Positions 1 through 64,000 of a stretch of 64,000 bases of DNA are shown in pieces. The stretch's first letter is position 1; each line of letters starts with the position of its first letter. The stretch covers positions 1,302,001 through 1,366,000 of the forward strand of contig NZ_RBKS01000001.1 in the NCBI RefSeq assembly GCF_003634555.1, written 5' to 3'. Below the pieces are notes generated by a model. That model worked only from the letters and a program-made list of their open reading frames with translations. It had not been told where the DNA came from and ran no database searches. The DNA comes from Frondihabitans australicus. GTDB taxonomy: Bacteria > Actinomycetota > Actinomycetes > Actinomycetales > Microbacteriaceae. The position numbers and the translations under genes were made by a program.

Positions 1-174
1 ATCGAATCCGAAGCCGAACGAGATCGACACGATGCCAGCCCAGGCCAACACCCGCGCCCAAAAGCTCCGCGCGCGGCTGAGCGGCGGCGGCGGGCCGTCG
101 TCGAGCATCTCCTCCCGATAGCCGTGCCACATCCCCTGCTCGTTGACCGGCGGTCGAGGCTTCCTCGGCTTCAT
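1..174 (-). CDS. N-terminal part of a membrane protein of unknown function (runs off the window)
   Basis: Reading leftward from an ATG at 174, 58 codons stay open to the window edge. The first ~36 residues are charged and proline-rich (MKPRKPRPP..., later DDGPPPPLS). A hydrophobic stretch, FWARVLAWAGIVSISFGFGF, then looks like the first transmembrane helix, so the N-terminus is probably cytoplasmic. Third codon positions are mostly G or C. The best support for the start is a leaderless-type promoter, TAGGGT on the minus strand at 187-182, leaving 7 nt before the ATG, exactly the spacing seen at other genes in this window. No family is recognisable from the fragment. Confidence 0.62.
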   Translation of the reverse strand, partial: MKPRKPRPPVNEQGMWHGYREEMLDDGPPPPLSRARSFWARVLAWAGIVSISFGFGFD

Positions 175-181
175 GGGCGCG

Positions 182-187
182 ACCCTA
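182..187 (-). promoter_or_regulatory. -10 box of a leaderless promoter for the leftward membrane gene
   Basis: TAGGGT read on the minus strand, followed by 7 nt and then ATG. It matches the TANNNT boxes placed 6-7 nt before starts elsewhere in the window. Confidence 0.5.
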
Positions 188-256
188 CGCCCGCCTGTCG
201 AGGGGCACCCGAAGGGGGATCTCGTGCGCGCACCCTCCGAGGCGCAGGATGTCAGC

Positions 257-430
257 ATGGAGCAGATCAGGATGGCGGCGTTCGGCGCCGCGCTGGGCCT
301 CGCGGCGACCGCGTGGTTCGTCACGCACAACCTCGTGGCGCGCGCGATCCTGGAGCCCTGGAAGAACGGCCGCCGCCTCGACCTCACCCTCGCCACGCAC
401 TCGTCGCGGCACCACGGCACGGCTCACTGA
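257..430 (+). CDS. small hypothetical membrane protein (57 aa)
   Basis: A 57-codon ORF starting MEQIRMAAFG with one hydrophobic segment (roughly residues 6-24, AAFGAALGLAATAWFV) and a basic, His-rich C-terminus. Nearly every codon ends in G or C, as in the real genes nearby, which favours coding. Against it, the ribosome site is poor (only a distant GAGG-like patch) and there is no leaderless promoter. An in-frame ATG at 269 is an alternative start. It ends 33 bp before the next gene. I do not recognise a family. Confidence 0.45.
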   Translation: MEQIRMAAFGAALGLAATAWFVTHNLVARAILEPWKNGRRLDLTLATHSSRHHGTAH

Positions 431-451
431 CCACAGCCGCCCCGGCGCACG

Positions 452-457
452 TAGGGT
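452..457 (+). promoter_or_regulatory. leaderless -10 box for the hydrolase gene
   Basis: TAGGGT followed by 6 nt and then the ATG at 464, so transcription should begin at or next to the start codon. Confidence 0.55.
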
Positions 458-463
458 GGCGTC

Positions 464-1270
464 ATGGCGGCGACGACAGCACCCACGGGAGACCTGGCCG
501 GGTGGGGGCGCGGCTCCTTCACGGGCGCCGGGCGCACCAGCGAGGTGCTGGAGCGCGGCGAAGGGCCCGGCGTGCTGCTGATCCCCGAGGTGCCGGGCGT
601 CACGCCGGAGGTGCTCGGGCTCGCCGATCACCTGGTCGCGCAGGGGTTTCGCGTGCTCCTGCCCTCGATCTTCGGTGAGCCGGGCCACCCGATGACGCCC
701 GGATACACGGCGGGCGTGATTGCGCGTCTGTGCGTGTCGGCGGAGTTCCGGGCGTTCGCGACGAACGCGCACCGGCCGATCACCGACCATCTGCGCGCGC
801 TGGCGGCCGACCTGGGCGAGCGCACGGGTGGCCCGGTGGGCGTGATCGGCATGTGCTTCACGGGCGGGTTCGCTCTGGCCCTGGCGGTCGACGAGCCCGT
901 GGCGGCCGCCGTCGTGAGCCAGCCGGGTGTGCCGTTCCCGGTGTCGAAGGCGACGAGGCAGGATCCAGGGCTCTCCCGTGACGAGCTCTGTCGCGTCGTC
1001 GCGCGGGCCGAGGCCGGCGGGGTGTGCGCGCTCGGTCTGCGATTCAGCCACGACAGCGGTTCGCCGGCGGCACGTTTCGCGACGCTGAAGTCGGCTCTCG
1101 GCGTCGCGTTCGAGGTCATCGAGCTCGACTCCTCGCCCGGGAACGAGTGGGGGATCCCGCGGATGGCCCACTCGGTGCTCACGAACGAGCTGCGCGAGAT
1201 GCCCGGGCACCCGACCCTCGCCGCGCGGGATCGCGTCGTCGCGTTCCTGCGCGAGCGCCTCTCCGCGTAG
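464..1270 (+). CDS. dienelactone hydrolase family protein
   Basis: 268-aa alpha/beta hydrolase of the dienelactone hydrolase (DLH) family. The nucleophile elbow GMCFTGG (about residues 128-134) carries a Cys rather than Ser, as is typical of DLH. IPEVPG near residue 43 holds the Glu that DLH enzymes use, and a late His (AHSVL, about residue 236) can complete the triad. DLH enzymes hydrolyse lactones or esters; the natural substrate cannot be read from the sequence. No signal peptide is visible, so it is cytosolic. The start is set by the leaderless promoter 6 nt upstream. It stands alone, with a palindromic hairpin just after its stop codon. Confidence 0.85.
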   Translation: MAATTAPTGDLAGWGRGSFTGAGRTSEVLERGEGPGVLLIPEVPGVTPEVLGLADHLVAQGFRVLLPSIFGEPGHPMTPGYTAGVIARLCVSAEFRAFATNAHRPITDHLRALAADLGERTGGPVGVIGMCFTGGFALALAVDEPVAAAVVSQPGVPFPVSKATRQDPGLSRDELCRVVARAEAGGVCALGLRFSHDSGSPAARFATLKSALGVAFEVIELDSSPGNEWGIPRMAHSVLTNELREMPGHPTLAARDRVVAFLRERLSA

Positions 1271-1281
1271 AGGCCTCCGCG

Positions 1282-1299
1282 ACGCGCCTCGAGGCGCGT
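1282..1299 (+). terminator. perfect 18-bp palindrome after the hydrolase gene, possible terminator
   Basis: ACGCGCCTCGAGGCGCGT is fully self-complementary and starts 12 nt after the stop codon. It lacks a T run, so termination is inferred. Confidence 0.4.
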
Positions 1300-1351
1300 G
1301 GCCCCCGAAGGAGGGGTCGCGCAGCCGCCGGCAAGGCGGGAGGCTGACCTC

Positions 1352-2443
1352 GTGACGACGCAGGGGGCCTCGGCGACGAGGGACGACGACGATGTGCGAA
1401 TCGCACAGCTGTGCCTGGACCTGGGGAAGGCGCGCGAGGCACGGACGATCCTCACGCGGGTGATCGCTGCTGGCGACGACACCCCGACGACGGCCCTCCT
1501 GATGGCACAGGCCTGCTTCGCGACGCGGGCAACCCGGGAAGGCCTCGACTTCGCACGACGAGCAGTTGGTCGGGACCCCGAGAACGCCTGGGGATGGCGA
1601 CTCCTCGCAGCAAACGCCGCCGCGAATCGCGACCATGACATCGCCTTCGCAGCCGTGCTGCGGGCCATCGAACTGGACCCGGACAACTGGCGCACCCACG
1701 CGGAGCGCGTCGAAGTCGACATGGCGTGCAAGCGCGCACACGAGGACACCTGGGATTCGGCCCAGAGGGCGGTGGAACTCGCCGGCGACGAGGCCGGCCC
1801 GTTCCTCACGAGCGCGCGTCTTGCTCGCTACAACGGTCATCTCGACGGGGCGAAGATGTTCTATCGAGAGGCTCTCAAGCGCGACCCGGGAAACAGCGAG
1901 GCCACGCACGGCATCGCGAGGGCTCGACTCGACAGCAACGACATGGCCGGCGCGACGGTCGCGTTCTCCGACATGCTCGCCAGGAACCCGCGATCACGCT
2001 CCGCATCGCGATCCCTACGCCGTGCCGTGCTGCGGACTCTCGAGTGGGTGACCGGCATCCTGCTTGTCGGGCTCATCGTCGTCGGCATGCTCGCGATTCT
2101 CGGTGACGTCGACCACGGTGCTGCGGTGGTGAAGGCATTGCTGGCGGTCACCCTCGCCCTCATCCTCGCCGGCCTCGTGTTCGCCTTCGACCGATACCGG
2201 CGCGGATTGGGGGAGGGCGGACCGGAATTCCTGCGTAGCCTGCCGCGCCTGAGCCCCGGCCTCATGGTGCTCGCGGCGTTGCAGGCCCTGGTGCTCGTGT
2301 GCGGGATCCTGCTCGTCGTGACGCTCATCGCCGGGCACGGCGGAGGCGGCCTCGGACTCACCACGGCCGTCGCTGCCATCGGAGCCAGCGGGGGCATCGT
2401 CGCCTGTCTGCTCTACACCGGCGTCTTTCGCGCAGCCCTCTGA
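1352..2443 (+). CDS. TPR-repeat protein with four C-terminal membrane helices
   Basis: 363 aa from GTG 1352, chosen because GGGAGG lies 8 nt upstream; the frame is open to 1298, but that region has no ribosome site. Residues ~10-205 are made of TPR-like helical repeats (for example the FARRAVGRDPENAWGW and AIELDPDNWRTHAER types), usually a protein-interaction scaffold. About four hydrophobic helices follow (TLEWVTGILLVGLIVV, VKALLAVTLALILAGL, LMVLAALQALVLVCGI, and TTAVAAIGASGGIVAC), so the TPR part is probably cytoplasmic and membrane-tethered. No catalytic motif is visible. Function unknown. Confidence 0.75.
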   Translation: MTTQGASATRDDDDVRIAQLCLDLGKAREARTILTRVIAAGDDTPTTALLMAQACFATRATREGLDFARRAVGRDPENAWGWRLLAANAAANRDHDIAFAAVLRAIELDPDNWRTHAERVEVDMACKRAHEDTWDSAQRAVELAGDEAGPFLTSARLARYNGHLDGAKMFYREALKRDPGNSEATHGIARARLDSNDMAGATVAFSDMLARNPRSRSASRSLRRAVLRTLEWVTGILLVGLIVVGMLAILGDVDHGAAVVKALLAVTLALILAGLVFAFDRYRRGLGEGGPEFLRSLPRLSPGLMVLAALQALVLVCGILLVVTLIAGHGGGGLGLTTAVAAIGASGGIVACLLYTGVFRAAL

Positions 2444-2495
2444 GAGGCGAGCACGGCCGGCGACGGCGGGCCACGGGCCACACGGGGCGACCCGC

Positions 2496-2501
2496 TACAC
2501 T
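2496..2501 (+). promoter_or_regulatory. -10 box of the efp-nusB promoter
   Basis: TACACT about 56 nt before the efp ATG. The same hexamer serves uvrB and probably sodA here. No clear -35 is visible. Confidence 0.5.
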
Positions 2502-2557
2502 TGACGGTGGCCTTTCGGGCCCCGCATCTTCAACGACTCAATAAAGGACTCTCGCGC

Positions 2558-3121
2558 ATGGCCACCACAAACGACATCAAGAACGGCGCCGTTCTCAACC
2601 TCGACGGCCAGCTGTGGAACGTCGTCGAGTTCCAGCACGTCAAGCCGGGCAAGGGCGGCGCGTTCGTCCGCACCAAGATGAAGAACGTCATGACCGGCAA
2701 GGTCGTCGACAAGACGTTCAACGCGGGCACGAAAGTCGACTTCGCGAACGTCGACCGCCGCGAGTACCAGTACCTCTACGCCGAGGCCGACGGCTACGTG
2801 TTCATGGACACCACCGACTACGACCAGATCAACATCCCGGCGACCGTCGTGGGCGACGCGAAGAACTTCATGCTCGAGAACCAGAACGTCCAGGTCGCCC
2901 TGCACGACGGCACCCCGCTCTACATCGAGCTTCCCGCCTCGGTCGTGCTCGAGGTCACGTACACCGAGCCCGGCCTCCAGGGCGACCGCTCGACCGGAGG
3001 CACCAAGCCCGCCACCGTCGAGACCGGCTACGAGATCCAGGTGCCGCTGTTCCTCGAGACCGGCACCAAGGTCAAGGTCGACACGCGCGACGGCTCGTAC
3101 CTCGGCCGCGTCAACGACTAG
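2558..3121 (+). CDS. efp: translation elongation factor P
   Basis: 187 aa, the usual length for EF-P, which binds stalled ribosomes between the P and E sites and promotes peptide-bond formation at polyproline runs. The three beta-barrel domains are continuous. The functional loop near residues 28-36 reads KPGKGGAFV, with the Lys that contacts the P-site tRNA and is modified in some bacteria; no modifying enzyme gene lies in this window. The start is supported by AAAGGA upstream and the conserved [10 protein letters not shown] opening. nusB follows after 14 nt, presumably in the same transcript. Confidence 0.97.
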
Positions 3122-3135
3122 GCGCCGCTGACTTC

Positions 3136-3552
3136 GTGAGCGCACGGACCAAGGCGCGCAAGCGCGCCCTCGACATCCTCTACGTCGCCGACATCCGGCA
3201 GATCCCGATCGACGACGCCCTCGTCGCCGAGACGCAGCGGGCCATGAACGAGCCCGAGCGGAGCTCCTCCTGGGGCTACGCGCGCGACATCGTCCAGGGC
3301 GTCATCGAGCACCGTCCCGAGATCGACGAGCTCATCGAGACGTACTCGCAGGGGTGGACCCTGCAGCGGATGCCTACGATCGATCGTGCGATCCTGCGCA
3401 TCGGCATCTGGGAGCTCTCGCACAACCCCGACATCCCGCACCCCGTCGCCATTTCGGAGGCCGTCGAGCTGGCGCAGAGCCTGTCGACCGACGACTCCGC
3501 GAGCTTCGTGAACGGGCTGCTGGCCCGGATCGCGTCGACGATCAGCGCGTAG
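3136..3552 (+). CDS. nusB: transcription antitermination factor NusB
   Basis: 138 aa from GTG 3136 (MSARTKARKRALDILYVAD). NusB binds the BoxA RNA with S10 (NusE) and supports antitermination of rRNA operons. Visible family features are the basic RKRALDILY opening helix, RMPTIDRAILRIGIWEL in the middle, and the SLSTDDSASFVNGLL helix near the C-terminus. It is co-transcribed with efp, the usual pairing in Actinobacteria. Confidence 0.96.
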   Translation: MSARTKARKRALDILYVADIRQIPIDDALVAETQRAMNEPERSSSWGYARDIVQGVIEHRPEIDELIETYSQGWTLQRMPTIDRAILRIGIWELSHNPDIPHPVAISEAVELAQSLSTDDSASFVNGLLARIASTISA

Positions 3553-3571
3553 ACGCCGCACGCCACCACCG

Positions 3572-3630
3572 AACCGCCGCTCGGCGGTCGATCCTCTCCT
3601 CGGCGAGGTTCGATCGCCGGGCGGCGGTTT
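3572..3630 (+). terminator. inverted repeats after nusB, terminator-like
   Basis: A small hairpin, ACCGCC-GCTC-GGCGGT (3573-3588), sits 20 nt after nusB. A second GC-rich segment (3611-3630) is nearly complementary to the whole first arm, so a larger fold is also possible. A short T run (TTT) ends it. Confidence 0.4.
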
Positions 3631-3660
3631 CGTACGCACCCGTCCAGCATCCCGTAACCA

Positions 3661-3687
3661 GTTGTGCACAACAGAGTTGCGCGCGAC
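3661..3687 (+). promoter_or_regulatory. tandem palindromes upstream of ohrR, likely its operator
   Basis: GTTGTGCACAAC (3661-3672) is a perfect 12-bp palindrome. Fifteen bases later GTTGCGCGCGAC (3676-3687) repeats the outer half-sites imperfectly. Together they span the expected -35 region and abut the ohrR -10 box at 3692, the right place for repression. That OhrR itself binds here is inferred from position and symmetry. Confidence 0.6.
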
Positions 3688-3691
3688 GTGA

Positions 3692-3697
3692 TAGCGT
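3692..3697 (+). promoter_or_regulatory. leaderless -10 box of ohrR
   Basis: TAGCGT followed by 6 nt and then the ATG at 3704. Confidence 0.55.
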
Positions 3698-3703
3698 CGA
3701 GCC

Positions 3704-4165
3704 ATGTCCACGACAGCGGCGGCAGCACCGGCCCCGAAGCTCGACGAGCAGATCTGCTTCGCGCTCTACAGCGCGTCGCGCGCTCTCACGGCGACGTACC
3801 GCGAGCTCCTGGCGCCCCTGGGCCTCACCTACCCGCAGTACCTCGTCATGCTCGCGCTGTGGGAGGCCGACGGGCACGAGCCCGTGTCGGTGTCGCAGCT
3901 GGGCGAGCGTCTGCACCTCGAGTCGGGCACGCTCTCGCCGCTCCTGCGCCGCCTCGAAGCCCAGGGCCTCGTCGTGAAGACCCGCGCCGCCGGCGACGAA
4001 CGCGTCGTCGAGCTCACGCTGACAGACCAGGGGCGCAGGATGCACGGCGAGACCACCCGCATCGGCCAGGGCATCTGCGCCGCCACGGGTCTCACCACCG
4101 AGGCCCTCATGGTGCTGCAGCAGCAGATCACCTCGCTCGCCGAGCACGCCCGCGCCGCCCTCTGA
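3704..4165 (+). CDS. ohrR: OhrR-type MarR-family organic peroxide sensor
   Basis: 153-aa MarR-family winged-helix repressor. The N-terminal helix holds DEQICFALYSASRA (from about residue 14); its Cys matches the single peroxide-sensing Cys of OhrR proteins. LGLTYPQYLVMLALW and LESGTLSPLLRRLEAQGL (recognition helix) are strongly OhrR-like, and RAAGDERVVELTLT forms the wing. Family knowledge: organic hydroperoxides oxidise the Cys and release the repressor from DNA. Palindromes overlap its own promoter, so autorepression is likely. The peroxidase gene osmC follows 40 nt later, a typical sensor-effector pair. Confidence 0.93.
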   Translation: MSTTAAAAPAPKLDEQICFALYSASRALTATYRELLAPLGLTYPQYLVMLALWEADGHEPVSVSQLGERLHLESGTLSPLLRRLEAQGLVVKTRAAGDERVVELTLTDQGRRMHGETTRIGQGICAATGLTTEALMVLQQQITSLAEHARAAL

Positions 4166-4205
4166 CCCTCACCCACCTCAGCACCACCCACACGAAGGAG
4201 ACACC

Positions 4206-4649
4206 ATGCCCACACGCACCGCACGCACCGCCTGGAACGGAAGCCTCGAGGAAGGCTCGGGCCAGGTCGAGCTGACCTCGTCGAAGCTCGCCACGTTCGA
4301 CGTCTCGTTCCCGAAGCGCGCCGCCGACGAGGCCGGCGGCTTCACCAGCCCCGAAGAGCTGATCGCCGCGTCGCACTCGGCCTGCTACGCGATGCAGTTC
4401 TCGGCTCTCCTCGGTGCGGCCGGCGGCACGATCGAGGCGCTCGACGTCAAGGCCGACGTCTCGCTCGGCCCGGACTCGTCGGACGGCGGCTTCAAGCTGA
4501 CCGGCATCAAGCTCACGGTCCGCGGCGAGGTCTCGGGCGTCGACGCCGCCCAGTTCGCCGACGCCGCGAACGCCGCCAAGGCCAGCTGCCCGATCTCGAA
4601 GGCCCTCACCGGGGTCGAGATCACCCTCGACGCCGAGCTCGAGCAGTAG
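4206..4649 (+). CDS. osmC: OsmC-family peroxiredoxin
   Basis: 147-aa thiol peroxidase of the OsmC/Ohr superfamily, closer to the OsmC branch (ARTAWNGSLEEGSG opening, FTSPEELIAASHSACYAM). The two redox Cys residues lie in SHSACYAM (about residue 60) and KASCPISKAL (about residue 126). It reduces organic hydroperoxides in the cytosol. AAGGAG lies about 5 nt before the ATG. Co-transcribed with ohrR upstream and ended by a strong hairpin at 4669, so it should be induced by peroxide through OhrR. Confidence 0.93.
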   Translation: MPTRTARTAWNGSLEEGSGQVELTSSKLATFDVSFPKRAADEAGGFTSPEELIAASHSACYAMQFSALLGAAGGTIEALDVKADVSLGPDSSDGGFKLTGIKLTVRGEVSGVDAAQFADAANAAKASCPISKALTGVEITLDAELEQ

Positions 4650-4668
4650 CCCGCGCACAGTGACCCTC

Positions 4669-4700
4669 GACGCCCCGCCGACCACCGTCGGCGGGGCGTC
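4669..4700 (+). terminator. strong hairpin terminator of ohrR-osmC
   Basis: Perfect 14-bp stem (GACGCCCCGCCGAC with its complement) and a 4-nt loop, starting 20 nt after osmC. Confidence 0.8.
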
Positions 4701-4728
4701 GTCGTCTCTGCCTCCCCGCGAGAGGCGG

Positions 4729-4734
4729 TAGGGT
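4729..4734 (+). promoter_or_regulatory. -10 box of the pyrimidine operon
   Basis: TAGGGT, placing transcription start near 4740, just at the beginning of the folded leader described next. Confidence 0.5.
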
Positions 4735-4738
4735 GAGA

Positions 4739-4801
4739 GGACCACCTTGCATCTGTCCCGAGAGACAGCAGGCCGTACGAGAGACGGGAAAGGAGGTCCG
4801 G
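4739..4801 (+). promoter_or_regulatory. PyrR-binding mRNA leader that can hide the pyrR ribosome site
   Basis: Hairpin 1 (4753-4768) has stem CTGTC/GACAG and loop CCGAGA, matching the CNGNGAG loop PyrR recognises. Hairpin 2 (4773-4787) has stem CCGT/ACGG and loop ACGAGAG, a second PyrR-like loop. GGACCACCTT at 4739-4748 is complementary, with one mismatch, to AAGGAGGTCC at 4790-4799, which contains the Shine-Dalgarno. The leader can therefore close over the start site. There is no terminator or T run, so control should be translational, as shown for mycobacterial pyrR. Confidence 0.72.
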
Positions 4802-5347
4802 TTGAGCACCAGAACAGTGCTGAATCAGGCTGACATCACACGCGCGCTCACGCGCATCGCCCACGAGATCCTCGAGGGCAACAAGGGGGCCGACGACCTC
4901 GTCGTCATGGGCATCCCCACGCGAGGGGTCTTCCTCGGCGATCGAGTCGCCGCGGCCCTCGCCGACATCTCCGGTCAGTCCGTCCCGGTCGGGGCGATCG
5001 ACGCGACCCTCTACCGCGACGACCTGCGGCGACAGCCGACGCGTGCGCCCCGGCCGACGAGCGTGCCCGAGGGTGGCATCGACGGCAAGACCGTGGTCCT
5101 GGTCGACGACGTGCTCTACTCGGGCCGCACGATCCGCGCCGCGCTCGACGCGCTGAGCGCCATCGGGCGGCCGCGCGCCGTCCGGCTCGCGGTGCTGGTC
5201 GACCGCGGCCACCGCGAGCTGCCGATCCGCGCCGACTACGTCGGCAAGAACCTCCCGACCTCGACCTCCGAGCGCATCTTCGTGCACGTCGACGACGTCG
5301 ACGGCTCCGACGAGGTCGTCATCGACAGCGGGGAGGCGGGGGAGTGA
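4802..5347 (+). CDS. pyrR: bifunctional pyr operon regulator / uracil phosphoribosyltransferase PyrR
   Basis: 181 aa from TTG 4802, selected because AAAGGAGG lies 5 nt upstream and the protein then begins at the usual place. PyrR binds the pyr mRNA leader when UMP or UTP is plentiful and also has uracil phosphoribosyltransferase activity. The PRPP loop [17 protein letters not shown] (about residues 98-114) is intact, as is the early GIPTRGVFL region. Its 3' end overlaps pyrB by 4 nt (GTGA), starting a chain of overlaps through the operon, so repression of pyrR translation should spread to downstream genes. Confidence 0.96.
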
Positions 5348-6312
5348 AGCACCTTCTCAGCACGTCCGACCTCACCCGCGACGACGCGATCCGCATCCTC
5401 GACATCGCCGAGGACATGGCGGCCGTCTCCACCCGCGAGGTCCGCAAGCTGCCGACGCTCCGCGGCATCACGGTCGTCAACCTGTTCTTCGAGGACTCCA
5501 CGCGCACCCGAATCTCGTTCGAGGCCGCGGCGAAGCGCCTCAGCGCCGACGTCATCAACTTCGCCGCGAAGGGCTCGAGCGTCTCGAAGGGCGAGTCCCT
5601 GAAGGACACCGCGCAGACCCTCGCGGCCATGGGCGCCGACGGCATCGTGATCCGCCACCCGGCCTCCGGCGCTCCCCGGGTGCTCGCCGAGAGCGGCTGG
5701 GTCGACGCCGGGGTGGTGAACGCCGGCGACGGCACGCACGAGCACCCCACGCAGGCTCTCCTCGACGCGTTCACGATGCGCCGCAGGATCCACGGCACAG
5801 CCTCGCGGGGCCGCGACCTGGCCGGCGTCAAGGTCCTCATCGTCGGAGACATCCTGCACTCGCGGGTCGCCCGCTCGAACGCCTGGCTGCTGAAGACGCT
5901 CGGCGCCGACGTGACGTTCGTCGCCCCGCCGACCCTGCTGCCGAACGGCGTGGGCGTCTTCGGCGTCGACGTCGACTACGACCTCGACGCCGCGCTCGCG
6001 CGCGTCACACCGGACGTCGTGATGATGCTGCGCATCCAGCAGGAGCGCATGAACGAGGCCTTCTTCCCCAACGGCCGCGAGTACTCGCGCGCCTGGGGCC
6101 TCACGGCCGAGCGGTTCCGCCGCCTGCCCGAGTCGACGCTCGTCATGCACCCCGGCCCGATGAATCGCGGCCTCGAGATCAGCGACGAGGCGGCCGACTC
6201 GCCGCAGTCGACCGTCCTCGAGCAGGTCACCAACGGCGTCGCCGTCCGGATGGCCGTGCTCTACCTGACCCTCGCCGGCGAGAGCGCCGGCCCGAACGGA
6301 GGCGCCGAATGA
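5344..6312 (+). CDS. pyrB: aspartate carbamoyltransferase catalytic subunit
   Basis: 322 aa. Joins carbamoyl phosphate and aspartate to carbamoyl aspartate, step two of pyrimidine synthesis. The carbamoyl-phosphate motif STRTRISFE (about residues 53-61), HPTQALLD (about residues 137-144) and the C-terminal [11 protein letters not shown] are all present. No regulatory pyrI gene is adjacent. It starts at the GTG overlapping the pyrR stop and ends overlapping pyrC by ATGA, consistent with translational coupling. Confidence 0.97.
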
Positions 6313-7688
6313 GCGACACCGCAGCGAACGGCGCGCACGCCGACTACCTCGTCAAGGGCGCGGAGCTCTCCGACGGGCGCGTGACCGACATCCTCATCGG
6401 GTCCGACGGCAACGGCTCGGGCGTCGTCAAGGCGATGGGCACGAACCTCACCCAGGCCGGTGCGACCGAGATCGACGCTCACGGACTCCTCGCACTTCCA
6501 GGCCTCGTCGACCTGCACACGCACCTGCGCGAACCCGGCTTCGAGGGCAGCGAGACCGTCCTCACCGGATCCCGTGCCGCGGCGGCGGGCGGCTTCACGG
6601 CGGTGAACGCCATGGCGAACTCGTCGCCCGTCGCCGACACCGCCGGCGTCGTCGAGCAGGTCCAGGCCCTCGGCGACCGGGCCGGCTACGTCACGGTGCG
6701 TCCGATCGGAGCCGTGTCACAGGGTCTCGCCGGCACGCATCTCTCCGAGATCGGCGCCATGGCGTCGTCGAAGGCCAGGGTCCGCGTCTTCTCGGACGAC
6801 GGCTCCTGCGTCGCCGACCCCCTGCTGATGCGTCGCGCGCTCGAGTACATCAAGGGCTTCGGCGGCGTGCTCGCGCAGCACGCGCAGGAGCCCCGGCTCA
6901 CCGTCGGCGCGCAGATGAACGAGGGCGAGCTCTCCGCCACCCTCGGGCTCGGCGGCTGGCCCGCGGTCGCCGAGGAGGCGATCATCGCCCGCGACGTCCT
7001 GCTGGCTCACCACGTCGGCGCCCGCCTGCACGTCTGCCACGTGTCGACCGCCGGCAGCGTCGAGGTGATCCGGTGGGCGAAGTCGCGCGGGTTCGACGTG
7101 ACGGCCGAGGTCACGCCGCACCACCTGCTCCTGACCGAAGACCTCGTCGCGACCTACGACGCCCGCTACAAGGTGAACCCGCCGCTGCGCAGCTCCGACG
7201 ACGTCGAGGCCCTTCGCCAGGCCCTGGCCGACGGCACGATCGACATCGTCGCCACCGACCACGCCCCGCACACCAAAGAGGCGAAGGCCTGCGAGTGGGC
7301 CGGAGCCGCGAACGGCATGGTCGGCCTCGAGTCGGCGCTCAGCGTCGTCCAGGCGACGATGGTCGACACCGGCCTGATCGGCTGGGGCGACGTCGAGCGC
7401 ATCCTCTCCGCCGCACCCGCGCGCATCGGTCAGGTCGAGGGCCACGGGCAGCCGATCGGCGTGGGGTCACCGGCCGAGATCACGCTCTACGATCGAAGTG
7501 TGACCAGGAATTTCTCGGTCGACGACCTCGCCGGCAAGAGCACCAACTCGCCCTACCTCAATCGCGAGCTGCCCGGGCGCGTCATCTCGACCTTCCACGC
7601 CGGGTACGCCACCGTGCTCGACGGCCGCGTCCTCGACGCGGCCGAGATCGAGCAGGCCGCGGCACTCGGCGCAGGAGCGACCCGATGA
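6309..7688 (+). CDS. pyrC: dihydroorotase
   Basis: 459 aa amidohydrolase, class I dihydroorotase. It cyclises carbamoyl aspartate to dihydroorotate. Metal ligands are visible in [10 protein letters not shown] (HxH, about residue 74), then a His in LAQHAQE and another in [10 protein letters not shown], and the catalytic Asp in ATDHAPHT (about residue 319). The ATG overlaps the pyrB stop by 4 nt and the gene ends in an ATGA overlap with the next ORF. Confidence 0.96.
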
Positions 7689-8203
7689 TCGACTGGGTGA
7701 TCGGCGCCGGGTTCCTGGTCGCCTGCGGCCTCGTGTACCTGCTCATGCGCTGGGGCTGGAAGCGGCGGGGCCGACGACAGTCGGGCGTCGCCGCCCCGAT
7801 CCCCGCTCCCGCCGACCTCGGCACGCCGCGTCACACGAGCGACCTGTTCTACGTCGCCACCGCGAACGCGCAGAACCGCCTCGACCGCATCGTCACCGGC
7901 GGCCTCGGGTTCCGCGCCCGGGCCGTGGTCGAGGTGCACGACGAGGGAGTGGTGCTCGATCTCGCCGGAGTCGCCCCGATCCTGATCCCGCGCGCCGACC
8001 TCCGCTCGGTCGGCCGCGCCACCTGGACCATCGACCGCGTCGTCGAGGCGGACGGGCTCGTGCAGCTCGGCTGGCGCCTCGGCGACCTCGACGTCGACAC
8101 CTTCCTGCGCGACCCGGACGACCCGCGTCCGCTGATCGCCGCCATCGAATCGCTCATCGCCACGGCAGGCGCAGCCCCCACCAGAGGAGACACCACCCCG
8201 TGA
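7685..8203 (+). CDS. PH-like domain membrane-anchored protein of the pyr operon
   Basis: 172 aa. One N-terminal helix ([18 protein letters not shown], residues ~4-21) is followed by basic residues ([10 protein letters not shown]), so the rest should lie in the cytoplasm. The remainder resembles the PH-like domain of the conserved protein found between pyrC and carA in many Actinobacteria (for example mycobacteria). No enzyme motif is visible. It overlaps pyrC and carA by 4 nt each and is clearly part of the operon, yet its role in pyrimidine synthesis is unknown. Confidence 0.85.
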
Positions 8204-9368
8204 CAACCGTCACCAGCAGCACCCCCGCAGTCCTCGTCCTCGAAGACGGCAGCCGCTTCACCGGCCGCGCCTACGGCGCTATCGGCCGCACCCTCGGCGA
8301 AGCGGTCTTCGCCACCGGCATGACCGGCTACCAGGAGACCCTCACCGACCCGTCCTACGCCGGGCAGATCGTCGTCATGACCGCGCCGCACATCGGCAAC
8401 ACCGGCGTGAACGACGAGGACCCCGAGTCGCGCCGCATCTGGGTGGCCGGCTACGTGGTCCGCGACGCCAGCCGCGTCGTCTCCAACTTCCGGGCCGACG
8501 GCACGCTCGACGACCAGCTGGTCGACGACGGCATCGTCGGCATCCGCGGCGTCGACACCCGCGCGATCACGCGGCGCCTCCGCGACACAGGCTCGATGAA
8601 GGCCGGGATCTTCTCCGGCTCCGAGGCCGAGATCCCCGAGGCCGAGATGCTCGAGATCGTCAAGGCCGGCCGCGACATGCGCGGGCTCAACCTCTCCAGC
8701 GAGGTCTCGACCGCCGAGCGGTACGACGTCCCTGCCGTGGGCGAGCGCATCGGCTCGCTCGCCGTGCTCGACCTCGGCGTGAAGACGTCGACCGTGCGCT
8801 ACCTCTCCGAGCGCGGCTTCGACGTCATGGTCCTGCCGCAGTCGCTGACCTCCGCCGAGCTGCGCGAGATCGGGCCAGACGCCCTCTTCTACTCGAACGG
8901 TCCCGGCGATCCTGCGGCCTCCGACTCCCAGGTCGAGCTGCTGCAGGGGGCCCTGCGCGACGGGCTGCCGTTCTTCGGCATCTGCTTCGGCAACCAGCTG
9001 CTCGGCCGCGCCCTCGGCTTCGGCACGTACAAGCTGCCGTTCGGTCACCGCGGCATCAACCAGCCGGTGTGGGACAAAACGACCGGCACCGTCGAGATCA
9101 CCAGCCAGAACCACGGCTTCGCGGTCGACGCCCCGATCGACGGCGTGCTCGAGTCGCCCGCCGGGTTCGGCCGGGTCGAGGTGAGCCACTTCTCGCTCAA
9201 CGACCACGTGGTCGAGGGCCTGCGCGCGCTCGACATCCCCGCGTTCAGCGTCCAGTACCACCCCGAGGCCGCCGCCGGCCCGCACGACGCCAACCACCTG
9301 TTCGACCGGTTCCGCCAGCTCGTCATCGAGCGCACGTCCGGCAGCCAGACCTCCACCGAAAGCCTCTG

Positions 9369-9369
<1 letters not shown>
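8200..9369 (+). CDS. carA: carbamoyl-phosphate synthase small (glutaminase) subunit
   Basis: 389 aa. Releases ammonia from glutamine and channels it to CarB. The N-terminal half is the CPSase small-chain domain; the C-terminal half is a class I glutamine amidotransferase with nucleophile Cys262 in FFGICFGNQ and the catalytic His/Glu in VQYHPEA (about residue 351). GAGGAGA lies upstream of the GTG start. It overlaps the PH-like gene by 4 nt and carB by 1 nt (TGATG). Confidence 0.97.
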
Positions 9370-12664
<3,295 letters not shown>

Positions 12665-12668
<4 letters not shown>

Positions 12669-13507
12669 CCTCAGCGTTCGGTGCCCGGCTCGCCGACTCG
12701 TTCGGCCGGGCCGGGCAGCTGTGCGTCGGCATCGACCCGCACCCCTACCTGCTGACCGAGTGGGGGCTGCCGGTCGACGCCTCCGGCGCCCGCGAGTTCG
12801 GTCTGCGTCTCGTCGACGCGGCCGCCGGGCGCGCCGCGGTGGTCAAGCCCCAGGTGGCGTTCTACGAGCGCTACGGCTCGGCCGGGTTCGTCGCGCTGGA
12901 GGCCGTGCTGGCCGCCGCGCGCGACACCGATCTGCTCGTCATCGGCGACGCGAAACGCGGCGACATCGGCACGACCATGGACTCGTACGGCGACGCGTGG
13001 CTCGACGACTCCTCGCCTCTCCGCGTCGACGCGGTCACCGTGGCGACCTACCAGGGCCTCGGCGCCAACACCGGGTTCCTCGCCAAGGCGCGCGCGACGG
13101 GCCGCGGCGTGTTCGTGCTCGCCGCGACCTCGAATCCCGAGGCGCATCTCACGCAGACGGCACGTCTGGCGTCGGGAGCGACCGTCGCGGCCGGTATCGT
13201 CGACGACGTGCTCTCCGACAACCAGGCCGCAGGATCAGACACTCTCGGCTCCGTCGGCCTCGTGCTCGGCGCCACCCTCGACCTCGGGGAGTACGGCATC
13301 GACCTCGGCCGCCTGACCACGACGCCGATCCTCGCGCCCGGCTTCGGGGCGCAGGGTGCGCTCTACTCCGACGTCGCGCGCCTGTACGGCCCCGCCGCGG
13401 GCGCCGTCCTCGTCTCCGCGTCGCGGTCGATCGCGCAGGGCGGCCCCGCAGGCGTCGCCGCGGCGATCGACGAGGCGAACCGAGAGGTGGCCTCGTGCCT
13501 CGCATGA
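12665..13507 (+). CDS. pyrF: orotidine-5'-phosphate decarboxylase
   Basis: 280 aa, the longer type 2 OMP decarboxylase common in Actinobacteria; it makes UMP from OMP. The catalytic [10 protein letters not shown] (Asp-Lys-x-x-Asp array, about residues 96-105) is present, with VKPQVAFYE before it and the phosphate-binding LAPGFGAQG near residue 224. The GTG start overlaps carB and the stop overlaps the next gene by ATGA. pyrD and pyrE are not in the window. Confidence 0.96.
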
Positions 13508-14424
13508 CCCCGCCGCCGGTCGACCGTGCCGCAGCCGCGAAGGCCGCCGTCGCCGCACGGCGCGCCCGTGCCGCCGTGAAGCGAGACGTCGCCGACCGCA
13601 CCCGCACCGCGCTCGAGGTGGCGGACGCCGGCTGGGCCGGGGAGGCGACCGCACCCGAGGCGACGCTGCGCGTGCGCGAACTGCTCACGAGCATCCCGGG
13701 CATCGGCCCGACCCGCGTCGCTCGGATCATGGAGCAGCTCGGCATCGCCGAGTCGAAGCGCGTCGGAGGCCTCGGCGTCCGTCAGCGGGCGACGCTGTCG
13801 ACGTGGCTGCAGCAGCGGGAGTCGAGGGGGCGACTCAAGTCGCGCCTCGTCGTGCTGGCCGGCCCGACGGCCGTCGGCAAGGGCACCGTGTCGAGCTACA
13901 TCCGCGACAACTACCCCGACGTCCACCTCTCCATCTCGGCCACGACGCGCAAGCCGAGGCCGGGCGAGGTCGACGGCGTGCACTACTACTTCGTCGACGA
14001 CGCCGAGTTCGACCGGATGATCGCCGAGCACGAGCTGCTCGAGTACGCCACCGTTCACAACTCGTTCCGCTACGGCACGCCGCGTCCGCCGATCGACGCG
14101 GCTCTCGACCGCGGCCGGAGCGTGCTCCTCGAGATCGACCTGCAGGGAGCACGCCAGGTGCGGGCCGTGATGCCGGAGGCCGTCCTGGTGTTCCTGCTGC
14201 CCCCGACCTGGGAAGAACTGGTGCGCCGCCTCATCGGCCGCGGCACCGAGGACAAGGCCGAGCAGCAGCGTCGTCTCGAGACCGCGAAGGTCGAACTCGC
14301 CGCCCAGGACGAGTTCGACGCGAAAGTCGTGAACAGCGACGTCGCCCAAGCCGCCCAGGAGGTCGTAGACTTGATGGCATTGCCTGCGGCGCACTCGCGC
14401 GCCCTCCGGCAACCAGAACTCTAG
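13504..14424 (+). CDS. gmk: mIHF-like DNA-binding domain fused to guanylate kinase
   Basis: 306 aa from ATG 13504 (GTG 13495 is an alternative), about 100 longer than an ordinary guanylate kinase. Residues ~10-108 match the actinobacterial integration host factor mIHF: a basic helix [20 protein letters not shown], a helix-hairpin-helix [20 protein letters not shown], and [17 protein letters not shown]. Residues ~115-306 are guanylate kinase (GMP to GDP): P-loop [12 protein letters not shown]-binding [13 protein letters not shown], and [10 protein letters not shown]. In mycobacteria mihF and gmk are separate neighbours in this same place, so the two appear to have fused. No frame break is seen across the junction. 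Confidence 0.93.
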
Positions 14425-14432
14425 GAGGCACC

Positions 14433-14702
14433 ATGGCCGACAGGACCAAGGGCATCATCGACCCGCCCATCGACGACCTGCTCTCGAAGGTCGAGTCGAA
14501 GTACGCGCTCGTCATCTTCGCGTCGAAGCGCGCGCGTCAGATCAACGACTACTACGCCGACCTTCACGAGGGGAGCCTGTTCGACAACGTGGGCCCGCTC
14601 GTCGACTCCACGATCGACGACAAGCCCCTCTCGGTCGCGATGCACGAGATCAACGAGGACAAGCTGACCTCGAAGCCGCTCGAGGTCGCTCCCGCCGAGT
14701 AG
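14433..14702 (+). CDS. rpoZ: DNA-directed RNA polymerase omega subunit
   Basis: 89 aa, standard for omega, which helps assemble and stabilise beta-prime in RNA polymerase. The core [20 protein letters not shown] (residues ~14-33) with conserved Arg and Lys residues is intact. AGGAGG lies 4 nt before the ATG and the gene begins 8 nt after gmk, so it is the last gene of the pyr-gmk unit. A strong terminator follows directly. Confidence 0.95.
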
Positions 14703-14713
14703 CCGCAGCGTCC

Positions 14714-14753
14714 ACGAAGGCGGGCCGTCCCTCTCCGGGCGGCCCGCCTTCGT
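14714..14753 (+). terminator. hairpin terminator after rpoZ
   Basis: A 14-bp stem (ACGAAGGCGGGCCG with its complement) around a 12-nt loop, 11 nt after the rpoZ stop. It probably ends the pyr-gmk-rpoZ transcript. Confidence 0.8.
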
Positions 14754-14793
14754 CGTGCCGCCCGGCCGCCCCGCCCCCGTCCCGCCCTCGCGC

Positions 14794-14856
14794 CGCCGAG
14801 TGGCACGAAAACGTTGATGATGGCGGCGTCGATCAGCCCTGTCGTGCCACTCGGCG
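14794..14856. repeat. 63-nt two-tier palindromic element between rpoZ and metK
   Basis: Outer arms CGCCGAGTGGCACGA (14794-14808) and its exact complement (14842-14856) make a perfect 15-bp stem. A symmetric 6x6 internal loop follows, then an inner 8-bp stem (14815-14822 with 14827-14835, one bulge) closed by a GCGG tetraloop. It lies beyond the rpoZ terminator and upstream of the metK promoter, and has no coding potential. It could be a palindromic intergenic repeat or a structured RNA; no second copy was seen in this window. Confidence 0.7.
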
Positions 14857-14887
14857 TCACGCAGGAAGCCCTGTCGGAGGGCGGCGC

Positions 14888-14893
14888 TAGGCT
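14888..14893 (+). promoter_or_regulatory. -10 box of metK
   Basis: TAGGCT, giving a predicted transcription start near 14900 and a leader of about 39 nt. Confidence 0.5.
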
Positions 14894-14938
14894 GGATGAG
14901 CCGAACGGCAGCCGCCACCGCACCACCTTGAGGAATCC

Positions 14939-16159
14939 TTGACACGCACCCGCGATCTCCGCCTGTTCACGTCCGAGTCGGTCACCGAGGGCCACCCCGA
15001 CAAGATCTGCGACCAGATCTCCGACGGCATCCTCGACGCCCTCCTCGCCGTCGACCCGCACAGTCGCGTGGCGGTCGAGACGCTGGTCACCACGGGCCTC
15101 GTGCACGTCGCGGGCGAGGTCACGACCACCGGCTACGTCGACATCCCGACCATCGTGCGCGACCTCATCACGGGCATCGGCTACAACGACTCGTCGGTCT
15201 CGTTCGACGGCCGCACCTGCGGCGTCGAGGTCTCCATCGGCGCCCAGTCGCCCGACATCGCACAGGGCGTCGACGTGGCGCTCGAAGCCCGCACGGGGGG
15301 CGACGACGACCGTCTGAGCCAGCAGGGCGCCGGCGACCAGGGCATCATGTTCGGCTTCGCCACGACCGAGACGCCGCAGCTCATGCCGCTCCCGATCTGG
15401 CTCGCCCACCGCCTCGCCGAGCGACTCAGCGCCGTCCGCAAGGAGGGCCTCCTCGGCTACCTGCGCCCCGACGGCAAGACCCAGGTCACGATCGGCTACG
15501 ACGGCACCACACCCGTCACGGTCGACACCGTGGTGCTGTCGACGCAGCACTCGCCGCAGGTGTCGATGCTCGACCTCGAGCGCGAGGTCATCGAGCACGT
15601 CATCAGGCCCGTCCTCGCCGCCGAGGCACCCGGCCTCGACACCTCCGAGACCACGTTCATCATCAACCCGACCGGCCGGTTCGAGATCGGCGGTCCGCAG
15701 GGCGACGCCGGCCTCACGGGGCGGAAGGTGATCGTCGACACCTACGGCGGCGCGTCCCGTCACGGCGGCGGCGCCTTCTCGGGCAAAGACCCCTCGAAGG
15801 TCGACCGATCGGCCGCCTACGCCATGCGCTGGGTGGCCAAGAACGCCGTCGCGGCCGGCCTCGCCGACCGCCTCGAGGTGCAGGTCGCCTACGCGATCGG
15901 CCGCGCCGCACCGGTCGGCCTCTACGTCGAGACGTTCGGCACGAACCACGTCGACGACGAGACGATCATCCGAGCCATCGGCGAGGTCTTCGACCTCCGA
16001 CCGGCCGCGATCATCCGCGACCTCGACCTCCTCCGCCCGATCTACGGGCAGACGGCCACCTACGGCCACTTCGGCCGCGACCTGCCCGACTTCACGTGGG
16101 AGCACCTCGACCGCGTCGACGCCCTCCGCGCCGCTGCCGGGCTCGCCCCCGCCGCCTAG
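14939..16159 (+). CDS. metK: S-adenosylmethionine synthetase
   Basis: 406 aa from TTG 14939, with TGAGGA upstream; no ATG or GTG is better placed. It makes SAM from methionine and ATP. Signature motifs are [12 protein letters not shown] (about residues 19-30), the ATP-binding [12 protein letters not shown] (about residues 130-141) and [16 protein letters not shown] (about residues 276-291). No SAM riboswitch fold is apparent in the short leader. coaBC, usually just upstream in Actinobacteria, is missing. Confidence 0.97.
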
Positions 16160-16172
16160 AGGGCGCGAGCCC

Positions 16173-18233
16173 GTGGCTGTCGCGCGGGTGCTGGTCGACA
16201 CCCCGCTGCCGCAGCTCGACCGGCTCTTCGACTACGCCGTGCCGGCGAAGCTCGCGGCCGACATCGGTCCGGGCATGCGCGTTCGCGTGCCGCTCCGCAC
16301 CGCCGGCCGCATGGCCGACGCGTTCGTCGTCGAGGTGGTCGACACGAGCGAGCACGAGGGCACGCTGAGCGAGGTCGACGAGATCATCTCGACGGTGCCG
16401 GTGCTCGCGCCCGAGGTGTGGCGCCTGGCCAGGGCGGTCGCCGACCGCGCCGGCGGATCAGCGAGCGACGTGCTGCGGCTGGCCGTGCCCACGAGACAGG
16501 TGCGGGTCGAGAAGCAGTGGCTGGCGGCTCGGGCCGAGGGTGCCTCGGCTCCTGCGCCCCTGCCCGTCGTCACGGCACCCGAGGCCGTGGCGGGCTACCG
16601 CTCGACCGACCTGCGTGCCGCCCTCCGCGCCCGCGCGCGGCTCGCACTCGACGCGGTGCCGCTGCTGGTCGAGCTGTCGCCGGCCGCCGGGGCAGAAGAC
16701 CCCGAGGGCGCAGGAGCACGCGCCACCCCTCCCGGCGACACCCCCACGCCCCCGAACCTCTGGGTCGGCCGCTGGGCCGCGACGCTGGCGACCCTGGCGG
16801 CGATGACGGTCGCCGAGGGCGAGAACGCGATCCTGGCCGTCCCCGACTACCGCGACCAGGAGCAGCTCGTGACCGCCCTCGAGGCCGTGGTGCCGCGCGC
16901 GCGCATCGTGCGGCTCGACGCCAAGCAGTCGAACCCGGAGCGCTACCGGGCGATGCTGCGGGCGCGAGGCGACGAGGCGCTGGTGCTCGTCGGCAACCGC
17001 TCGGTGCTGCTGGCGCCGTCCGAGCGTCTCGGCCTGATCGCGGTGTGGGACGACGGCGACCCGCTCTACTCCGAACCTCTCGCGCCGTACGTCCACGCCC
17101 GCGACACCGCGCTGCTGCGTGCCGAGCAGCAGAACGCCGCGCTGGTGTTCGCCGGCCACGCGCGCTCGACCGACGTGCAGCGGCTGGTCGAGATCGGCTG
17201 GCTCATCGAGGTGCTGCCCGACCCGCGCTACCAGCCGCACGTGATCCCGACGATGCAGCAGGGGTCGAGCGAGGGCTTCGCCGCCAACGCCCGCATCCCG
17301 TCGTCGGCCTGGGCGTCGGCCAAAGCCGCGGTCGAGTTCGGCCCCGTGCTCGTGCAGGTCGCCCACCCCGGCTACGCACCGCGCCTGGCCTGCGCCGAGT
17401 GCGGCGACGTCGCCCGCTGCCTGAAGTGCTCGGGGCCGCTGCAGAAGCACGACTCCGGCGCCGTCCCCGCCTGCGCCTGGTGCGGCGCCCTCGCGGTCGG
17501 CTGGCACTGCCAGACCTGCGAGAACACGACGATGCGCTCGATCGGCACCGGCGCCGGCCGCACCGCCGACGAGCTCGGCCGGGCGTTCCCCGGGGTGAAG
17601 GTCGTCGTCTCCGACGGCTCGCGGCAGATCACCCGGGTCGACGACGAGCCGGCGATCGTGGTGGCGACCCGCGGGGCCGAGCCGGTCGCTCCAGGCGGGT
17701 ATCGGGCGATCCTGCTGCTCGACGGTGAGCGCATGCTCGCCCGCGAGAGCCTGCGCGTGGCGGAAGACTGCCTGCGCTGGTGGTCCGACGCCATCGCCCT
17801 CGCGGCGCACCGGGCGCCCGTGCACCTGGTCGGCGTCGGGGGAGCCCTCGCCTCCGCCCTCGCGACCTGGACCCTGCCGCGCTTCGTCTCGACCGAGCTC
17901 GCCGACCGGCGGCACCTGCGGTTCCCGCCCGCAGTGCGGGTGGCGACTCTGACCGGGCAGACGGCCGTGGTCGAGAAGGCCGTCGACGCCCTGCCCGAGG
18001 CCGCGCGGCACGAGGTCCTCGGCCCGGTCGACGTGCCGGGAGGCACCGTGCGGGCGATCGTGCGCTTCGACTACGCGCAGGGGGCGGACGTCGCGCGGCT
18101 CCTGCGCAGCCAGGTGATCCGCGCCGCGACCGACCGCCGCCGGCCGCCCAAGGGCTCGCGCGACGACGGTCGCCGCGTCGCCCCTCCTACACTCAGAGTG
18201 CGGTTCGACGACGTCGAGCCGTTCTCCGACTGA
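16173..18233 (+). CDS. priA: PriA-like primosomal protein N' (helicase motifs degenerate)
   Basis: 686 aa. The N-terminal 3'-DNA-binding domain (VLVDTPLPQLDRLFDYAVP) and the paired zinc-binding Cys clusters (CAEC, CLKC, CAWC and CQTC, about residues 407-450) are clear PriA features for replication restart. The ATPase core is degraded: where Walker A should be, near residues 205-225, there is no GxGKT, and a DEAH box is replaced by WDDGDP. This is the known actinobacterial form, which probably acts as a loader or scaffold rather than a helicase. It starts 13 nt after metK. Confidence 0.9.
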   Translation: MAVARVLVDTPLPQLDRLFDYAVPAKLAADIGPGMRVRVPLRTAGRMADAFVVEVVDTSEHEGTLSEVDEIISTVPVLAPEVWRLARAVADRAGGSASDVLRLAVPTRQVRVEKQWLAARAEGASAPAPLPVVTAPEAVAGYRSTDLRAALRARARLALDAVPLLVELSPAAGAEDPEGAGARATPPGDTPTPPNLWVGRWAATLATLAAMTVAEGENAILAVPDYRDQEQLVTALEAVVPRARIVRLDAKQSNPERYRAMLRARGDEALVLVGNRSVLLAPSERLGLIAVWDDGDPLYSEPLAPYVHARDTALLRAEQQNAALVFAGHARSTDVQRLVEIGWLIEVLPDPRYQPHVIPTMQQGSSEGFAANARIPSSAWASAKAAVEFGPVLVQVAHPGYAPRLACAECGDVARCLKCSGPLQKHDSGAVPACAWCGALAVGWHCQTCENTTMRSIGTGAGRTADELGRAFPGVKVVVSDGSRQITRVDDEPAIVVATRGAEPVAPGGYRAILLLDGERMLARESLRVAEDCLRWWSDAIALAAHRAPVHLVGVGGALASALATWTLPRFVSTELADRRHLRFPPAVRVATLTGQTAVVEKAVDALPEAARHEVLGPVDVPGGTVRAIVRFDYAQGADVARLLRSQVIRAATDRRRPPKGSRDDGRRVAPPTLRVRFDDVEPFSD
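18188..18193 (+). promoter_or_regulatory. possible -10 box for fmt inside the end of priA
   Basis: TACACT, the hexamer also seen before efp, uvrB and sodA, about 56 nt before the fmt start. Position and sequence are the only support. Confidence 0.3.
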
Positions 18234-18249
18234 CACCGAAAGCCTCTTC

Positions 18250-19242
18250 TTGCGTCTCGTCTTCGCGGGCTCTCCCGCCGCCGCCGTCCCGTCGCTCCGC
18301 GCCCTCGCGGCCTCGCCCGACCACGAGGTCGCGGCCGTCCTCACCCGCGACGACACGCCGCAGGGCCGCAAGCGGGTGCTGACGCCGACACCGGTCGCCG
18401 ACGCCGCCGCAGAGCTCGGCATCCCGGTCATCAAGGCCCGCCGCATCACCGACGAGGTCACGAGCGCGATTGTCGAGACGCAGGCCGACCTGGGCGTCAT
18501 CGTCGCCTACGGCGCCCTCTTGCGCGAACCTCTGCTCTCGACGCTGCGCCTCGGCTGGATCAACCTACACTTCTCGCTCCTGCCCCGCTGGCGGGGCGCC
18601 GCTCCCGTACAGCGGGCGCTGATCGCGGGCGACACCGAGACCGGCGCGGCCGTCTTCCAGCTGGTGCCCGAGCTCGACGCGGGCGTCGTCCACGGGCAGA
18701 TCACCAAGCCTCTCCACGGCGACGAGACCGCGGGCGTGCTCCTCGGCGAGCTCGCCATCTCGGGCGCGCTGCTGCTGTCGCGGGTCGTCGACGAGATCGG
18801 CGCCGGCACGTCGACGCCCGTCGAGCAGCAGGGCGACGTCACTCTCGCCCCGAAGCTCACACTCGACGACGCCCGCCTCGACCCCTCGCAGCCCGCCGCC
18901 GCCGTCTACGACCGCTTCCGGGGCGTCACCCCCGAGCCCGGCGCCTTCGTCGAGGTCGCAGGAGCCCGGCTCAAGCTCCTCGCCGCGAAGCCCGCCGGCC
19001 CCGGCACCCCGGCCGTCCCCGCCGGAGCCTTCCTGCTCGACGGTCGGCGCGCGCTCCTCGGCGCCGGCGGCGGCGCCCTCGAGCTCGTCACCGTGCAGCC
19101 CGCCGGCAAGAAGCCGATGGCGGCGGCGGACTGGCTCCGGGGCGTCGCCTCGCGAGAGACTCTGCGCGTCGACGACCCGGCGGCCGAGGCCGACGGCCCC
19201 GCCGCGCCCGGCACCGCATCGGCGACCGGGGCCGCCTCGTGA
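18250..19242 (+). CDS. fmt: methionyl-tRNA formyltransferase
   Basis: 330 aa from TTG 18250 (MRLVFAGSPAAAVPSL). Formylates initiator Met-tRNA using 10-formyl-tetrahydrofolate. The folate and catalytic motif WINLHFSLLPRWRGAAPVQ (about residues 101-119, with the Asn and His) and the downstream Asp in ELDAGVVHG (about residue 142) are present; the C-terminal tRNA-binding domain follows. The stop overlaps rsmB by GTGA. Confidence 0.96.
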   Translation: MRLVFAGSPAAAVPSLRALAASPDHEVAAVLTRDDTPQGRKRVLTPTPVADAAAELGIPVIKARRITDEVTSAIVETQADLGVIVAYGALLREPLLSTLRLGWINLHFSLLPRWRGAAPVQRALIAGDTETGAAVFQLVPELDAGVVHGQITKPLHGDETAGVLLGELAISGALLLSRVVDEIGAGTSTPVEQQGDVTLAPKLTLDDARLDPSQPAAAVYDRFRGVTPEPGAFVEVAGARLKLLAAKPAGPGTPAVPAGAFLLDGRRALLGAGGGALELVTVQPAGKKPMAAADWLRGVASRETLRVDDPAAEADGPAAPGTASATGAAS

Positions 19243-20615
19243 GCCGCGTCCAGCCCGCGCGCCGCGTCGCCCTCGAGGTCATCCGCGCCGTCGAGCAGGA
19301 CGACGCCTACGCGAACCTCCTCCTGCCGCAGCGCATCGCGAAGGCGCGGCTCGACGCGAAGGACGCCGGCCTGGCGACCGAGCTGACCTACGGCACCCTC
19401 CGCATGCAGGGCTACTACGACCGCGTCATCGAGCTCGCCGCGCGCCGCCCGACCGCGAAGATCGACCCGGCCGTGCTCGACGTCCTGCGGCTCGGCACGC
19501 ACCAGCTGCTGGCGACCCGCGTCGCGAGCCACGCCGCCGTCGACGAGTCGGTCACGCAGGTCCGCGACGCCGGCAAGGGACAGGCGTCGGGCTTCGTGAA
19601 CGGCGTCCTCCGCACCATCTCGCGCGACACCCCCGAGTCCTGGCGTGCGCGCGTCCTCGACGCCGCCGAGGGTGTCGACGCCCGCCTCGCCGCCGAGTTC
19701 TCGCACCCCGAGTGGGTCGTCCGGGCGCTCCGCGGCGCCCTCGCCGCCGAGGGCCGGGCCGACGAGCTCGGCGAGCTGCTCGCGGCCGACAACGTGCCTC
19801 CGAGGGTGAGCCTGGTGGCGCTGCCCGGGCTCGACGAACCCGGCGCGGTCGCTGGCGTCGAGCCGGGGCGCTGGTCGCCGGTCGCGGTCACGGCACCGCC
19901 CGGGGATCCTGCGGCTCTGCCCTCGGTGAAGGCCGGCAAGGTTCGAGTGCAAGATGAAGGTTCGCAGCTCGCGGCTCTCGCCCTCTCGCGAGTCGCGCCG
20001 ATCACTGCGGGCGAGCGCTGGCTCGACATGTGCGCGGGCCCCGGCGGCAAGGCGGCGCTGCTCGCCGCCGAGGCCCAGGCGGGCGGGGCGACCCTCGTCG
20101 CGAACGAGCTCGTTCCCGGGCGCGTGGGCCTGGTGCGGCAGGCCCTCGCGGCCTCCGGGCTCGAGGGCGTCGAGGTGCGGCAGGGCGACGCGGCCGAGAT
20201 CGGGGCGCAGGAGCCGGCGTCGTACGACCGCATCCTGCTCGACGCCCCCTGTACCGGCCTCGGGGCCCTCCGCCGCCGGCCCGAGGCCCGCTGGCGCAAG
20301 CAGCCGCGCGACGTGGCCGACCTCGCGGCCCTTCAGGTGCGGCTCCTGGCGTCCGGCCTCGCCGCGCTGAAGCCCGGCGGCACTCTCGCGTACGTCACGT
20401 GCTCGCCGCACCTCGCGGAGACACGGGCTATCGTCGACGGGGGAGTGAAGCGGTTCGCCCGCGACGGCGGTGACGTCACGCTGCTCGACGCGCCCGCGGT
20501 GCTCGGCGGCATCGCCACGGCGCCGCTCGACCTGGGGCCGGGGCCGTTCGCCCAGCTGTGGCCGCACCGGCACGCCACCGACGCCATGTTCATCTCCCTG
20601 CTCGTCCGCGGCTGA
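19239..20615 (+). CDS. rsmB: 16S rRNA (cytosine-967-C5)-methyltransferase RsmB
   Basis: 458 aa. Residues ~1-150 are the NusB-like RNA-binding domain; residues ~250-458 are the SAM methyltransferase with LDMCAGPGGKAALLA (about residue 262), the Cys of DAPCTGLGALRRRPEARW (about residue 336) and the second Cys in YVTCSPHLAET (about residue 388), the two-cysteine arrangement of RNA m5C methyltransferases. It is translationally coupled to fmt by a 4-nt overlap, the usual pairing. Confidence 0.95.
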   Translation: MSRVQPARRVALEVIRAVEQDDAYANLLLPQRIAKARLDAKDAGLATELTYGTLRMQGYYDRVIELAARRPTAKIDPAVLDVLRLGTHQLLATRVASHAAVDESVTQVRDAGKGQASGFVNGVLRTISRDTPESWRARVLDAAEGVDARLAAEFSHPEWVVRALRGALAAEGRADELGELLAADNVPPRVSLVALPGLDEPGAVAGVEPGRWSPVAVTAPPGDPAALPSVKAGKVRVQDEGSQLAALALSRVAPITAGERWLDMCAGPGGKAALLAAEAQAGGATLVANELVPGRVGLVRQALAASGLEGVEVRQGDAAEIGAQEPASYDRILLDAPCTGLGALRRRPEARWRKQPRDVADLAALQVRLLASGLAALKPGGTLAYVTCSPHLAETRAIVDGGVKRFARDGGDVTLLDAPAVLGGIATAPLDLGPGPFAQLWPHRHATDAMFISLLVRG

Positions 20616-20642
20616 CCGGCGAAACACGCCGAAAGCCCCCGG

Positions 20643-20648
20643 TAGGCT
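20643..20648 (+). promoter_or_regulatory. leaderless -10 box of rpe
   Basis: TAGGCT followed by 7 nt and then GTG 20656. Confidence 0.55.
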
Positions 20649-20655
20649 TGATCCC

Positions 20656-21336
20656 GTGCCCGTTCGCATCAGCCCCAGCATCCTCTCGGCCGATTTCGTC
20701 AACCTCGAGCGCGACCTGAACCGCATCAGCGACGCCGACCTGGTCCACGTCGACGTGATGGACAACCACTTCGTGCCGAACCTCACCCTGGGCCTGCCGA
20801 TCGTGCAGCGCATCCAGGAGGTCAGCCCGCTGCCGCTCGACGTGCACCTCATGATCGACGACGCCGACCGCTGGGCCCCGCTCTACGCCGAGACCGGCGC
20901 CTACTCGGTGACCTTCTCGGCCGAGGCCGCCCGCGACCCGCGCGCCCTGGCGAAGACGCTCCGCGGCGCCGGTGCTCGCGCCGCCGTCGCCATCAAGCCG
21001 GGCACGCCGGTCGAGCCGGTGCTCAAGTACCTCGACGACATCGACATGATCCTGGTGATGACGGTCGAGCCCGGCTTCGGCGGCCAGTCCTTCATGGACG
21101 ACACGATGCCCAAGCTCCGCGCCGCCCGCGAGGCGATCGACGCCTCCGGCCGCGACGTCTGGCTCGAGGTCGACGGCGGCATCAACGACACGACCATCCT
21201 CACCGCGGTCGAGAACGGCGCCGACACGATCGTCGCCGGCTCGTCGGTCTACGCGTCGAAGCCGGGCGAGGGCACCGAGACCGGCCCCGCCGAGCGCATC
21301 GCCGCCCTTCGCGCCGCCGCGGCCCGGGTAGCGTAG
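20656..21336 (+). CDS. rpe: ribulose-phosphate 3-epimerase
   Basis: 226 aa from GTG 20656, fixed by the leaderless promoter and the family start ([14 protein letters not shown]). Interconverts ribulose-5-P and xylulose-5-P in the pentose phosphate pathway. The metal and catalytic residues lie in [17 protein letters not shown] (about residues 31-43), LDVHLMID (about residues 63-70) and LEVDGGIN (about residue 175). The hisE promoter is buried in its last codons. Confidence 0.96.
21329..21334 (+). promoter_or_regulatory. leaderless -10 box of hisE, overlapping the rpe stop
   Basis: TAGCGT followed by 7 nt and then GTG 21342. Its last base is the first base of the rpe stop codon. Confidence 0.5.
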
Positions 21337-21341
21337 TCGCC

Positions 21342-21605
21342 GTGAAGACCTTCGACGAACTGTACGCAGAGCTGAGCCTCAAGGTGCGCGAGCGCCCCGA
21401 GGGCTCCGGCACCGTCAAGGAGTTCGACGGCGGCGTGCACCAGATCGGCAAGAAGATCGTCGAGGAGGCCGCCGAGGTGTGGATGGCCGCCGAGTACCAG
21501 AGCGACGACGAGTGCGCCGAAGAGATGTCGCAGCTGCTCTACCACGTGCAGGTGATGATGCTCGCGCGCGGCCTCACGCCGGCCGACCTCTACCGACATC
21601 TGTGA
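21342..21605 (+). CDS. hisE: phosphoribosyl-ATP pyrophosphohydrolase
   Basis: 87 aa, a single-domain MazG-type HisE performing the second step of histidine synthesis. The acidic helix pair [16 protein letters not shown] (about residues 37-52) and [19 protein letters not shown] (about residues 57-75) hold the Mg-binding Glu and Asp residues. hisG follows after 50 nt, the usual actinobacterial hisE-hisG pair. Confidence 0.95.
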
Positions 21606-21655
21606 GCTGAGACCCCCACCTCGCTCACCTCCCACAGATCGGCACCCACGAACCC

Positions 21656-22495
21656 ATGCTCCGCGTCGCAGTCCCCAACAAGGGCTCCCTCTCCGAGACC
21701 GCAGGCCAGATGCTCTCCGAGGCCGGCTATTCCGGCCGCCGCGACCCCAAGTCGCTCTACCTCGCCGACGAGCGCAACGGCGTCGAGTTCTTCTACCTCC
21801 GCCCGCGCGACATCGCGACCTACGTCGGCTCCGGCGCCCTCGACGTCGGCATCACCGGCCGCGACCTCCTGCTCGACTCCGGCTCGACGGCCAGAGAGGC
21901 CACCGCGCTCGACTTCGGCTCGTCGACCTTCCGCTTCGCTGGGCCCGCCGGCCGGTTCTCCGAGCTGAGCGACCTCCAGGGCCTCCGGATCGCGACGAGC
22001 TACGCCGGGCTCGTCGGCGACTTCCTCGCCAAGCACGGCGTCACGGCGACGCTCGTGTCGCTCGACGGCGCGGTCGAGAGCGCCGTGCAGCTCGGCGTGG
22101 CCGACGCGATCGCCGACGTCGTCGAGACGGGCACGACGCTCCGGGCGGCCGGCCTCGAGATCTTCGGCCCCGTGATCCTGAAGTCCACCGCCGTCCTCAT
22201 CACCTCGCGCGACGACGTGCCCGGCCTCGACGTGCTGCAGCGTCGTCTTCACGGCGTCCTCGTGGCCCGGCAGTACGTGATGATGGACTACGACCTCCCG
22301 GTCCGCCTGCTCGACGAGGCCACGCGCATCGCGCCCGGCATCGAGTCGCCCACGGTCGCGCCGCTGCACGACCCCGAGTGGGCCGCCGTCCGCGTCATGG
22401 TGCCGCGCGCCGACACCAACCAGATCATGGACGCCCTGTACGAGATCGGCGCCCGGGCCATCCTGGTGACGCCCATCCACGCCGCGAGGCTGTGA
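21656..22495 (+). CDS. hisG: ATP phosphoribosyltransferase (long form)
   Basis: 279 aa, the long HisG with its own C-terminal ACT-like regulatory domain for histidine feedback (about residues 205-279), so no HisZ is needed. Catalyses ATP plus PRPP to phosphoribosyl-ATP, the first step of the pathway. The opening [20 protein letters not shown] and the PRPP-binding [14 protein letters not shown] (about residues 155-168) are clear. It has no good ribosome site, so coupling to hisE or an unusual initiation is likely. Confidence 0.96.
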
Positions 22496-22497
22496 CC

Positions 22498-23292
22498 ATG
22501 GGCGCAGGAGCAGACGAGAGCCGCACCCACGCAGGCCTCGCCGTCCGCGTGATCCCCTGCCTCGACGTCGCCGCCGGGCGCGTCGTCAAGGGCGTGAACT
22601 TCCTGAACCTCCGCGACGCCGGCGACCCGGTCGAGCTGGCGAAGACGTACTACGAGCAGGGCGCCGACGAGATCACGTTCCTCGACGTCACGGCGACGGT
22701 CGAGGAGCGCGCGACGATGTACGAGGTCGTAGCTCAGACGGCCGAGCAGGTGTTCATCCCGCTGACCGTGGGCGGGGGAGTCCGCTCGACCGACGACGTC
22801 GCCCGGCTCCAGGCGTCCGGCGCCGACAAGGTCGGCGTGAACAGCGCCGCGATCGCCCGCCCCGCCCTCGTCACCGAGATCGCGGACCGCTTCGGCGCCC
22901 AGTGCGTCGTGCTGTCGCTCGACGTCAAGCGATCCGAGCGCATGCCGTCCGGCTTCGTCGTGACCACCCACGGCGGCCGCACCGAGACCGACATCGACGC
23001 AATCGCATGGGCTCGTGAGGCGATCGAGCGCGGGGCCGGAGAACTGCTGGTCAACTCGATCGACGCCGACGGCACGAAGCAGGGCTACGACCTCGAGCTC
23101 GTCGCGCTCATGCGCGAGAACAGCACTGTGCCGGTGATCGCCTCGGGCGGCGCCGGGTCGCTCGACGACTTCGCTCCGGCGATCCGGGCGGGCGCCGATG
23201 CTGTGCTCGCGGCGAGTGTGTTCCACAATGGAGAGCTGACGATCGGCGAGGTCAAGCGATCCCTCGCCCAATCGGGCGCCGTGGTCCGCTGA
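22498..23292 (+). CDS. hisF: imidazole glycerol phosphate synthase subunit HisF
   Basis: 264-aa (beta/alpha)8 cyclase that, with HisH, forms imidazole glycerol phosphate and AICAR. Catalytic Asp residues are in [15 protein letters not shown] (about residues 18-32) and [16 protein letters not shown] (about residues 182-197); phosphate-binding TVGGGVRS and ASGGAGSL are intact. It starts 2 nt after hisG. hisH, hisA, hisB, hisC and hisD are not in the window. Confidence 0.96.
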
Positions 23293-23338
23293 CCGCGGGC
23301 CCTCGCCACGCAGAGAACGACACGAGAGAAGACGACAG

Positions 23339-23737
23339 ATGACCACCGAGCAGCCGCTCACTCGCGAGACCGTGGAGGCCGTCGTCGAACGGGCCGCGTT
23401 CGACGCGAAGGGGCTCCTGCCCGCGATCATCCAGGAGGAGTCCACGAAGGACGTCCTCATGATGGGATGGATGGATGCCGAGGCGCTCCGCCGCACACTG
23501 ACCGAGGGTCGAGTCACCTTCTGGTCGCGGTCGCGCCAGGAGTACTGGCGCAAGGGCGACACCTCCGGACACTTTCAGTACGTCCGCGGTGCCGCCCTCG
23601 ACTGCGACGGTGACACCCTCCTGGTGACCGTCGACCAGGTCGGAGCCGCGTGCCACACCGGTGAGCACGCCTGCTTCGACGTCGACCCTCTCTCCCCTCA
23701 GATCGGCTCTCGAAATGACCACCTCGTCCATGACTGA
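23339..23737 (+). CDS. hisI: phosphoribosyl-AMP cyclohydrolase
   Basis: 132 aa, the stand-alone cyclohydrolase. Motifs are [15 protein letters not shown] (about residues 40-54), [19 protein letters not shown] (about residues 60-78) and the Zn/Mg-binding DCDGDTLL and [10 protein letters not shown] (about residues 90-120), with the expected Asp and Cys residues. Its 3' end overlaps trpE by 23 nt (or 8 nt if trpE starts at 23730), tying histidine and tryptophan genes into one transcript. Confidence 0.95.
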
Positions 23738-25310
23738 CGGCTCCACCCCCGCTCCCTCCGCGACGACCGCGCCTGCCGCGCCGGCCGAGCCCCGCACCAC
23801 CACCCGCGCCGAGTTCGACGCGCTCCTCGACGGCCACCGCGTCGTCCCTGTGCTCCGCGCCCTCTTCGCCGACGGCGAGACGCCCGTCGGCATCTACCGG
23901 AAGCTCGCCGAAGGCAGGCCGGGCACCTTCCTGCTCGAATCCGCCGAGCAGGGCGGCATCTGGAGCCGCTACTCGTTCGTCGGCGTGTCGTCGTTCGGCG
24001 TCCTGACGACCGCCGGCCCCCGCGCCGAGAGCACCTGGATCGACTACGGCATGAGCGCAGAGCGCGCCCTGGGCGGCGCGACGGGCGCACCGCTCGACGT
24101 CCTCTCGGCGCTCCACGAGCGCTGGAAGACCCCGGCGATGCCCGGCTTCCCCCCGCTGACCGGCGGCCTCGTCGGCTTCATCGGCTGGGAGACCGTGCGG
24201 CAGCTCGAGAACCTCCCCGACGCGCCGCCCGCCGAGTTCGAGGTGCCCGTCCAGGCACTGAGCTTCGCCTCCGAGCTTGTCGTCATCGACCATCGCACGG
24301 GCACCGCGTTCCTCATCGCGACCGCCCTCAACGACGGCGCCGACGACGCCGACACGCTGTGGGAGGGCGCGCAGCGTCAGCTCGACGAGCTCCAGCGACG
24401 CCTGGCGCAGCCGACCGAGACGTTCCTCGCCGACATCGACATGACGATCGAGCCGCAGCCGGTCCGCCGCTCGACCGACGACGACTACGCCGAGGCGATC
24501 CGCCGCTCGAAGGAGCACATCCACGACGGCGACGTCTTCCAGGTCGTCATCTCGCAGCGCTTCGACCACGAGCTCACCGCGTCGCCGATCGACGTCTACC
24601 GGGTGCTCCGCACGCTCAATCCGAGCCCGTACATGTACCTCGTGAGCCTCGAAGGCACGGACGGCACCCCGTACGCGATCGTCGGCTCGTCGCCCGAGGC
24701 CCTGGTGAAGGTCGCCGGCACGCGCGTCTACTCGCACCCGATCGCCGGGTCGAAGCCGCGCGGCGAGACCCCCGAGGCCGACGTCGCGCTGGCCGCGGCG
24801 CTCGAGGGCGACGACAAGGAGCGCGCCGAGCACCTCATGCTCGTCGACCTGGCCCGCAACGACCTCCTGAAGGTCTGCGTGCCCGGAACCGTCGAGGTGA
24901 CCGAGTTCATGCACGTCGAGCGCTTCAGCCACATCATGCACCTGGTCTCCAGCGTCGAGGGCGACCTCACCCCGGGCAAGAACGCCATCGACGCCTTCCG
25001 CGCGACGTTCCCGGCGGGCACGCTCTCGGGCGCGCCGAAGCCGCGTGCCCTCGAGATCATCGACGCGCTCGAACCCGCGCGCCGCGGCGTCTACGGCGGG
25101 GTCGTCGGCTACTTCGACTTCGCCGGCTCGGCCGACGTCGCGATCGCGATCCGCACCGTGCTCCTGCAGCCCGGCATCGCCCGTGTCCAGGCCGGCGCCG
25201 GACTCGTCGCCGACTCCGACCCCGTCGCCGAGAACCAGGAGGCACGCAACAAGGCCGCCGCGCCCCTCCGCGCGGTCGCCGTCGCCAATGCCATGAAGGG
25301 CCTGCACTGA
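23715..25310 (+). CDS. trpE: anthranilate synthase component I
   Basis: 531 aa from ATG 23715 (ATG 23730 is equally possible; neither has a strong ribosome site). Converts chorismate and ammonia or glutamine to anthranilate. The tryptophan feedback motif LLES (about residue 73), [23 protein letters not shown] and [15 protein letters not shown] (about residues 345-359) are present. trpG and trpD are absent here and must lie elsewhere. No Trp-rich leader peptide is visible upstream because the start lies inside hisI. Confidence 0.95.
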
Positions 25311-26014
25311 TGTCTTCCGAGGGCGCTCCGGCCGACGGGCTTCCCGATCCTGCGACCGCAGGATCCGAGACGCCGACCGACCGAGACGCCGATCGCGCCG
25401 CGACCCGCCCGGGCCGCCGCCTCCGGCTCTACTCGATCCTCATCGGCCTCGCCCTCTCGGGCGTGGTCTTCCTCGCCTACAGCCAGACCTGGTTCTCGCT
25501 CGACGTGTCGAGCCCGCAGGGCGGCGACAGCACGGTGACCGTCGCGGGCAGCGCGGCGGGCGCCGCGCTGTCGGCGCTCGCTCTGGCCGGGCTGGCGCTG
25601 TTCTGCGCGATCACGATCGCCGGGCGGGTGTTCCGCGTGATCCTGGGTGCCCTCGAGGTGGTCCTGGGCGGCTGCGTCGTCCTCGCGGCGGGGCTCGGCA
25701 TCGGCGACCCGGTGAAGGCCTCCGAGACGTCGATCACGAACGTCACCGGCGTGAGCGGCACGGCCTCGGTGCGCGCTCTCGTCCAGAGCCACTCGATGAC
25801 CGCGTGGCCGATCGTCGCCGTCGCAGCCGGCGTGGCGATGGCCGTTCTGGGCGTCGCCGTCGTCGTGACCTCGCGCCGATGGCCCACCGGGAGCCAGCGC
25901 CGATACCAGGCGATCCGCGTGGTCGACGCAGCCGCGCCGACCGACCCCGTGGTCGCGTGGGACACCCTCTCGACCGGCGCCGACCCGACGGCCGAGCCCG
26001 GCGACAACCGATAG
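25310..26014 (+). CDS. Trp-biosynthesis-associated membrane protein
   Basis: 234 aa, matching in position and layout the conserved actinobacterial protein found after trpE (TIGR02234-like). Four membrane helices are visible: LYSILIGLALSGVVFLAYSQ, AGAALSALALAGLALFCA, VILGALEVVLGGCVVLAAG and PIVAVAAGVAMAVLGVAVVV, with an SQTWF motif after the first and a periplasmic loop between helices 3 and 4. The start overlaps the trpE stop (TGATG). Biochemical role unknown. Confidence 0.88.
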   Translation: MSSEGAPADGLPDPATAGSETPTDRDADRAATRPGRRLRLYSILIGLALSGVVFLAYSQTWFSLDVSSPQGGDSTVTVAGSAAGAALSALALAGLALFCAITIAGRVFRVILGALEVVLGGCVVLAAGLGIGDPVKASETSITNVTGVSGTASVRALVQSHSMTAWPIVAVAAGVAMAVLGVAVVVTSRRWPTGSQRRYQAIRVVDAAAPTDPVVAWDTLSTGADPTAEPGDNR

Positions 26015-26017
26015 ACT
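26012..26017 (+). promoter_or_regulatory. -10 box for the small membrane gene and trpCBA
   Basis: TAGACT at the end of the preceding gene. Transcription start is predicted near 26024, with a short leader containing AAGGAG. Confidence 0.45.
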
Positions 26018-26045
26018 CATTTCACCCCGTGATACAAGGAGCACC

Positions 26046-26321
26046 GTGAGCACGCAGACGACCAACGACGCAGGCCTCGCCCAGGCGAGCCAGCACCACG
26101 AAGAGCACGACGCCGAGGGCAACTCGATCGCCGCGTGGACGGCCGTCGTCATCATGCTCGTCGGCTTCGCCTTCGGCACCATCGCCTTCTGCGCCGCGAT
26201 CCCGGCGCTCGTCTGGGTCGGAGCAGCCATCCTCGTGATCGGACCGATCGTGGGTGGCATCCTGAAGAAGATGGGCTACGGCGTGGGCGGTCACCGCTAC
26301 GTGCCGAAAGCGCACAACTAG
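26046..26321 (+). CDS. small trp-operon membrane protein (HGxxPAAW-type position)
   Basis: 91 aa from GTG 26046, with AAGGAG about 6 nt upstream. It has an acidic/His N-terminus (SQHHEEHDAEG), two helices (TAVVIMLVGFAFGTIAFCAA and VWVGAAILVIGPIVGGIL) and a basic tail KKMGYGVGGHRY. It occupies the slot of the small HGxxPAAW proteins between trpE and trpC in Actinobacteria. Here the motif reads EGNSIAAW, so only part is kept. It overlaps trpC by 1 nt. Function unknown. Confidence 0.85.
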   Translation: MSTQTTNDAGLAQASQHHEEHDAEGNSIAAWTAVVIMLVGFAFGTIAFCAAIPALVWVGAAILVIGPIVGGILKKMGYGVGGHRYVPKAHN

Positions 26322-27094
26322 TGCTCGACGACCTCTTCGCGGGCGCGGCCGCCGACGCCGAGGCCCGCCGCTCCCTCGTCTCCCTGGCCGACGTCGAGCG
26401 CGCCGCACTGGCACGCCCGGCGGCCCTCGACGCACGCGCCGCGCTGCAGCCCGCCGACCAGGTGAAGATCATCGCCGAGGTGAAGCGCGCGAGTCCGTCC
26501 CGCGGTCCCCTCTCGGCGATCCCCGACCCCGCCTCGCTCGCCCTCTCGTACGAGACCGGCGGCGCCAGCGCGATCAGCGTGCTGACCGAGGGGCGCAAGT
26601 TCAAGGGCACGCTCGGCGACCTCGAGGCCGTCCGCGAGGTCGTCTCGGTGCCCGTCCTGCGCAAGGACTTCATCTCCGAGCCGTACCAGGTGTTCGAGGC
26701 CCGTGCCGCGGGCGCCGACCTCGTGCTCCTCATCGTGGCGGGCCTCGACCAGAAGACCCTCGTCGAACTCCACGAGCTCGTCCAGCAGCTCGGGATGACC
26801 GCCCTCATCGAGACGCACTCCGCCGACGAGGTCGTCCGCGGCCTCGACGCGGGCGCCGCGGTCCTCGGCGTGAACGCCCGCGATCTCACCACCTTCGAGC
26901 TCGACCAAGACCTCTTCGGCTCCCTGGCCGACAGCATCCCGTCCGGCGTCGTCCGCGTGGCCGAATCCGCCGTGAAGGCGCCGGCCGACGTCGCGCACTA
27001 CCGCCGCGCCGGGGCCGACGTCGTGCTCGTGGGCGAGGCCCTCGTCACGCACGGCGACCCGGTCGACGCCCTCACCGCCTTCCTGGAGGTCTGA
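26321..27094 (+). CDS. trpC: indole-3-glycerol phosphate synthase
   Basis: 257 aa from GTG 26321, overlapping the previous stop by 1 nt. Closes CdRP to indole-3-glycerol phosphate. The catalytic Lys lies in [13 protein letters not shown] (about residues 50-62); VLRKDFI (about residues 111-117), LIETHS and VAESAV complete the active site. It is a monofunctional enzyme, without a trpF fusion. Confidence 0.96.
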
Positions 27095-27095
27095 C

Positions 27096-28307
27096 ATGGC
27101 CCTGCGCGACGCAGTCGGTCCGTACTTCGGCGACTTCGGCGGGCGCTTCGTCCCCGAATCCCTCGTCGCCGCCCTCGACGAGCTCGACGCCGCCTACCGC
27201 GAGGCCGCCGTCGACCCCGAGTTCCAAGCCGAGCTCGCCGGTCTGCACGCGACCTACACCGGGCGGCCGTCGATCATCACCGACGTGCCGCGGTTCGCCG
27301 AGCACGCCGGCGGGGCGCGCATCCTGCTGAAACGGGAAGACCTGAACCACACCGGCAGCCACAAGATCAACAACGTGCTCGGGCAGGCCCTTCTCGCCCG
27401 GAAGCTCGGCAAGACCCGCCTCATCGCCGAGACCGGCGCCGGTCAGCACGGCGTGGCGACCGCCACGGCCGCGGCGCTCTTCGGCATGGAGTGCGTCGTC
27501 TACATGGGCGAGGTCGACACCGAGCGGCAGGCGCTGAACGTGGCCCGCATGCGCCTCCTCGGCGCCGAGGTCGTCGCGGTCAAGACCGGCTCGCGGACCC
27601 TGAAAGACGCCATCAACGACGCCCTGCGCGACTGGGTCGCCTCCGTCGAGACCACGCACTACGTGCTCGGCACGGTCGCGGGGCCGCACCCGTTCCCGAC
27701 GATGGTGCGCGACTTCCACAAGATCATCGGCGAGGAGGCGCGGCAGCAGGTCCTCGACCTCACCGGCGCGCTTCCCGACATCGTCACCGCCTGCATCGGC
27801 GGCGGCTCGAACGCCATGGGCATCTTCGACGCGTTCCTCGACGACGAGGGCGTCGAGCTCTACGGCTTCGAGGCCGGCGGCGAGGGGATCGAGACCGGTC
27901 GCCACGCGTCGTCGATCACGCTGGGCCGCACCGGCGTCCTGCAGGGCGCGCGGTCGTATCTCATGCAGGACGAAGACGGCCAGACCGTCGAGAGCCACTC
28001 CATCTCGGCGGGCCTCGACTACCCGGCCGTCGGCCCCGAGCACGCCTGGCTGGCCTCGATCGGCCGCGCGACCTACGAGCCGGTCACCGACGTCGAGGCG
28101 ATGGAGGCGTTCCGCCTCCTCACCCGCACCGAGGGCATCATCCCCGCCATCGAGTCGTCGCACGCCCTCGCCGGCGCCCTGCGCCTCGGGCGCGACCGCG
28201 GGCCGGGCACCACGATCCTGGTCTCGCTGAGCGGCCGCGGCGACAAGGACGTCGCGACCGCCAGCCGCTACTTCGGCATCCTCGACGAAGGGGCGAGCCA
28301 GCTGTGA
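27096..28307 (+). CDS. trpB: tryptophan synthase beta subunit
   Basis: 403 aa. Condenses indole and serine using PLP. The PLP Lys is in [13 protein letters not shown] (about residues 85-97), the catalytic Glu in [11 protein letters not shown] (about residues 110-120) and the phosphate loop is [10 protein letters not shown] (about residues 231-240). It starts 1 nt after trpC and overlaps trpA by GTGA. Confidence 0.98.
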
Positions 28308-29119
28308 CCCTCGAGTTCACCCCCGACACCCGCCCCAGCAAGGTCTCGTCGGCCATCCGTGCCCGGAAGGACGCCGGGTCGGGCGCCGTCATCGGCTACC
28401 TCCCCGCGGGCTTCCCCGACCTCTCGACGAGCATCGACGCCGCCGTCACCCTGGCGACAAACGGCATCGACGTCATCGAGCTCGGCCTGCCGTACTCCGA
28501 CCCCGTGATGGACGGCCCGGTCATCCAGGCGGCCACGCAGAAGGCCCTCGCCGGCGGCTTCCGCGTGCGCCAGGTCTTCGAGGCGGTCCGCGAGATCACG
28601 TCGCAGACCAGCGTTCCCGTCGTGGTGATGACCTACTGGAACCCGGTCACGCAGTTCGGCGCGCAGCGTTTCGCCGACGCGCTGGCCGAGGCCGGGGGAG
28701 CAGGGCTCATCACGCCCGACCTGATCCCCGACGAGGCCTCCGAGTGGATCGAGGCGGCCACGAACGCCGACCTCGACCGCGTCTTCCTCGCCGCTCCGTC
28801 GTCGAGCGAGGCGCGCCTCCGCCAGGCCGTGGCGGCCAGCCGAGGCTTCGTCTACACGGTCTCCACGATGGGCATCACCGGTGCGCGCGCCGACGTCGAC
28901 GCCGCCGCCGCGACTCTCGTCGGCCGACTCCGCGAGGTGGGCGTCGAGAACGCCTGCGTGGGGCTCGGCATCTCGACCGCGCAGCAGGTCCGCGAGGTCC
29001 TCGAGTACGCGGACGGCGCCATCATCGGCTCCGCGTTCGTCCGCGCCCTGTCCGACGGCGGCACCGCGCGACTGGCCGAGGTCGCCGCCGATTTGGCTTC
29101 CGGCGCTAAAGTCTCCTAG
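28304..29119 (+). CDS. trpA: tryptophan synthase alpha subunit
   Basis: 271 aa. Cleaves indole-3-glycerol phosphate and passes indole to TrpB. The catalytic Glu is in [15 protein letters not shown] (about residues 62-76, also holding the Asp); [12 protein letters not shown] and the late LGISTAQQV bind phosphate. Translation is coupled to trpB through a 4-nt overlap. Confidence 0.97.
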
Positions 29120-29176
29120 CGTCGGTACGACGTCAGCACTCTCGTCACGTCCGTTTTCCCCGAAAGGCTCCTGCCT

Positions 29177-30208
29177 GTGTCGTTGCCCCTCGCCCCCCTC
29201 GGGCTCAGCATTCCCAGCCCGTCGAGCGCGTGGCAGTACCTCGATCTCACGGCGATCTACAACGACATCTTCCACCAGAACGCGACTTTCGACGTCCGCA
29301 TCCACATGTACGCGATCTGCATCCTCGCCGGCATCGTGGCGGCCGTGCTCTTCACGAACGCCCGCCTCAACCGACGCGGTGCCGAGCGCTGGGTCATCAT
29401 CGACCTCGCCATCTGGTGCGTCCCGTTCGGCATCGTGGGCGGCCGCATCTTCCACGTGGTGACGCACACCGACGACTACTTCGGCCCCGGCAAGAACTGG
29501 GTCACGATCTTCTACGTCTGGGAGGGCGGGCTCGCCATCTTCGGCGCCCTCATCTTCGGCGCGATCGGCGCCTGGCTCGGCTGCCGACAGACCGGCATCC
29601 GCTTCTGGGTGTTCGTCGACGCCCTCGTCCCCGGCCTCATGCTCGCGCAGGCCTTCGGCCGCCTCGGCAACTACTTCAACGTCGAGCTCTACGGCACGCC
29701 GACCACGCTGCCGTGGGGCCTCCAGGTGCCGTCGTCGAACGCGGCGTACCCGGTGGGCCTGCCCGCCGGCACGCTGTTCCACCCGACGTTCGCCTACGAG
29801 ATCCTCTGGAACCTCTTCGGCCTGTTCGTCATCCTCCTGATCAACAAGAACGTCAAGCTCGAGTGGGGCAAGACCTTCGCCCTCTACCTCGTCTGGTACG
29901 GCTCGGGCCGCATGTGGTTCGAGTCGATCCGGACCGACTACAGCGACGTCTTCTTCGGCCTCCGCACCAACGTGTGGGCGGCGATGGGCGCCGTCGTGCT
30001 GGGCATCATCATCTTCCTCGTGCAGTCGAGGCGTCACACCGGCCTCGTGCCGAGCGCCTACGCTCCGGGCCGCGGCCCGAACGAGGCGGGGTTCCAGCCC
30101 GTCATCACCGGTGAGGTCGACCACCCTGAGGTAGACTCGTCTGGCGACCTCGCGGGCGACGACGACGATGCCGACGAAGTCGCACCCGCCACAGCCCTGC
30201 ACCGCTAG
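29177..30208 (+). CDS. lgt: prolipoprotein diacylglyceryl transferase
   Basis: 343-aa polytopic membrane enzyme that transfers diacylglycerol from phosphatidylglycerol to the lipobox Cys of prolipoproteins. About seven helices are visible; the signature AFGRLGNYFNVELYG (about residues 158-172) and GGRIFHV are present. The last ~50 residues are a hydrophilic acidic tail (GDDDDADEV) absent from shorter homologues. AAAGG lies about 10 nt before GTG 29177. It sits between trpA and gltB, a common actinobacterial position. Confidence 0.95.
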   Translation: MSLPLAPLGLSIPSPSSAWQYLDLTAIYNDIFHQNATFDVRIHMYAICILAGIVAAVLFTNARLNRRGAERWVIIDLAIWCVPFGIVGGRIFHVVTHTDDYFGPGKNWVTIFYVWEGGLAIFGALIFGAIGAWLGCRQTGIRFWVFVDALVPGLMLAQAFGRLGNYFNVELYGTPTTLPWGLQVPSSNAAYPVGLPAGTLFHPTFAYEILWNLFGLFVILLINKNVKLEWGKTFALYLVWYGSGRMWFESIRTDYSDVFFGLRTNVWAAMGAVVLGIIIFLVQSRRHTGLVPSAYAPGRGPNEAGFQPVITGEVDHPEVDSSGDLAGDDDDADEVAPATALHR

Positions 30209-30225
30209 CACGACACGCATCACCA

Positions 30226-30253
30226 CCGCCGGGGCCTGACCACCGGCCCGCGG
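30226..30253 (+). terminator. imperfect hairpin after lgt
   Basis: CCGC plus GGGCC arms pair with GGCCC and GCGG around a short loop, with a 2-nt bulge. No T run follows, so termination is uncertain. Confidence 0.35.
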
Positions 30254-30397
30254 TTCGCACCACCTCTCGCTCCGCACACAGACCGAGAGCACACATCGTC
30301 TGTCTCCGCCACGACCCCGGCCACCAGACGACTGCCAGAGGCACTCGATTTCCTGTCGGGTCGACCTGAAACGGGCCAGAGACGCCCCGCCCTGCAT

Positions 30398-30403
30398 TAG
30401 TTT
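30398..30403 (+). promoter_or_regulatory. possible -10 box of gltB
   Basis: TAGTTT in a locally AT-rich patch (30395-30411) of an otherwise GC-rich 245-bp gap between lgt and gltB. The remainder of that gap shows only the hairpin noted above. Confidence 0.35.
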
Positions 30404-30453
30404 TCGTCTTACCTCCCTCTCAGGGCGGTTCCACATCGCGAGGACGGATCGAC

Positions 30454-33400
30454 ATGGCTCTCACGCCAGCGCACCAGACTTTCAGCAGCATCCCGAAGGC
30501 CCAGGGTCTCTACGACCCCAGCCTCGAGAAGGACGCCTGCGGCCTTGCCATGGTCGCGACCCTCCGTGGCACCCCGGGCCACGACATCATCGACGCCGCC
30601 CTCGGCGCCCTCCGCAACCTCGAGCACCGCGGCGCGGTCGGCTCGGACGCCGGCACGGGCGACGGCGCCGGCATCCTGATGCAGGTCCCCGACGCTTTCT
30701 TCCGCGCCGTCGTGCCCTTCAACCTGCCGGAGGCCGGCCGCTACGCCGTCGGCATCGGCTTCCTGCCCACCGACGACTCCGAGCGCGCCGAGATGAAGGC
30801 CGCCATCGAGGCCATCGCCGCCTCCGAGCAGCTGAGCGTCCTCGGCTGGCGCGACGTGCCGGTCCGGGCGCAGGAGCTCGGCAACCTCGCCCGCGCAGCC
30901 ATGCCCGCGTTCGAGCAGCTCTTCGTGGCCCACGCCGCAGCCGACGGTGTGACGCCGCTCGCCGGCATCGAGCTCGACCGCCTGGCCTTCCGCCTGCGCA
31001 AGAGGGCCGAGCGCGAGCTGGAGGCGTACTTCACCTCCCTGTCGAGCCGCACCATGGTCTACAAGGGCATGGTCACGACCCTGCAGCTCGAGCCGTTCTA
31101 CCCCGACCTCTCCGACGAGCGGGTCGCGTCCAAGCTCGCGATCGTGCACTCGCGCTACTCGACCAACACGTTCCCGTCGTGGCCGCTCGCTCAGCCGTTC
31201 CGCATGATCGCGCACAACGGCGAGATCAACACGGTGCGCGGCAACCGCAACTGGATGCGCGCGCGCCAGTCGCAGCTCGAGTCCGAGCTGATCGGCGACA
31301 TGCGGCCGCTGCTGCCGATCGTCAGCCCGGGCGCCAGCGACTCGGCCTCGTTCGACGAGGTCGTCGAGCTCCTGAGCCTGACCGGCCGCTCGCTGCCGCA
31401 CGCCATCATGATGATGGTGCCCGAGGCGTGGGAGAACCAGGTCGGGATCGACCCCGTGCTCCGCAACTTCTACGAGTACCACTCGATGCTCATGGAGCCG
31501 TGGGACGGCCCGGCGGCCATCACGTTCACCGACGGCTCGCTCGTCGGCGCCACGCTCGACCGCAACGGCCTGCGCCCCGGCCGCTACCTCGTCACCGACG
31601 ACGGCCTCGTCGTGCTCGCCAGCGAGATCGGTGTGCTGCCGGAGATCGACCAGTCGAAGATCGTTCGCAAGGGCCGTCTGCGCCCGGGCAAGATGTTCCT
31701 CGTCGACACCGAGGCTGGTCGCCTCATCGAGGACGACGAGATCAAGAGCGAACTCGCGTCGAGCGAGGCGTACGGCGAGTGGCTCGAGATGAGCCGCATC
31801 CACCTCAAAGACCTCCCGGAGCGCGAGCACATCGTGCACACCCCGGCTTCCGTGACCAGGCGTCAGCGGACGTTCGGGTACACGGAGGAAGAGGTTCGGA
31901 TCCTGCTCACCCCCATGGCGAAGACCGGCGCCGAGCCGCTCGGCGCGATGGGCAGCGACACCCCGATCGCCGTGCTCTCCGACCGGCCGCGCCTGCTGTT
32001 CGACTACTTCACCCAGCAGTTCGCGCAGGTGACCAACCCGCCGCTCGACTCGATCCGCGAGTCGGTCGTGACGAGCCTCGGCATGGGCCTCGGCCCCGAG
32101 CGCAACCTGCTGGCGGCGACGCCGGAGCACGCGCGCCAGGTGATCCTCGACTTCCCGGTGATCGACAACGACGAGCTCGCGAAGATCCAGCACATCGACC
32201 CGCGGCCAGGATCGCGCCTCACGGCCACGATCAAGGGGCTGTACCGCGTCGACAAGGGTCCGCGCGCCATGGAGGAGCGCATCGCCGCGATCTGCGCCGA
32301 GGTCGACGAGGCCATCGAGAACGGCACCGAGCTGATCGTGCTCTCCGACCGCGACTCGACGGCCGACCTCGCGCCGATCCCGTCGCTCCTGCTCGTCGCG
32401 GCGGTGCACCACCACCTGATCCGCACCGAGAAGCGCATGAAGACCGGTCTGATCGTCGAGGCCGGCGACGTCCGCGAGGTGCACCACGTGGCGACGCTGA
32501 TCGGCTACGGCGCGTCGGCGATCAACCCGTACCTCGCGATGGAGACGTGCGAGAACCTCGTCCGCAGCGGCATGATCACCGGCATCTCGCCCGAGCAGGC
32601 CGTCAAGAACGTGATCAAGGCGCTCGGCAAGGGCGTCCTCAAGATCATGTCGAAGATGGGCATCTCGACCGTGTCGAGCTACGCGGCCGCCCAGGCGTTC
32701 GAGGCCGTCGGCCTCAGCCAGCAGTTCATCGACACCTACTTCACCGGCACCTCGACGCGCCTCGGCGGAGTCGGCATCGACGTGGTCGCGGCCGAGAACG
32801 CCGAGCGCCACCTCAGCGCGTACCCGGCCGACGGCGCCACGAGCGCGCACGAGCGCCTGCAGACCGGCGGCGAGTACCAGTGGCGCCGCGAGGGTCCGCC
32901 GCACCTCTTCAACCCCGAGACGGTGTTCCGCCTGCAGCACGCGACCCGGTCGGGCCGGTACGACATCTTCCGCGAGTACACCAAGCTCGTCGACGACCAG
33001 GCCGAGAACCTCATGACCCTGCGCGGGCTGTTCACGCTGCGCACCGGCACGCGTCCCGCGGTGCCGCTCGACGAGGTCGAGCCCGTCTCGTCGATCGTCA
33101 AGCGGTTCTCCACCGGCGCGATGAGCTACGGCTCGATCTCCCGCGAGGCCCACGAGACGCTCGCCATCGCGATGAACCGCCTCGGCGGCAAGTCGAACAC
33201 GGGCGAGGGCGGAGAAGACGTCGACCGCCTCCTCGACCCCGAGCGCCGCAGCGCGGTCAAGCAGGTCGCGTCGGGCCGATTCGGCGTGACGAGCATGTAC
33301 CTCACGCACGCGACCGACATCCAGCTCAAGATGGCGCAGGGCGCGAAGCCGGGCGAGGGCGGCCAGCTGCCTCCGTCCAAGGTGTACCCCTGGGTCGCGC

Positions 33401-35031
33401 GCACGCGTCACGCGACGCCGGGAGTCGGCCTCATCTCGCCGCCCCCGCACCACGACATCTACTCGATCGAAGACCTCAAGCAGCTGATCTTCGACGTGAA
33501 GCGCGCCAACCCGACCGCCCGCGTCCACGTGAAGCTCGTGTCGCAGTCCGGCATCGGCGCGGTAGCTGCGGGCGTGACGAAGGCCCTGGCCGACGTCGTC
33601 CTGGTCTCCGGCCACGACGGCGGAACAGGAGCCAGCCCGCTCAACTCCCTCAAGCACGCCGGCACGCCGTGGGAGATCGGCCTGGCCGAGACGCAGCAGA
33701 CGCTCATGCTGAACGGCATGCGCGACCGCGTCGTCGTCCAGGTCGACGGACAGATGAAGACGGGCCGCGACGTCATCGTCGCCGCGCTCCTCGGAGGCGA
33801 GGAGTTCGGGTTCGCGACGGCCCCGCTCGTGGTGAGCGGGTGCATCCTGATGCGCGTCTGCCACCTCGACACCTGCCCCGTGGGCGTCGCGACGCAGAAC
33901 CCCGAGCTGCGTGCGCGCTTCTCGGGCAAGGCCGAGTACGTCGTCAACTTCTTCGAGTTCCTGGCGCAGGAGGTGCGCGAGTACCTCTCCGAGCTCGGCT
34001 TCCGCTCGCTCGACGAGGCCATCGGCCACAGCGAGCTGCTGGGCGTCGACCGCGCCGTCGACCACTGGAAGGCGTCGGGTCTCGACCTCGAGCCCGTGCT
34101 CGTCGGGCCGGAGTTCGCCGACGACGAGCCGCGGCGCAACCGTGTTCCGCAGGACCACGAGCTCGAGAAGCACTTCGACAACCAGCTGATCCACGCCACC
34201 GCCGAGGTGCTCGAGAAGGGCGGCCAGGTCTCGCTGACCCTGCCGATCCGCAACACCGAGCGCGCCGTCGGCACGATGCTGGGCCACGAGGTGACCGTCC
34301 GCCACGGCGAGAACGGCCTGCCGCAGGGCTCGATCGACGTGACGCTCACCGGATCCGCCGGGCAGTCGCTCGGCGCGTTCCTCCCGGCCGGCATCACGCT
34401 GCGCCTCGAGGGCGACAGCAACGACTACGTCGGCAAGGGCCTGTCCGGCGGCACGATCGTCGTGCGTCCGCCCGCGGGTGCCGGCTTCGTGCCGGAGGAG
34501 AACGTCATCGCCGGCAACGTGATCGGCTACGGCGCGACGCAGGGCAGCATGTTCATCCGCGGCATCGTGGGCGAGCGGTTCCTCGTGCGCAACTCCGGCG
34601 CCACCGCCGTCGTCGAGGGCGTGGGAGACCACGCGCTCGAGTACATGACGGGCGGCCTCGCGCTGATCCTGGGCCCCACGGGTCGCAACCTCGGAGCGGG
34701 CATGTCGGGCGGAACCGCCTACGTGCTCGGGCTCGAGCGCGACAACGTGAACGAGGACTCCCTGACGACCGGCGAGCTCCTGCTGCAGGAGCTGGGGAGC
34801 GCCGACCTCGAGATCGTCACCGACCTCCTCGAGAAGCACCTCGCGGAGACCGGATCCGGCCTCGCGGAGCGCCTCCTGGCCGACGGCGAGGCCCTCGCAT
34901 CCAAGTTCACGAAGGTTCTGCCGCGCGACTACGCCGCGGTCATGGAGACACGCCAGACGGCTGTCGACGAGGGGCTCGACCCCGACGGCGACGAGGTCTG
35001 GAATCGAATCATGGAGGTTACCGGTGGCTGA
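30454..35031 (+). CDS. gltB: glutamate synthase large subunit
   Basis: 1525 aa. With GltD it makes two glutamates from glutamine and 2-oxoglutarate using NADPH. The N-terminal amidotransferase nucleophile is Cys29 (KDACGLAMV), so a 28-residue propeptide must be removed. The FMN synthase domain covers about residues 850-1200, with the 3Fe-4S cysteines in [15 protein letters not shown] (about residues 1130-1144), followed by the C-terminal beta-helix domain. GAGGA precedes the ATG. The C-terminus [13 protein letters not shown] is copied in the repeats just downstream. Confidence 0.98.
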
Positions 35032-35092
35032 CACGAACGAGGTCTGGAACCGGCTGTGCCCATCAAAATCCCAGGAGGTGACCGGTGGCTGA
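35024..35092 (+). CDS. 22-aa mini-ORF 1 between gltB and gltD
   Basis: GTG 35024 overlaps the gltB stop by 8 nt. The encoded peptide begins [10 protein letters not shown] and ends SQEVTGG. It echoes both the GltD start (MADP) and the GltB end (DEVWNR...EVTGG). GGAGG lies upstream of the GTG. Because 61 is not a multiple of three, the repeats shift frame, so the unit ends at its own TGA rather than extending gltB. Whether the peptide is stable is unknown; its most likely role is to carry ribosomes from gltB towards gltD. Confidence 0.5.
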
Positions 35093-35153
35093 CACGAACG
35101 AGGTCTGGAACCGGCTGTGCCCATCAAAATCCCAGGAGGTTACTGGTGGCTGA
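35085..35153 (+). CDS. 22-aa mini-ORF 2, same peptide as mini-ORF 1
   Basis: GTG 35085 overlaps the mini-ORF 1 stop by 8 nt, and its own TGA (35151-35153) overlaps the gltD GTG by 8 nt. AGGAGG lies about 7 nt before its start. The protein sequence is identical to mini-ORF 1; the two nucleotide differences are in third codon positions (Val and Thr codons). Confidence 0.5.
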   Translation: MADTNEVWNRLCPSKSQEVTGG

Positions 35154-36606
35154 CCCGAAGGGCTTCCTCAAGGTCCAGAAGCGCGAGCTCCCGCAGCGTC
35201 GCCCCGTCTCGGTCCGTCTCATGGACTGGAAAGAGGTCTACGAGCAGCAGGAGTCCGGCGAGCTCCGCCGGCAGGCCGGCCGCTGCATGGACTGCGGCGT
35301 GCCGTTCTGCCATCAGGGCTGCCCCCTCGGCAACCTGATCCCCGAGTGGAACGACCTCATGTGGCGCGGCGAAGGCCGTCAGGCCATCGAGCGTCTCCAC
35401 GCGACGAACAACTTCCCGGAGTTCACCGGCCGCCTGTGCCCCGCACCCTGCGAGGCGTCCTGCGTGCTGGGCATCAACCAGCCCGCGGTGACGATCAAGC
35501 AGGTCGAGGTGTCGATCATCGACCAGGCCTTCTCGAACGGCTGGGTCACGCCGCACCCGCCGGAGCGCCTCACCGGCAAGACCGTGGCGATCGTCGGATC
35601 CGGCCCCGCCGGCCTCGCCGCCGCGCAGCAGCTGACGCGCGCCGGCCACACCGTGGCCGTGTACGAGCGCGACGACCGCATCGGCGGCCTCCTGCGCTAC
35701 GGCATCCCGGACTTCAAGATGGAGAAGAAGCAGATCGAGGCCCGCCTCGCCCAGATGCAGGCCGAGGGCACCCGCTTCCGCGCCGGCGTCGAGATCGGCA
35801 AGGACATCTCGTGGGACGACCTGCGCGCGCGCTACGACGCCGTCGTGGTCGCGACCGGCGCGACGGTGCCGCGCGACCTGCCGATCCCGGGCCGCGACCT
35901 CTCGGGCGTGCACTTCGCCATGGAGTACCTCGTCCAGCAGAACAAGGCCGGCGCCGGCGACCAGGTCGCCGACCAGATCACGGCCGAGGGCAAGCACGTC
36001 GTCGTCCTGGGCGGCGGCGACACCGGAGCCGACTGCATCGGCACCGCGCACCGCCAGGGCGCCCTGAGCGTCACGAACCTCGCCATCGGCAAGCAGCCGC
36101 CTCTCGAGCGTCCGTCGCACCAGCCGTGGCCGACTCAGCCGACGCTCTTCGAGGTCTCGAGTGCGCACGAGGAGGGTGGCGAGCGGGTGTACCTCGCGTC
36201 GACCGTCGAGTTCCTGAGCAACGAGGTCGGCGAGGTGCGCGCCATCCGCGTCGCCGAGACCGAGTACATCGACGGGCGCCGCGTGCCGAAGTCGGGCACC
36301 GAGCGCGAGATCCCGGCCGACCTGGTCCTCCTGGCGCTGGGCTTCACAGGCCCCGAGAGCGAGACGCTCGAGAGCCAGCTCGGCGTGCCGTTCGATGAGC
36401 GCGGCAACGTCGAGCGCGACGGCCAGTACGAGACCAGCGAGCCGGGCGTCTTCGTGACCGGCGACGCCGGCCGCGGCCAGTCGCTCATCGTCTGGGCAAT
36501 CGCCGAGGGCCGCGCCACCGCGTCGGCCGTCGACCGGTACCTCGAGGGCTCGACCTCGCTGCCCTTCCCGGTCAAGCCGACCGACCGCGCCATCTCCGTG
36601 ATCTGA
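35146..36606 (+). CDS. gltD: glutamate synthase small subunit
   Basis: 486 aa from GTG 35146 (MADPKGFLKVQKREL), chosen over upstream in-frame GTG codons at 35056 and 35117 because those read through the repeat and give a tail unlike GltD. The N-terminal Cys clusters CMDCGVPFCHQGCP and CPAPCEASC (about residues 46-110) bind 4Fe-4S centres; the FAD site is VAIVGSGPAGLAAAQQL (about residues 147-163) and the NADPH site VVVLGGGDTGADC (about residues 286-298). It feeds electrons to GltB. Confidence 0.97.
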   Translation: MADPKGFLKVQKRELPQRRPVSVRLMDWKEVYEQQESGELRRQAGRCMDCGVPFCHQGCPLGNLIPEWNDLMWRGEGRQAIERLHATNNFPEFTGRLCPAPCEASCVLGINQPAVTIKQVEVSIIDQAFSNGWVTPHPPERLTGKTVAIVGSGPAGLAAAQQLTRAGHTVAVYERDDRIGGLLRYGIPDFKMEKKQIEARLAQMQAEGTRFRAGVEIGKDISWDDLRARYDAVVVATGATVPRDLPIPGRDLSGVHFAMEYLVQQNKAGAGDQVADQITAEGKHVVVLGGGDTGADCIGTAHRQGALSVTNLAIGKQPPLERPSHQPWPTQPTLFEVSSAHEEGGERVYLASTVEFLSNEVGEVRAIRVAETEYIDGRRVPKSGTEREIPADLVLLALGFTGPESETLESQLGVPFDERGNVERDGQYETSEPGVFVTGDAGRGQSLIVWAIAEGRATASAVDRYLEGSTSLPFPVKPTDRAISVI

Positions 36607-36639
36607 CCCGCTGCGACCACCCCGGCCGCACGAATTCAT

Positions 36640-36677
36640 GCCGACGACGGGTGCCGGTTACTGGCACCCTCGTCGGC
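36640..36677 (+). terminator. hairpin terminator after gltD
   Basis: GCCGACGACGGGTGCC pairs with GGCACCCTCGTCGGC with one bulged C and a 7-nt loop. It lies 34 nt after the gltD stop and just ahead of the pyk promoter. Confidence 0.65.
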
Positions 36678-36682
36678 GGGAA

Positions 36683-36688
36683 TAGGGT
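36683..36688 (+). promoter_or_regulatory. -10 box of pyk
   Basis: TAGGGT just after the gltD terminator. The leader would be about 47 nt and ends with a GAAGGA ribosome site. Confidence 0.5.
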
Positions 36689-36741
36689 GGGGTGGTGCCA
36701 CGTGCGCTTCACCCCGCAATCACCTCCGACGAAGGAATATT

Positions 36742-38187
36742 TTGAGACGAGCAAAGATCGTCGCGACCCTCGGGCCCGCGACGTCGAGCTATGACGACAT
36801 CCGGTCGATCATCGACGCCGGTGTCGACGTGGCGCGGATGAACCTCAGTCACGGCACCTACGAGGTGCACCAGGGCGTGTACGAGAACGTGCGCAAGGCG
36901 GCGGCCGATTCCGGCCGTGCCGTCGCGGTCCTGGTCGACCTGCAGGGTCCGAAGATCCGTCTCGGCAAGTTCTCCGACGGCCCGCACGACCTCGCGGTCG
37001 GCGACATCTTCAAGATCACGACCGAGGACATCCTCGGCACGAAGGAGATCTGCGGCACGACCTTCAAGGGCCTGCCGCAGGACGTCGCCGCCGGCGACCC
37101 GCTGCTCATCGACGACGGCCGCGTGAAGCTGCGCGTTCTCGAGACCGATGGCACCGTGGTCACCACCGAGGTCGTCGTGGCCGGCACGGTCTCGAACAAC
37201 AAGGGCATCAACCTGCCCGGCGTCGCGGTCAACGTGCCCGCGCTCTCCGAGAAAGACGAAGCCGACCTCCGCTGGGGCCTCGGCCTCGGTGCCGACTTCA
37301 TCGCCCTCTCGTTCGTCCGCAACGCGGAGGACATCGACCGCGTCGCCGAGATCATGGCCGAAGAGGGCCGCAAGGTGCCGGTCTACGCGAAGATCGAGAA
37401 GCCCCAGGCGGTCGACAACCTCGAGGAGATCATCGACGCCTTCGACGGCATCATGGTCGCGCGAGGCGACCTCGGCGTCGAGCTGCCGCTCGAGGCGGTG
37501 CCGATCGTCCAGAAGCATGCCATCGAGCTCTCACGTCGCATGGCCAAGCCGGTCATCGTCGCCACGCAGATGCTCGAGTCGATGATCTCCAGCCCGATCC
37601 CGACCCGCGCTGAGACGTCCGACGTCGCGAACGCCGTCCTCGACGGCACCGACGCCGTCATGCTCTCGGGCGAGACCAGCGTCGGCGAGTACCCCGCGAT
37701 CACGGTGGCCACCATGGCCAGGATCGTGCAGTCCACCGAAGAGCACGGCCTCGAACGGATCCCGGCACTCGGCACGAAGCCCCGCACCCAGCCCGGCGCC
37801 ATCACGCTCGCCGCGGCCGAGGTCGCCGACTTCGTCGAGGCCAAGTACGTCTGCGTCTTCACCGAGGGCGGCGACACCGTCCGCCGCATGGCTCGCCTCC
37901 GTCACGCGATCCCGATCGTCGCCTTCACCACCGACGAGGCCATCCGCCGCCGCATGGCGATGAGCTGGGGCGCCCAGTCGTACCTCGTCGACCCGGTGAC
38001 CCACACCGACGCCATGTTCGGCCAGGTCGACGACGTGCTGCTCGGCAACGGTCTCGCCCAGCACGGCGACAAGGTGATCGTCATCTCCGGGTCCCCTCCC
38101 GGGATCTCCGGCTCGACGAACGACCTGCGCGTGCACCGCGTCGGCGACGCCCACAACGAGGCGGCTCCGGCCTACGCGCGCAGCTAG
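36742..38187 (+). CDS. pyk: pyruvate kinase
   Basis: 481 aa from TTG 36742, supported by GAAGGA 5 nt upstream and the standard MRRAKIVATLGPA opening. Converts PEP and ADP to pyruvate and ATP. Motifs are ARMNLSHGTYE (about residues 31-41), the catalytic Lys in VYAKIEKPQAVDNL (about residues 214-227), MVARGDLGVELPLE and the substrate-loop TQMLESMI. The C-terminal allosteric domain is complete. A strong terminator follows. Confidence 0.97.
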   Translation: MRRAKIVATLGPATSSYDDIRSIIDAGVDVARMNLSHGTYEVHQGVYENVRKAAADSGRAVAVLVDLQGPKIRLGKFSDGPHDLAVGDIFKITTEDILGTKEICGTTFKGLPQDVAAGDPLLIDDGRVKLRVLETDGTVVTTEVVVAGTVSNNKGINLPGVAVNVPALSEKDEADLRWGLGLGADFIALSFVRNAEDIDRVAEIMAEEGRKVPVYAKIEKPQAVDNLEEIIDAFDGIMVARGDLGVELPLEAVPIVQKHAIELSRRMAKPVIVATQMLESMISSPIPTRAETSDVANAVLDGTDAVMLSGETSVGEYPAITVATMARIVQSTEEHGLERIPALGTKPRTQPGAITLAAAEVADFVEAKYVCVFTEGGDTVRRMARLRHAIPIVAFTTDEAIRRRMAMSWGAQSYLVDPVTHTDAMFGQVDDVLLGNGLAQHGDKVIVISGSPPGISGSTNDLRVHRVGDAHNEAAPAYARS

Positions 38188-38195
38188 GTTCGACC

Positions 38196-38231
38196 GACGG
38201 CCGCTCTCACCTCTGGGTGAGGGCGGCCGTC
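38196..38231 (+). terminator. strong hairpin terminator of pyk with T tract
   Basis: A 16-bp stem (GACGGCCGC arm with one G-T pair, then CTCACC-type arm) with a 4-nt loop, followed within six bases by TTTT. The best intrinsic terminator in the window. Confidence 0.9.
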
Positions 38232-38297
38232 GCCGTTTTCATTCCCAGCGAGCCGTGACCATGCTGTGAAGGCCTCGCCCGGAGGCCGCCGAAAACC

Positions 38298-38303
38298 TAG
38301 GAT
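38298..38303 (+). promoter_or_regulatory. leaderless -10 box of the 38.3-kb membrane gene
   Basis: TAGGAT followed by 6 nt and then the ATG at 38310. Confidence 0.5.
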
Positions 38304-38309
38304 CGTCGC

Positions 38310-38936
38310 ATGGCTGTCGACGGTTCGCACGAGGGGTGCTTCGAGTTCGGCTCGCGCCTGTACGTCGTGCCGACCGACTCCGAGCACAGCGTCGCCGAGG
38401 TGGCCCGCAGCTACTCGGATGCGTCGCGCATCCGGCGTCGCGGGCACCGCATCCGCCTGCACTGGACTGCGTTCGTGGGCGCGGCCCTCGGCGGCGGATT
38501 CCTCGACCTCTCGGCCTGGCACTCGTCGGGTCTGACGGCACCCCTCGATCTCGCGATGCTGTTCGGGCTCGGGGGAGTGGTGGGCTTCGCCACGGCGATC
38601 GGCATGCGCCAGGCCTTCCGGGCGCAGGCGACCGAGGTGGTCGTGCGGCTTCCCGCCATCCAGGTGCCGGCCGAGGTCGCCCGCCATGCTCCCGACGACG
38701 CCACGGCCGACGAGCTCGTGCTCTGGAGCGTCCTCACCCGCCGGTTCCGTGCCGCGCGCGTCGCCCTCGAGAACGTGCCCTTCGAGTCGGCGGGGCCGTC
38801 CGAGGCGCCCGGTCACTCGCCCACCGGCACCCTGACACCGCAGGCGACGGGGGCACTCGCCGAGCTGACGTATGTGACGGCCAAGCACGACTACGAACCC
38901 GTCGCGTTGATCCTGGGCCTGCCCGTCCCCGACTGA
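38310..38936 (+). CDS. hypothetical membrane protein (208 aa)
   Basis: I do not recognise the family. A soluble N-terminal ~47 residues ends in a very basic stretch (RIRRRGHRIRLHW). Two hydrophobic helices follow (TAFVGAALGGGFLDL and LDLAMLFGLGGVVGFATAIGM, about residues 52-97), then a cytoplasmic-looking C-terminal domain of about 110 residues with no obvious motif. The leaderless promoter fixes the start. It converges with cspA and shares a bidirectional terminator with it. Confidence 0.75.
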   Translation: MAVDGSHEGCFEFGSRLYVVPTDSEHSVAEVARSYSDASRIRRRGHRIRLHWTAFVGAALGGGFLDLSAWHSSGLTAPLDLAMLFGLGGVVGFATAIGMRQAFRAQATEVVVRLPAIQVPAEVARHAPDDATADELVLWSVLTRRFRAARVALENVPFESAGPSEAPGHSPTGTLTPQATGALAELTYVTAKHDYEPVALILGLPVPD

Positions 38937-38964
38937 TCCGCACACGGCTCGGCCGGGGAATGCA

Positions 38965-38994
38965 AGAGGCCCCGGCACGAATGCCGGGGCCTCT
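38965..38994. terminator. bidirectional terminator between the membrane gene and cspA
   Basis: A 13-bp perfect stem (AGAGGCCCCGGCA and its complement) with a CGAA loop, lying between two converging genes. Confidence 0.8.
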
Positions 38995-39014
38995 CGGGTG
39001 TGCGTCGCCTAGGG

Positions 39015-39218
39015 CTAGAGGACGCGGATGTTCTCGGCCTGGAGGCCCTTCTGGCCCTGGGTGGTCTCGAACTCGACCTTCTGGTTCTCCTCGAGGTTGC
39101 GGTAACCCGAACCCGAGATGGCCGAGAAGTGCGCGAACACGTCGGTCGAACCGTCGTCAGGCGTGATGAAGCCGAAGCCCTTCTCGGAGTTGAACCACTT
39201 GACGGTGCCTGTTGCCAT
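39015..39218 (-). CDS. cspA: cold-shock protein (CspA family)
   Basis: 67-aa single OB-fold protein. The RNA-binding motifs [15 protein letters not shown] (RNP1 region, residues ~4-18) and DVFAHFSAI (RNP2, about residues 26-34) are exact. It binds single-stranded RNA or DNA and melts mRNA structure. The ATG at 39218 is preferred over an upstream in-frame ATG at 39236, because the shorter form matches the family and has AAGGAA about 10 nt upstream. The ~220 bp to the tRNA gene contains its probable long leader; a weak TGTACT -10 candidate is at 39332-39327 on the minus strand. Confidence 0.95.
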
Positions 39219-39423
39219 TTTTCTGTATTCCTTCAATCAGAGGTGCTCGATCCCCGTGCGAGATCTCTCGTCGCGGTGTCTTCCGCTCCCTCTAGGAACG
39301 ATGAGAGCGAAACCGCCTCATCGCGAAGTACAAATGCGTCACACAACAACCAGTGCCGCTCACCCTATCCCAGGCGGAGCCTCAGCGACACCGCCCGCGC
39401 GAAAGAAGTCGTCATGAAGTCGG

Positions 39424-39429
39424 TAGGCT
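39424..39429 (+). promoter_or_regulatory. -10 box of the tRNA-Leu gene
   Basis: TAGGCT ending 10 nt before the tRNA 5' end. Confidence 0.5.
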
Positions 39430-39439
39430 GGTCATTCAC

Positions 39440-39521
39440 GCGAATGTGGTGGAATTGGCATACACGGGGCACTCAAAATGCTCTGCCTCACGGCTTGCGG
39501 GTTCGAGTCCCGCCATTCGCA
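39440..39521 (+). tRNA. tRNA-Leu (anticodon CAA)
   Basis: 82 nt. The acceptor stem GCGAATG pairs exactly with CATTCGC, followed by discriminator A; the gene continues CCC rather than CCA, so CCA is probably added after transcription. The anticodon loop CTCAAAA gives anticodon CAA (codon UUG). The T arm GCGGG-TTCGAGT-CCCGC is perfect, and the long variable arm shows a class II tRNA. No integrase gene or duplicated 3' end flanks it. Confidence 0.95.
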
Positions 39522-39605
39522 CCCTGGGCGCCGTGCCGGAGCGGCCGAGCCCCGGTCGCAGCGCCCCTCACCCGGGCCGCGCGATTCCACAAAACCTCAA
39601 GACGG

Positions 39606-39611
39606 TAGGAT
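39606..39611 (+). promoter_or_regulatory. leaderless -10 box of pdtaR
   Basis: TAGGAT followed by 7 nt and then GTG 39619. Confidence 0.55.
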
Positions 39612-39618
39612 TCCATTC

Positions 39619-40224
39619 GTGAGTGACCAAGAAGCAACTCCCGCAGCTCCGCGACGCGTCGTCGTCGCCGAAGACGAGAGTCTCATCCGCCTCGACATCG
39701 TCGAGATCCTCCGCGACAACGGCTTCGAGGTCGTCGGCGAGGCCGGCGACGGCGAAGCAGCAGTGGCGCTCGCCACCGAGCTGCGTCCCGACCTCGTGAT
39801 CATGGACGTCAAGATGCCCAAGCTCGACGGTATCTCGGCCGCCGAGCAGCTGAGCAAGAACCACATCGCGCCCGTCGTGCTCCTCACCGCCTTCAGCCAG
39901 AAAGAACTCGTCGAGCGCGCCAGCGAAGCCGGCGCCCTCGCCTACGTGGTGAAGCCGTTCACGCCGAACGACCTCCTCCCCGCCATCGAGATCGCCCTCT
40001 CGCGCTACACGCAGATCATCACCCTCGAGGCCGAGGTCGCCGACCTCGTCGAGCGCTTCGAGACGCGCAAGCTCGTCGACCGGGCCAAGGGCCTCCTCAA
40101 CGAGAAGATGGGCCTCACCGAGCCCGAGGCGTTCCGCTGGATCCAGAAGGCGTCGATGGACCGCCGCCTCACCATGCACGACGTCGCCCAGGCGATCATC
40201 GAGCAGCTCAGCGTCAAGAAGTAG
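39619..40224 (+). CDS. pdtaR: ANTAR-domain response regulator PdtaR
   Basis: 201 aa. The receiver domain has acidic AEDESLIRLD, the phospho-acceptor Asp in LVIMDVKMPKLDG (about residue 61), LLTAFS and the Lys of YVVKPFTP (about residue 112). The C-terminal ANTAR domain (about residues 135-197, ending in the LTMHDVAQAII type) binds paired RNA hairpins and acts as an antiterminator. The usual kinase partner PdtaS is not in the window. GTG 39619 is fixed by the leaderless promoter. Confidence 0.93.
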   Translation: MSDQEATPAAPRRVVVAEDESLIRLDIVEILRDNGFEVVGEAGDGEAAVALATELRPDLVIMDVKMPKLDGISAAEQLSKNHIAPVVLLTAFSQKELVERASEAGALAYVVKPFTPNDLLPAIEIALSRYTQIITLEAEVADLVERFETRKLVDRAKGLLNEKMGLTEPEAFRWIQKASMDRRLTMHDVAQAIIEQLSVKK

Positions 40225-40240
40225 CAGCACCCCTCACGAC

Positions 40241-40270
40241 GAAGGCCGACCCCGGGCGGGGTCGGCCTTC
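40241..40270. terminator. bidirectional terminator between pdtaR and the thioesterase gene
   Basis: A 13-bp perfect stem (GAAGGCCGACCCC and its complement) with a GGGC loop, serving two converging genes. Confidence 0.8.
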
Positions 40271-40296
40271 TGCGTCTGCGGCGCGCCCGGCGCGTC

Positions 40297-40767
40297 CTAG
40301 CGGGCGTCGCGCAGGATGTTCGTGATGCGCACCGTGCTCAGCCTCCGGCCCGCATCGTCGGTGAGCACGACCTCGTGCGTGGCGAGGGTGCGCCCGATGT
40401 GGATCGCCGTGCACGTGCCGGTCACCCAGCCGCTCGTCGCCGCCCTGCTGTGGCTGGCGTTGAGTTCGATGCCCATCGCCATGCGCCCCGGGCCGGCGGC
40501 CAGGGTCGCCGCCATCGATCCCAGCGACTCGGCGAGCACCACGTGGGCACCGCCGTGGAGGATGCCGAACGGCTGCGTGTTGCCCTCGACCGGCATCCGG
40601 CCGACCGCCCGTTCGGCGCTGATCTCGAGGATCTCGATGCCCATCTTCGCGGCCAGGTCGCCGACGCCGCGTCGCCCGGAGACGTCGAGGTCGTCGTCGG
40701 GCAGGGGAGCGGGCGACGAGCCGGTCTCGGCTCCTGCGCCACCTGTCTCGATGATGGGATCGGTCAC
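40297..40767 (-). CDS. PaaI-type hotdog-fold thioesterase
   Basis: 156 aa from GTG 40767, preferred over an in-frame start at 40812 because GAGGAGG lies 5 nt upstream. The hotdog core is clear: NTQPFGILHGGAHVVLAESL (about residues 66-85, the HGG loop being typical of PaaI and YdiI acyl-CoA thioesterases), then the GIELNASHSR strand and TGTCTAIHIGRT. It hydrolyses acyl- or aryl-CoA thioesters; the substrate is unknown. The N-terminal 35 residues are low-complexity. Divergent from polA. Confidence 0.88.
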   Translation of the reverse strand: MTDPIIETGGAGAETGSSPAPLPDDDLDVSGRRGVGDLAAKMGIEILEISAERAVGRMPVEGNTQPFGILHGGAHVVLAESLGSMAATLAAGPGRMAMGIELNASHSRAATSGWVTGTCTAIHIGRTLATHEVVLTDDAGRRLSTVRITNILRDAR

Positions 40768-40837
40768 TTCGGCCTCCTCGCGAACGGAGCCCGTCGCGGT
40801 CGGCCGCCGCACCGGAACGAGTGTCGGAGGCGGCCGC

Positions 40838-40843
40838 TAGGCT
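40838..40843 (+). promoter_or_regulatory. leaderless -10 box of polA
   Basis: TAGGCT followed by 6 nt and then GTG 40850. Confidence 0.55.
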
Positions 40844-40849
40844 GACGGG

Positions 40850-43522
40850 GTGTCGGACGCAGCAAAGCCTACCCTTCTCGTGATCGACGGCCATTCCCTG
40901 GCCTTCCGGGCGTTCTACGCCCTTCCGGTCGACAGCTTCGTCAACCGCGAGGGCCAGCACACCAACGCCATCCACGGCTTCATCTCGATGCTGCTGAACC
41001 TCCTCAAGAACGAGAAGCCGACGCATCTCGGCGTCGCGTTCGACATCTCGCGCTACTCCTTCCGCACGCGCGAGTACCCCGAGTACAAGGGCACCCGCTC
41101 CGAGACGCCGCCCGAGTTCGTCGGCCAGATCCCCCTGCTGCAGGAGGCACTGCACGCCATGGGCATCACGACGATCACGAAAGAGGACTTCGAGGCCGAC
41201 GACATCCTGGCGACCCTCGCCAGCCGCGGGGCGTCCGAGGGCTTCCGCGTCTCCGTGGTCTCCGGCGACCGCGACGCCATCCAGATGGTCAACGACGACG
41301 TCACGCTCCTCTACCCGTCCGCACGAGGTGTCACCGACCTCACCCGCTACGACCGCGACAAGGTCTTCGAGCGCTACGGCATCGAGCCTCCGCAGTACCC
41401 CGAGATCGCCGCCCTCGTCGGCGAGTCGAGCGACAACCTGATCGGCGTCGACAAGGTCGGCGAGAAGACCGCGGTCAAGTGGATCACACAGTACGGCTCC
41501 CTCGAAGAGGTGATCGCCCACCGCGACGAGATCAAGGGCGTCGTCGGCGACAAGCTCCGCGAGCAGTACGAGCGAGCCGAGCGCAACCGCCGCCTCAACC
41601 GGCTCGTCACCGACGTCGAGCTCCCGGTCGGCCCTGGCGACCTCGAACGTCGGCCGATCGACGTCACAGCGGTCCGCGAGGTCTTCGACCGCCTGCAGTT
41701 CCGCACTCTGCTCGACCGGGTGGTCGCCCTGGCCGAGGCTTCGGGCGACGGCGAGGGCAGCGCTCCTGCGCCCTCCGAGCCCGTCGGGCCCACCACGCCC
41801 GTCGTCCGCACGCTCATCGACGAAGAGCTCGGCTTCTGGCTGAAGAACCACGCGGGCGCCGACAAGCCGGCCGTGGGTCTGGCCGTCGAGTACGGCGCAG
41901 GCGGCACCGTGACCGGCCTCGGCATCGCGGCCGCCGACGACACCGTGTACGTGCCCTGGGCCGCGGGCCGCGGCGACTACGTCGCGCTCGAGGAGTGGCT
42001 CGGCGCAAGCAGTCCGAAGGTCGTGCACGACGCGAAGCGCAGCTACAAGGCGTTGAAGACCTCCGGGCTGCCGCTCACCGGTCTCGTGGGCGACCCGCGG
42101 ATCGCGGCGTGGCTCCTGCGGCCCGGGCGCACCTCGTTCGCGCTCGACGACCTCGTCTACGAGCACCTCGGCGAGAAGATGCCGACGGCAGACCCGAACC
42201 AGCTCGTGCCCGCCGACGACGCCGGCTCGGCCGCGCTCGACGCCTGGTACGCCCTCCGGGTCTCCGACGCGATCGTCGAGGCGCTCGACGAGGGCTCCCG
42301 CGGCGTGCTCCGCGACATCGAGCTGCCGCTCGTGCGGGTGCTCGGCGACATGGAGCTCACGGGCGTCGCCACCGACCAGAAGTCGCTCCGCGACCTGTCC
42401 GTCAGGCTCGGCGACACCGCCGCCTCGATCGCCGCCGAGGCGTTCGAGGTCATCGGGCGCGAGGTCAACCTCGGTTCACCCAAGCAGCTGCAGGAGGTCC
42501 TGTTCGAGCAGCTCGACATGCCGAAGACCCGTGCGATGAAGACGGGCTACTCCACCGACGCTGCCTCGCTCGCCGACCTCCAAGACAAGCATCCGCACCC
42601 GTTCCTCGGGCTGCTGCTGAAGCACCGCGACGCCACGAAGCTCCGGCAGATCATCGACACGCTCGACAAGGCGGTGGACGAGGGCGGCCGGATCCACACG
42701 ACCTACGACCAGACGGGCACGACGACGGGCCGCATCTCGTCGATCGACCCGAACCTCCAGAACATCCCCGTCAAGACCGAGGTCGGGCACGAGATCCGCG
42801 CCGCGTTCCAGCACGGCTCCGACTACGAGACGCTGCTCACCGCCGACTACTCGCAGATCGAGATGCGCATCATGGCGCACCTCTCCGGCGACCCGGGTCT
42901 CATCGAGGCGTTCAACGTCGGCGAAGACCTCCACCGCTTCGTCGGCGCCCGCATCTTCGGCGTCGAGCCGGCCGACGTGTCGCCGCTCATGCGCACCAAG
43001 GTCAAGGCCATGTCGTACGGCCTCGCCTACGGTCTGAGCCCGTTCGGCCTCTCCAAGCAGCTCCGCATCGAGACGGCCGAGGCCAAGCAGCTCATGGCCG
43101 ACTACTTCGCCCGCTTCGGCGCCGTCCGCACCTACCTCCGCGGCGTCGTCGAGCAGGCCCGCGAAGACGGCTACACCGAGACCATCTTCGGCCGCCGACG
43201 CCCGTTCGCCGACCTCACCTCGCCGAACCGCGTGCTCCGCGAGAACGCCGAGCGCGCCGCCCTGAACGCCCCGATCCAGGGCTCGGCCGCCGACATCATG
43301 AAGATCGCGATGCTGGGTGTGCGCGACGACCTCGACGAGCGCGAGCTCCGGTCGCGCGTTCTGCTGCAGGTGCACGACGAGCTCATCGTCGAGGTCGCCC
43401 GGGGCGAGGCCGACGACGTGGAGGAGATCGTCCGTCGCCGCATGGGCTCGGCCGCCGACCTCAAGGTGCCGCTCGACGTCTCCGTCGGCCACGGCGAGAG
43501 CTGGGACGCCGCCGCGCACTGA
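40850..43522 (+). CDS. polA: DNA polymerase I
   Basis: 890 aa. N-terminal 5' nuclease (about residues 1-300; VIDGHSLAFRAFYAL, EADDILATLA, GVDKVGEKTA). The middle 3'-5' exonuclease domain (about residues 310-480) seems to lack the carboxylate motifs, as in other actinobacterial Pol I, so proofreading is unlikely. The C-terminal polymerase has motif A DYSQIEMRIMAHLSGD (about residues 666-681), the O-helix RTKVKAMSYGLAYGLS and motif C VHDELIVEV (about residue 842). Used in repair and Okazaki-fragment processing. Confidence 0.97.
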   Translation: MSDAAKPTLLVIDGHSLAFRAFYALPVDSFVNREGQHTNAIHGFISMLLNLLKNEKPTHLGVAFDISRYSFRTREYPEYKGTRSETPPEFVGQIPLLQEALHAMGITTITKEDFEADDILATLASRGASEGFRVSVVSGDRDAIQMVNDDVTLLYPSARGVTDLTRYDRDKVFERYGIEPPQYPEIAALVGESSDNLIGVDKVGEKTAVKWITQYGSLEEVIAHRDEIKGVVGDKLREQYERAERNRRLNRLVTDVELPVGPGDLERRPIDVTAVREVFDRLQFRTLLDRVVALAEASGDGEGSAPAPSEPVGPTTPVVRTLIDEELGFWLKNHAGADKPAVGLAVEYGAGGTVTGLGIAAADDTVYVPWAAGRGDYVALEEWLGASSPKVVHDAKRSYKALKTSGLPLTGLVGDPRIAAWLLRPGRTSFALDDLVYEHLGEKMPTADPNQLVPADDAGSAALDAWYALRVSDAIVEALDEGSRGVLRDIELPLVRVLGDMELTGVATDQKSLRDLSVRLGDTAASIAAEAFEVIGREVNLGSPKQLQEVLFEQLDMPKTRAMKTGYSTDAASLADLQDKHPHPFLGLLLKHRDATKLRQIIDTLDKAVDEGGRIHTTYDQTGTTTGRISSIDPNLQNIPVKTEVGHEIRAAFQHGSDYETLLTADYSQIEMRIMAHLSGDPGLIEAFNVGEDLHRFVGARIFGVEPADVSPLMRTKVKAMSYGLAYGLSPFGLSKQLRIETAEAKQLMADYFARFGAVRTYLRGVVEQAREDGYTETIFGRRRPFADLTSPNRVLRENAERAALNAPIQGSAADIMKIAMLGVRDDLDERELRSRVLLQVHDELIVEVARGEADDVEEIVRRRMGSAADLKVPLDVSVGHGESWDAAAH

Positions 43523-43593
43523 CCGCCCGCGGGGCGCATCCGCCGCCAGGGGAGCACGATGGGGGAGATCACATCCGCGACGAAGGAGTTCCC

Positions 43594-43905
43594 ATGGCCA
43601 CCCTCAACGGATCCACCGTCAAGAAGCTGATCGTCGCCTGCGACGCCGGCATGGGCTCGAGCATCATGCTCGCCACGACGCTGAAGAAGCAGCTGAAGAA
43701 GAACGGCGTCACCGTCGAGCACTCCGCGGTGGCCGAGATCCCGCAGGATGCCGACGTCGTCGTCACCCAGAACAACCTCGCCGCCCGCGCACGCGACGCG
43801 GCCGCCCCCGGCACACCGATCGTGCCGTTCCAGCTCTTCATGGGCGATCCCGCCGTGGCCGCCGTCGTCGACGCCATCCAGAACGGCACCACCGTCGAGG
43901 TCTGA
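43594..43905 (+). CDS. orphan PTS mannitol-type EIIB protein
   Basis: 103 aa. The phosphorylation loop VACDAGMGSSIM (about residues 11-22), with its Cys, matches the IIB domain of mannitol-class PTS transporters. AAGGAG lies 6 nt before the ATG. No EIIA or EIIC gene is nearby; it lies alone between polA and the DUF885 gene. It may serve an EIIC encoded elsewhere or act as a phosphorylation-dependent regulator; neither can be told from the sequence. Confidence 0.85.
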   Translation: MATLNGSTVKKLIVACDAGMGSSIMLATTLKKQLKKNGVTVEHSAVAEIPQDADVVVTQNNLAARARDAAAPGTPIVPFQLFMGDPAVAAVVDAIQNGTTVEV

Positions 43906-43938
43906 CCCCGGCGCCCGCCGGGTGTCGGCACCCGTCGC

Positions 43939-43944
43939 TAGTCT
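43939..43944 (+). promoter_or_regulatory. leaderless -10 box of the DUF885 gene
   Basis: TAGTCT followed by 6 nt and then the ATG at 43951. Confidence 0.55.
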
Positions 43945-43950
43945 CGATCC

Positions 43951-45663
43951 ATGAGCACCGTGACCTCCGCGAGCACCGAAGCCGCGCGCCAGCCCACCGC
44001 CGTCGACGCCATCGCCGAGCGCTGGGTCGACACCCTCTGCGAGCTCGACCCGCAGTGGGCCACCTGGCTGGGGCGGCCCGGGCGGACGGGCGAGTACGGC
44101 GACCTCTCGCCGCGCGGGCACGCCGCGTACATCGAGGCGGCGCGGTCGACGCTGGCCGAGCTCCGCCGGGCTCCTGCGGCCGATGCCGTCGACCGGGTGA
44201 CGAAAGGCGACCTCGAGGCCTCTCTCGAGCTCGATCTCGAGTACGACGCCCAGCGCCTGCACCTGCGCGATCTCAATGTTCTCGCGTCGCCGGCCCAGAG
44301 CGTCCGAGACGTCTTCGACCTCATGCCGACCGCGACCGAGGGCGACTGGGCCGATATCGCCTCGCGGCTGGAGCACCTGCAGGGCGCTCTCGACGGCTAC
44401 GTCGAGACGCTGCGGCAGGGCATCACCGAGGGCGTCGTGCCGGCGAAGCGGCAGGTCCGGGCCGTCGCCGAGCAGTGCGACCGGCACATCGCGGTCGACG
44501 GCTTCTTCGCCGAGCTCACCGAGGCCCCGGTGCTCGCCGACGGCAGCGCCGTCCCCGACGACCTCGGAGACCGGCTCAGCGAAGGCGCCCGGGCTGCGTC
44601 CGAGGCGTATCGCTCGTTCGGCGCGTTCCTCCGCGACGAGCTCCTCCCCGCCGCGACCGAGGCCGACGCCGTGGGCCGCGACGCGTACGCGCTGCACTCC
44701 CGCCGATTCCTCGGGGCGACCGTCGACCTCGACGAGACCTACGAGTGGGGCCTCGCCGAGGTGGCCCGCATGGCCGCCGAGCAGGAGGCAGTGGCCGACA
44801 CGATCGAGGCGGGCGCGAGCGTGACGAGGGCGATCGAGGTGCTCGACTCGGATCCTGCCCGCCAGCTCGACGGCGCCGACGCCCTCCGGGCCTGGATGCA
44901 GACGCTCAGCGATCGCGCGGTGGCCGAGCTCGGCGAGAGCCACTTCGACATCCCCGACGAGATCCGCACGCTCGAGTGCCGGATCGCGCCGACGCACGAC
45001 GGCGGCATCTACTACACGTCGCCGAGCGACGACTTCACGAGGCCGGGCAGGATGTGGTGGTCCGTCCCGGTGGGCGTCACCCGGTTCACCACGTGGCGCG
45101 AGACCACGACGGTGTACCACGAGGGCGTCCCCGGTCATCACCTGCAGCTCGGCCAGGCGGTCGTCAATCGCGCGACGCTCAACACGTACCGCCGCTCGGT
45201 GGCCGGCACCTCCGGTCACGCCGAGGGCTGGGCGCTCTACGCCGAGCGGCTCATGGAGGAGCTCGGCTACCTCGACGACCCGGGCGACCGGCTCGGCATG
45301 CTCGACGGGCAGCGCATGCGCGCGGCGCGCGTCGTCATCGACATCGGCGTGCACCTCGGCAAGGAGTTCCCGGGTTGCGCCTCGATGCCCGCCGGCGGCA
45401 CCTGGGACTACGACAAGGCCTTCGCCTACATGACCGACAACGTCAACATGGACGAGTCGTTCATCCGCTTCGAGATCGACCGCTACCTCGGCTGGCCGGG
45501 TCAGGCGCCGTCCTACAAGGTCGGCCAGCGCATCTGGGAGGGGCTGCGGGCCGCCCGCGCCGAACGGGACGGCGACGCGTTCGACGTCCGGCGCTTCCAC
45601 AGCGAGGCGCTCGCCCTCGGCGGTGTGGGGCTCGACACCCTTCGACGCGCGCTGCTCGACTGA
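43951..45663 (+). CDS. DUF885 family protein, probable zinc peptidase
   Basis: 570 aa, no signal peptide. The family (DUF885) has an all-helical, M32-carboxypeptidase-like architecture. The zinc-binding motif is visible as VYHEGVPGHHLQ (about residues 389-400), with further conserved HAEGWALYAERLMEELGY (about residues 422-439). DUF885 proteins are thought to be metallopeptidases, but the substrate is unknown. A single-gene unit with its own leaderless promoter. Confidence 0.88.
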   Translation: MSTVTSASTEAARQPTAVDAIAERWVDTLCELDPQWATWLGRPGRTGEYGDLSPRGHAAYIEAARSTLAELRRAPAADAVDRVTKGDLEASLELDLEYDAQRLHLRDLNVLASPAQSVRDVFDLMPTATEGDWADIASRLEHLQGALDGYVETLRQGITEGVVPAKRQVRAVAEQCDRHIAVDGFFAELTEAPVLADGSAVPDDLGDRLSEGARAASEAYRSFGAFLRDELLPAATEADAVGRDAYALHSRRFLGATVDLDETYEWGLAEVARMAAEQEAVADTIEAGASVTRAIEVLDSDPARQLDGADALRAWMQTLSDRAVAELGESHFDIPDEIRTLECRIAPTHDGGIYYTSPSDDFTRPGRMWWSVPVGVTRFTTWRETTTVYHEGVPGHHLQLGQAVVNRATLNTYRRSVAGTSGHAEGWALYAERLMEELGYLDDPGDRLGMLDGQRMRAARVVIDIGVHLGKEFPGCASMPAGGTWDYDKAFAYMTDNVNMDESFIRFEIDRYLGWPGQAPSYKVGQRIWEGLRAARAERDGDAFDVRRFHSEALALGGVGLDTLRRALLD

Positions 45664-45689
45664 GGTTGTCGCGCCTGCGTCCGTGCCGT

Positions 45690-45695
45690 TAGACT
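45690..45695 (+). promoter_or_regulatory. -10 box of rpsA
   Basis: TAGACT about 140 nt before the rpsA start, leaving an unusually long leader for this window. Confidence 0.5.
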
Positions 45696-45701
45696 TGCTG
45701 G

Positions 45702-45836
45702 GCGCAAACTGCGTCGACCTATCCGCACGCTGCCGCTTCATCACAATTCCCATGCACTGCGACCTCCGCGAGGAGTCGTGTGTCGTGCGGGAGAAGCGCG
45801 TGGCCCGAACAATGCCCAAAACGGAGCAACCACTAC
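45702..45836 (+). promoter_or_regulatory. long 5' leader of rpsA with an overlapping upstream ORF
   Basis: About 135 nt between the predicted transcription start and ATG 45837. An ATG at 45751 opens a frame (MHCDLREESCVVREK...) that runs past the rpsA start in another frame. S1 autoregulates through its own leader in E. coli; whether this leader does so is inference. Confidence 0.35.
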
Positions 45837-47288
45837 ATGACAATCGTAACGACCAAGGCACCCAAGCAGGTCGCCGTCAACGACATCGGATCTGCTGAAG
45901 ACTTCCTCGCCGCGGTCGAAAAGACTCTCAAGTTCTTCAACGACGGCGACCTCATCGAGGGCACCGTCGTCAAGATCGACCGCGACGAGGTCCTCCTCGA
46001 CGTGGGCTACAAGACCGAGGGCGTCATCCCCTCGCGCGAGCTCTCGATCAAGCACGACGTCGACCCCAGCGAGGTCGTCGGCGTCGGCGACACCGTCGAG
46101 GCCCTCGTTCTCCAGAAGGAGGACAAGGAAGGCCGTCTGATCCTGTCCAAGAAGCGTGCGCAGTACGAGCGCGCGTGGGGCGACGTGGAGAAGATCAAGG
46201 ACGCCGACGGCGTCGTCACCGGCACCGTCATCGAGGTCGTCAAGGGCGGCCTCATCGTCGACATCGGCCTCCGCGGCTTCCTCCCGGCCTCGCTCATCGA
46301 GCTGCGCCGCGTCCGCGACCTCACGCCGTACCTCGGCCAGGAGATCGAGGCGAAGATCCTCGAGCTCGACAAGAACCGCAACAACGTGGTCCTGTCGCGC
46401 CGCGCCCTGCTCGAGCAGACGCAGTCCGAGAGCCGCACCTCGTTCCTCAACAACCTCCACAAGGGCCAGGTCCGCAAGGGCATCGTGTCGTCGATCGTCA
46501 ACTTCGGTGCGTTCGTCGACCTGGGCGGCGTCGACGGTCTCGTCCACGTCTCCGAGCTCTCGTGGAAGCACATCGAGCACGCCTCCGAGGTCGTCGAGGT
46601 CGGCCAGGAGGTCACCGTCGAGATCCTCGAGGTCGACCTCGACCGCGAGCGCGTCTCCCTGTCGCTCAAGGCGACGCAGGAAGACCCGTGGCAGGTCTTC
46701 GCCCGCACGCACGCCATCGGCCAGGTCGCTCCCGGCAAGGTCACGAAGCTGGTGCCGTTCGGTGCGTTCGTCCGCGTCGCGGACGGCATCGAGGGCCTCG
46801 TGCACATCTCCGAGCTGTCCGCCAAGCACGTCGAGCTCGCCGAGCAGGTCGTGTCGGTCGGCGACGAGGTGTTCGTCAAGGTCATCGACATCGACCTCGA
46901 GCGTCGCCGCATCTCGCTGAGCCTCAAGCAGGCCAACGAGGGTGTCGACCCCGAGGGCACCGAGTTCGACCCGGCGCTCTACGGCATGCTCACCGAGTAC
47001 GACGACCAGGGCAACTACAAGTACCCCGAGGGCTTCGACCCGGAGACCAACGAGTGGCGCGAGGGCTTCGAGGCCCAGCGCGAGAAGTGGGAGCAGGACT
47101 ACGCTGCCGCCCAGGCTCGCTGGGAGGCTCACAAGAAGCAGGTCGCCGCTTCGCTCGCCGAAGAGGCCACCTCGTTCGACGTCCCCTCGGGTTCGTCGTT
47201 CTCGAACGAGTCGTCCTCGAACGCCGGCACCCTCGCCGACGACGAGTCGCTCGCCGCGCTTCGCGAGAAGCTGTCGAACAACAACTAG
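45837..47288 (+). CDS. rpsA: 30S ribosomal protein S1
   Basis: 483 aa with four S1 OB-fold domains (starting about residues 35, 120, 205 and 292; typical pieces are GTVVKIDRDEVLLDVGYKTEG and VDGLVHVSELSW), the actinobacterial number rather than six. It binds mRNA on the small subunit. The C-terminal ~100 residues are a charged, then Ser-rich tail (SGSSFSNESSSNAG). ATG 45837 with upstream CGGAG is chosen over an in-frame extension. A strong terminator follows. Confidence 0.97.
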   Translation: MTIVTTKAPKQVAVNDIGSAEDFLAAVEKTLKFFNDGDLIEGTVVKIDRDEVLLDVGYKTEGVIPSRELSIKHDVDPSEVVGVGDTVEALVLQKEDKEGRLILSKKRAQYERAWGDVEKIKDADGVVTGTVIEVVKGGLIVDIGLRGFLPASLIELRRVRDLTPYLGQEIEAKILELDKNRNNVVLSRRALLEQTQSESRTSFLNNLHKGQVRKGIVSSIVNFGAFVDLGGVDGLVHVSELSWKHIEHASEVVEVGQEVTVEILEVDLDRERVSLSLKATQEDPWQVFARTHAIGQVAPGKVTKLVPFGAFVRVADGIEGLVHISELSAKHVELAEQVVSVGDEVFVKVIDIDLERRRISLSLKQANEGVDPEGTEFDPALYGMLTEYDDQGNYKYPEGFDPETNEWREGFEAQREKWEQDYAAAQARWEAHKKQVAASLAEEATSFDVPSGSSFSNESSSNAGTLADDESLAALREKLSNNN

Positions 47289-47307
47289 TTCGACCTGCCT
47301 CACACGC

Positions 47308-47340
47308 AACGGCGGTCACCCCCTCGGGGTGGCCGCCGTT
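47308..47340 (+). terminator. strong hairpin terminator of rpsA
   Basis: A 15-bp stem (AACGGCGGTCACCCC, one G-T pair) with a 3-nt loop, 19 nt after the stop. Confidence 0.85.
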
Positions 47341-47378
47341 CGGCGTTTCACTGCGCATTCCGTCCAAGGCGTGCGCGC

Positions 47379-47384
47379 TAGGGT
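47379..47384 (+). promoter_or_regulatory. leaderless -10 box of coaE
   Basis: TAGGGT followed by 7 nt and then GTG 47392. Confidence 0.55.
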
Positions 47385-47391
47385 GTCACCC

Positions 47392-48012
47392 GTGTTCGTT
47401 GTGGGATTGACCGGGGGAATCGCAGCCGGCAAGTCGATCGTCGCCTCGCGCCTGGGCGCGCTCGGCGCAGCCGTGGTGGACGCCGACCGTCTGGCCCGCG
47501 AGGTCGTCGAGCCGGGCACACCCGGGCTCGCCGAGATCGCCCAGCGGTTCGGCGAGGGGGTCGTGCAGCCGGACGGCTCGCTCGATCGGGCGGCTCTCGG
47601 GGCGATCGTGTTCAGCGATCCTGCCGCCCGACTCGACCTCGAGGCGATCACGCACCCGCGCGTGCAGGCTCTCAGTCTGCAGCGGATGTGCGAGGCCGTG
47701 GCCGACGACCCGGCGCGCGTCGTCGTCTACGACGTGCCGCTACTCGTCGAGGCCAGGGGAGTGGGCGAGTTCGACCACATCGTCGTCGTGCACGCGCCCG
47801 CCTCGATGCGCATCGCACGGCTGGTCACGCTGCGCGGCATGGACCCCGCCGAGGCCCGCAAGCGCGTCGACGCCCAGGCGTCCGACGAGCAGCGGGCGGC
47901 GGTGGCCGACGACGTGATCGACTCGTCGACCAGCCTCGCGTCGACCGAGAAGCAGACCGACGCCCTCTACGCCCGACTGGTCGACCTGGCCGTCGCGAAG
48001 GCGCGCGCCTAG
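47392..48012 (+). CDS. coaE: dephospho-CoA kinase
   Basis: 206 aa from GTG 47392 ([15 protein letters not shown]). Performs the last step of CoA synthesis. The P-loop GGIAAGKS (residues ~8-15), [16 protein letters not shown] (about residues 32-47) and [10 protein letters not shown] (lid region) are typical. It is the short bacterial form without the C-terminal UPF0157 extension found in mycobacteria. Located between rpsA and uvrB, as in many Actinobacteria. Confidence 0.96.
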
Positions 48013-48121
48013 GGCGATCCATCTCGACGTGGCACCCTCGCGCCGCGCCCGCGTCGGCACGATTCCGCTCAGGGCGCAGGAGCAGCGTCGCCCCGCCCGG
48101 CCGAGTGTCAGTGGCCGCTCG

Positions 48122-48127
48122 TACACT
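48122..48127 (+). promoter_or_regulatory. leaderless -10 box of uvrB
   Basis: TACACT followed by 7 nt and then ATG 48135. No LexA-type box is visible next to it. Confidence 0.55.
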
Positions 48128-48134
48128 TGTTCGC

Positions 48135-50201
48135 ATGGAACCGACTCGCAGCGTCCGCCCCTTCGAAGTGGTCAGCGAGTACCAGCCCAGCGGCGATCAG
48201 CCCGCTGCCATCGCTGAACTCGCCGGCCGGATCAACGCCGGTGAGACCGACGTCGTGCTGCTCGGCGCGACCGGCACCGGCAAGTCCGCGACCACCGCCT
48301 GGCTCGTCGAGGCCGTCAACCGGCCGACCCTGGTGCTCGCCCACAACAAGACGCTGGCGGCGCAGCTGGCGAACGAGTTCCGCGAGCTGTTCCCGCACAA
48401 CGCCGTCGAGTACTTCGTGTCGTACTACGACTACTACCAGCCCGAGGCGTACGTGCCGCAGACCGACACCTTCATCGAGAAAGACTCGTCGATCAATGCC
48501 GAGGTCGAGCGCCTGCGTCACTCGACGACCAACTCGCTGCTGAGCCGCCGCGACGTCATCGTCGTCTCGACCGTGTCGTGCATCTACGGCCTCGGCACGC
48601 CCGAGGGCTACATGGAGGCGATGCAGGCCCTCCAGGTCGGCATGATGATTCCGCGCGACACGCTCATCCGCAAGTTCGTGGCGATGCAGTACCAGCGCAA
48701 CGACATCGACTTCTCGCGCGGCAACTTCCGGGTGCGCGGCGACACGATCGAGATCATCCCGATGTACGAAGAGCTCGCGATCCGCATCGAGATGTTCGGC
48801 GACGAGATCGAGGCGCTCTACTACCTGCACCCGCTCACCGGTGACGTCGTCCGCAAGGTCGACGCGGTCTCCGTGTTCCCGGGGTCGCACTACGTCGCCG
48901 GCACCGACGTCATGCACCGCGCCATCGGCACGATCAAAGAAGAGCTCGCCGAGCGTCTCGCCGAGCTCGACCGTCAGGGCAAGCTCCTCGAGTCGCAGCG
49001 GCTGCGCATGCGCACGACGTTCGACCTCGAGATGATGGAGCAGATCGGCTTCTGCAACGGCATCGAGAACTACTCGCGCCACATCGACGGCCGCGTGGCC
49101 GGCGAGGCGCCGCACTGCCTCCTCGACTACTTCCCCGACGACTTCCTCGTCGTCATCGACGAGTCACACGTCACCGTGCCGCAGATCGGAGCGATGTACG
49201 AGGGCGACGCCTCGCGCAAGCGCACGCTCGTCGACCACGGCTTCCGTCTGCCGAGCGCCCTCGACAACCGCCCGCTCAAGTGGGAGGAGTTCCTCGAGCG
49301 CGTCGGCCAGAAGGTCTACCTGTCGGCGACCCCCGGCAAGTACGAGCTCGGCGTCACCGACAGCGTGGTCGAGCAGATCATCCGCCCGACCGGTCTGGTC
49401 GACCCGAAGATCGTGGTCAAGCCGTCCGCCGGCCAGATCGACGATCTGCTCGAGGAGATCCAGCTCCGCACCGAGCGCGACGAGCGCGTGCTCGTCACGA
49501 CGCTGACCAAGAAGATGGCCGAAGAGCTCACCGACTTCCTCACCGAGGCCGGCGTGCGCGTGCGCTACCTCCACTCCGATGTCGACACCCTCCGTCGCGT
49601 CGAGCTGCTCACCGAGCTCCGGCAGGGTGTCTACGACGTCTTGGTGGGCATCAACCTGCTCCGCGAGGGACTCGACCTCCCCGAGGTGTCTCTCGTCGCC
49701 ATCCTCGACGCCGACAAGGAGGGGTTCCTCCGCTCGTCGACGTCGCTCATCCAGACGATCGGCCGTGCGGCCCGCAATGTCTCGGGCGAGGTGCACATGT
49801 ACGCCGACGTCATGACCGACTCGATGAAGCAGGCCCTCGACGAGACCGAGCGCCGCCGCGAGAAGCAGATCGCGTACAACGTCGAGCGCGGCATCGACCC
49901 GCAGCCGCTGCGCAAGAAGATCGCCGACATCACGGCGGTGCTCGCCCGCGAGGGCGCCGACACGGCCGAGCTGCTCGCCGGCCGCCAGGGCGCGAAGCGC
50001 GCACCGACACCGAACCTGCGCCGCGAGGGCCTCGCCGCCGGCGCCGCCGACAACATCGAGTCGATCATCGCCGACCTCAACGAGCAGATGCTCCAGGCCG
50101 CCGCCGAGCTCAAGTTCGAGCTCGCGGGCCGACTGCGCGACGAGGTCGCCGAACTCAAGAAAGACCTGAGGGGCATGGAGGCCGCCGGGCATGTCCGCTG
50201 A
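48135..50201 (+). CDS. uvrB: excinuclease ABC subunit B
   Basis: 688 aa. Damage-verifying helicase of nucleotide excision repair. Walker A is GATGTGKS (about residue 45), the damage-probing beta-hairpin is [12 protein letters not shown] (about residues 96-107) and Walker B is VVIDESHVT (about residue 340); helicase motifs V and VI ([23 protein letters not shown]) follow. The C-terminal UVR motif ([17 protein letters not shown]) contacts UvrC. It overlaps the following SDR gene by 11 nt. Confidence 0.98.
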
Positions 50202-51120
50202 CGCGCGGGGAGGGTCTCCGCGCGCGACGCGACGCCGGGTCGTCGTCACCGGCGCCAGTGCGGGCCTGGGCTACTTCGTGAGCGAGCAGCTCGCGGCGAC
50301 CGGCGCGCGCGTCGTCCTGGCCTGCCGCGACGAGGGGAGGGCCGAGCGCGCCGCCGAGAGCATCCGGGCGGTCGTCCCCGACGCCGATCTGCAGATCGTG
50401 CTGACCGACCTCGCCGACCTCGCGTCCACCCGCGCGGCCGCGGAGCAGATCGCCGCCGACGGGCCTGTCGACGCCCTCGTCGCCAACGCGGGCGTCGTCG
50501 GCTCGCGTCGCCGACGCGTGACGTCCGACGGCTTCGAGCTGCAGTTCGGCACGAACCACCTCGGGCACTTCGCCCTCGTCTCCCACCTGCTGCCGGCGAT
50601 CGCCGCGGCCGAGGCCGGTCGCATCGTGCACGTGGGCAGCATCGCCCACAGGTTCGCCCGGCTCGACCTCGACGACCCGATGATGGTCCGGCAATACCGC
50701 GGCCACCTCGCCTACTCGCGCTCGAAGCTGGCCGTCATGACCTTCGGATTCGAACTCGACCGACGTCTGCGCGAGTCGGGCTCGACGGTACGGAGTCTGG
50801 TCGCGCATCCTGGTTTCTCCCTCGAGAACCTCACGGAGCGACGACCGGGCATCACCCGCCGCCGCTGGCTGCCGTCGCCGCTGATCGGCCTCATGCGGAC
50901 CGTCTCGCAGGGCAAAGACCAGGGCGCTCGGCCGCTCACCTACGCGGCCATCGGGGCCGACGTCCAGGGCGGGGAATACTGGGGGCCCGACGGCTGGTTC
51001 CAGCTCACGGGGTCGCCGGCCCTGGTCCGCGCCCAGCGTCACGCCCACAGCCGCAAGGTCGCCGCCCGCCTCTGGAACCTCTCGTCGCGCCTCACCCGCG
51101 TGCACCCGATCCTCGAGTGA
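50191..51120 (+). CDS. short-chain dehydrogenase/reductase
   Basis: 309 aa. Classical Rossmann SDR with cofactor motif [10 protein letters not shown] (about residues 18-27), NAG (about residue 100), catalytic Ser region VHVGS and the YSRSK catalytic Tyr-Lys (about residues 174-178). ACRD after the second strand suggests NADP preference. The sequence resembles the retinol dehydrogenase or oxidoreductase type, but the substrate is unknown. It starts inside the end of uvrB, so the two are probably co-transcribed without an obvious shared role. Confidence 0.9.
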
Positions 51121-51182
51121 TCGCCCCCTCCGCCTCCCGTCACCGCCTCGCCGACCCCGCGTCCGGCCGAGGCCCCTCGAAC

Positions 51183-51188
51183 TAGAAT
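51183..51188 (+). promoter_or_regulatory. leaderless -10 box of uvrA
   Basis: TAGAAT followed by 7 nt and then GTG 51196. An ATG at 51187 lies inside this box and is therefore unlikely to be the start. Confidence 0.6.
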
Positions 51189-51195
51189 GGACAGA

Positions 51196-54183
51196 GTGTC
51201 GATCTCAGCCGCCAACCCCGTCGTGAACGCTCCCGACCCCCTCGAGGCGAGCGTCTCGGATCCCGGTGACGTCGCCAAGCTCAGCGTGCGCGGCGCCCGC
51301 GTCCACAACCTCCAGAACGTCGACATCGAGATCCCTCGCGACTCCCTCGTCGTCTTCACCGGGCTCAGCGGCTCCGGCAAGTCGTCGCTCGCGTTCGACA
51401 CGATCTTCGCCGAGGGCCAGCGCCGCTACGTGGAGTCGCTGTCGGCCTACGCGCGCCAGTTCCTCGGTCAGGTCGACCGCCCCGACGTCGACTTCATCGA
51501 GGGCCTGAGCCCTGCGGTGTCGATCGACCAGAAGTCGACGAACCGCAACCCGCGATCGACCGTCGGCACGATCACCGAGATCTACGACTACATGCGCCTG
51601 CTCTGGGCGCGCATCGGAATCCCGCACTGCCCCGTTTGCGGCGAGCCGATTCAGAAGCAGACGGTCCAGCAGATCGCCGACCAGCTGATGGAGCTCGAGA
51701 CCGGTCGCCGCTACCAGGTGCTCAGCCCCATCGTGTCGCAGAAGAAGGGCGAGCTCGTCGACCTCTTCAAAGAGCTCGCCTCGTCGGGCTATTCGCGCGC
51801 GATCGTCGACGGCGAGCAGATCCAGCTCTCCAACCCGCCGACGCTCAAAAAGCAGGTCAAGCACGACATCTCGGTCGTGGTCGACCGACTCGTGGCGTCC
51901 GACGAGATCCTGCAGCGCCTCACCGACTCGCTCGAGACGGCGCTCCGGCTGACCGACGGCCTCGTCACCATCGACTTCGTCGACGACGAGGGGCCGGCGA
52001 AGTACCGCACGTTCTCCGAGAAGCTCTCGTGCCCGAACAACCACCCGCTGCAGCTGACCGAGATCGAGCCCCGCACGTTCTCGTTCAACGCGCCGTTCGG
52101 CGCCTGCCCGGAGTGCTCGGGCCTCGGCACGAAGATGTCGGTCGACGCCGACCTGCTCCTGGGCGACGAAGACCTCAGCCTCTCCGAGGGCGTGATCCTG
52201 CCCTGGACCAACTCGGGCAAGGGTCTCTACAACTACTTCCAGAAGCTGCTCGAGGGCCTCTCCGGCGACCTCGGATTCAGCCTCAAGACGCCGTGGCGCG
52301 ACCTCGGCGACGACGTCAAGCGCGCGGTGCTCGAGGGCAACGACTTCGAGGTCACCGTGCGGTACCGCAACCGCTTCGGCCGCGAGATGAAGTACACCAC
52401 GGGCTTCGAGGGCGTGATGCCGTACATCGAGCGCAAGTACGCCGAGGCCGAGAGCGACTCGCAGCGCCAGCGCTACGCCAGCTACCTCCGCGAGATCCCG
52501 TGCGTGGTCTGCAAGGGCAAGCGCCTCAAGCCCGAGGTGCTCGCCGTACTCGTCGACGGCCACAGCATCGCCGACGTCTCCGAGCTCAGCCTCACCGATG
52601 CCTTCGGCTTCATGGAGTCGCTCGAGCTCTCGGCCCGCGAGGCCAGGATCGCGGCGCAGGTGCTCCGCGAGATCCGGGTGCGCCTCGAGTTCCTCCTCGA
52701 GGTGGGCCTGACGTACCTCTCGCTGGCGCGATCGGCCGGCTCGCTCTCCGGCGGCGAGGCGCAGCGCATCCGCCTGGCGACGCAGATCGGCTCCGGCCTC
52801 ACGGGCGTCCTCTACGTGCTCGACGAGCCGTCGATCGGCCTGCACCAGCGCGACAACCGCCGACTCATCGACACCCTCGTCAAGCTGAAGAACCTCGGCA
52901 ACACGCTCATCGTCGTCGAGCACGACGAAGACACCATCCGCACCGCGGACTGGATCGTCGACATCGGCCCCGGCGCCGGCGTCAACGGCGGCCGCGTGGT
53001 CCACTCGGGCAGCTACGAGTCGCTCATCGCGAACACGTCTTCGTACACCGGCGACTACCTCGCGGGGCGCCGGTCGATCGAGACGCCGACCACCCGGCGC
53101 ACGATCGACACCGGTCGCATGATCTCTGTCGTCGGAGCCAAGGCGAACAACCTCCAGAACGTCACGGTCGACTTCCCGCTCGGCGTGTTCGTCGCCGTCA
53201 CCGGGGTCAGCGGCTCGGGCAAGTCGTCGCTCGTCAACGACATCCTCTACAAGGTGCTCGCCAACGAGCTCAACGGCGCCCGTCAGATCCCGGGCAAGCA
53301 CACGCGGGTCACCGGGCTGGAGAACCTCGACAAGGTCGTCCACGTCGACCAGGCGCCGATCGGCCGCACCCCGCGGTCGAATCCGGCGACCTACACCGGC
53401 GTCTTCGACCGGATCCGCAACCTGTTCGCCGAGACCGTCGAGGCCAAGGCCCGCGGCTACCTGCCCGGCCGGTTCAGCTTCAACGTCAAGGGCGGCCGCT
53501 GCGAGAACTGCGCGGGCGACGGCACCATCAAGATCGAGATGAACTTCCTGCCCGACGTCTACGTCGCGTGCGAGGTCTGCGGCGGCGCGCGGTACAACCG
53601 CGACACGCTCCAGGTGCACTACAAGGGCAAGAACATCTCCGAGGTGCTCGAGATGCCGATCAGCGAGGCGGCCGAGTTCTTCGAGCCGATCAGCGCGATC
53701 TCCCGGTACATGAAGACCCTGGTCGATGTGGGTCTCGGCTACGTCCGGCTCGGTCAGAGTGCGACGACCCTCTCCGGCGGCGAGGCCCAGCGTGTGAAGC
53801 TGGCCACCGAGCTCCAGAAGCGGTCGAACGGTCGCAGCGTCTACGTGCTCGACGAGCCGACGACGGGTCTCCACTTCGAAGACGTCCGCAAGCTCCTGCT
53901 CGTGCTCGACGGTCTCGTCGAGAAGGGCAACACCGTGATCACGATCGAGCACAACCTCGACGTGATCAAGTCCGCCGACTGGCTGATCGACATGGGTCCG
54001 GAGGGCGGAGCCGGCGGCGGCACCGTGATCGCCGCGGGAACACCCGAGCATCTCTCGTCCGTTCCCGAGAGTCACACCGGGCGGTTCCTGCACGAGATCC
54101 TCTCGATGCCGCGGGCCGAGATCCCCGCGCCGGCCAAGGCCCGGTCGAAGGGTCGCCCCCGGCAGAAGGCGATGGCAAGGTAA
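51196..54183 (+). CDS. uvrA: excinuclease ABC subunit A
   Basis: 995 aa from GTG 51196. Damage-recognition ATPase with two ABC modules: Walker [11 protein letters not shown] (about residues 56-65) and [10 protein letters not shown] (about residue 670), signatures [12 protein letters not shown] and [12 protein letters not shown], Walker [13 protein letters not shown] and [11 protein letters not shown]. Zinc cysteines are in CPVCGEP (about residue 145), [17 protein letters not shown] and [17 protein letters not shown]. The basic C-terminal tail ends the protein. uvrC follows after 42 nt. Confidence 0.98.
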
Positions 54184-54225
54184 GACGCTGATAGCGCACG
54201 AACACGAACAGGAGGCCACGGCACG

Positions 54226-56133
54226 ATGAGCGACACCGTCTCCTGGCGCCCCAAGGCCGGCGAGATACCGACCCAGCCGGGCGTCTACCGCTGGCGCGAC
54301 GAGCGGGGTCGAGTGCTCTACGTCGGCAAGGCCAAGAACCTCCGGCAGCGGCTGAGCAACTACTTCGCGCCGCTGCCCTCGCTCCACGAGCGCACCCGGC
54401 GGATGGTCCTGACGGCTCGGAGTCTCGACTGGACCGTCGTCGGCACCGACATCGAGGCGCTGCAGCTCGAGTACACCTGGATCAAGGAGTACGACCCGCC
54501 GTTCAACGTCAAGTTCCGCGACGACAAGACCTACCCCTTCATGGCCATCACCCTGGCCGACGAGGCGCCCCGCGTGATGGTGAGCCGCAACACCCGGATC
54601 AAGGGCGCCAAGTACTTCGGCCCGTTCCCGAAGATCTGGGCTGTCCACGACACCATCGACCTCATGATCAAGGTGTTCCCGATCCGCACCTGCTCCGACT
54701 CGAGCTACAAGAAGGCGATGGCGACCGGCAAGCCGTGCTTCCCCGGTCAGATCGGGCGCTGCGGCGGCCCCTGCTCGCAGACCGTCTCGGTGGAGGAGCA
54801 CCGGAAGCGGGTCGACGAGTTCGTCCGCTTCATGGGCAGCTATGACCGCTCCGTGATCGTCGAGCGCCAGCGCCAGATGAAGCTCGCCGCCGACGAGCAA
54901 CGGTACGAAGACGCCGCGAGGTACCGCGACCAGGTCGAGGCCCTCGAGGCCGTCCTCGAGAAGTCCGCCGTCGTGCTCCGCGACTCCGTCGACCTCGACC
55001 TGTTCGCCGTCGCCGAGGACGAGTTGGCGGCGGCCGTCCAGCTCTTCACAGTGCGCGGCGGCCGGATCCGCGGCGCGCGGGCCTGGGTGCTCGACAAGGA
55101 GATCGACATCTCGACCGGCGACATCGTCGAGCAGGCCCTCCAGGACGTCTACGCGTCCGGCGCCGAGCTGCCGCGCGAGATCGTCGTCCCGACGCTGCCC
55201 GACGACTCCGAGGCCCTCGAGACCTGGCTCACCGACCTCCGCACGGAGGCGGCGACGGACGGCAGGATGCGCGGCAGAGTCGCCCTGCACACGCCGCAGC
55301 GCGGCGACAAGGCGACCCTCATGCAGAACGCCGCCCTCAACGCCGGGCAGGCGCTCATGCTCTACAAGACGAAGCGGTCTGCCGACTTCGCGACGCGCTC
55401 CACGGCCCTCGCCGACATCCAGGAGGCCCTGGGGATGGACGAAGCCCCGCTGCGGATGGAGTGCTACGACGTGTCGCACCTGCAGGGCACGAACATCGTG
55501 GCGTCGATGGTGGTCTTCGAGGACGGCCTGCCGCGGAAGGACCAGTACCGCCGGTTCAGCATCCCGTCGTCCACCGACGACACCGAGTCGATCTACCAGA
55601 CGCTCACCCGCCGCCTGGCCCGCCTCGACGACGAGCTCGCCCCGGTCGAGGAGGTGGGGGAGCAGCGCAAGCGCTTCGCCTACCGGCCGAACCTCCTCAT
55701 CGTCGACGGCGGCCAGCCGCAGGTCGCCGCCGCACAGCGCGCCATGGACGACCTCGGTGTGACGGGCATCCAGCTGTGCGGGATCGCCAAGCGTCTCGAG
55801 GAGATCTGGCTGCCCGACGACGACTTCCCCGTGATCCTGCCCCGCAACTCCGACGCCCTCTTCCTGATCCAGCGGATCCGCGACGAGGCGCACCGCTTCG
55901 CGATCACGTTCCAGCGGCAGAAGCGCAAGCGCGACATCGCGACCCAGCTGTCCGAGATCCCCGGGCTCGGCAAGACGCGCACCGCCGAGTTGCTCAAGCA
56001 CTTCGGCTCGGTGGCGCGACTCAAGAAGGCGTCCGCCGACGAGATCGCCGAGGTCAAGGGCATCGGGCCCGCCCTGGCGAAGAGCGTGGCCGCGACGATC
56101 GGCACCGCGCAGCCCGTCGCGAGTGCCGAGTAG
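54226..56133 (+). CDS. uvrC: excinuclease ABC subunit C
   Basis: 635 aa. Makes both incisions during excision repair. N-terminal GIY-YIG nuclease ([19 protein letters not shown], residues ~14-32), a UVR motif near residue 215, the RNase H-like second nuclease domain with [19 protein letters not shown] (about residues 413-431) and [10 protein letters not shown], and C-terminal helix-hairpin-helix pairs ([30 protein letters not shown]). AGGAGG precedes the ATG. Confidence 0.97.
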
Positions 56134-56136
56134 GCT
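56131..56136 (+). promoter_or_regulatory. leaderless -10 box of rapZ, using the uvrC stop codon
   Basis: TAGGCT, whose first three bases are the uvrC stop, followed by 6 nt and then GTG 56143. Confidence 0.5.
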
Positions 56137-56142
56137 TTCGGC

Positions 56143-57039
56143 GTGAGCGACGCGTCCGAGCAGCAGGAGGTGCTGATCGTCACCGGCATGTCCGGTGCCG
56201 GCCGCTCCACGGTGGGCAACGCCCTCGAAGACCTCGGCTGGTACGTGGTCGACAACCTCCCCGCGCAGATGCTGCGGCCGCTGCTCGACCTCGCGGGCCG
56301 GGCCGGCGACGGCCTGCCCAAGATTGCGGCCGTCGTCGACGTCCGCGGCGGTCGCCTCTTCTCGGAGGCGCAGGAGGCCGTCCGCTCGCTCCAGGAGCGC
56401 CCGTTCGGCGAGTCGACGCCCACCCGGGTGCGCGTGCTCTTCCTCGACGCGACCGACGCCGTCCTGGTCCGTCGCTTCGAGCAGGTGCGTCGCCCGCACC
56501 CCCTACAGGGCAGCGGCACGCTCCTCGACGGCATCCTCGCCGAGCGCAGCCGCATGGAAGAGCTCCGCGAGACGAGCGATATCATCATCGACACGTCCGA
56601 GCTGAACATCCACCAGCTCGCCACCGCCATCACCGAGAAGTTCTCCGGCCCTGAGACCGCCGGCGTCACGGTCACCGTCCTGAGCTTCGGCTTCAAGTTC
56701 GGCCTGCCCGCCGACGCCGACATGGTCGGCGACGCCCGCTTCCTCCCGAATCCGTTCTGGGTGCCTGAGCTCCGCCCGCAGAACGGCCTCGACGCTCCCG
56801 TCGCCGAGTACGTCCTGGGCCAGCCCGGCGCCCGCGAGTTCATCGAGTCGTTCGGCGCAGCGCTCGAGCCCGTCATGGCGGGCTATCAGCGTGAGAACAA
56901 GAGACACGCTACGATCGCCATTGGCTGTACGGGGGGCAAGCACCGATCCGTCGCCCTCGTCGGCGAGCTGGCCGCTCATCTGCGCGGTCTCCCCGGCGTG
57001 GCGGTCAACGTCAAGCACCGCGATCTGGGTCGGGAGTGA
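56143..57039 (+). CDS. rapZ: RNase adapter protein RapZ (YvcJ family)
   Basis: 298 aa. N-terminal P-loop NTPase with GMSGAGRST (residues ~15-23) and VVDNLP (about residues 35-40). The C-terminal domain has LSFGFKFGLP, DARFLPNPFWVPELR and the GCTGGKHRSVAL motif (about residues 261-272). In E. coli RapZ guides RNase E to the GlmZ RNA; in Actinobacteria the role is not clear. It lies next to whiA, but the usual intervening yvcK gene is absent. Confidence 0.94.
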   Translation: MSDASEQQEVLIVTGMSGAGRSTVGNALEDLGWYVVDNLPAQMLRPLLDLAGRAGDGLPKIAAVVDVRGGRLFSEAQEAVRSLQERPFGESTPTRVRVLFLDATDAVLVRRFEQVRRPHPLQGSGTLLDGILAERSRMEELRETSDIIIDTSELNIHQLATAITEKFSGPETAGVTVTVLSFGFKFGLPADADMVGDARFLPNPFWVPELRPQNGLDAPVAEYVLGQPGAREFIESFGAALEPVMAGYQRENKRHATIAIGCTGGKHRSVALVGELAAHLRGLPGVAVNVKHRDLGRE

Positions 57040-57116
57040 GCAGGAGCCCGCGACACCGTGCCCGTGGCGACTGCACCCGCGCCCGCACCACCGAGAACAA
57101 CACGTAAGGAACCGCC

Positions 57117-58097
57117 TTGGCCCATACCGCCGACGTCAAAGAAGAACTCGCCCGAGTCGAGGTCTCGAAGACCACCGTGCGGGCGGCTGAGGTCGCGACG
57201 ATCCTGCGCTTCGCCGGCGGTCTCCACGTCATCTCCGGCCGCATCGCCGTCGAGGCCGAGCTCGACAGCCCGCAGGTCGCCCGGCGGGTGCGAAAAGACC
57301 TCGCCGAGCTCTACGGGGCACGAAGCGACGTCTCGGTCATCGCGGCGACAGGGCTCCGCCGGACCAGCCACTACCTGGTCCGCATCCACGAGGCGGGGGA
57401 GACCCTCGCTCGCCAGACCGGCCTGATGGACGCCCGCCGCCGCCCTGTCCGCGGCCTGCCGAACCGGCTGACGACGGGCTCGCGCGACGACCTCGCCGCG
57501 ATCTGGCGCGGTGCCTTCCTCGCCCAGGGGTCGCTCACCGATCCGGGTCGCTCCGCCGCACTCGAGGTCGTCTGCCCCGGCAACGAGGCCGCCATGGCCC
57601 TCGTCGGCGCCGCCGGCCGCCTCGGCATCCCGGCCAAGGCCCGCGAGGTTCGCGGCGTCCACCGCGTCGTCATCCGCGACGGCGAGGCGATCAGCGCCAT
57701 GCTGACCCAGATGGGCGCGAGCCAGAGCGTCCGCGACTGGGAGGAACTCCGCCAGCGACGCGAGGTCCGGGCCACGGCCAACCGCCTCGTCAACTTCGAC
57801 GACGCCAACCTCCGCCGCTCCGCGCAGGCGGCTGTCGCCGCGTGCGCTCGCGTCGATCGGGCGATGGAGATCCTCGGCGACGACATCCCCGACCACCTGC
57901 GCTATGCGGGCGAGCTCCGCCTGGCCCATCGCGACGCCAGCCTCGACGAGCTCGGGCACCACGCCGACCCGCCCATGACGAAGGACGCCGTGGCCGGCCG
58001 CATCCGGCGACTCCTCGCCATGGCCGACAAGAAGGCGCAGGATCTCGGCATCCCCGGCACCGAGGCGAACCTCCCCGCTGATCTCGAGCTCGACTAG
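57117..58097 (+). CDS. whiA: WhiA, sporulation/cell-division regulator
   Basis: 326 aa from TTG 57117, with AAGGAA upstream. The N-terminal domain resembles LAGLIDADG homing endonucleases ([24 protein letters not shown] at about residues 130-143), without nuclease function in WhiA. The C-terminal half is a helix-turn-helix (about residues 245-300, ending [19 protein letters not shown]). In Streptomyces WhiA with WhiB activates ftsZ and sporulation genes; in non-sporulating relatives it is a division or growth regulator. Confidence 0.95.
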
Positions 58098-58176
58098 ATC
58101 TTTCGGCGCGCCCGCGGTTCCGAACGGGTTTCCTGAGGGTTCCGTCACCGGCCGATCCCCGTTCGCTGGGCGTCGA

Positions 58177-58182
58177 TACACT
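58177..58182 (+). promoter_or_regulatory. -10 box of sodA
   Basis: TACACT, giving a predicted transcription start near 58189 and a leader of about 57 nt that ends in GAGGAG. Confidence 0.5.
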
Positions 58183-58245
58183 GGCCGGGACCCCCGAAGT
58201 GGTGCCCTCGTGCGGCTTCGGACCCGCTAGTGAGGAGTACAGACC

Positions 58246-58869
58246 ATGGCTGAATACACCCTTCCTGACCTTGCGTACGACTACTCGGCTCTCGCGCCGA
58301 GCATCTCGGGCACGATCATGGAGCTGCACCACTCCAAGCACCACCAGACCTACGTCACCGGCGCGAACACCGCCGTCGCCCAGATCGCCGAGGCCCGCGA
58401 GTCCGGCAACCTGGCCACCATCAACAAGCTCGAGAAGGACCTCGCGTTCAACCTCGGCGGACACGTGAACCACTCGATCTTCTGGACCAACATGTCGCCC
58501 GACGGCGGCGACAAGCCCACCGGCGACCTCGCGAGCGCGATCGACGACCAGTTCGGCTCGTTCGACAAGTTCACCGCCCAGTTCACCGCCGTCGCCCTCG
58601 GCGTCCAGGGCTCCGGCTGGTCCGTCCTCGCCTACGACATCCTCGGCGAGAAGCTGTCGATCTTCCAGCTGTTCGACCAGCAGGGCAACGTCCCCTTCGG
58701 CCTCGTCCCGCTGCTCATGCTCGACGTCTGGGAGCACGCCTACTACCTCGACTACAAGAACGTCCGCGCCGACTACGTCAAAGCGTTCTGGAACATCGTC
58801 TCCTGGAACAACGTCCAGGCTCGTTACACGGCAGCCACCACGAAGACCCAGGGCCTCATCACCCTGTAA
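58246..58869 (+). CDS. sodA: superoxide dismutase (Mn/Fe type)
   Basis: 207 aa cytosolic dismutase. Metal ligands are His28 ([11 protein letters not shown]), a His in [10 protein letters not shown] (about residue 76), and Asp and His in [14 protein letters not shown] (about residues 161-174). GVQGSGW with Gln fits the Mn-type rather than Fe-type. GAGGAG lies upstream. Its place between whiA and gap is not part of the common actinobacterial gene order, so it is probably an insertion into this block. Confidence 0.96.
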
Positions 58870-58936
58870 GCCGTGCGGCCCCGCACCGTCGCGCACCTGC
58901 GCTACTGTCGAAGTGGCCACAAGCTCGCATCGCCCC

Positions 58937-58958
58937 GGCGTGACACCCATGTCACGCC
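58937..58958. promoter_or_regulatory. 22-bp dyad upstream of gap, possible activator or repressor site
   Basis: GGCGTGACA and its exact complement TGTCACGCC separated by CCCA. It lies about 32 bp upstream of the putative gap -10 box, a typical activator position. It looks like a TGTGA/TCACA-type site, but the GTGA-to-TCAC spacing is 8 rather than 6, so CRP/GlxR binding is doubtful. No T run follows, so it is less likely a terminator. Confidence 0.5.
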
Positions 58959-58989
58959 GACACAACAAAGTGCGCCGCAAGGCGCCGGA

Positions 58990-60009
<1,020 letters not shown>

Positions 60010-60018
60010 GCACCACCC

Positions 60019-60051
60019 GGCGGCGGGCACTCTCCTCGAGTGCCCGCCGCC
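60019..60051 (+). terminator. hairpin between gap and pgk, possible partial terminator
   Basis: A 14-bp perfect stem (GGCGGCGGGCACTC and its complement) with a 5-nt loop, 10 nt after gap. No T run. No clear promoter for pgk was seen after it, so read-through is likely. Confidence 0.65.
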
Positions 60052-60114
60052 TCTCGGTTGGCAGGCCGACCTGCGCGACCGGTGACCACCTCCCGCCACC
60101 AACGAATCGATCCC

Positions 60115-61326
60115 ATGGCACTTCGCACCCTCGACTCCCTCGGCGATCTCGCCGGCAAGCGAGTCATCGTCCGCTGCGACCTCAACGTCCCCCTGAAAGA
60201 CGGCGTGATCACCGACGACGGCCGCGTCCGCGCCTCGCTCGGCACGCTCAACACCCTGATCAACCAGGGCGCACGAGTCGTCGTCATCTCGCACCTCGGC
60301 CGCCCCGATGGCGAGGTGAAGCCCGAGTACAGCCTCGCGCCGGTCGCCCAGCGTCTCAGCGAGCTGCTCGGCAAGTCCGTCGGCTTCGCGACCGAGACCA
60401 CCGGCGAGGCCACCACCGAGGCCGTCCTCGCGATGACCGACGGCCAGATCACCGTCCTCGAGAACCTCCGCTTCCAGGCCGCCGAGACGTCGAAGTCCGA
60501 CGACGAGCGCCGCGGATTCGCCGAAGAGCTGGCGAAGCTGGGGGAGGCATTCGTCTCCGACGGCTTCGGTGTGGTGCACCGCAAGCAGGCGAGCGTCTAC
60601 GACCTGCCTCAGCTCCTGCCCAGCGCCGCCGGCTCGCTCATCGAGACCGAGCTCGGTGTGCTCGACCGCCTCACCGAGAACCCCGAGCGCCCCTACACGG
60701 TCGTGCTCGGCGGCTCGAAGGTCTCCGACAAGCTCGGCGTGATCGAGCACCTGTTGCCGCGCGTCGACAACCTGCTCATCGGCGGCGGAATGCTCTTCAC
60801 GTTCCTCGCGGCCCAGGGCCACGCGGTCGGCAAGAGCCTGCTCGAAGAGGACCAGCTCGACCGGGTCCGCGGCTACATCGCCGAGGCCGAGTCGAAGGGC
60901 ATCCGCCTCGTCCTGCCGACCGACGTCGTCGTGGCCTCGGGATTCTCGGCAGACGCCGACCACGAGACGGTCGCGGCCGACGCGATCGAGTCCACGTCCT
61001 TCGGCGCGAACGGCATCGGCCTCGACATCGGCCCCGCCACCGCGCAGGCCTTCGCCGAGATCGTCACCGCATCGAAGACCGTGTTCTGGAACGGCCCGAT
61101 GGGCGTGTTCGAGTTCCCGGCCTTCGCCGCGGGCACGAAGACGGTCGCCGAGGCGCTCACGAAGGTCGACGGCCTCGGTGTCGTCGGCGGCGGCGACTCC
61201 GCCTCCGCCGTGCGCGCGCTCGGATTCGCCGACGACCAGTTCGGTCACATCTCGACCGGCGGCGGCGCCAGCCTCGAATTCCTCGAGGGCAAGAAGCTTC
61301 CCGGACTGGAGGTCCTCGGATGGTAA
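60115..61326 (+). CDS. pgk: phosphoglycerate kinase
   Basis: 403 aa. Transfers phosphate from 1,3-bisphosphoglycerate to ADP. The family opening VIVRCDLNVPLKDG (about residues 17-30), HLGRP (about residues 59-63), the nucleotide-binding GGSKVSDK and the C-terminal VVGGGDSASAV (about residues 359-369) are present. A poor ribosome site precedes ATG 60115. It overlaps tpiA by 7 nt. Confidence 0.97.
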   Translation: MALRTLDSLGDLAGKRVIVRCDLNVPLKDGVITDDGRVRASLGTLNTLINQGARVVVISHLGRPDGEVKPEYSLAPVAQRLSELLGKSVGFATETTGEATTEAVLAMTDGQITVLENLRFQAAETSKSDDERRGFAEELAKLGEAFVSDGFGVVHRKQASVYDLPQLLPSAAGSLIETELGVLDRLTENPERPYTVVLGGSKVSDKLGVIEHLLPRVDNLLIGGGMLFTFLAAQGHAVGKSLLEEDQLDRVRGYIAEAESKGIRLVLPTDVVVASGFSADADHETVAADAIESTSFGANGIGLDIGPATAQAFAEIVTASKTVFWNGPMGVFEFPAFAAGTKTVAEALTKVDGLGVVGGGDSASAVRALGFADDQFGHISTGGGASLEFLEGKKLPGLEVLGW

Positions 61327-62108
61327 CCACCCGCCGCCCGCTCATCGCGGGCAACTGGAAGATGAACCTCGACCACCTGCAGTCGATCGCGTTCGTGCAG
61401 AAGCTCGCCTGGAGCCTGAAAGACGCGAAGCACGACTACCAGACCGTCGAGGCGGCGATCTTCCCGCCCTTCACCGATCTGCGCAGCGTGCAGACCCTGC
61501 TCGACGCCGACAAGCTCGAGCTCGAACTGGGTGCGCAAGACCTGTCCGACAACGACTCGGGCGCCTTCACCGGCGACATCTCGGGCGCGTTCCTGGCCAA
61601 GCTCGACGTGAAGTACGTGATCGTCGGTCACTCCGAGCGCCGCACGATCCACCACGAGAGCGACGAGATCGTGGCGTCGAAGGTCGCGGCGGCTCACCGC
61701 AACGGCCTCGTGCCCGTCATCTGCGTGGGCGAGACGGCCGACGACCTCGAGAAGCACGGCCCCAGCGCCGTGCCCGTCGCGCAGCTCAAGGCGGCTCTCG
61801 AGACCGTCCCGGCCGACGCCGAGATCGTCGTCGCGTACGAGCCCGTGTGGGCCATCGGCTCCGGCCAGGCCGCGACGCCCGAGCAGGCCGAGCAGGTCTG
61901 CGCGGCGCTCCGCGAGACCCTCGCCGAGAAGCTCGGTGCCGACCAGGCGAGCGCCACGCGCGTGCTCTACGGCGGCTCCGTCAAGGCCGCCAACATCGCG
62001 ACGTTCATGCGCGAGCCCAACGTCGACGGCGCCCTCGTCGGCGGCGCGAGCCTCGACACGAACGAGTTCGCGAGCATCGTGCGCTATCAGAACCACGTGG
62101 GCGTGTAA
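61320..62108 (+). CDS. tpiA: triosephosphate isomerase
   Basis: 262 aa. Interconverts the two triose phosphates. The catalytic Lys is in AGNWKMN (Lys14), His in VIVGHSERR (about residue 104) and Glu in VAYEPVWAIG (about residue 177); the phosphate loop is VLYGGSVKAAN. It starts within the last codons of pgk (7-nt overlap), and a perfect hairpin terminator follows. Confidence 0.98.
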   Translation: MVTTRRPLIAGNWKMNLDHLQSIAFVQKLAWSLKDAKHDYQTVEAAIFPPFTDLRSVQTLLDADKLELELGAQDLSDNDSGAFTGDISGAFLAKLDVKYVIVGHSERRTIHHESDEIVASKVAAAHRNGLVPVICVGETADDLEKHGPSAVPVAQLKAALETVPADAEIVVAYEPVWAIGSGQAATPEQAEQVCAALRETLAEKLGADQASATRVLYGGSVKAANIATFMREPNVDGALVGGASLDTNEFASIVRYQNHVGV

Positions 62109-62123
62109 CCGCATTCCCCGCGA

Positions 62124-62152
62124 CCGGAGGGCGGGTTTCGCCCGCCCTCCGG
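62124..62152 (+). terminator. hairpin terminator of gap-pgk-tpiA
   Basis: A 12-bp perfect stem (CCGGAGGGCGGG and its complement) with a TTTCG loop, followed by TTATACTT, which is also the secG -10 region. Confidence 0.85.
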
Positions 62153-62153
62153 T

Positions 62154-62159
62154 TATACT
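62154..62159 (+). promoter_or_regulatory. -10 box of secG-rbpA
   Basis: TATACT, the closest match to the sigma-A consensus in the window, immediately after the tpiA terminator stem. Confidence 0.6.
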
Positions 62160-62191
62160 TCTTAGCGGCCCGCCCGCTCGAAAGGTTCTCC

Positions 62192-62443
62192 GTGCAAATT
62201 CTCCAGGTCGTCCTGCAGGTGGTGCTCGGCATCACAAGCCTGCTGCTGACCCTGCTCATTCTTCTGCACCGCGGTCGCGGTGGCGGTCTGTCCGACATGT
62301 TCGGCGGCGGCGTCACCTCCAACCTCGGTGCCTCCGGGGTCGCCGAGCGCAACCTCAACCGCATCACAGTCATCCTCGGGCTCGTCTGGATCGCGTGCAT
62401 CGTGGTCCTCGGGCTCATCACCAAGTTCACGGCAGGTTCGTAA
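62192..62443 (+). CDS. secG: preprotein translocase subunit SecG
   Basis: 83 aa from GTG 62192, with GAAAGG upstream. Two membrane helices (VVLQVVLGITSLLLTLLILL and ITVILGLVWIACIVVLGLI) joined by a Gly-rich cytoplasmic loop (HRGRGGGLSDMFGGG), the standard SecG layout in the SecYEG channel. It overlaps rbpA by 1 nt. Confidence 0.95.
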   Translation: MQILQVVLQVVLGITSLLLTLLILLHRGRGGGLSDMFGGGVTSNLGASGVAERNLNRITVILGLVWIACIVVLGLITKFTAGS

Positions 62444-62811
62444 TGGCATCAGGCGGCAGTGCAATTCGAGGGTCTCGCGTCGGCGCGGGCCCCATGGGCG
62501 AGCAGGATCGCGGATTCCATGCCGAGCGAATCACCGTCTCGTACTGGGACGCCCTGGGCAACGAGGTCGTGCGCCACTTCGCGGCGAATGTGCCGGAAGA
62601 AGAGATCCCCGAGACCGTCGACTCGCCGTCGACGGGTCTGCCCGCCGGTCGCGACAAGGACAACCCGCCGGTCGTCGCCAAGCTCGAGCCGTACAAGACG
62701 CACCTCGCGTACGTGAAGGAGCGCCGCACCGAAGAGGAGGCGGCTCAGCTCCTCGACGAGGCCCTGCAGCAGCTGCGCGAGCGCCGGGGCAAGGTTCCCG
62801 CGAAGAAGTAG
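62443..62811 (+). CDS. rbpA: RNA polymerase-binding protein RbpA
   Basis: 122 aa, actinobacteria-specific activator that stabilises sigma-A-dependent open complexes. The N-terminal basic RGSRVGAGP, a central beta domain (ITVSYWDALGNEVVRHFAANV) and the C-terminal sigma-binding helices (THLAYVKERRTEEEAAQLLDE) are present. There is no Cys in the whole protein, so the zinc-binding pair seen in some RbpA proteins is missing; the central loop is instead SPSTGLPAGRDKDNPP. It is translationally coupled to secG. Confidence 0.93.
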   Translation: MASGGSAIRGSRVGAGPMGEQDRGFHAERITVSYWDALGNEVVRHFAANVPEEEIPETVDSPSTGLPAGRDKDNPPVVAKLEPYKTHLAYVKERRTEEEAAQLLDEALQQLRERRGKVPAKK

Positions 62812-62827
62812 TCCGCGTTCCACGCGA

Positions 62828-62859
62828 AAGGGCCCGACACCAGCTGGTGTCGGGCCCTT
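62828..62859. terminator. bidirectional terminator between rbpA and pgl
   Basis: A 16-nt self-complementary arm pair (AAGGGCCCGACACCAG and its complement) centred between converging genes. Confidence 0.8.
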
Positions 62860-62891
62860 CGGCGTTCGTGGGCTCCTGCGCCCTGATCGAC

Positions 62892-63662
62892 TCAGTAGGT
62901 CGAGGCGATCAGCTGCTCGGGGACCTCGGCGGCGGCGTCCTTGTCGACGAAGAACACGGTGCGCTTGCGGCCCTTGACGCCCGCCACCGGCACCTGGTCT
63001 TCGCCGGCACCCGCGAGAGCGAGGCCGAGCGAGGCGGCCTTCTCGGCGCCGGCCAGGATCAGCCACACGCGCTGCGAGTTGTTGATCGCCGGCAGGCTGA
63101 GGGTCAGGCGCTCCGGCGGAGGCTTGGGGGAGTCGTCGATGGTGAGGACCGTCGGCGAGGTCTGGAGCACCTGAGGCTTGTCGGGGAAGAGCGACGCGAC
63201 GTGGCCGTCGGGGCCGACGCCGAGGAGCGTGATGTCGAAGCGCGGCGATTCGTCGTCGCCCTGCGCGTGCGCCTTCAGCTCGGCCTGGTACTGCGTCGCA
63301 GCCTCGGCGAGCGACGCCGCCTGCGACGTGTTCGCCATGCGGTGGACGTTCTCGGGCAGGACCCCGATGTGGTCGAGCAGGTCGATGCCGTTCTGCTTGT
63401 CGTTTCGCTCGTCGTCGCCGTCGGCCACGAAGCGCTCGTCGGCCCACCAGAACGACACCTTCGACCAGTCGACGCTGTCGCGGGCCTCGGAGCGGTTGAT
63501 CGCGGCGAGGACCAGGGTCGAGACCGAGCCACCCGAGAGGACGACGCTGGCGTAGTCCTGCTCTTCGATGACGTCGATGATCTTCGTGATGAAGCGGGCG
63601 GCGACGGAGGCCCCGAGGTTCTGCTTGTCGGGGTGTACGAGCACCCGGCGTTCATTCGTCAC
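62892..63662 (-). CDS. pgl: 6-phosphogluconolactonase
   Basis: 256 aa from GTG 63662 (MTNERRVLVHPDK); GTG 63683 would add 7 residues. Hydrolyses 6-phosphogluconolactone in the oxidative pentose phosphate pathway. SVVLSGGSVSTLVLAAI, FWWADERFV (about residues 72-80) and LLGVGPDGHVASLFP (about residues 145-159) match the glucosamine-6-P isomerase/6PGL fold. It follows opcA on the same strand, the conserved zwf-opcA-pgl order. Confidence 0.93.
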   Translation of the reverse strand: MTNERRVLVHPDKQNLGASVAARFITKIIDVIEEQDYASVVLSGGSVSTLVLAAINRSEARDSVDWSKVSFWWADERFVADGDDERNDKQNGIDLLDHIGVLPENVHRMANTSQAASLAEAATQYQAELKAHAQGDDESPRFDITLLGVGPDGHVASLFPDKPQVLQTSPTVLTIDDSPKPPPERLTLSLPAINNSQRVWLILAGAEKAASLGLALAGAGEDQVPVAGVKGRKRTVFFVDKDAAAEVPEQLIASTY

Positions 63663-63721
63663 GTCTGAGTCAGCCTCTATCACTGTCGAGACCCGTTGGG
63701 TGCGGGTCGTGAACCGTCAAA

Positions 63722-64000
63722 TCAGTCGTTGCTCGGGTCGGACCGGAGCAGCGCGACTCCGCTCCTGACCACATTGCCGAAGAGCGCGTCTGGGTCGAGT
63801 CTACGGAGTTCTTCGGCCAGGCAGTCACGCAGGCTGCGGCGTGGCAGCGAGAGGTCGTGCGTCGGCTGGCCGGGCTGCGACAGGGTCGCGACGTTGACCA
63901 GCGAGCGCTCGAGCTCGATGGGCCCGGACGCCCGCACGAGCTTCACGCCGTGGATGCCGCTCGAGCCGGTGGCGCGACTGGTCAGCTCGTGATTCACGGG
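63722..64000 (-). CDS. opcA: glucose-6-phosphate dehydrogenase assembly protein OpcA (C-terminal part)
   Basis: The last ~92 codons of a leftward gene that continues past the window edge. The segment has GVKLVRASGPIELERS, LSQPGQPTHDLSLPRRSL and ECLAEELRRLDPDALF-like residues, and lies directly upstream of pgl, where opcA is always found in Actinobacteria. OpcA is needed for active glucose-6-P dehydrogenase (zwf, beyond the edge). The identification leans on position as much as on the short sequence. Confidence 0.85.
   Translation of the reverse strand, partial: PVNHELTSRATGSSGIHGVKLVRASGPIELERSLVNVATLSQPGQPTHDLSLPRRSLRDCLAEELRRLDPDALFGNVVRSGVALLRSDPSND

Follow-up and report, generated by a model that had tools for sequence, protein, structure and literature searches.

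Variable mini-ORFs between gltB and gltD in Frondihabitans australicus and related Microbacteriaceae: a probable translational relay

The closest known system to the inserts described here is that of the mycobacterial interspersed repetitive units (MIRUs), which occur in tandem copies of variable number. MIRUs were reportedly described by Supply et al. in 1997. In the relevant part of a review (PMC12548453), they are treated as apparently mobile, repetitive elements whose coupled downstream start lies at a spacing of -4 nt. Like MIRUs, the gltBD unit is short, tandemly repeatable, located at an operon junction, and oriented in the same direction as the genes, and it carries a small ORF that overlaps the neighboring ORF at both ends (94 of 94 distinct inserts, with the second copy frameshifted in L210/L300). 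Unlike the -4 nt spacing given in that part of the review, the overlap with gltD was 8 nt in all 94 insert junctions (GTGGCTGA in 64, ATGGCTGA in 29, and TTGGCTGA in 1). MIRUs are dispersed, whereas searches of three genomes placed the gltBD unit at gltB-gltD alone: no unit match outside gltBD was better than E 0.8 in the genome of F. australicus, and none elsewhere was better than E 0.4 in the L222 and L206 genomes, ruling out a dispersed element for these three. The gltBD units also differ from MIRUs in that the junction itself seems to be at least one of their sources, and their sequence is free to diverge.

The locus further resembles the termination-reinitiation pairs treated in parts of PMC6728339 and PMC10666635 in its overlapping stop and start codons, internal Shine-Dalgarno (SD) site, and products that are subunits of one heteromeric enzyme, and its stops and starts overlap or lie within a few nucleotides of each other, as in such coupling. 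The cases in those parts of the two papers are direct gene-gene overlaps, whereas gltBD has one to five non-conserved mini-ORFs between the genes. As with the short upstream ORFs and bicistronic designs covered in sections of PMC12548453, the act of translation, not the peptide, would serve the next gene; those are placed upstream of a gene or engineered, whereas the gltBD inserts lie between operon genes and can be tandemly repeated. mgtQ, located between mgtC and mgtB, is likewise an intercistronic short ORF promoting downstream translation, a role that the gltBD mini-ORFs would share; according to the part of PMC8092293 concerned, it acts via acidic codons and alternative stem-loops, whereas gltBD shows neither peptide conservation nor excess RNA structure.

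The window, i.e., the whole 64,000-nucleotide stretch of F. australicus DNA analyzed here, was examined by direct reading and ORF listing. As described in an earlier note on this DNA, two 61-bp units between gltB and gltD form two 22-codon mini-ORFs, and three 8-nt GTGGCTGA stop/start overlaps chain gltB, mini-ORF 1, mini-ORF 2, and gltD, with GGAGG or AGGAGG before every start. The two genes are presumably gltB and gltD, being named by recognition of their sequences. The features, with their basis in brackets, are as follows.

30454..35031, + strand: gltB, glutamate synthase large subunit, 1525 aa, upstream partner (ORF listing; order before gltD conserved in relatives)
35013..35017, + strand: GGAGG, SD-like, within the gltB end, preceding the mini-ORF 1 start (sequence)
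35024..35031, + strand: GTGGCTGA, gltB stop/mini-ORF 1 start, 8-nt overlap (sequence and ORF listing)
35024..35084, + strand: 61-bp repeat unit 1 (sequence and Tandem Repeats Finder)
35024..35092, + strand: mini-ORF 1, 22 codons, GTG start (ORF listing)
35073..35078, + strand: AGGAGG preceding mini-ORF 2 (sequence)
35085..35092, + strand: GTGGCTGA, mini-ORF 1 stop/mini-ORF 2 start, 8-nt overlap (sequence and ORF listing)
35085..35145, + strand: 61-bp repeat unit 2 (sequence and Tandem Repeats Finder)
35085..35153, + strand: mini-ORF 2, 22 codons, peptide identical to that of mini-ORF 1 (ORF listing)
35134..35139, + strand: AGGAGG preceding gltD (sequence)
35146..35153, + strand: GTGGCTGA, mini-ORF 2 stop/gltD start, 8-nt overlap (sequence and ORF listing)
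35146..36606, + strand: gltD, glutamate synthase small subunit, 486 aa, GTG start, downstream partner (ORF listing)

Tandem Repeats Finder reported the array at 35013-35159 with a period of 61, 2.4 copies, and a 95% match; its score of 273 was the highest of any tandem repeat in the window, followed by 79 and 77 for sub-periods of the same array and 67 for a repeat elsewhere. The two units differ at two positions (GTGACC and GTTACT, respectively), both synonymous in the mini-ORF, in agreement with the earlier note. The note had also stressed that every TGA coincides precisely with the following GTG. This is true, but it is weak evidence from one genome, since it follows in any duplicated junction whose unit length is 1 mod 3 and in which no stop comes earlier; its force comes from the relatives.

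The junction was compared in 268 genomes, comprising the window's own, Microbacteriaceae relatives, and seven outgroups, after the removal of six duplicate rows confirmed to be identical; the collections used hold one genome per species. A gltB match was found in 374 of 398 family genomes, and the survey, in which 169 junctions were located among 173 loci read, covered mostly the better of these matches, together with seven located genomes at the level of the order, and was no random draw. The loci without a located junction were L019, L027, L177, and L180; L019, which is outside the 169-junction survey, ends in GTGGCTAA, a direct overlap by eye. Two further sets, g100 and g31, inferred to be Agromyces and Curtobacterium, respectively, from junctions matching named loci, were picked because inserts had already been seen there. 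Their matches numbered 59/60 and 60/60 genomes, and 52 and 53 junctions were newly read, respectively, 7 and 5 others being already in the survey; the g31 count leaves out G477 and G482.

The commonest junction state was the direct 8-nt overlap (173 of the 268 genomes), which is also what the removal of both units would restore in the window, as the earlier note states; 89 genomes had a long insert, so that the window is not a one-off, and 6 had a gap of 1-13 nt. All seven located order-level genomes had the direct overlap. A stop-to-start chain of overlapping ORFs led from gltB to gltD in 94 of 94 distinct inserts through 8- or 4-nt overlaps, the gltB-side overlap being 4 nt in 11 of them. 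Inserts linked at both ends accounted for 27/27 in the 169-junction survey, 28/28 among the 52 g100 junctions, and 36/36 among the 53 g31 junctions. Against a random-insert null of 0.40 per junction, the survey result gives p = 1.5e-11, uncorrected for kinship. Because the relatives share ancestry, the insert counts are not fully independent; 14 changes in insert presence suffice on the tree, and 9 are forced by well-supported branches (six named loci with short sequence were omitted, 501-base loci were unused, and short-gap rows were scored as direct).

The proposal that the junction was duplicated with its coupling kept is thus borne out by all 94 inserts, one of which has a frameshifted second copy. 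In this junction, that of L210 and L300 (C. flaccumfaciens Sample7_18), a 1-nt deletion makes the copy end 3 nt short of the gltD start; the chain test scores it as linked via a 4-codon ORF. The figure of 45/45 linked among the named loci includes L210, accepted through the extra short ORF; by the last unit alone, it is 44/45. In L119, a 22-codon ORF is reached by a 1-nt overlap or via a 4-codon ORF. A scan for chains by ORF overlaps alone listed 8-nt/8-nt chains at gltB-gltD only (window and 45 named loci). Its noise, due to the numerous 4-nt chains that shadow ORFs produce in G+C-rich genes, makes it unsuitable as a background.

Single mini-ORFs made up 86 of the 94 distinct inserts, with lengths of 43 to 160 bp (16 to 55 codons). 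Those with an 8-nt upstream overlap numbered 75 and came in 22 lengths, each of them 1 mod 3, and the 11 with a 4-nt upstream overlap came in 5 lengths, each of them 2 mod 3; 61 bp, or 22 codons, was the commonest length of the 8-nt type (29 of 75). In frame, 0 of 1259 interior codons were stops; the remaining two frames had 23 stops in 1270 codons and 19 in 1345. Natural inserts overall spanned 43 to 305 bp and one to five units, with arrays of two units in the window, three in L206, and five in L222; a five-unit array is that of the type strain of Agromyces salentinus. The occurrence of these arrays in independent assemblies, together with the linkage of all 94 inserts, indicates that the repeats are no assembly artefact and that their frames are not random. 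What is conserved is an open reading frame that overlaps its neighbors at either end; the length, the number of copies, and the peptide vary.

Judged from these sequences, the inserts probably act as a translational relay that keeps gltD coupled to gltB and is gained and lost by slippage. Ancestrally, gltB and gltD would have shared the 8-nt overlap (GTGGCTGA), through which ribosomes ending gltB could start gltD. DNA may then have been inserted at the junction, in part at least through a duplication of that same junction, and would have been tolerated only as an open mini-ORF that loads ribosomes at the gltB stop and delivers them at the gltD start; the window would hold two such relays in series. 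Translation of gltD would depend on this hand-over by termination-reinitiation, aided by the GGAGG of each unit, and the mini-ORF frame is apparently kept because ribosomes pass hand to hand from gltB to gltD. Since each unit appears to start and end with the same junction motif of about 18 nt (SD plus stop/start), slippage would add or remove whole mini-ORFs with the chain unbroken, in keeping with the arrays of 2, 3, and 5 units and with the frequency of direct junctions.

The passages of PMC10666635 on intergenic spacing report that gaps of about 20 nt nearly abolish coupling in H. volcanii and that in E. coli a 38-nt gap removes 80-90% or all of it; overlapping gene pairs are described there as overrepresented among heteromeric complexes. 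In the same passages, the loss of coupling caused by a 2-nt gap in vitro was only 5, 20, and 70% for three pairs from E. coli, which suggests that exact overlap is not always necessary. Counting against the relay are the survival of the frameshifted second copy in L210/L300 and the 6 of 268 genomes with short gaps. In addition, most units have their own strong SD, so that gltD could start de novo, in which case the frame would matter less.

GGAG precedes gltD at 90 of the 94 junctions with an insert and at 167 of the 173 with a direct overlap. The window junction had no unusual RNA stability (z +2.29), and no excess of RNA structure was detected in 47 junctions, where z averaged +0.65, with 3 junctions under -1 and 21 over +1; this speaks against RNA structure masking the gltD SD and against a structured leader or attenuator. 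The mean unpaired probability of the gltD SD was 0.32 in both the 47 insert and 80 direct junctions, and that of the start codon was 0.34 and 0.44, respectively.

The mini-ORFs might instead set the GltD:GltB ratio, each reinitiation step passing a set fraction of ribosomes according to mini-ORF number and length. With the coupling signal itself as the unit boundary, slippage in this locus-bound variable-number array would alter the ratio stepwise and leave the operon unbroken, a heritable and reversible tuner. The copy number of 0 to 5 among relatives, the near-identical units in arrays, pointing to recent change in several lineages, and the overlap of unit starts with preceding stops agree with this idea. 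However, the single-insert lengths of 43 to 160 bp show no obvious set point, though 61 bp is commonest. GltB and GltD function as a complex, which argues for a constant ratio. We consider such tuning unlikely.

Translation of the insert might also merely guard the stretch between the genes against mRNA decay or Rho-dependent polarity, with no reinitiation. This would likewise select open, in-frame inserts without regard to peptide, but taken alone it does not require that each end overlap by exactly 8 or 4 nt or that an SD precede gltD, and a gap of 40-60 nt is short for Rho loading; we regard it as highly unlikely.

We give still less credence to a functional product of the mini-ORF, e.g., one that regulates glutamate synthase or helps to assemble it, despite the similarity of units in several genera (15 of 20 tested, matched by 5 or fewer of 500 shuffles) and the prevalence of 22 codons (29/75). 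The pN/pS of the mini-ORF interior was 1.28 (41 pairs), compared with 0.06 for gltD in the same pairs, 0.34 for the gltB end (39 of the 41 pairs, two with L205 being omitted), and 0.82 and 0.87 in the two wrong frames of the insert interior; no amino-acid purifying selection on the interior was detected in these 41 pairs. Of 35 interior nucleotides compared between the window unit and that of C. pusillum L207, 28 matched and 0 had the codon phase in common; with L234, 26 of 33 matched and 0 were in the same phase. The high pN/pS and the reading of homologous units in different phases speak strongly against the functional short peptide suggested in the earlier note; the mini-ORFs also vary from 16 to 55 codons and are missing in 173 of the 268 genomes.

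That the duplications are in frame by accident, or the repeat an assembly artefact, is almost inconceivable and in our view refuted: one-third of random lengths are in frame and stops are rare at high G+C, hence the null of 0.40, but 27/27 survey inserts were linked, the 22 and 5 lengths kept strictly to 1 and 2 mod 3, respectively, and arrays occur in independent assemblies, the window's genome being one contig.

The window and many relatives thus carry one to five tiny ORFs between gltB and gltD whose frame is kept and whose peptide is apparently irrelevant. They amount to a natural experiment on translational coupling, requiring no bench work, in which 94 different inserts at one operon junction suggest that evolution preserves the frame and the hand-over and disregards the peptide. 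The relay makes a clear prediction for the extent to which GltD depends on GltB translation, and the natural inserts are ready sequences for measuring serial reinitiation in Actinobacteria. They also advise caution, as some short ORFs seen in ribosome profiling may be relays, not genes.

As to the origin of the units, the likeness on which the earlier note had based a copy of the GltB C-terminus is real: the end of the mini-ORF is similar to that terminus (EVWNR...EVTGG) and has five more residues. A simple fresh copy is disfavored, because the unit is similar to those of Agromyces and Curtobacterium, and an origin wholly from the GltB end of this genome is weakened accordingly. The window's two copies are a recent doubling of an older unit detectably similar to the Agromyces and Curtobacterium units. 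The 15 of 20 units resembling the window's had only 0-5 of 500 shuffles as good, and the other five had no such likeness (L217, L227, L007, L212, and L043, with 89, 144, 428, 65, and 434 shuffles as good, respectively), so that one common origin for all inserts is unnecessary. L007 is the other insert in the window's own genus.

Positions 34990–35160 of the window run from the gltB end through two direct repeats of 61 bp into the gltD start. This array was the top-scoring tandem repeat within the 64 kb of the F. australicus genome, which is one contig of 4.04 Mb. Each repeat opens with GTGGCTGA, where the stop of the preceding ORF overlaps the start of the next one by 8 nt, and contains an AGGAGG site ahead of the next start. 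The resulting chain, gltB, 22 codons, 22 codons, and gltD, was as follows:

30454–35031, forward strand: gltB, large subunit of glutamate synthase
35024–35092, forward strand: mini-ORF 1 (first unit, 35024–35084)
35085–35153, forward strand: mini-ORF 2 (second unit, 35085–35145)
35146–36606, forward strand: gltD, small subunit of glutamate synthase

The two units differed at two positions, both synonymous. The gltD frame (35056–36606) stays open upstream as far as a GTG at 35056, within mini-ORF 1, so that GltD may be longer, starting at this GTG, as judged on the window genome alone.

The gltB-gltD junction was read in 169 genomes including that of the window, located among 173 loci. A direct 8-nt overlap was the most frequent state (136 of 169), and a long insert and a 1–13-nt gap were found in 27 and 6 genomes, respectively. 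Since it was the most common state and all seven order-level outgroups that were located had it, the direct overlap is probably ancestral. Removal of both repeats, which the earlier note had stated to restore a direct overlap, thus yields a junction matching the probable ancestor. Among seven members of the window's own genus, five had the direct junction, one had a single 22-codon insert (L007), and the window had two units. A pattern scan that imposed no frame, run on a collection of named genomes described as covering 84,980 species, gave 45 loci from Agromyces, Curtobacterium, Leifsonia, Naasia, Humibacter, Schumannella, one Rhodoglobus MAG, and records titled Microbacteriaceae; the named genera belong to this family. 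In genus-level sets, inserts were present in 28 of 52 Agromyces-type and 36 of 53 Curtobacterium-type junctions. After pooling and removal of duplicates, the junction was direct in 173 of 268 genomes, carried a long insert in 89, and had a short gap in 6. The distinct inserts including the named loci (n = 94) were 86 single mini-ORFs of 16–55 codons, 7 arrays, and L119, whose insert starts via a different kind of overlap.

Each of the 27 long inserts surveyed formed a mini-ORF (two chained ones in the window) running from the overlap with the gltB stop to a stop inside the overlap with the gltD start, against a mean probability of 0.40 for random inserts comparable in length and composition. 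Every insert in the Agromyces-type (28/28) and Curtobacterium-type (36/36) sets was linked likewise. The chain was intact in 44 of the 45 named loci, judged by the last unit alone; in the exception, L210, the second of two units lacks one base and its stop lies 3 nt short of the gltD start. Across related genomes, all 94 distinct inserts were linked via 8- or 4-nt overlaps (L210/L300, with a frameshifted second copy, among them), so the frames are not random, in agreement with the earlier proposal that coupling was kept. Single inserts overlapping upstream by 8 nt (n = 75) came in 22 different lengths, every one 1 mod 3, and those overlapping by 4 nt (n = 11) came in 5 lengths, every one 2 mod 3. 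The number of distinct lengths is a rough guard against shared ancestry, because every length change is a separate frame-keeping event. Stops in the mini-ORF interior numbered 0 in 1259 codons in frame and 23 in 1270 and 19 in 1345 in the other two frames, which contained a stop in 21 and 15 of the 86 single inserts. The mini-ORF inserts are real, recurrent within the family, and clearly selected for frame. The mini-ORF of L290 holds in-frame short tandem repeats (ADTTARPDR repeated), a second mode of length growth in which the frame is likewise kept.

The pN/pS of the mini-ORF interior was 1.28 (41 within-group pairs), and those of the wrong frames were 0.82 and 0.87; in the same pairs it was 0.06 over 80 codons at the gltD start, and in 39 of them it was 0.34 at the gltB end. 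By this measure, the encoded peptide is unconserved. The interior of the window unit aligned with each of six units of other genera better than 1000 of 1000 shuffles, and at least 495 of 500 shuffles were beaten for 15 of 20 units. Relative to the window unit, C. pusillum L207, C. flaccumfaciens UCD-AKU L234, and A. salentinus L222 had 28/35, 26/33, and 30/34 identical aligned interior bases, respectively, and 0, 0, and 19 of all the aligned bases were in the shared codon phase. The similar DNA in another phase in L207 and L234 indicates that compensating frameshifts altered the peptide while the frame was retained. The frameshifted second unit of L210, with 32 of 34 aligned interior bases in the window's phase, is read as an example of the uncompensated step. 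In A. terreus L240, two units reading as 60 bp are merged into a single ORF of 55 codons, whose end still lies on gltD.

The arrays found were as follows:

Two units: the window, L275, L280, L292, and L210/L300 (frameshifted)
Three units: L206 (same junction as L198)
Five units: L222 (same junction as L321)

The two units of L280 have diverged from each other, and arrays are thus able to persist. The junction motif itself flanks the units and would be a precise substrate for slippage between its copies, which would change the unit number. Insert presence required at least 14 changes on the gltB-gltD tree (91 rows, a sample enriched for inserts), 9 of them forced by well-supported branches. In several inserts of the ATGA type (Leifsonia sp. 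CL147, Humibacter, and bin RM56), the gltD head is copied at the start, as SDPKGF or SDPRGF. For Agromyces and bin FW021, by contrast, many of the 61-bp units look like the gltB end (VWTR...EVTGG); inserts are therefore likely to have arisen separately more than once.

In PMC10666635, reporters in H. volcanii lost termination-reinitiation coupling when genes were about 20 nt apart, a 38-nt gap cut coupling by 80–90% or fully in E. coli reporters, and overlapping gene pairs were enriched for subunits of heteromeric complexes. Given these gap effects, a 61-bp insert, if untranslated, should uncouple gltD, and a translated insert re-creating the overlap at both ends should leave it coupled. GGAG preceded gltD in 90 of the 94 insert junctions. 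Because coupling would need a translated insert with both overlaps, the frame, openness, overlaps, and Shine-Dalgarno site would be kept but the peptide would not. By analogy with the reporters, ribosome hand-over through the mini-ORFs would explain which features are kept, and we propose that gltD depends on it. No excess of RNA structure was found at the window junction or in the junction set. The mini-ORFs might act as a tuner of the GltB:GltD ratio, as the earlier note suggested, which is the most interesting idea raised by the chain.

No earlier account of these mini-ORFs was found in the titles and abstract openings of the literature searched, which mostly excludes subscription journals. 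The gltB-gltD unit works in a MIRU-like way. However, it is restricted to one locus (three genomes tested), its downstream overlap is 8 nt versus 4 nt for MIRU, and its sequence is free to diverge; it is therefore not classed as a MIRU.

Other junctions and gltB copies also varied. In genus g79, L097, L117, L144, and L077 (3-nt gap) had 2–3 nt between the gltB stop and the gltD start, a changed tail, and no 8-nt overlap. L033 (genome G001) and L034 (genome G005), both of the window's own genus, had an open frame of just 866 and 998 aa, respectively, at the end of gltB, versus 1527 aa in four others, which may reflect sequencing error or frameshift. A second match elsewhere to the GltB C-terminus, with about 45–50% identity, was present in 46 of 60 Curtobacterium-type (g31) genomes, which seem to carry a gltB-like paralogue.
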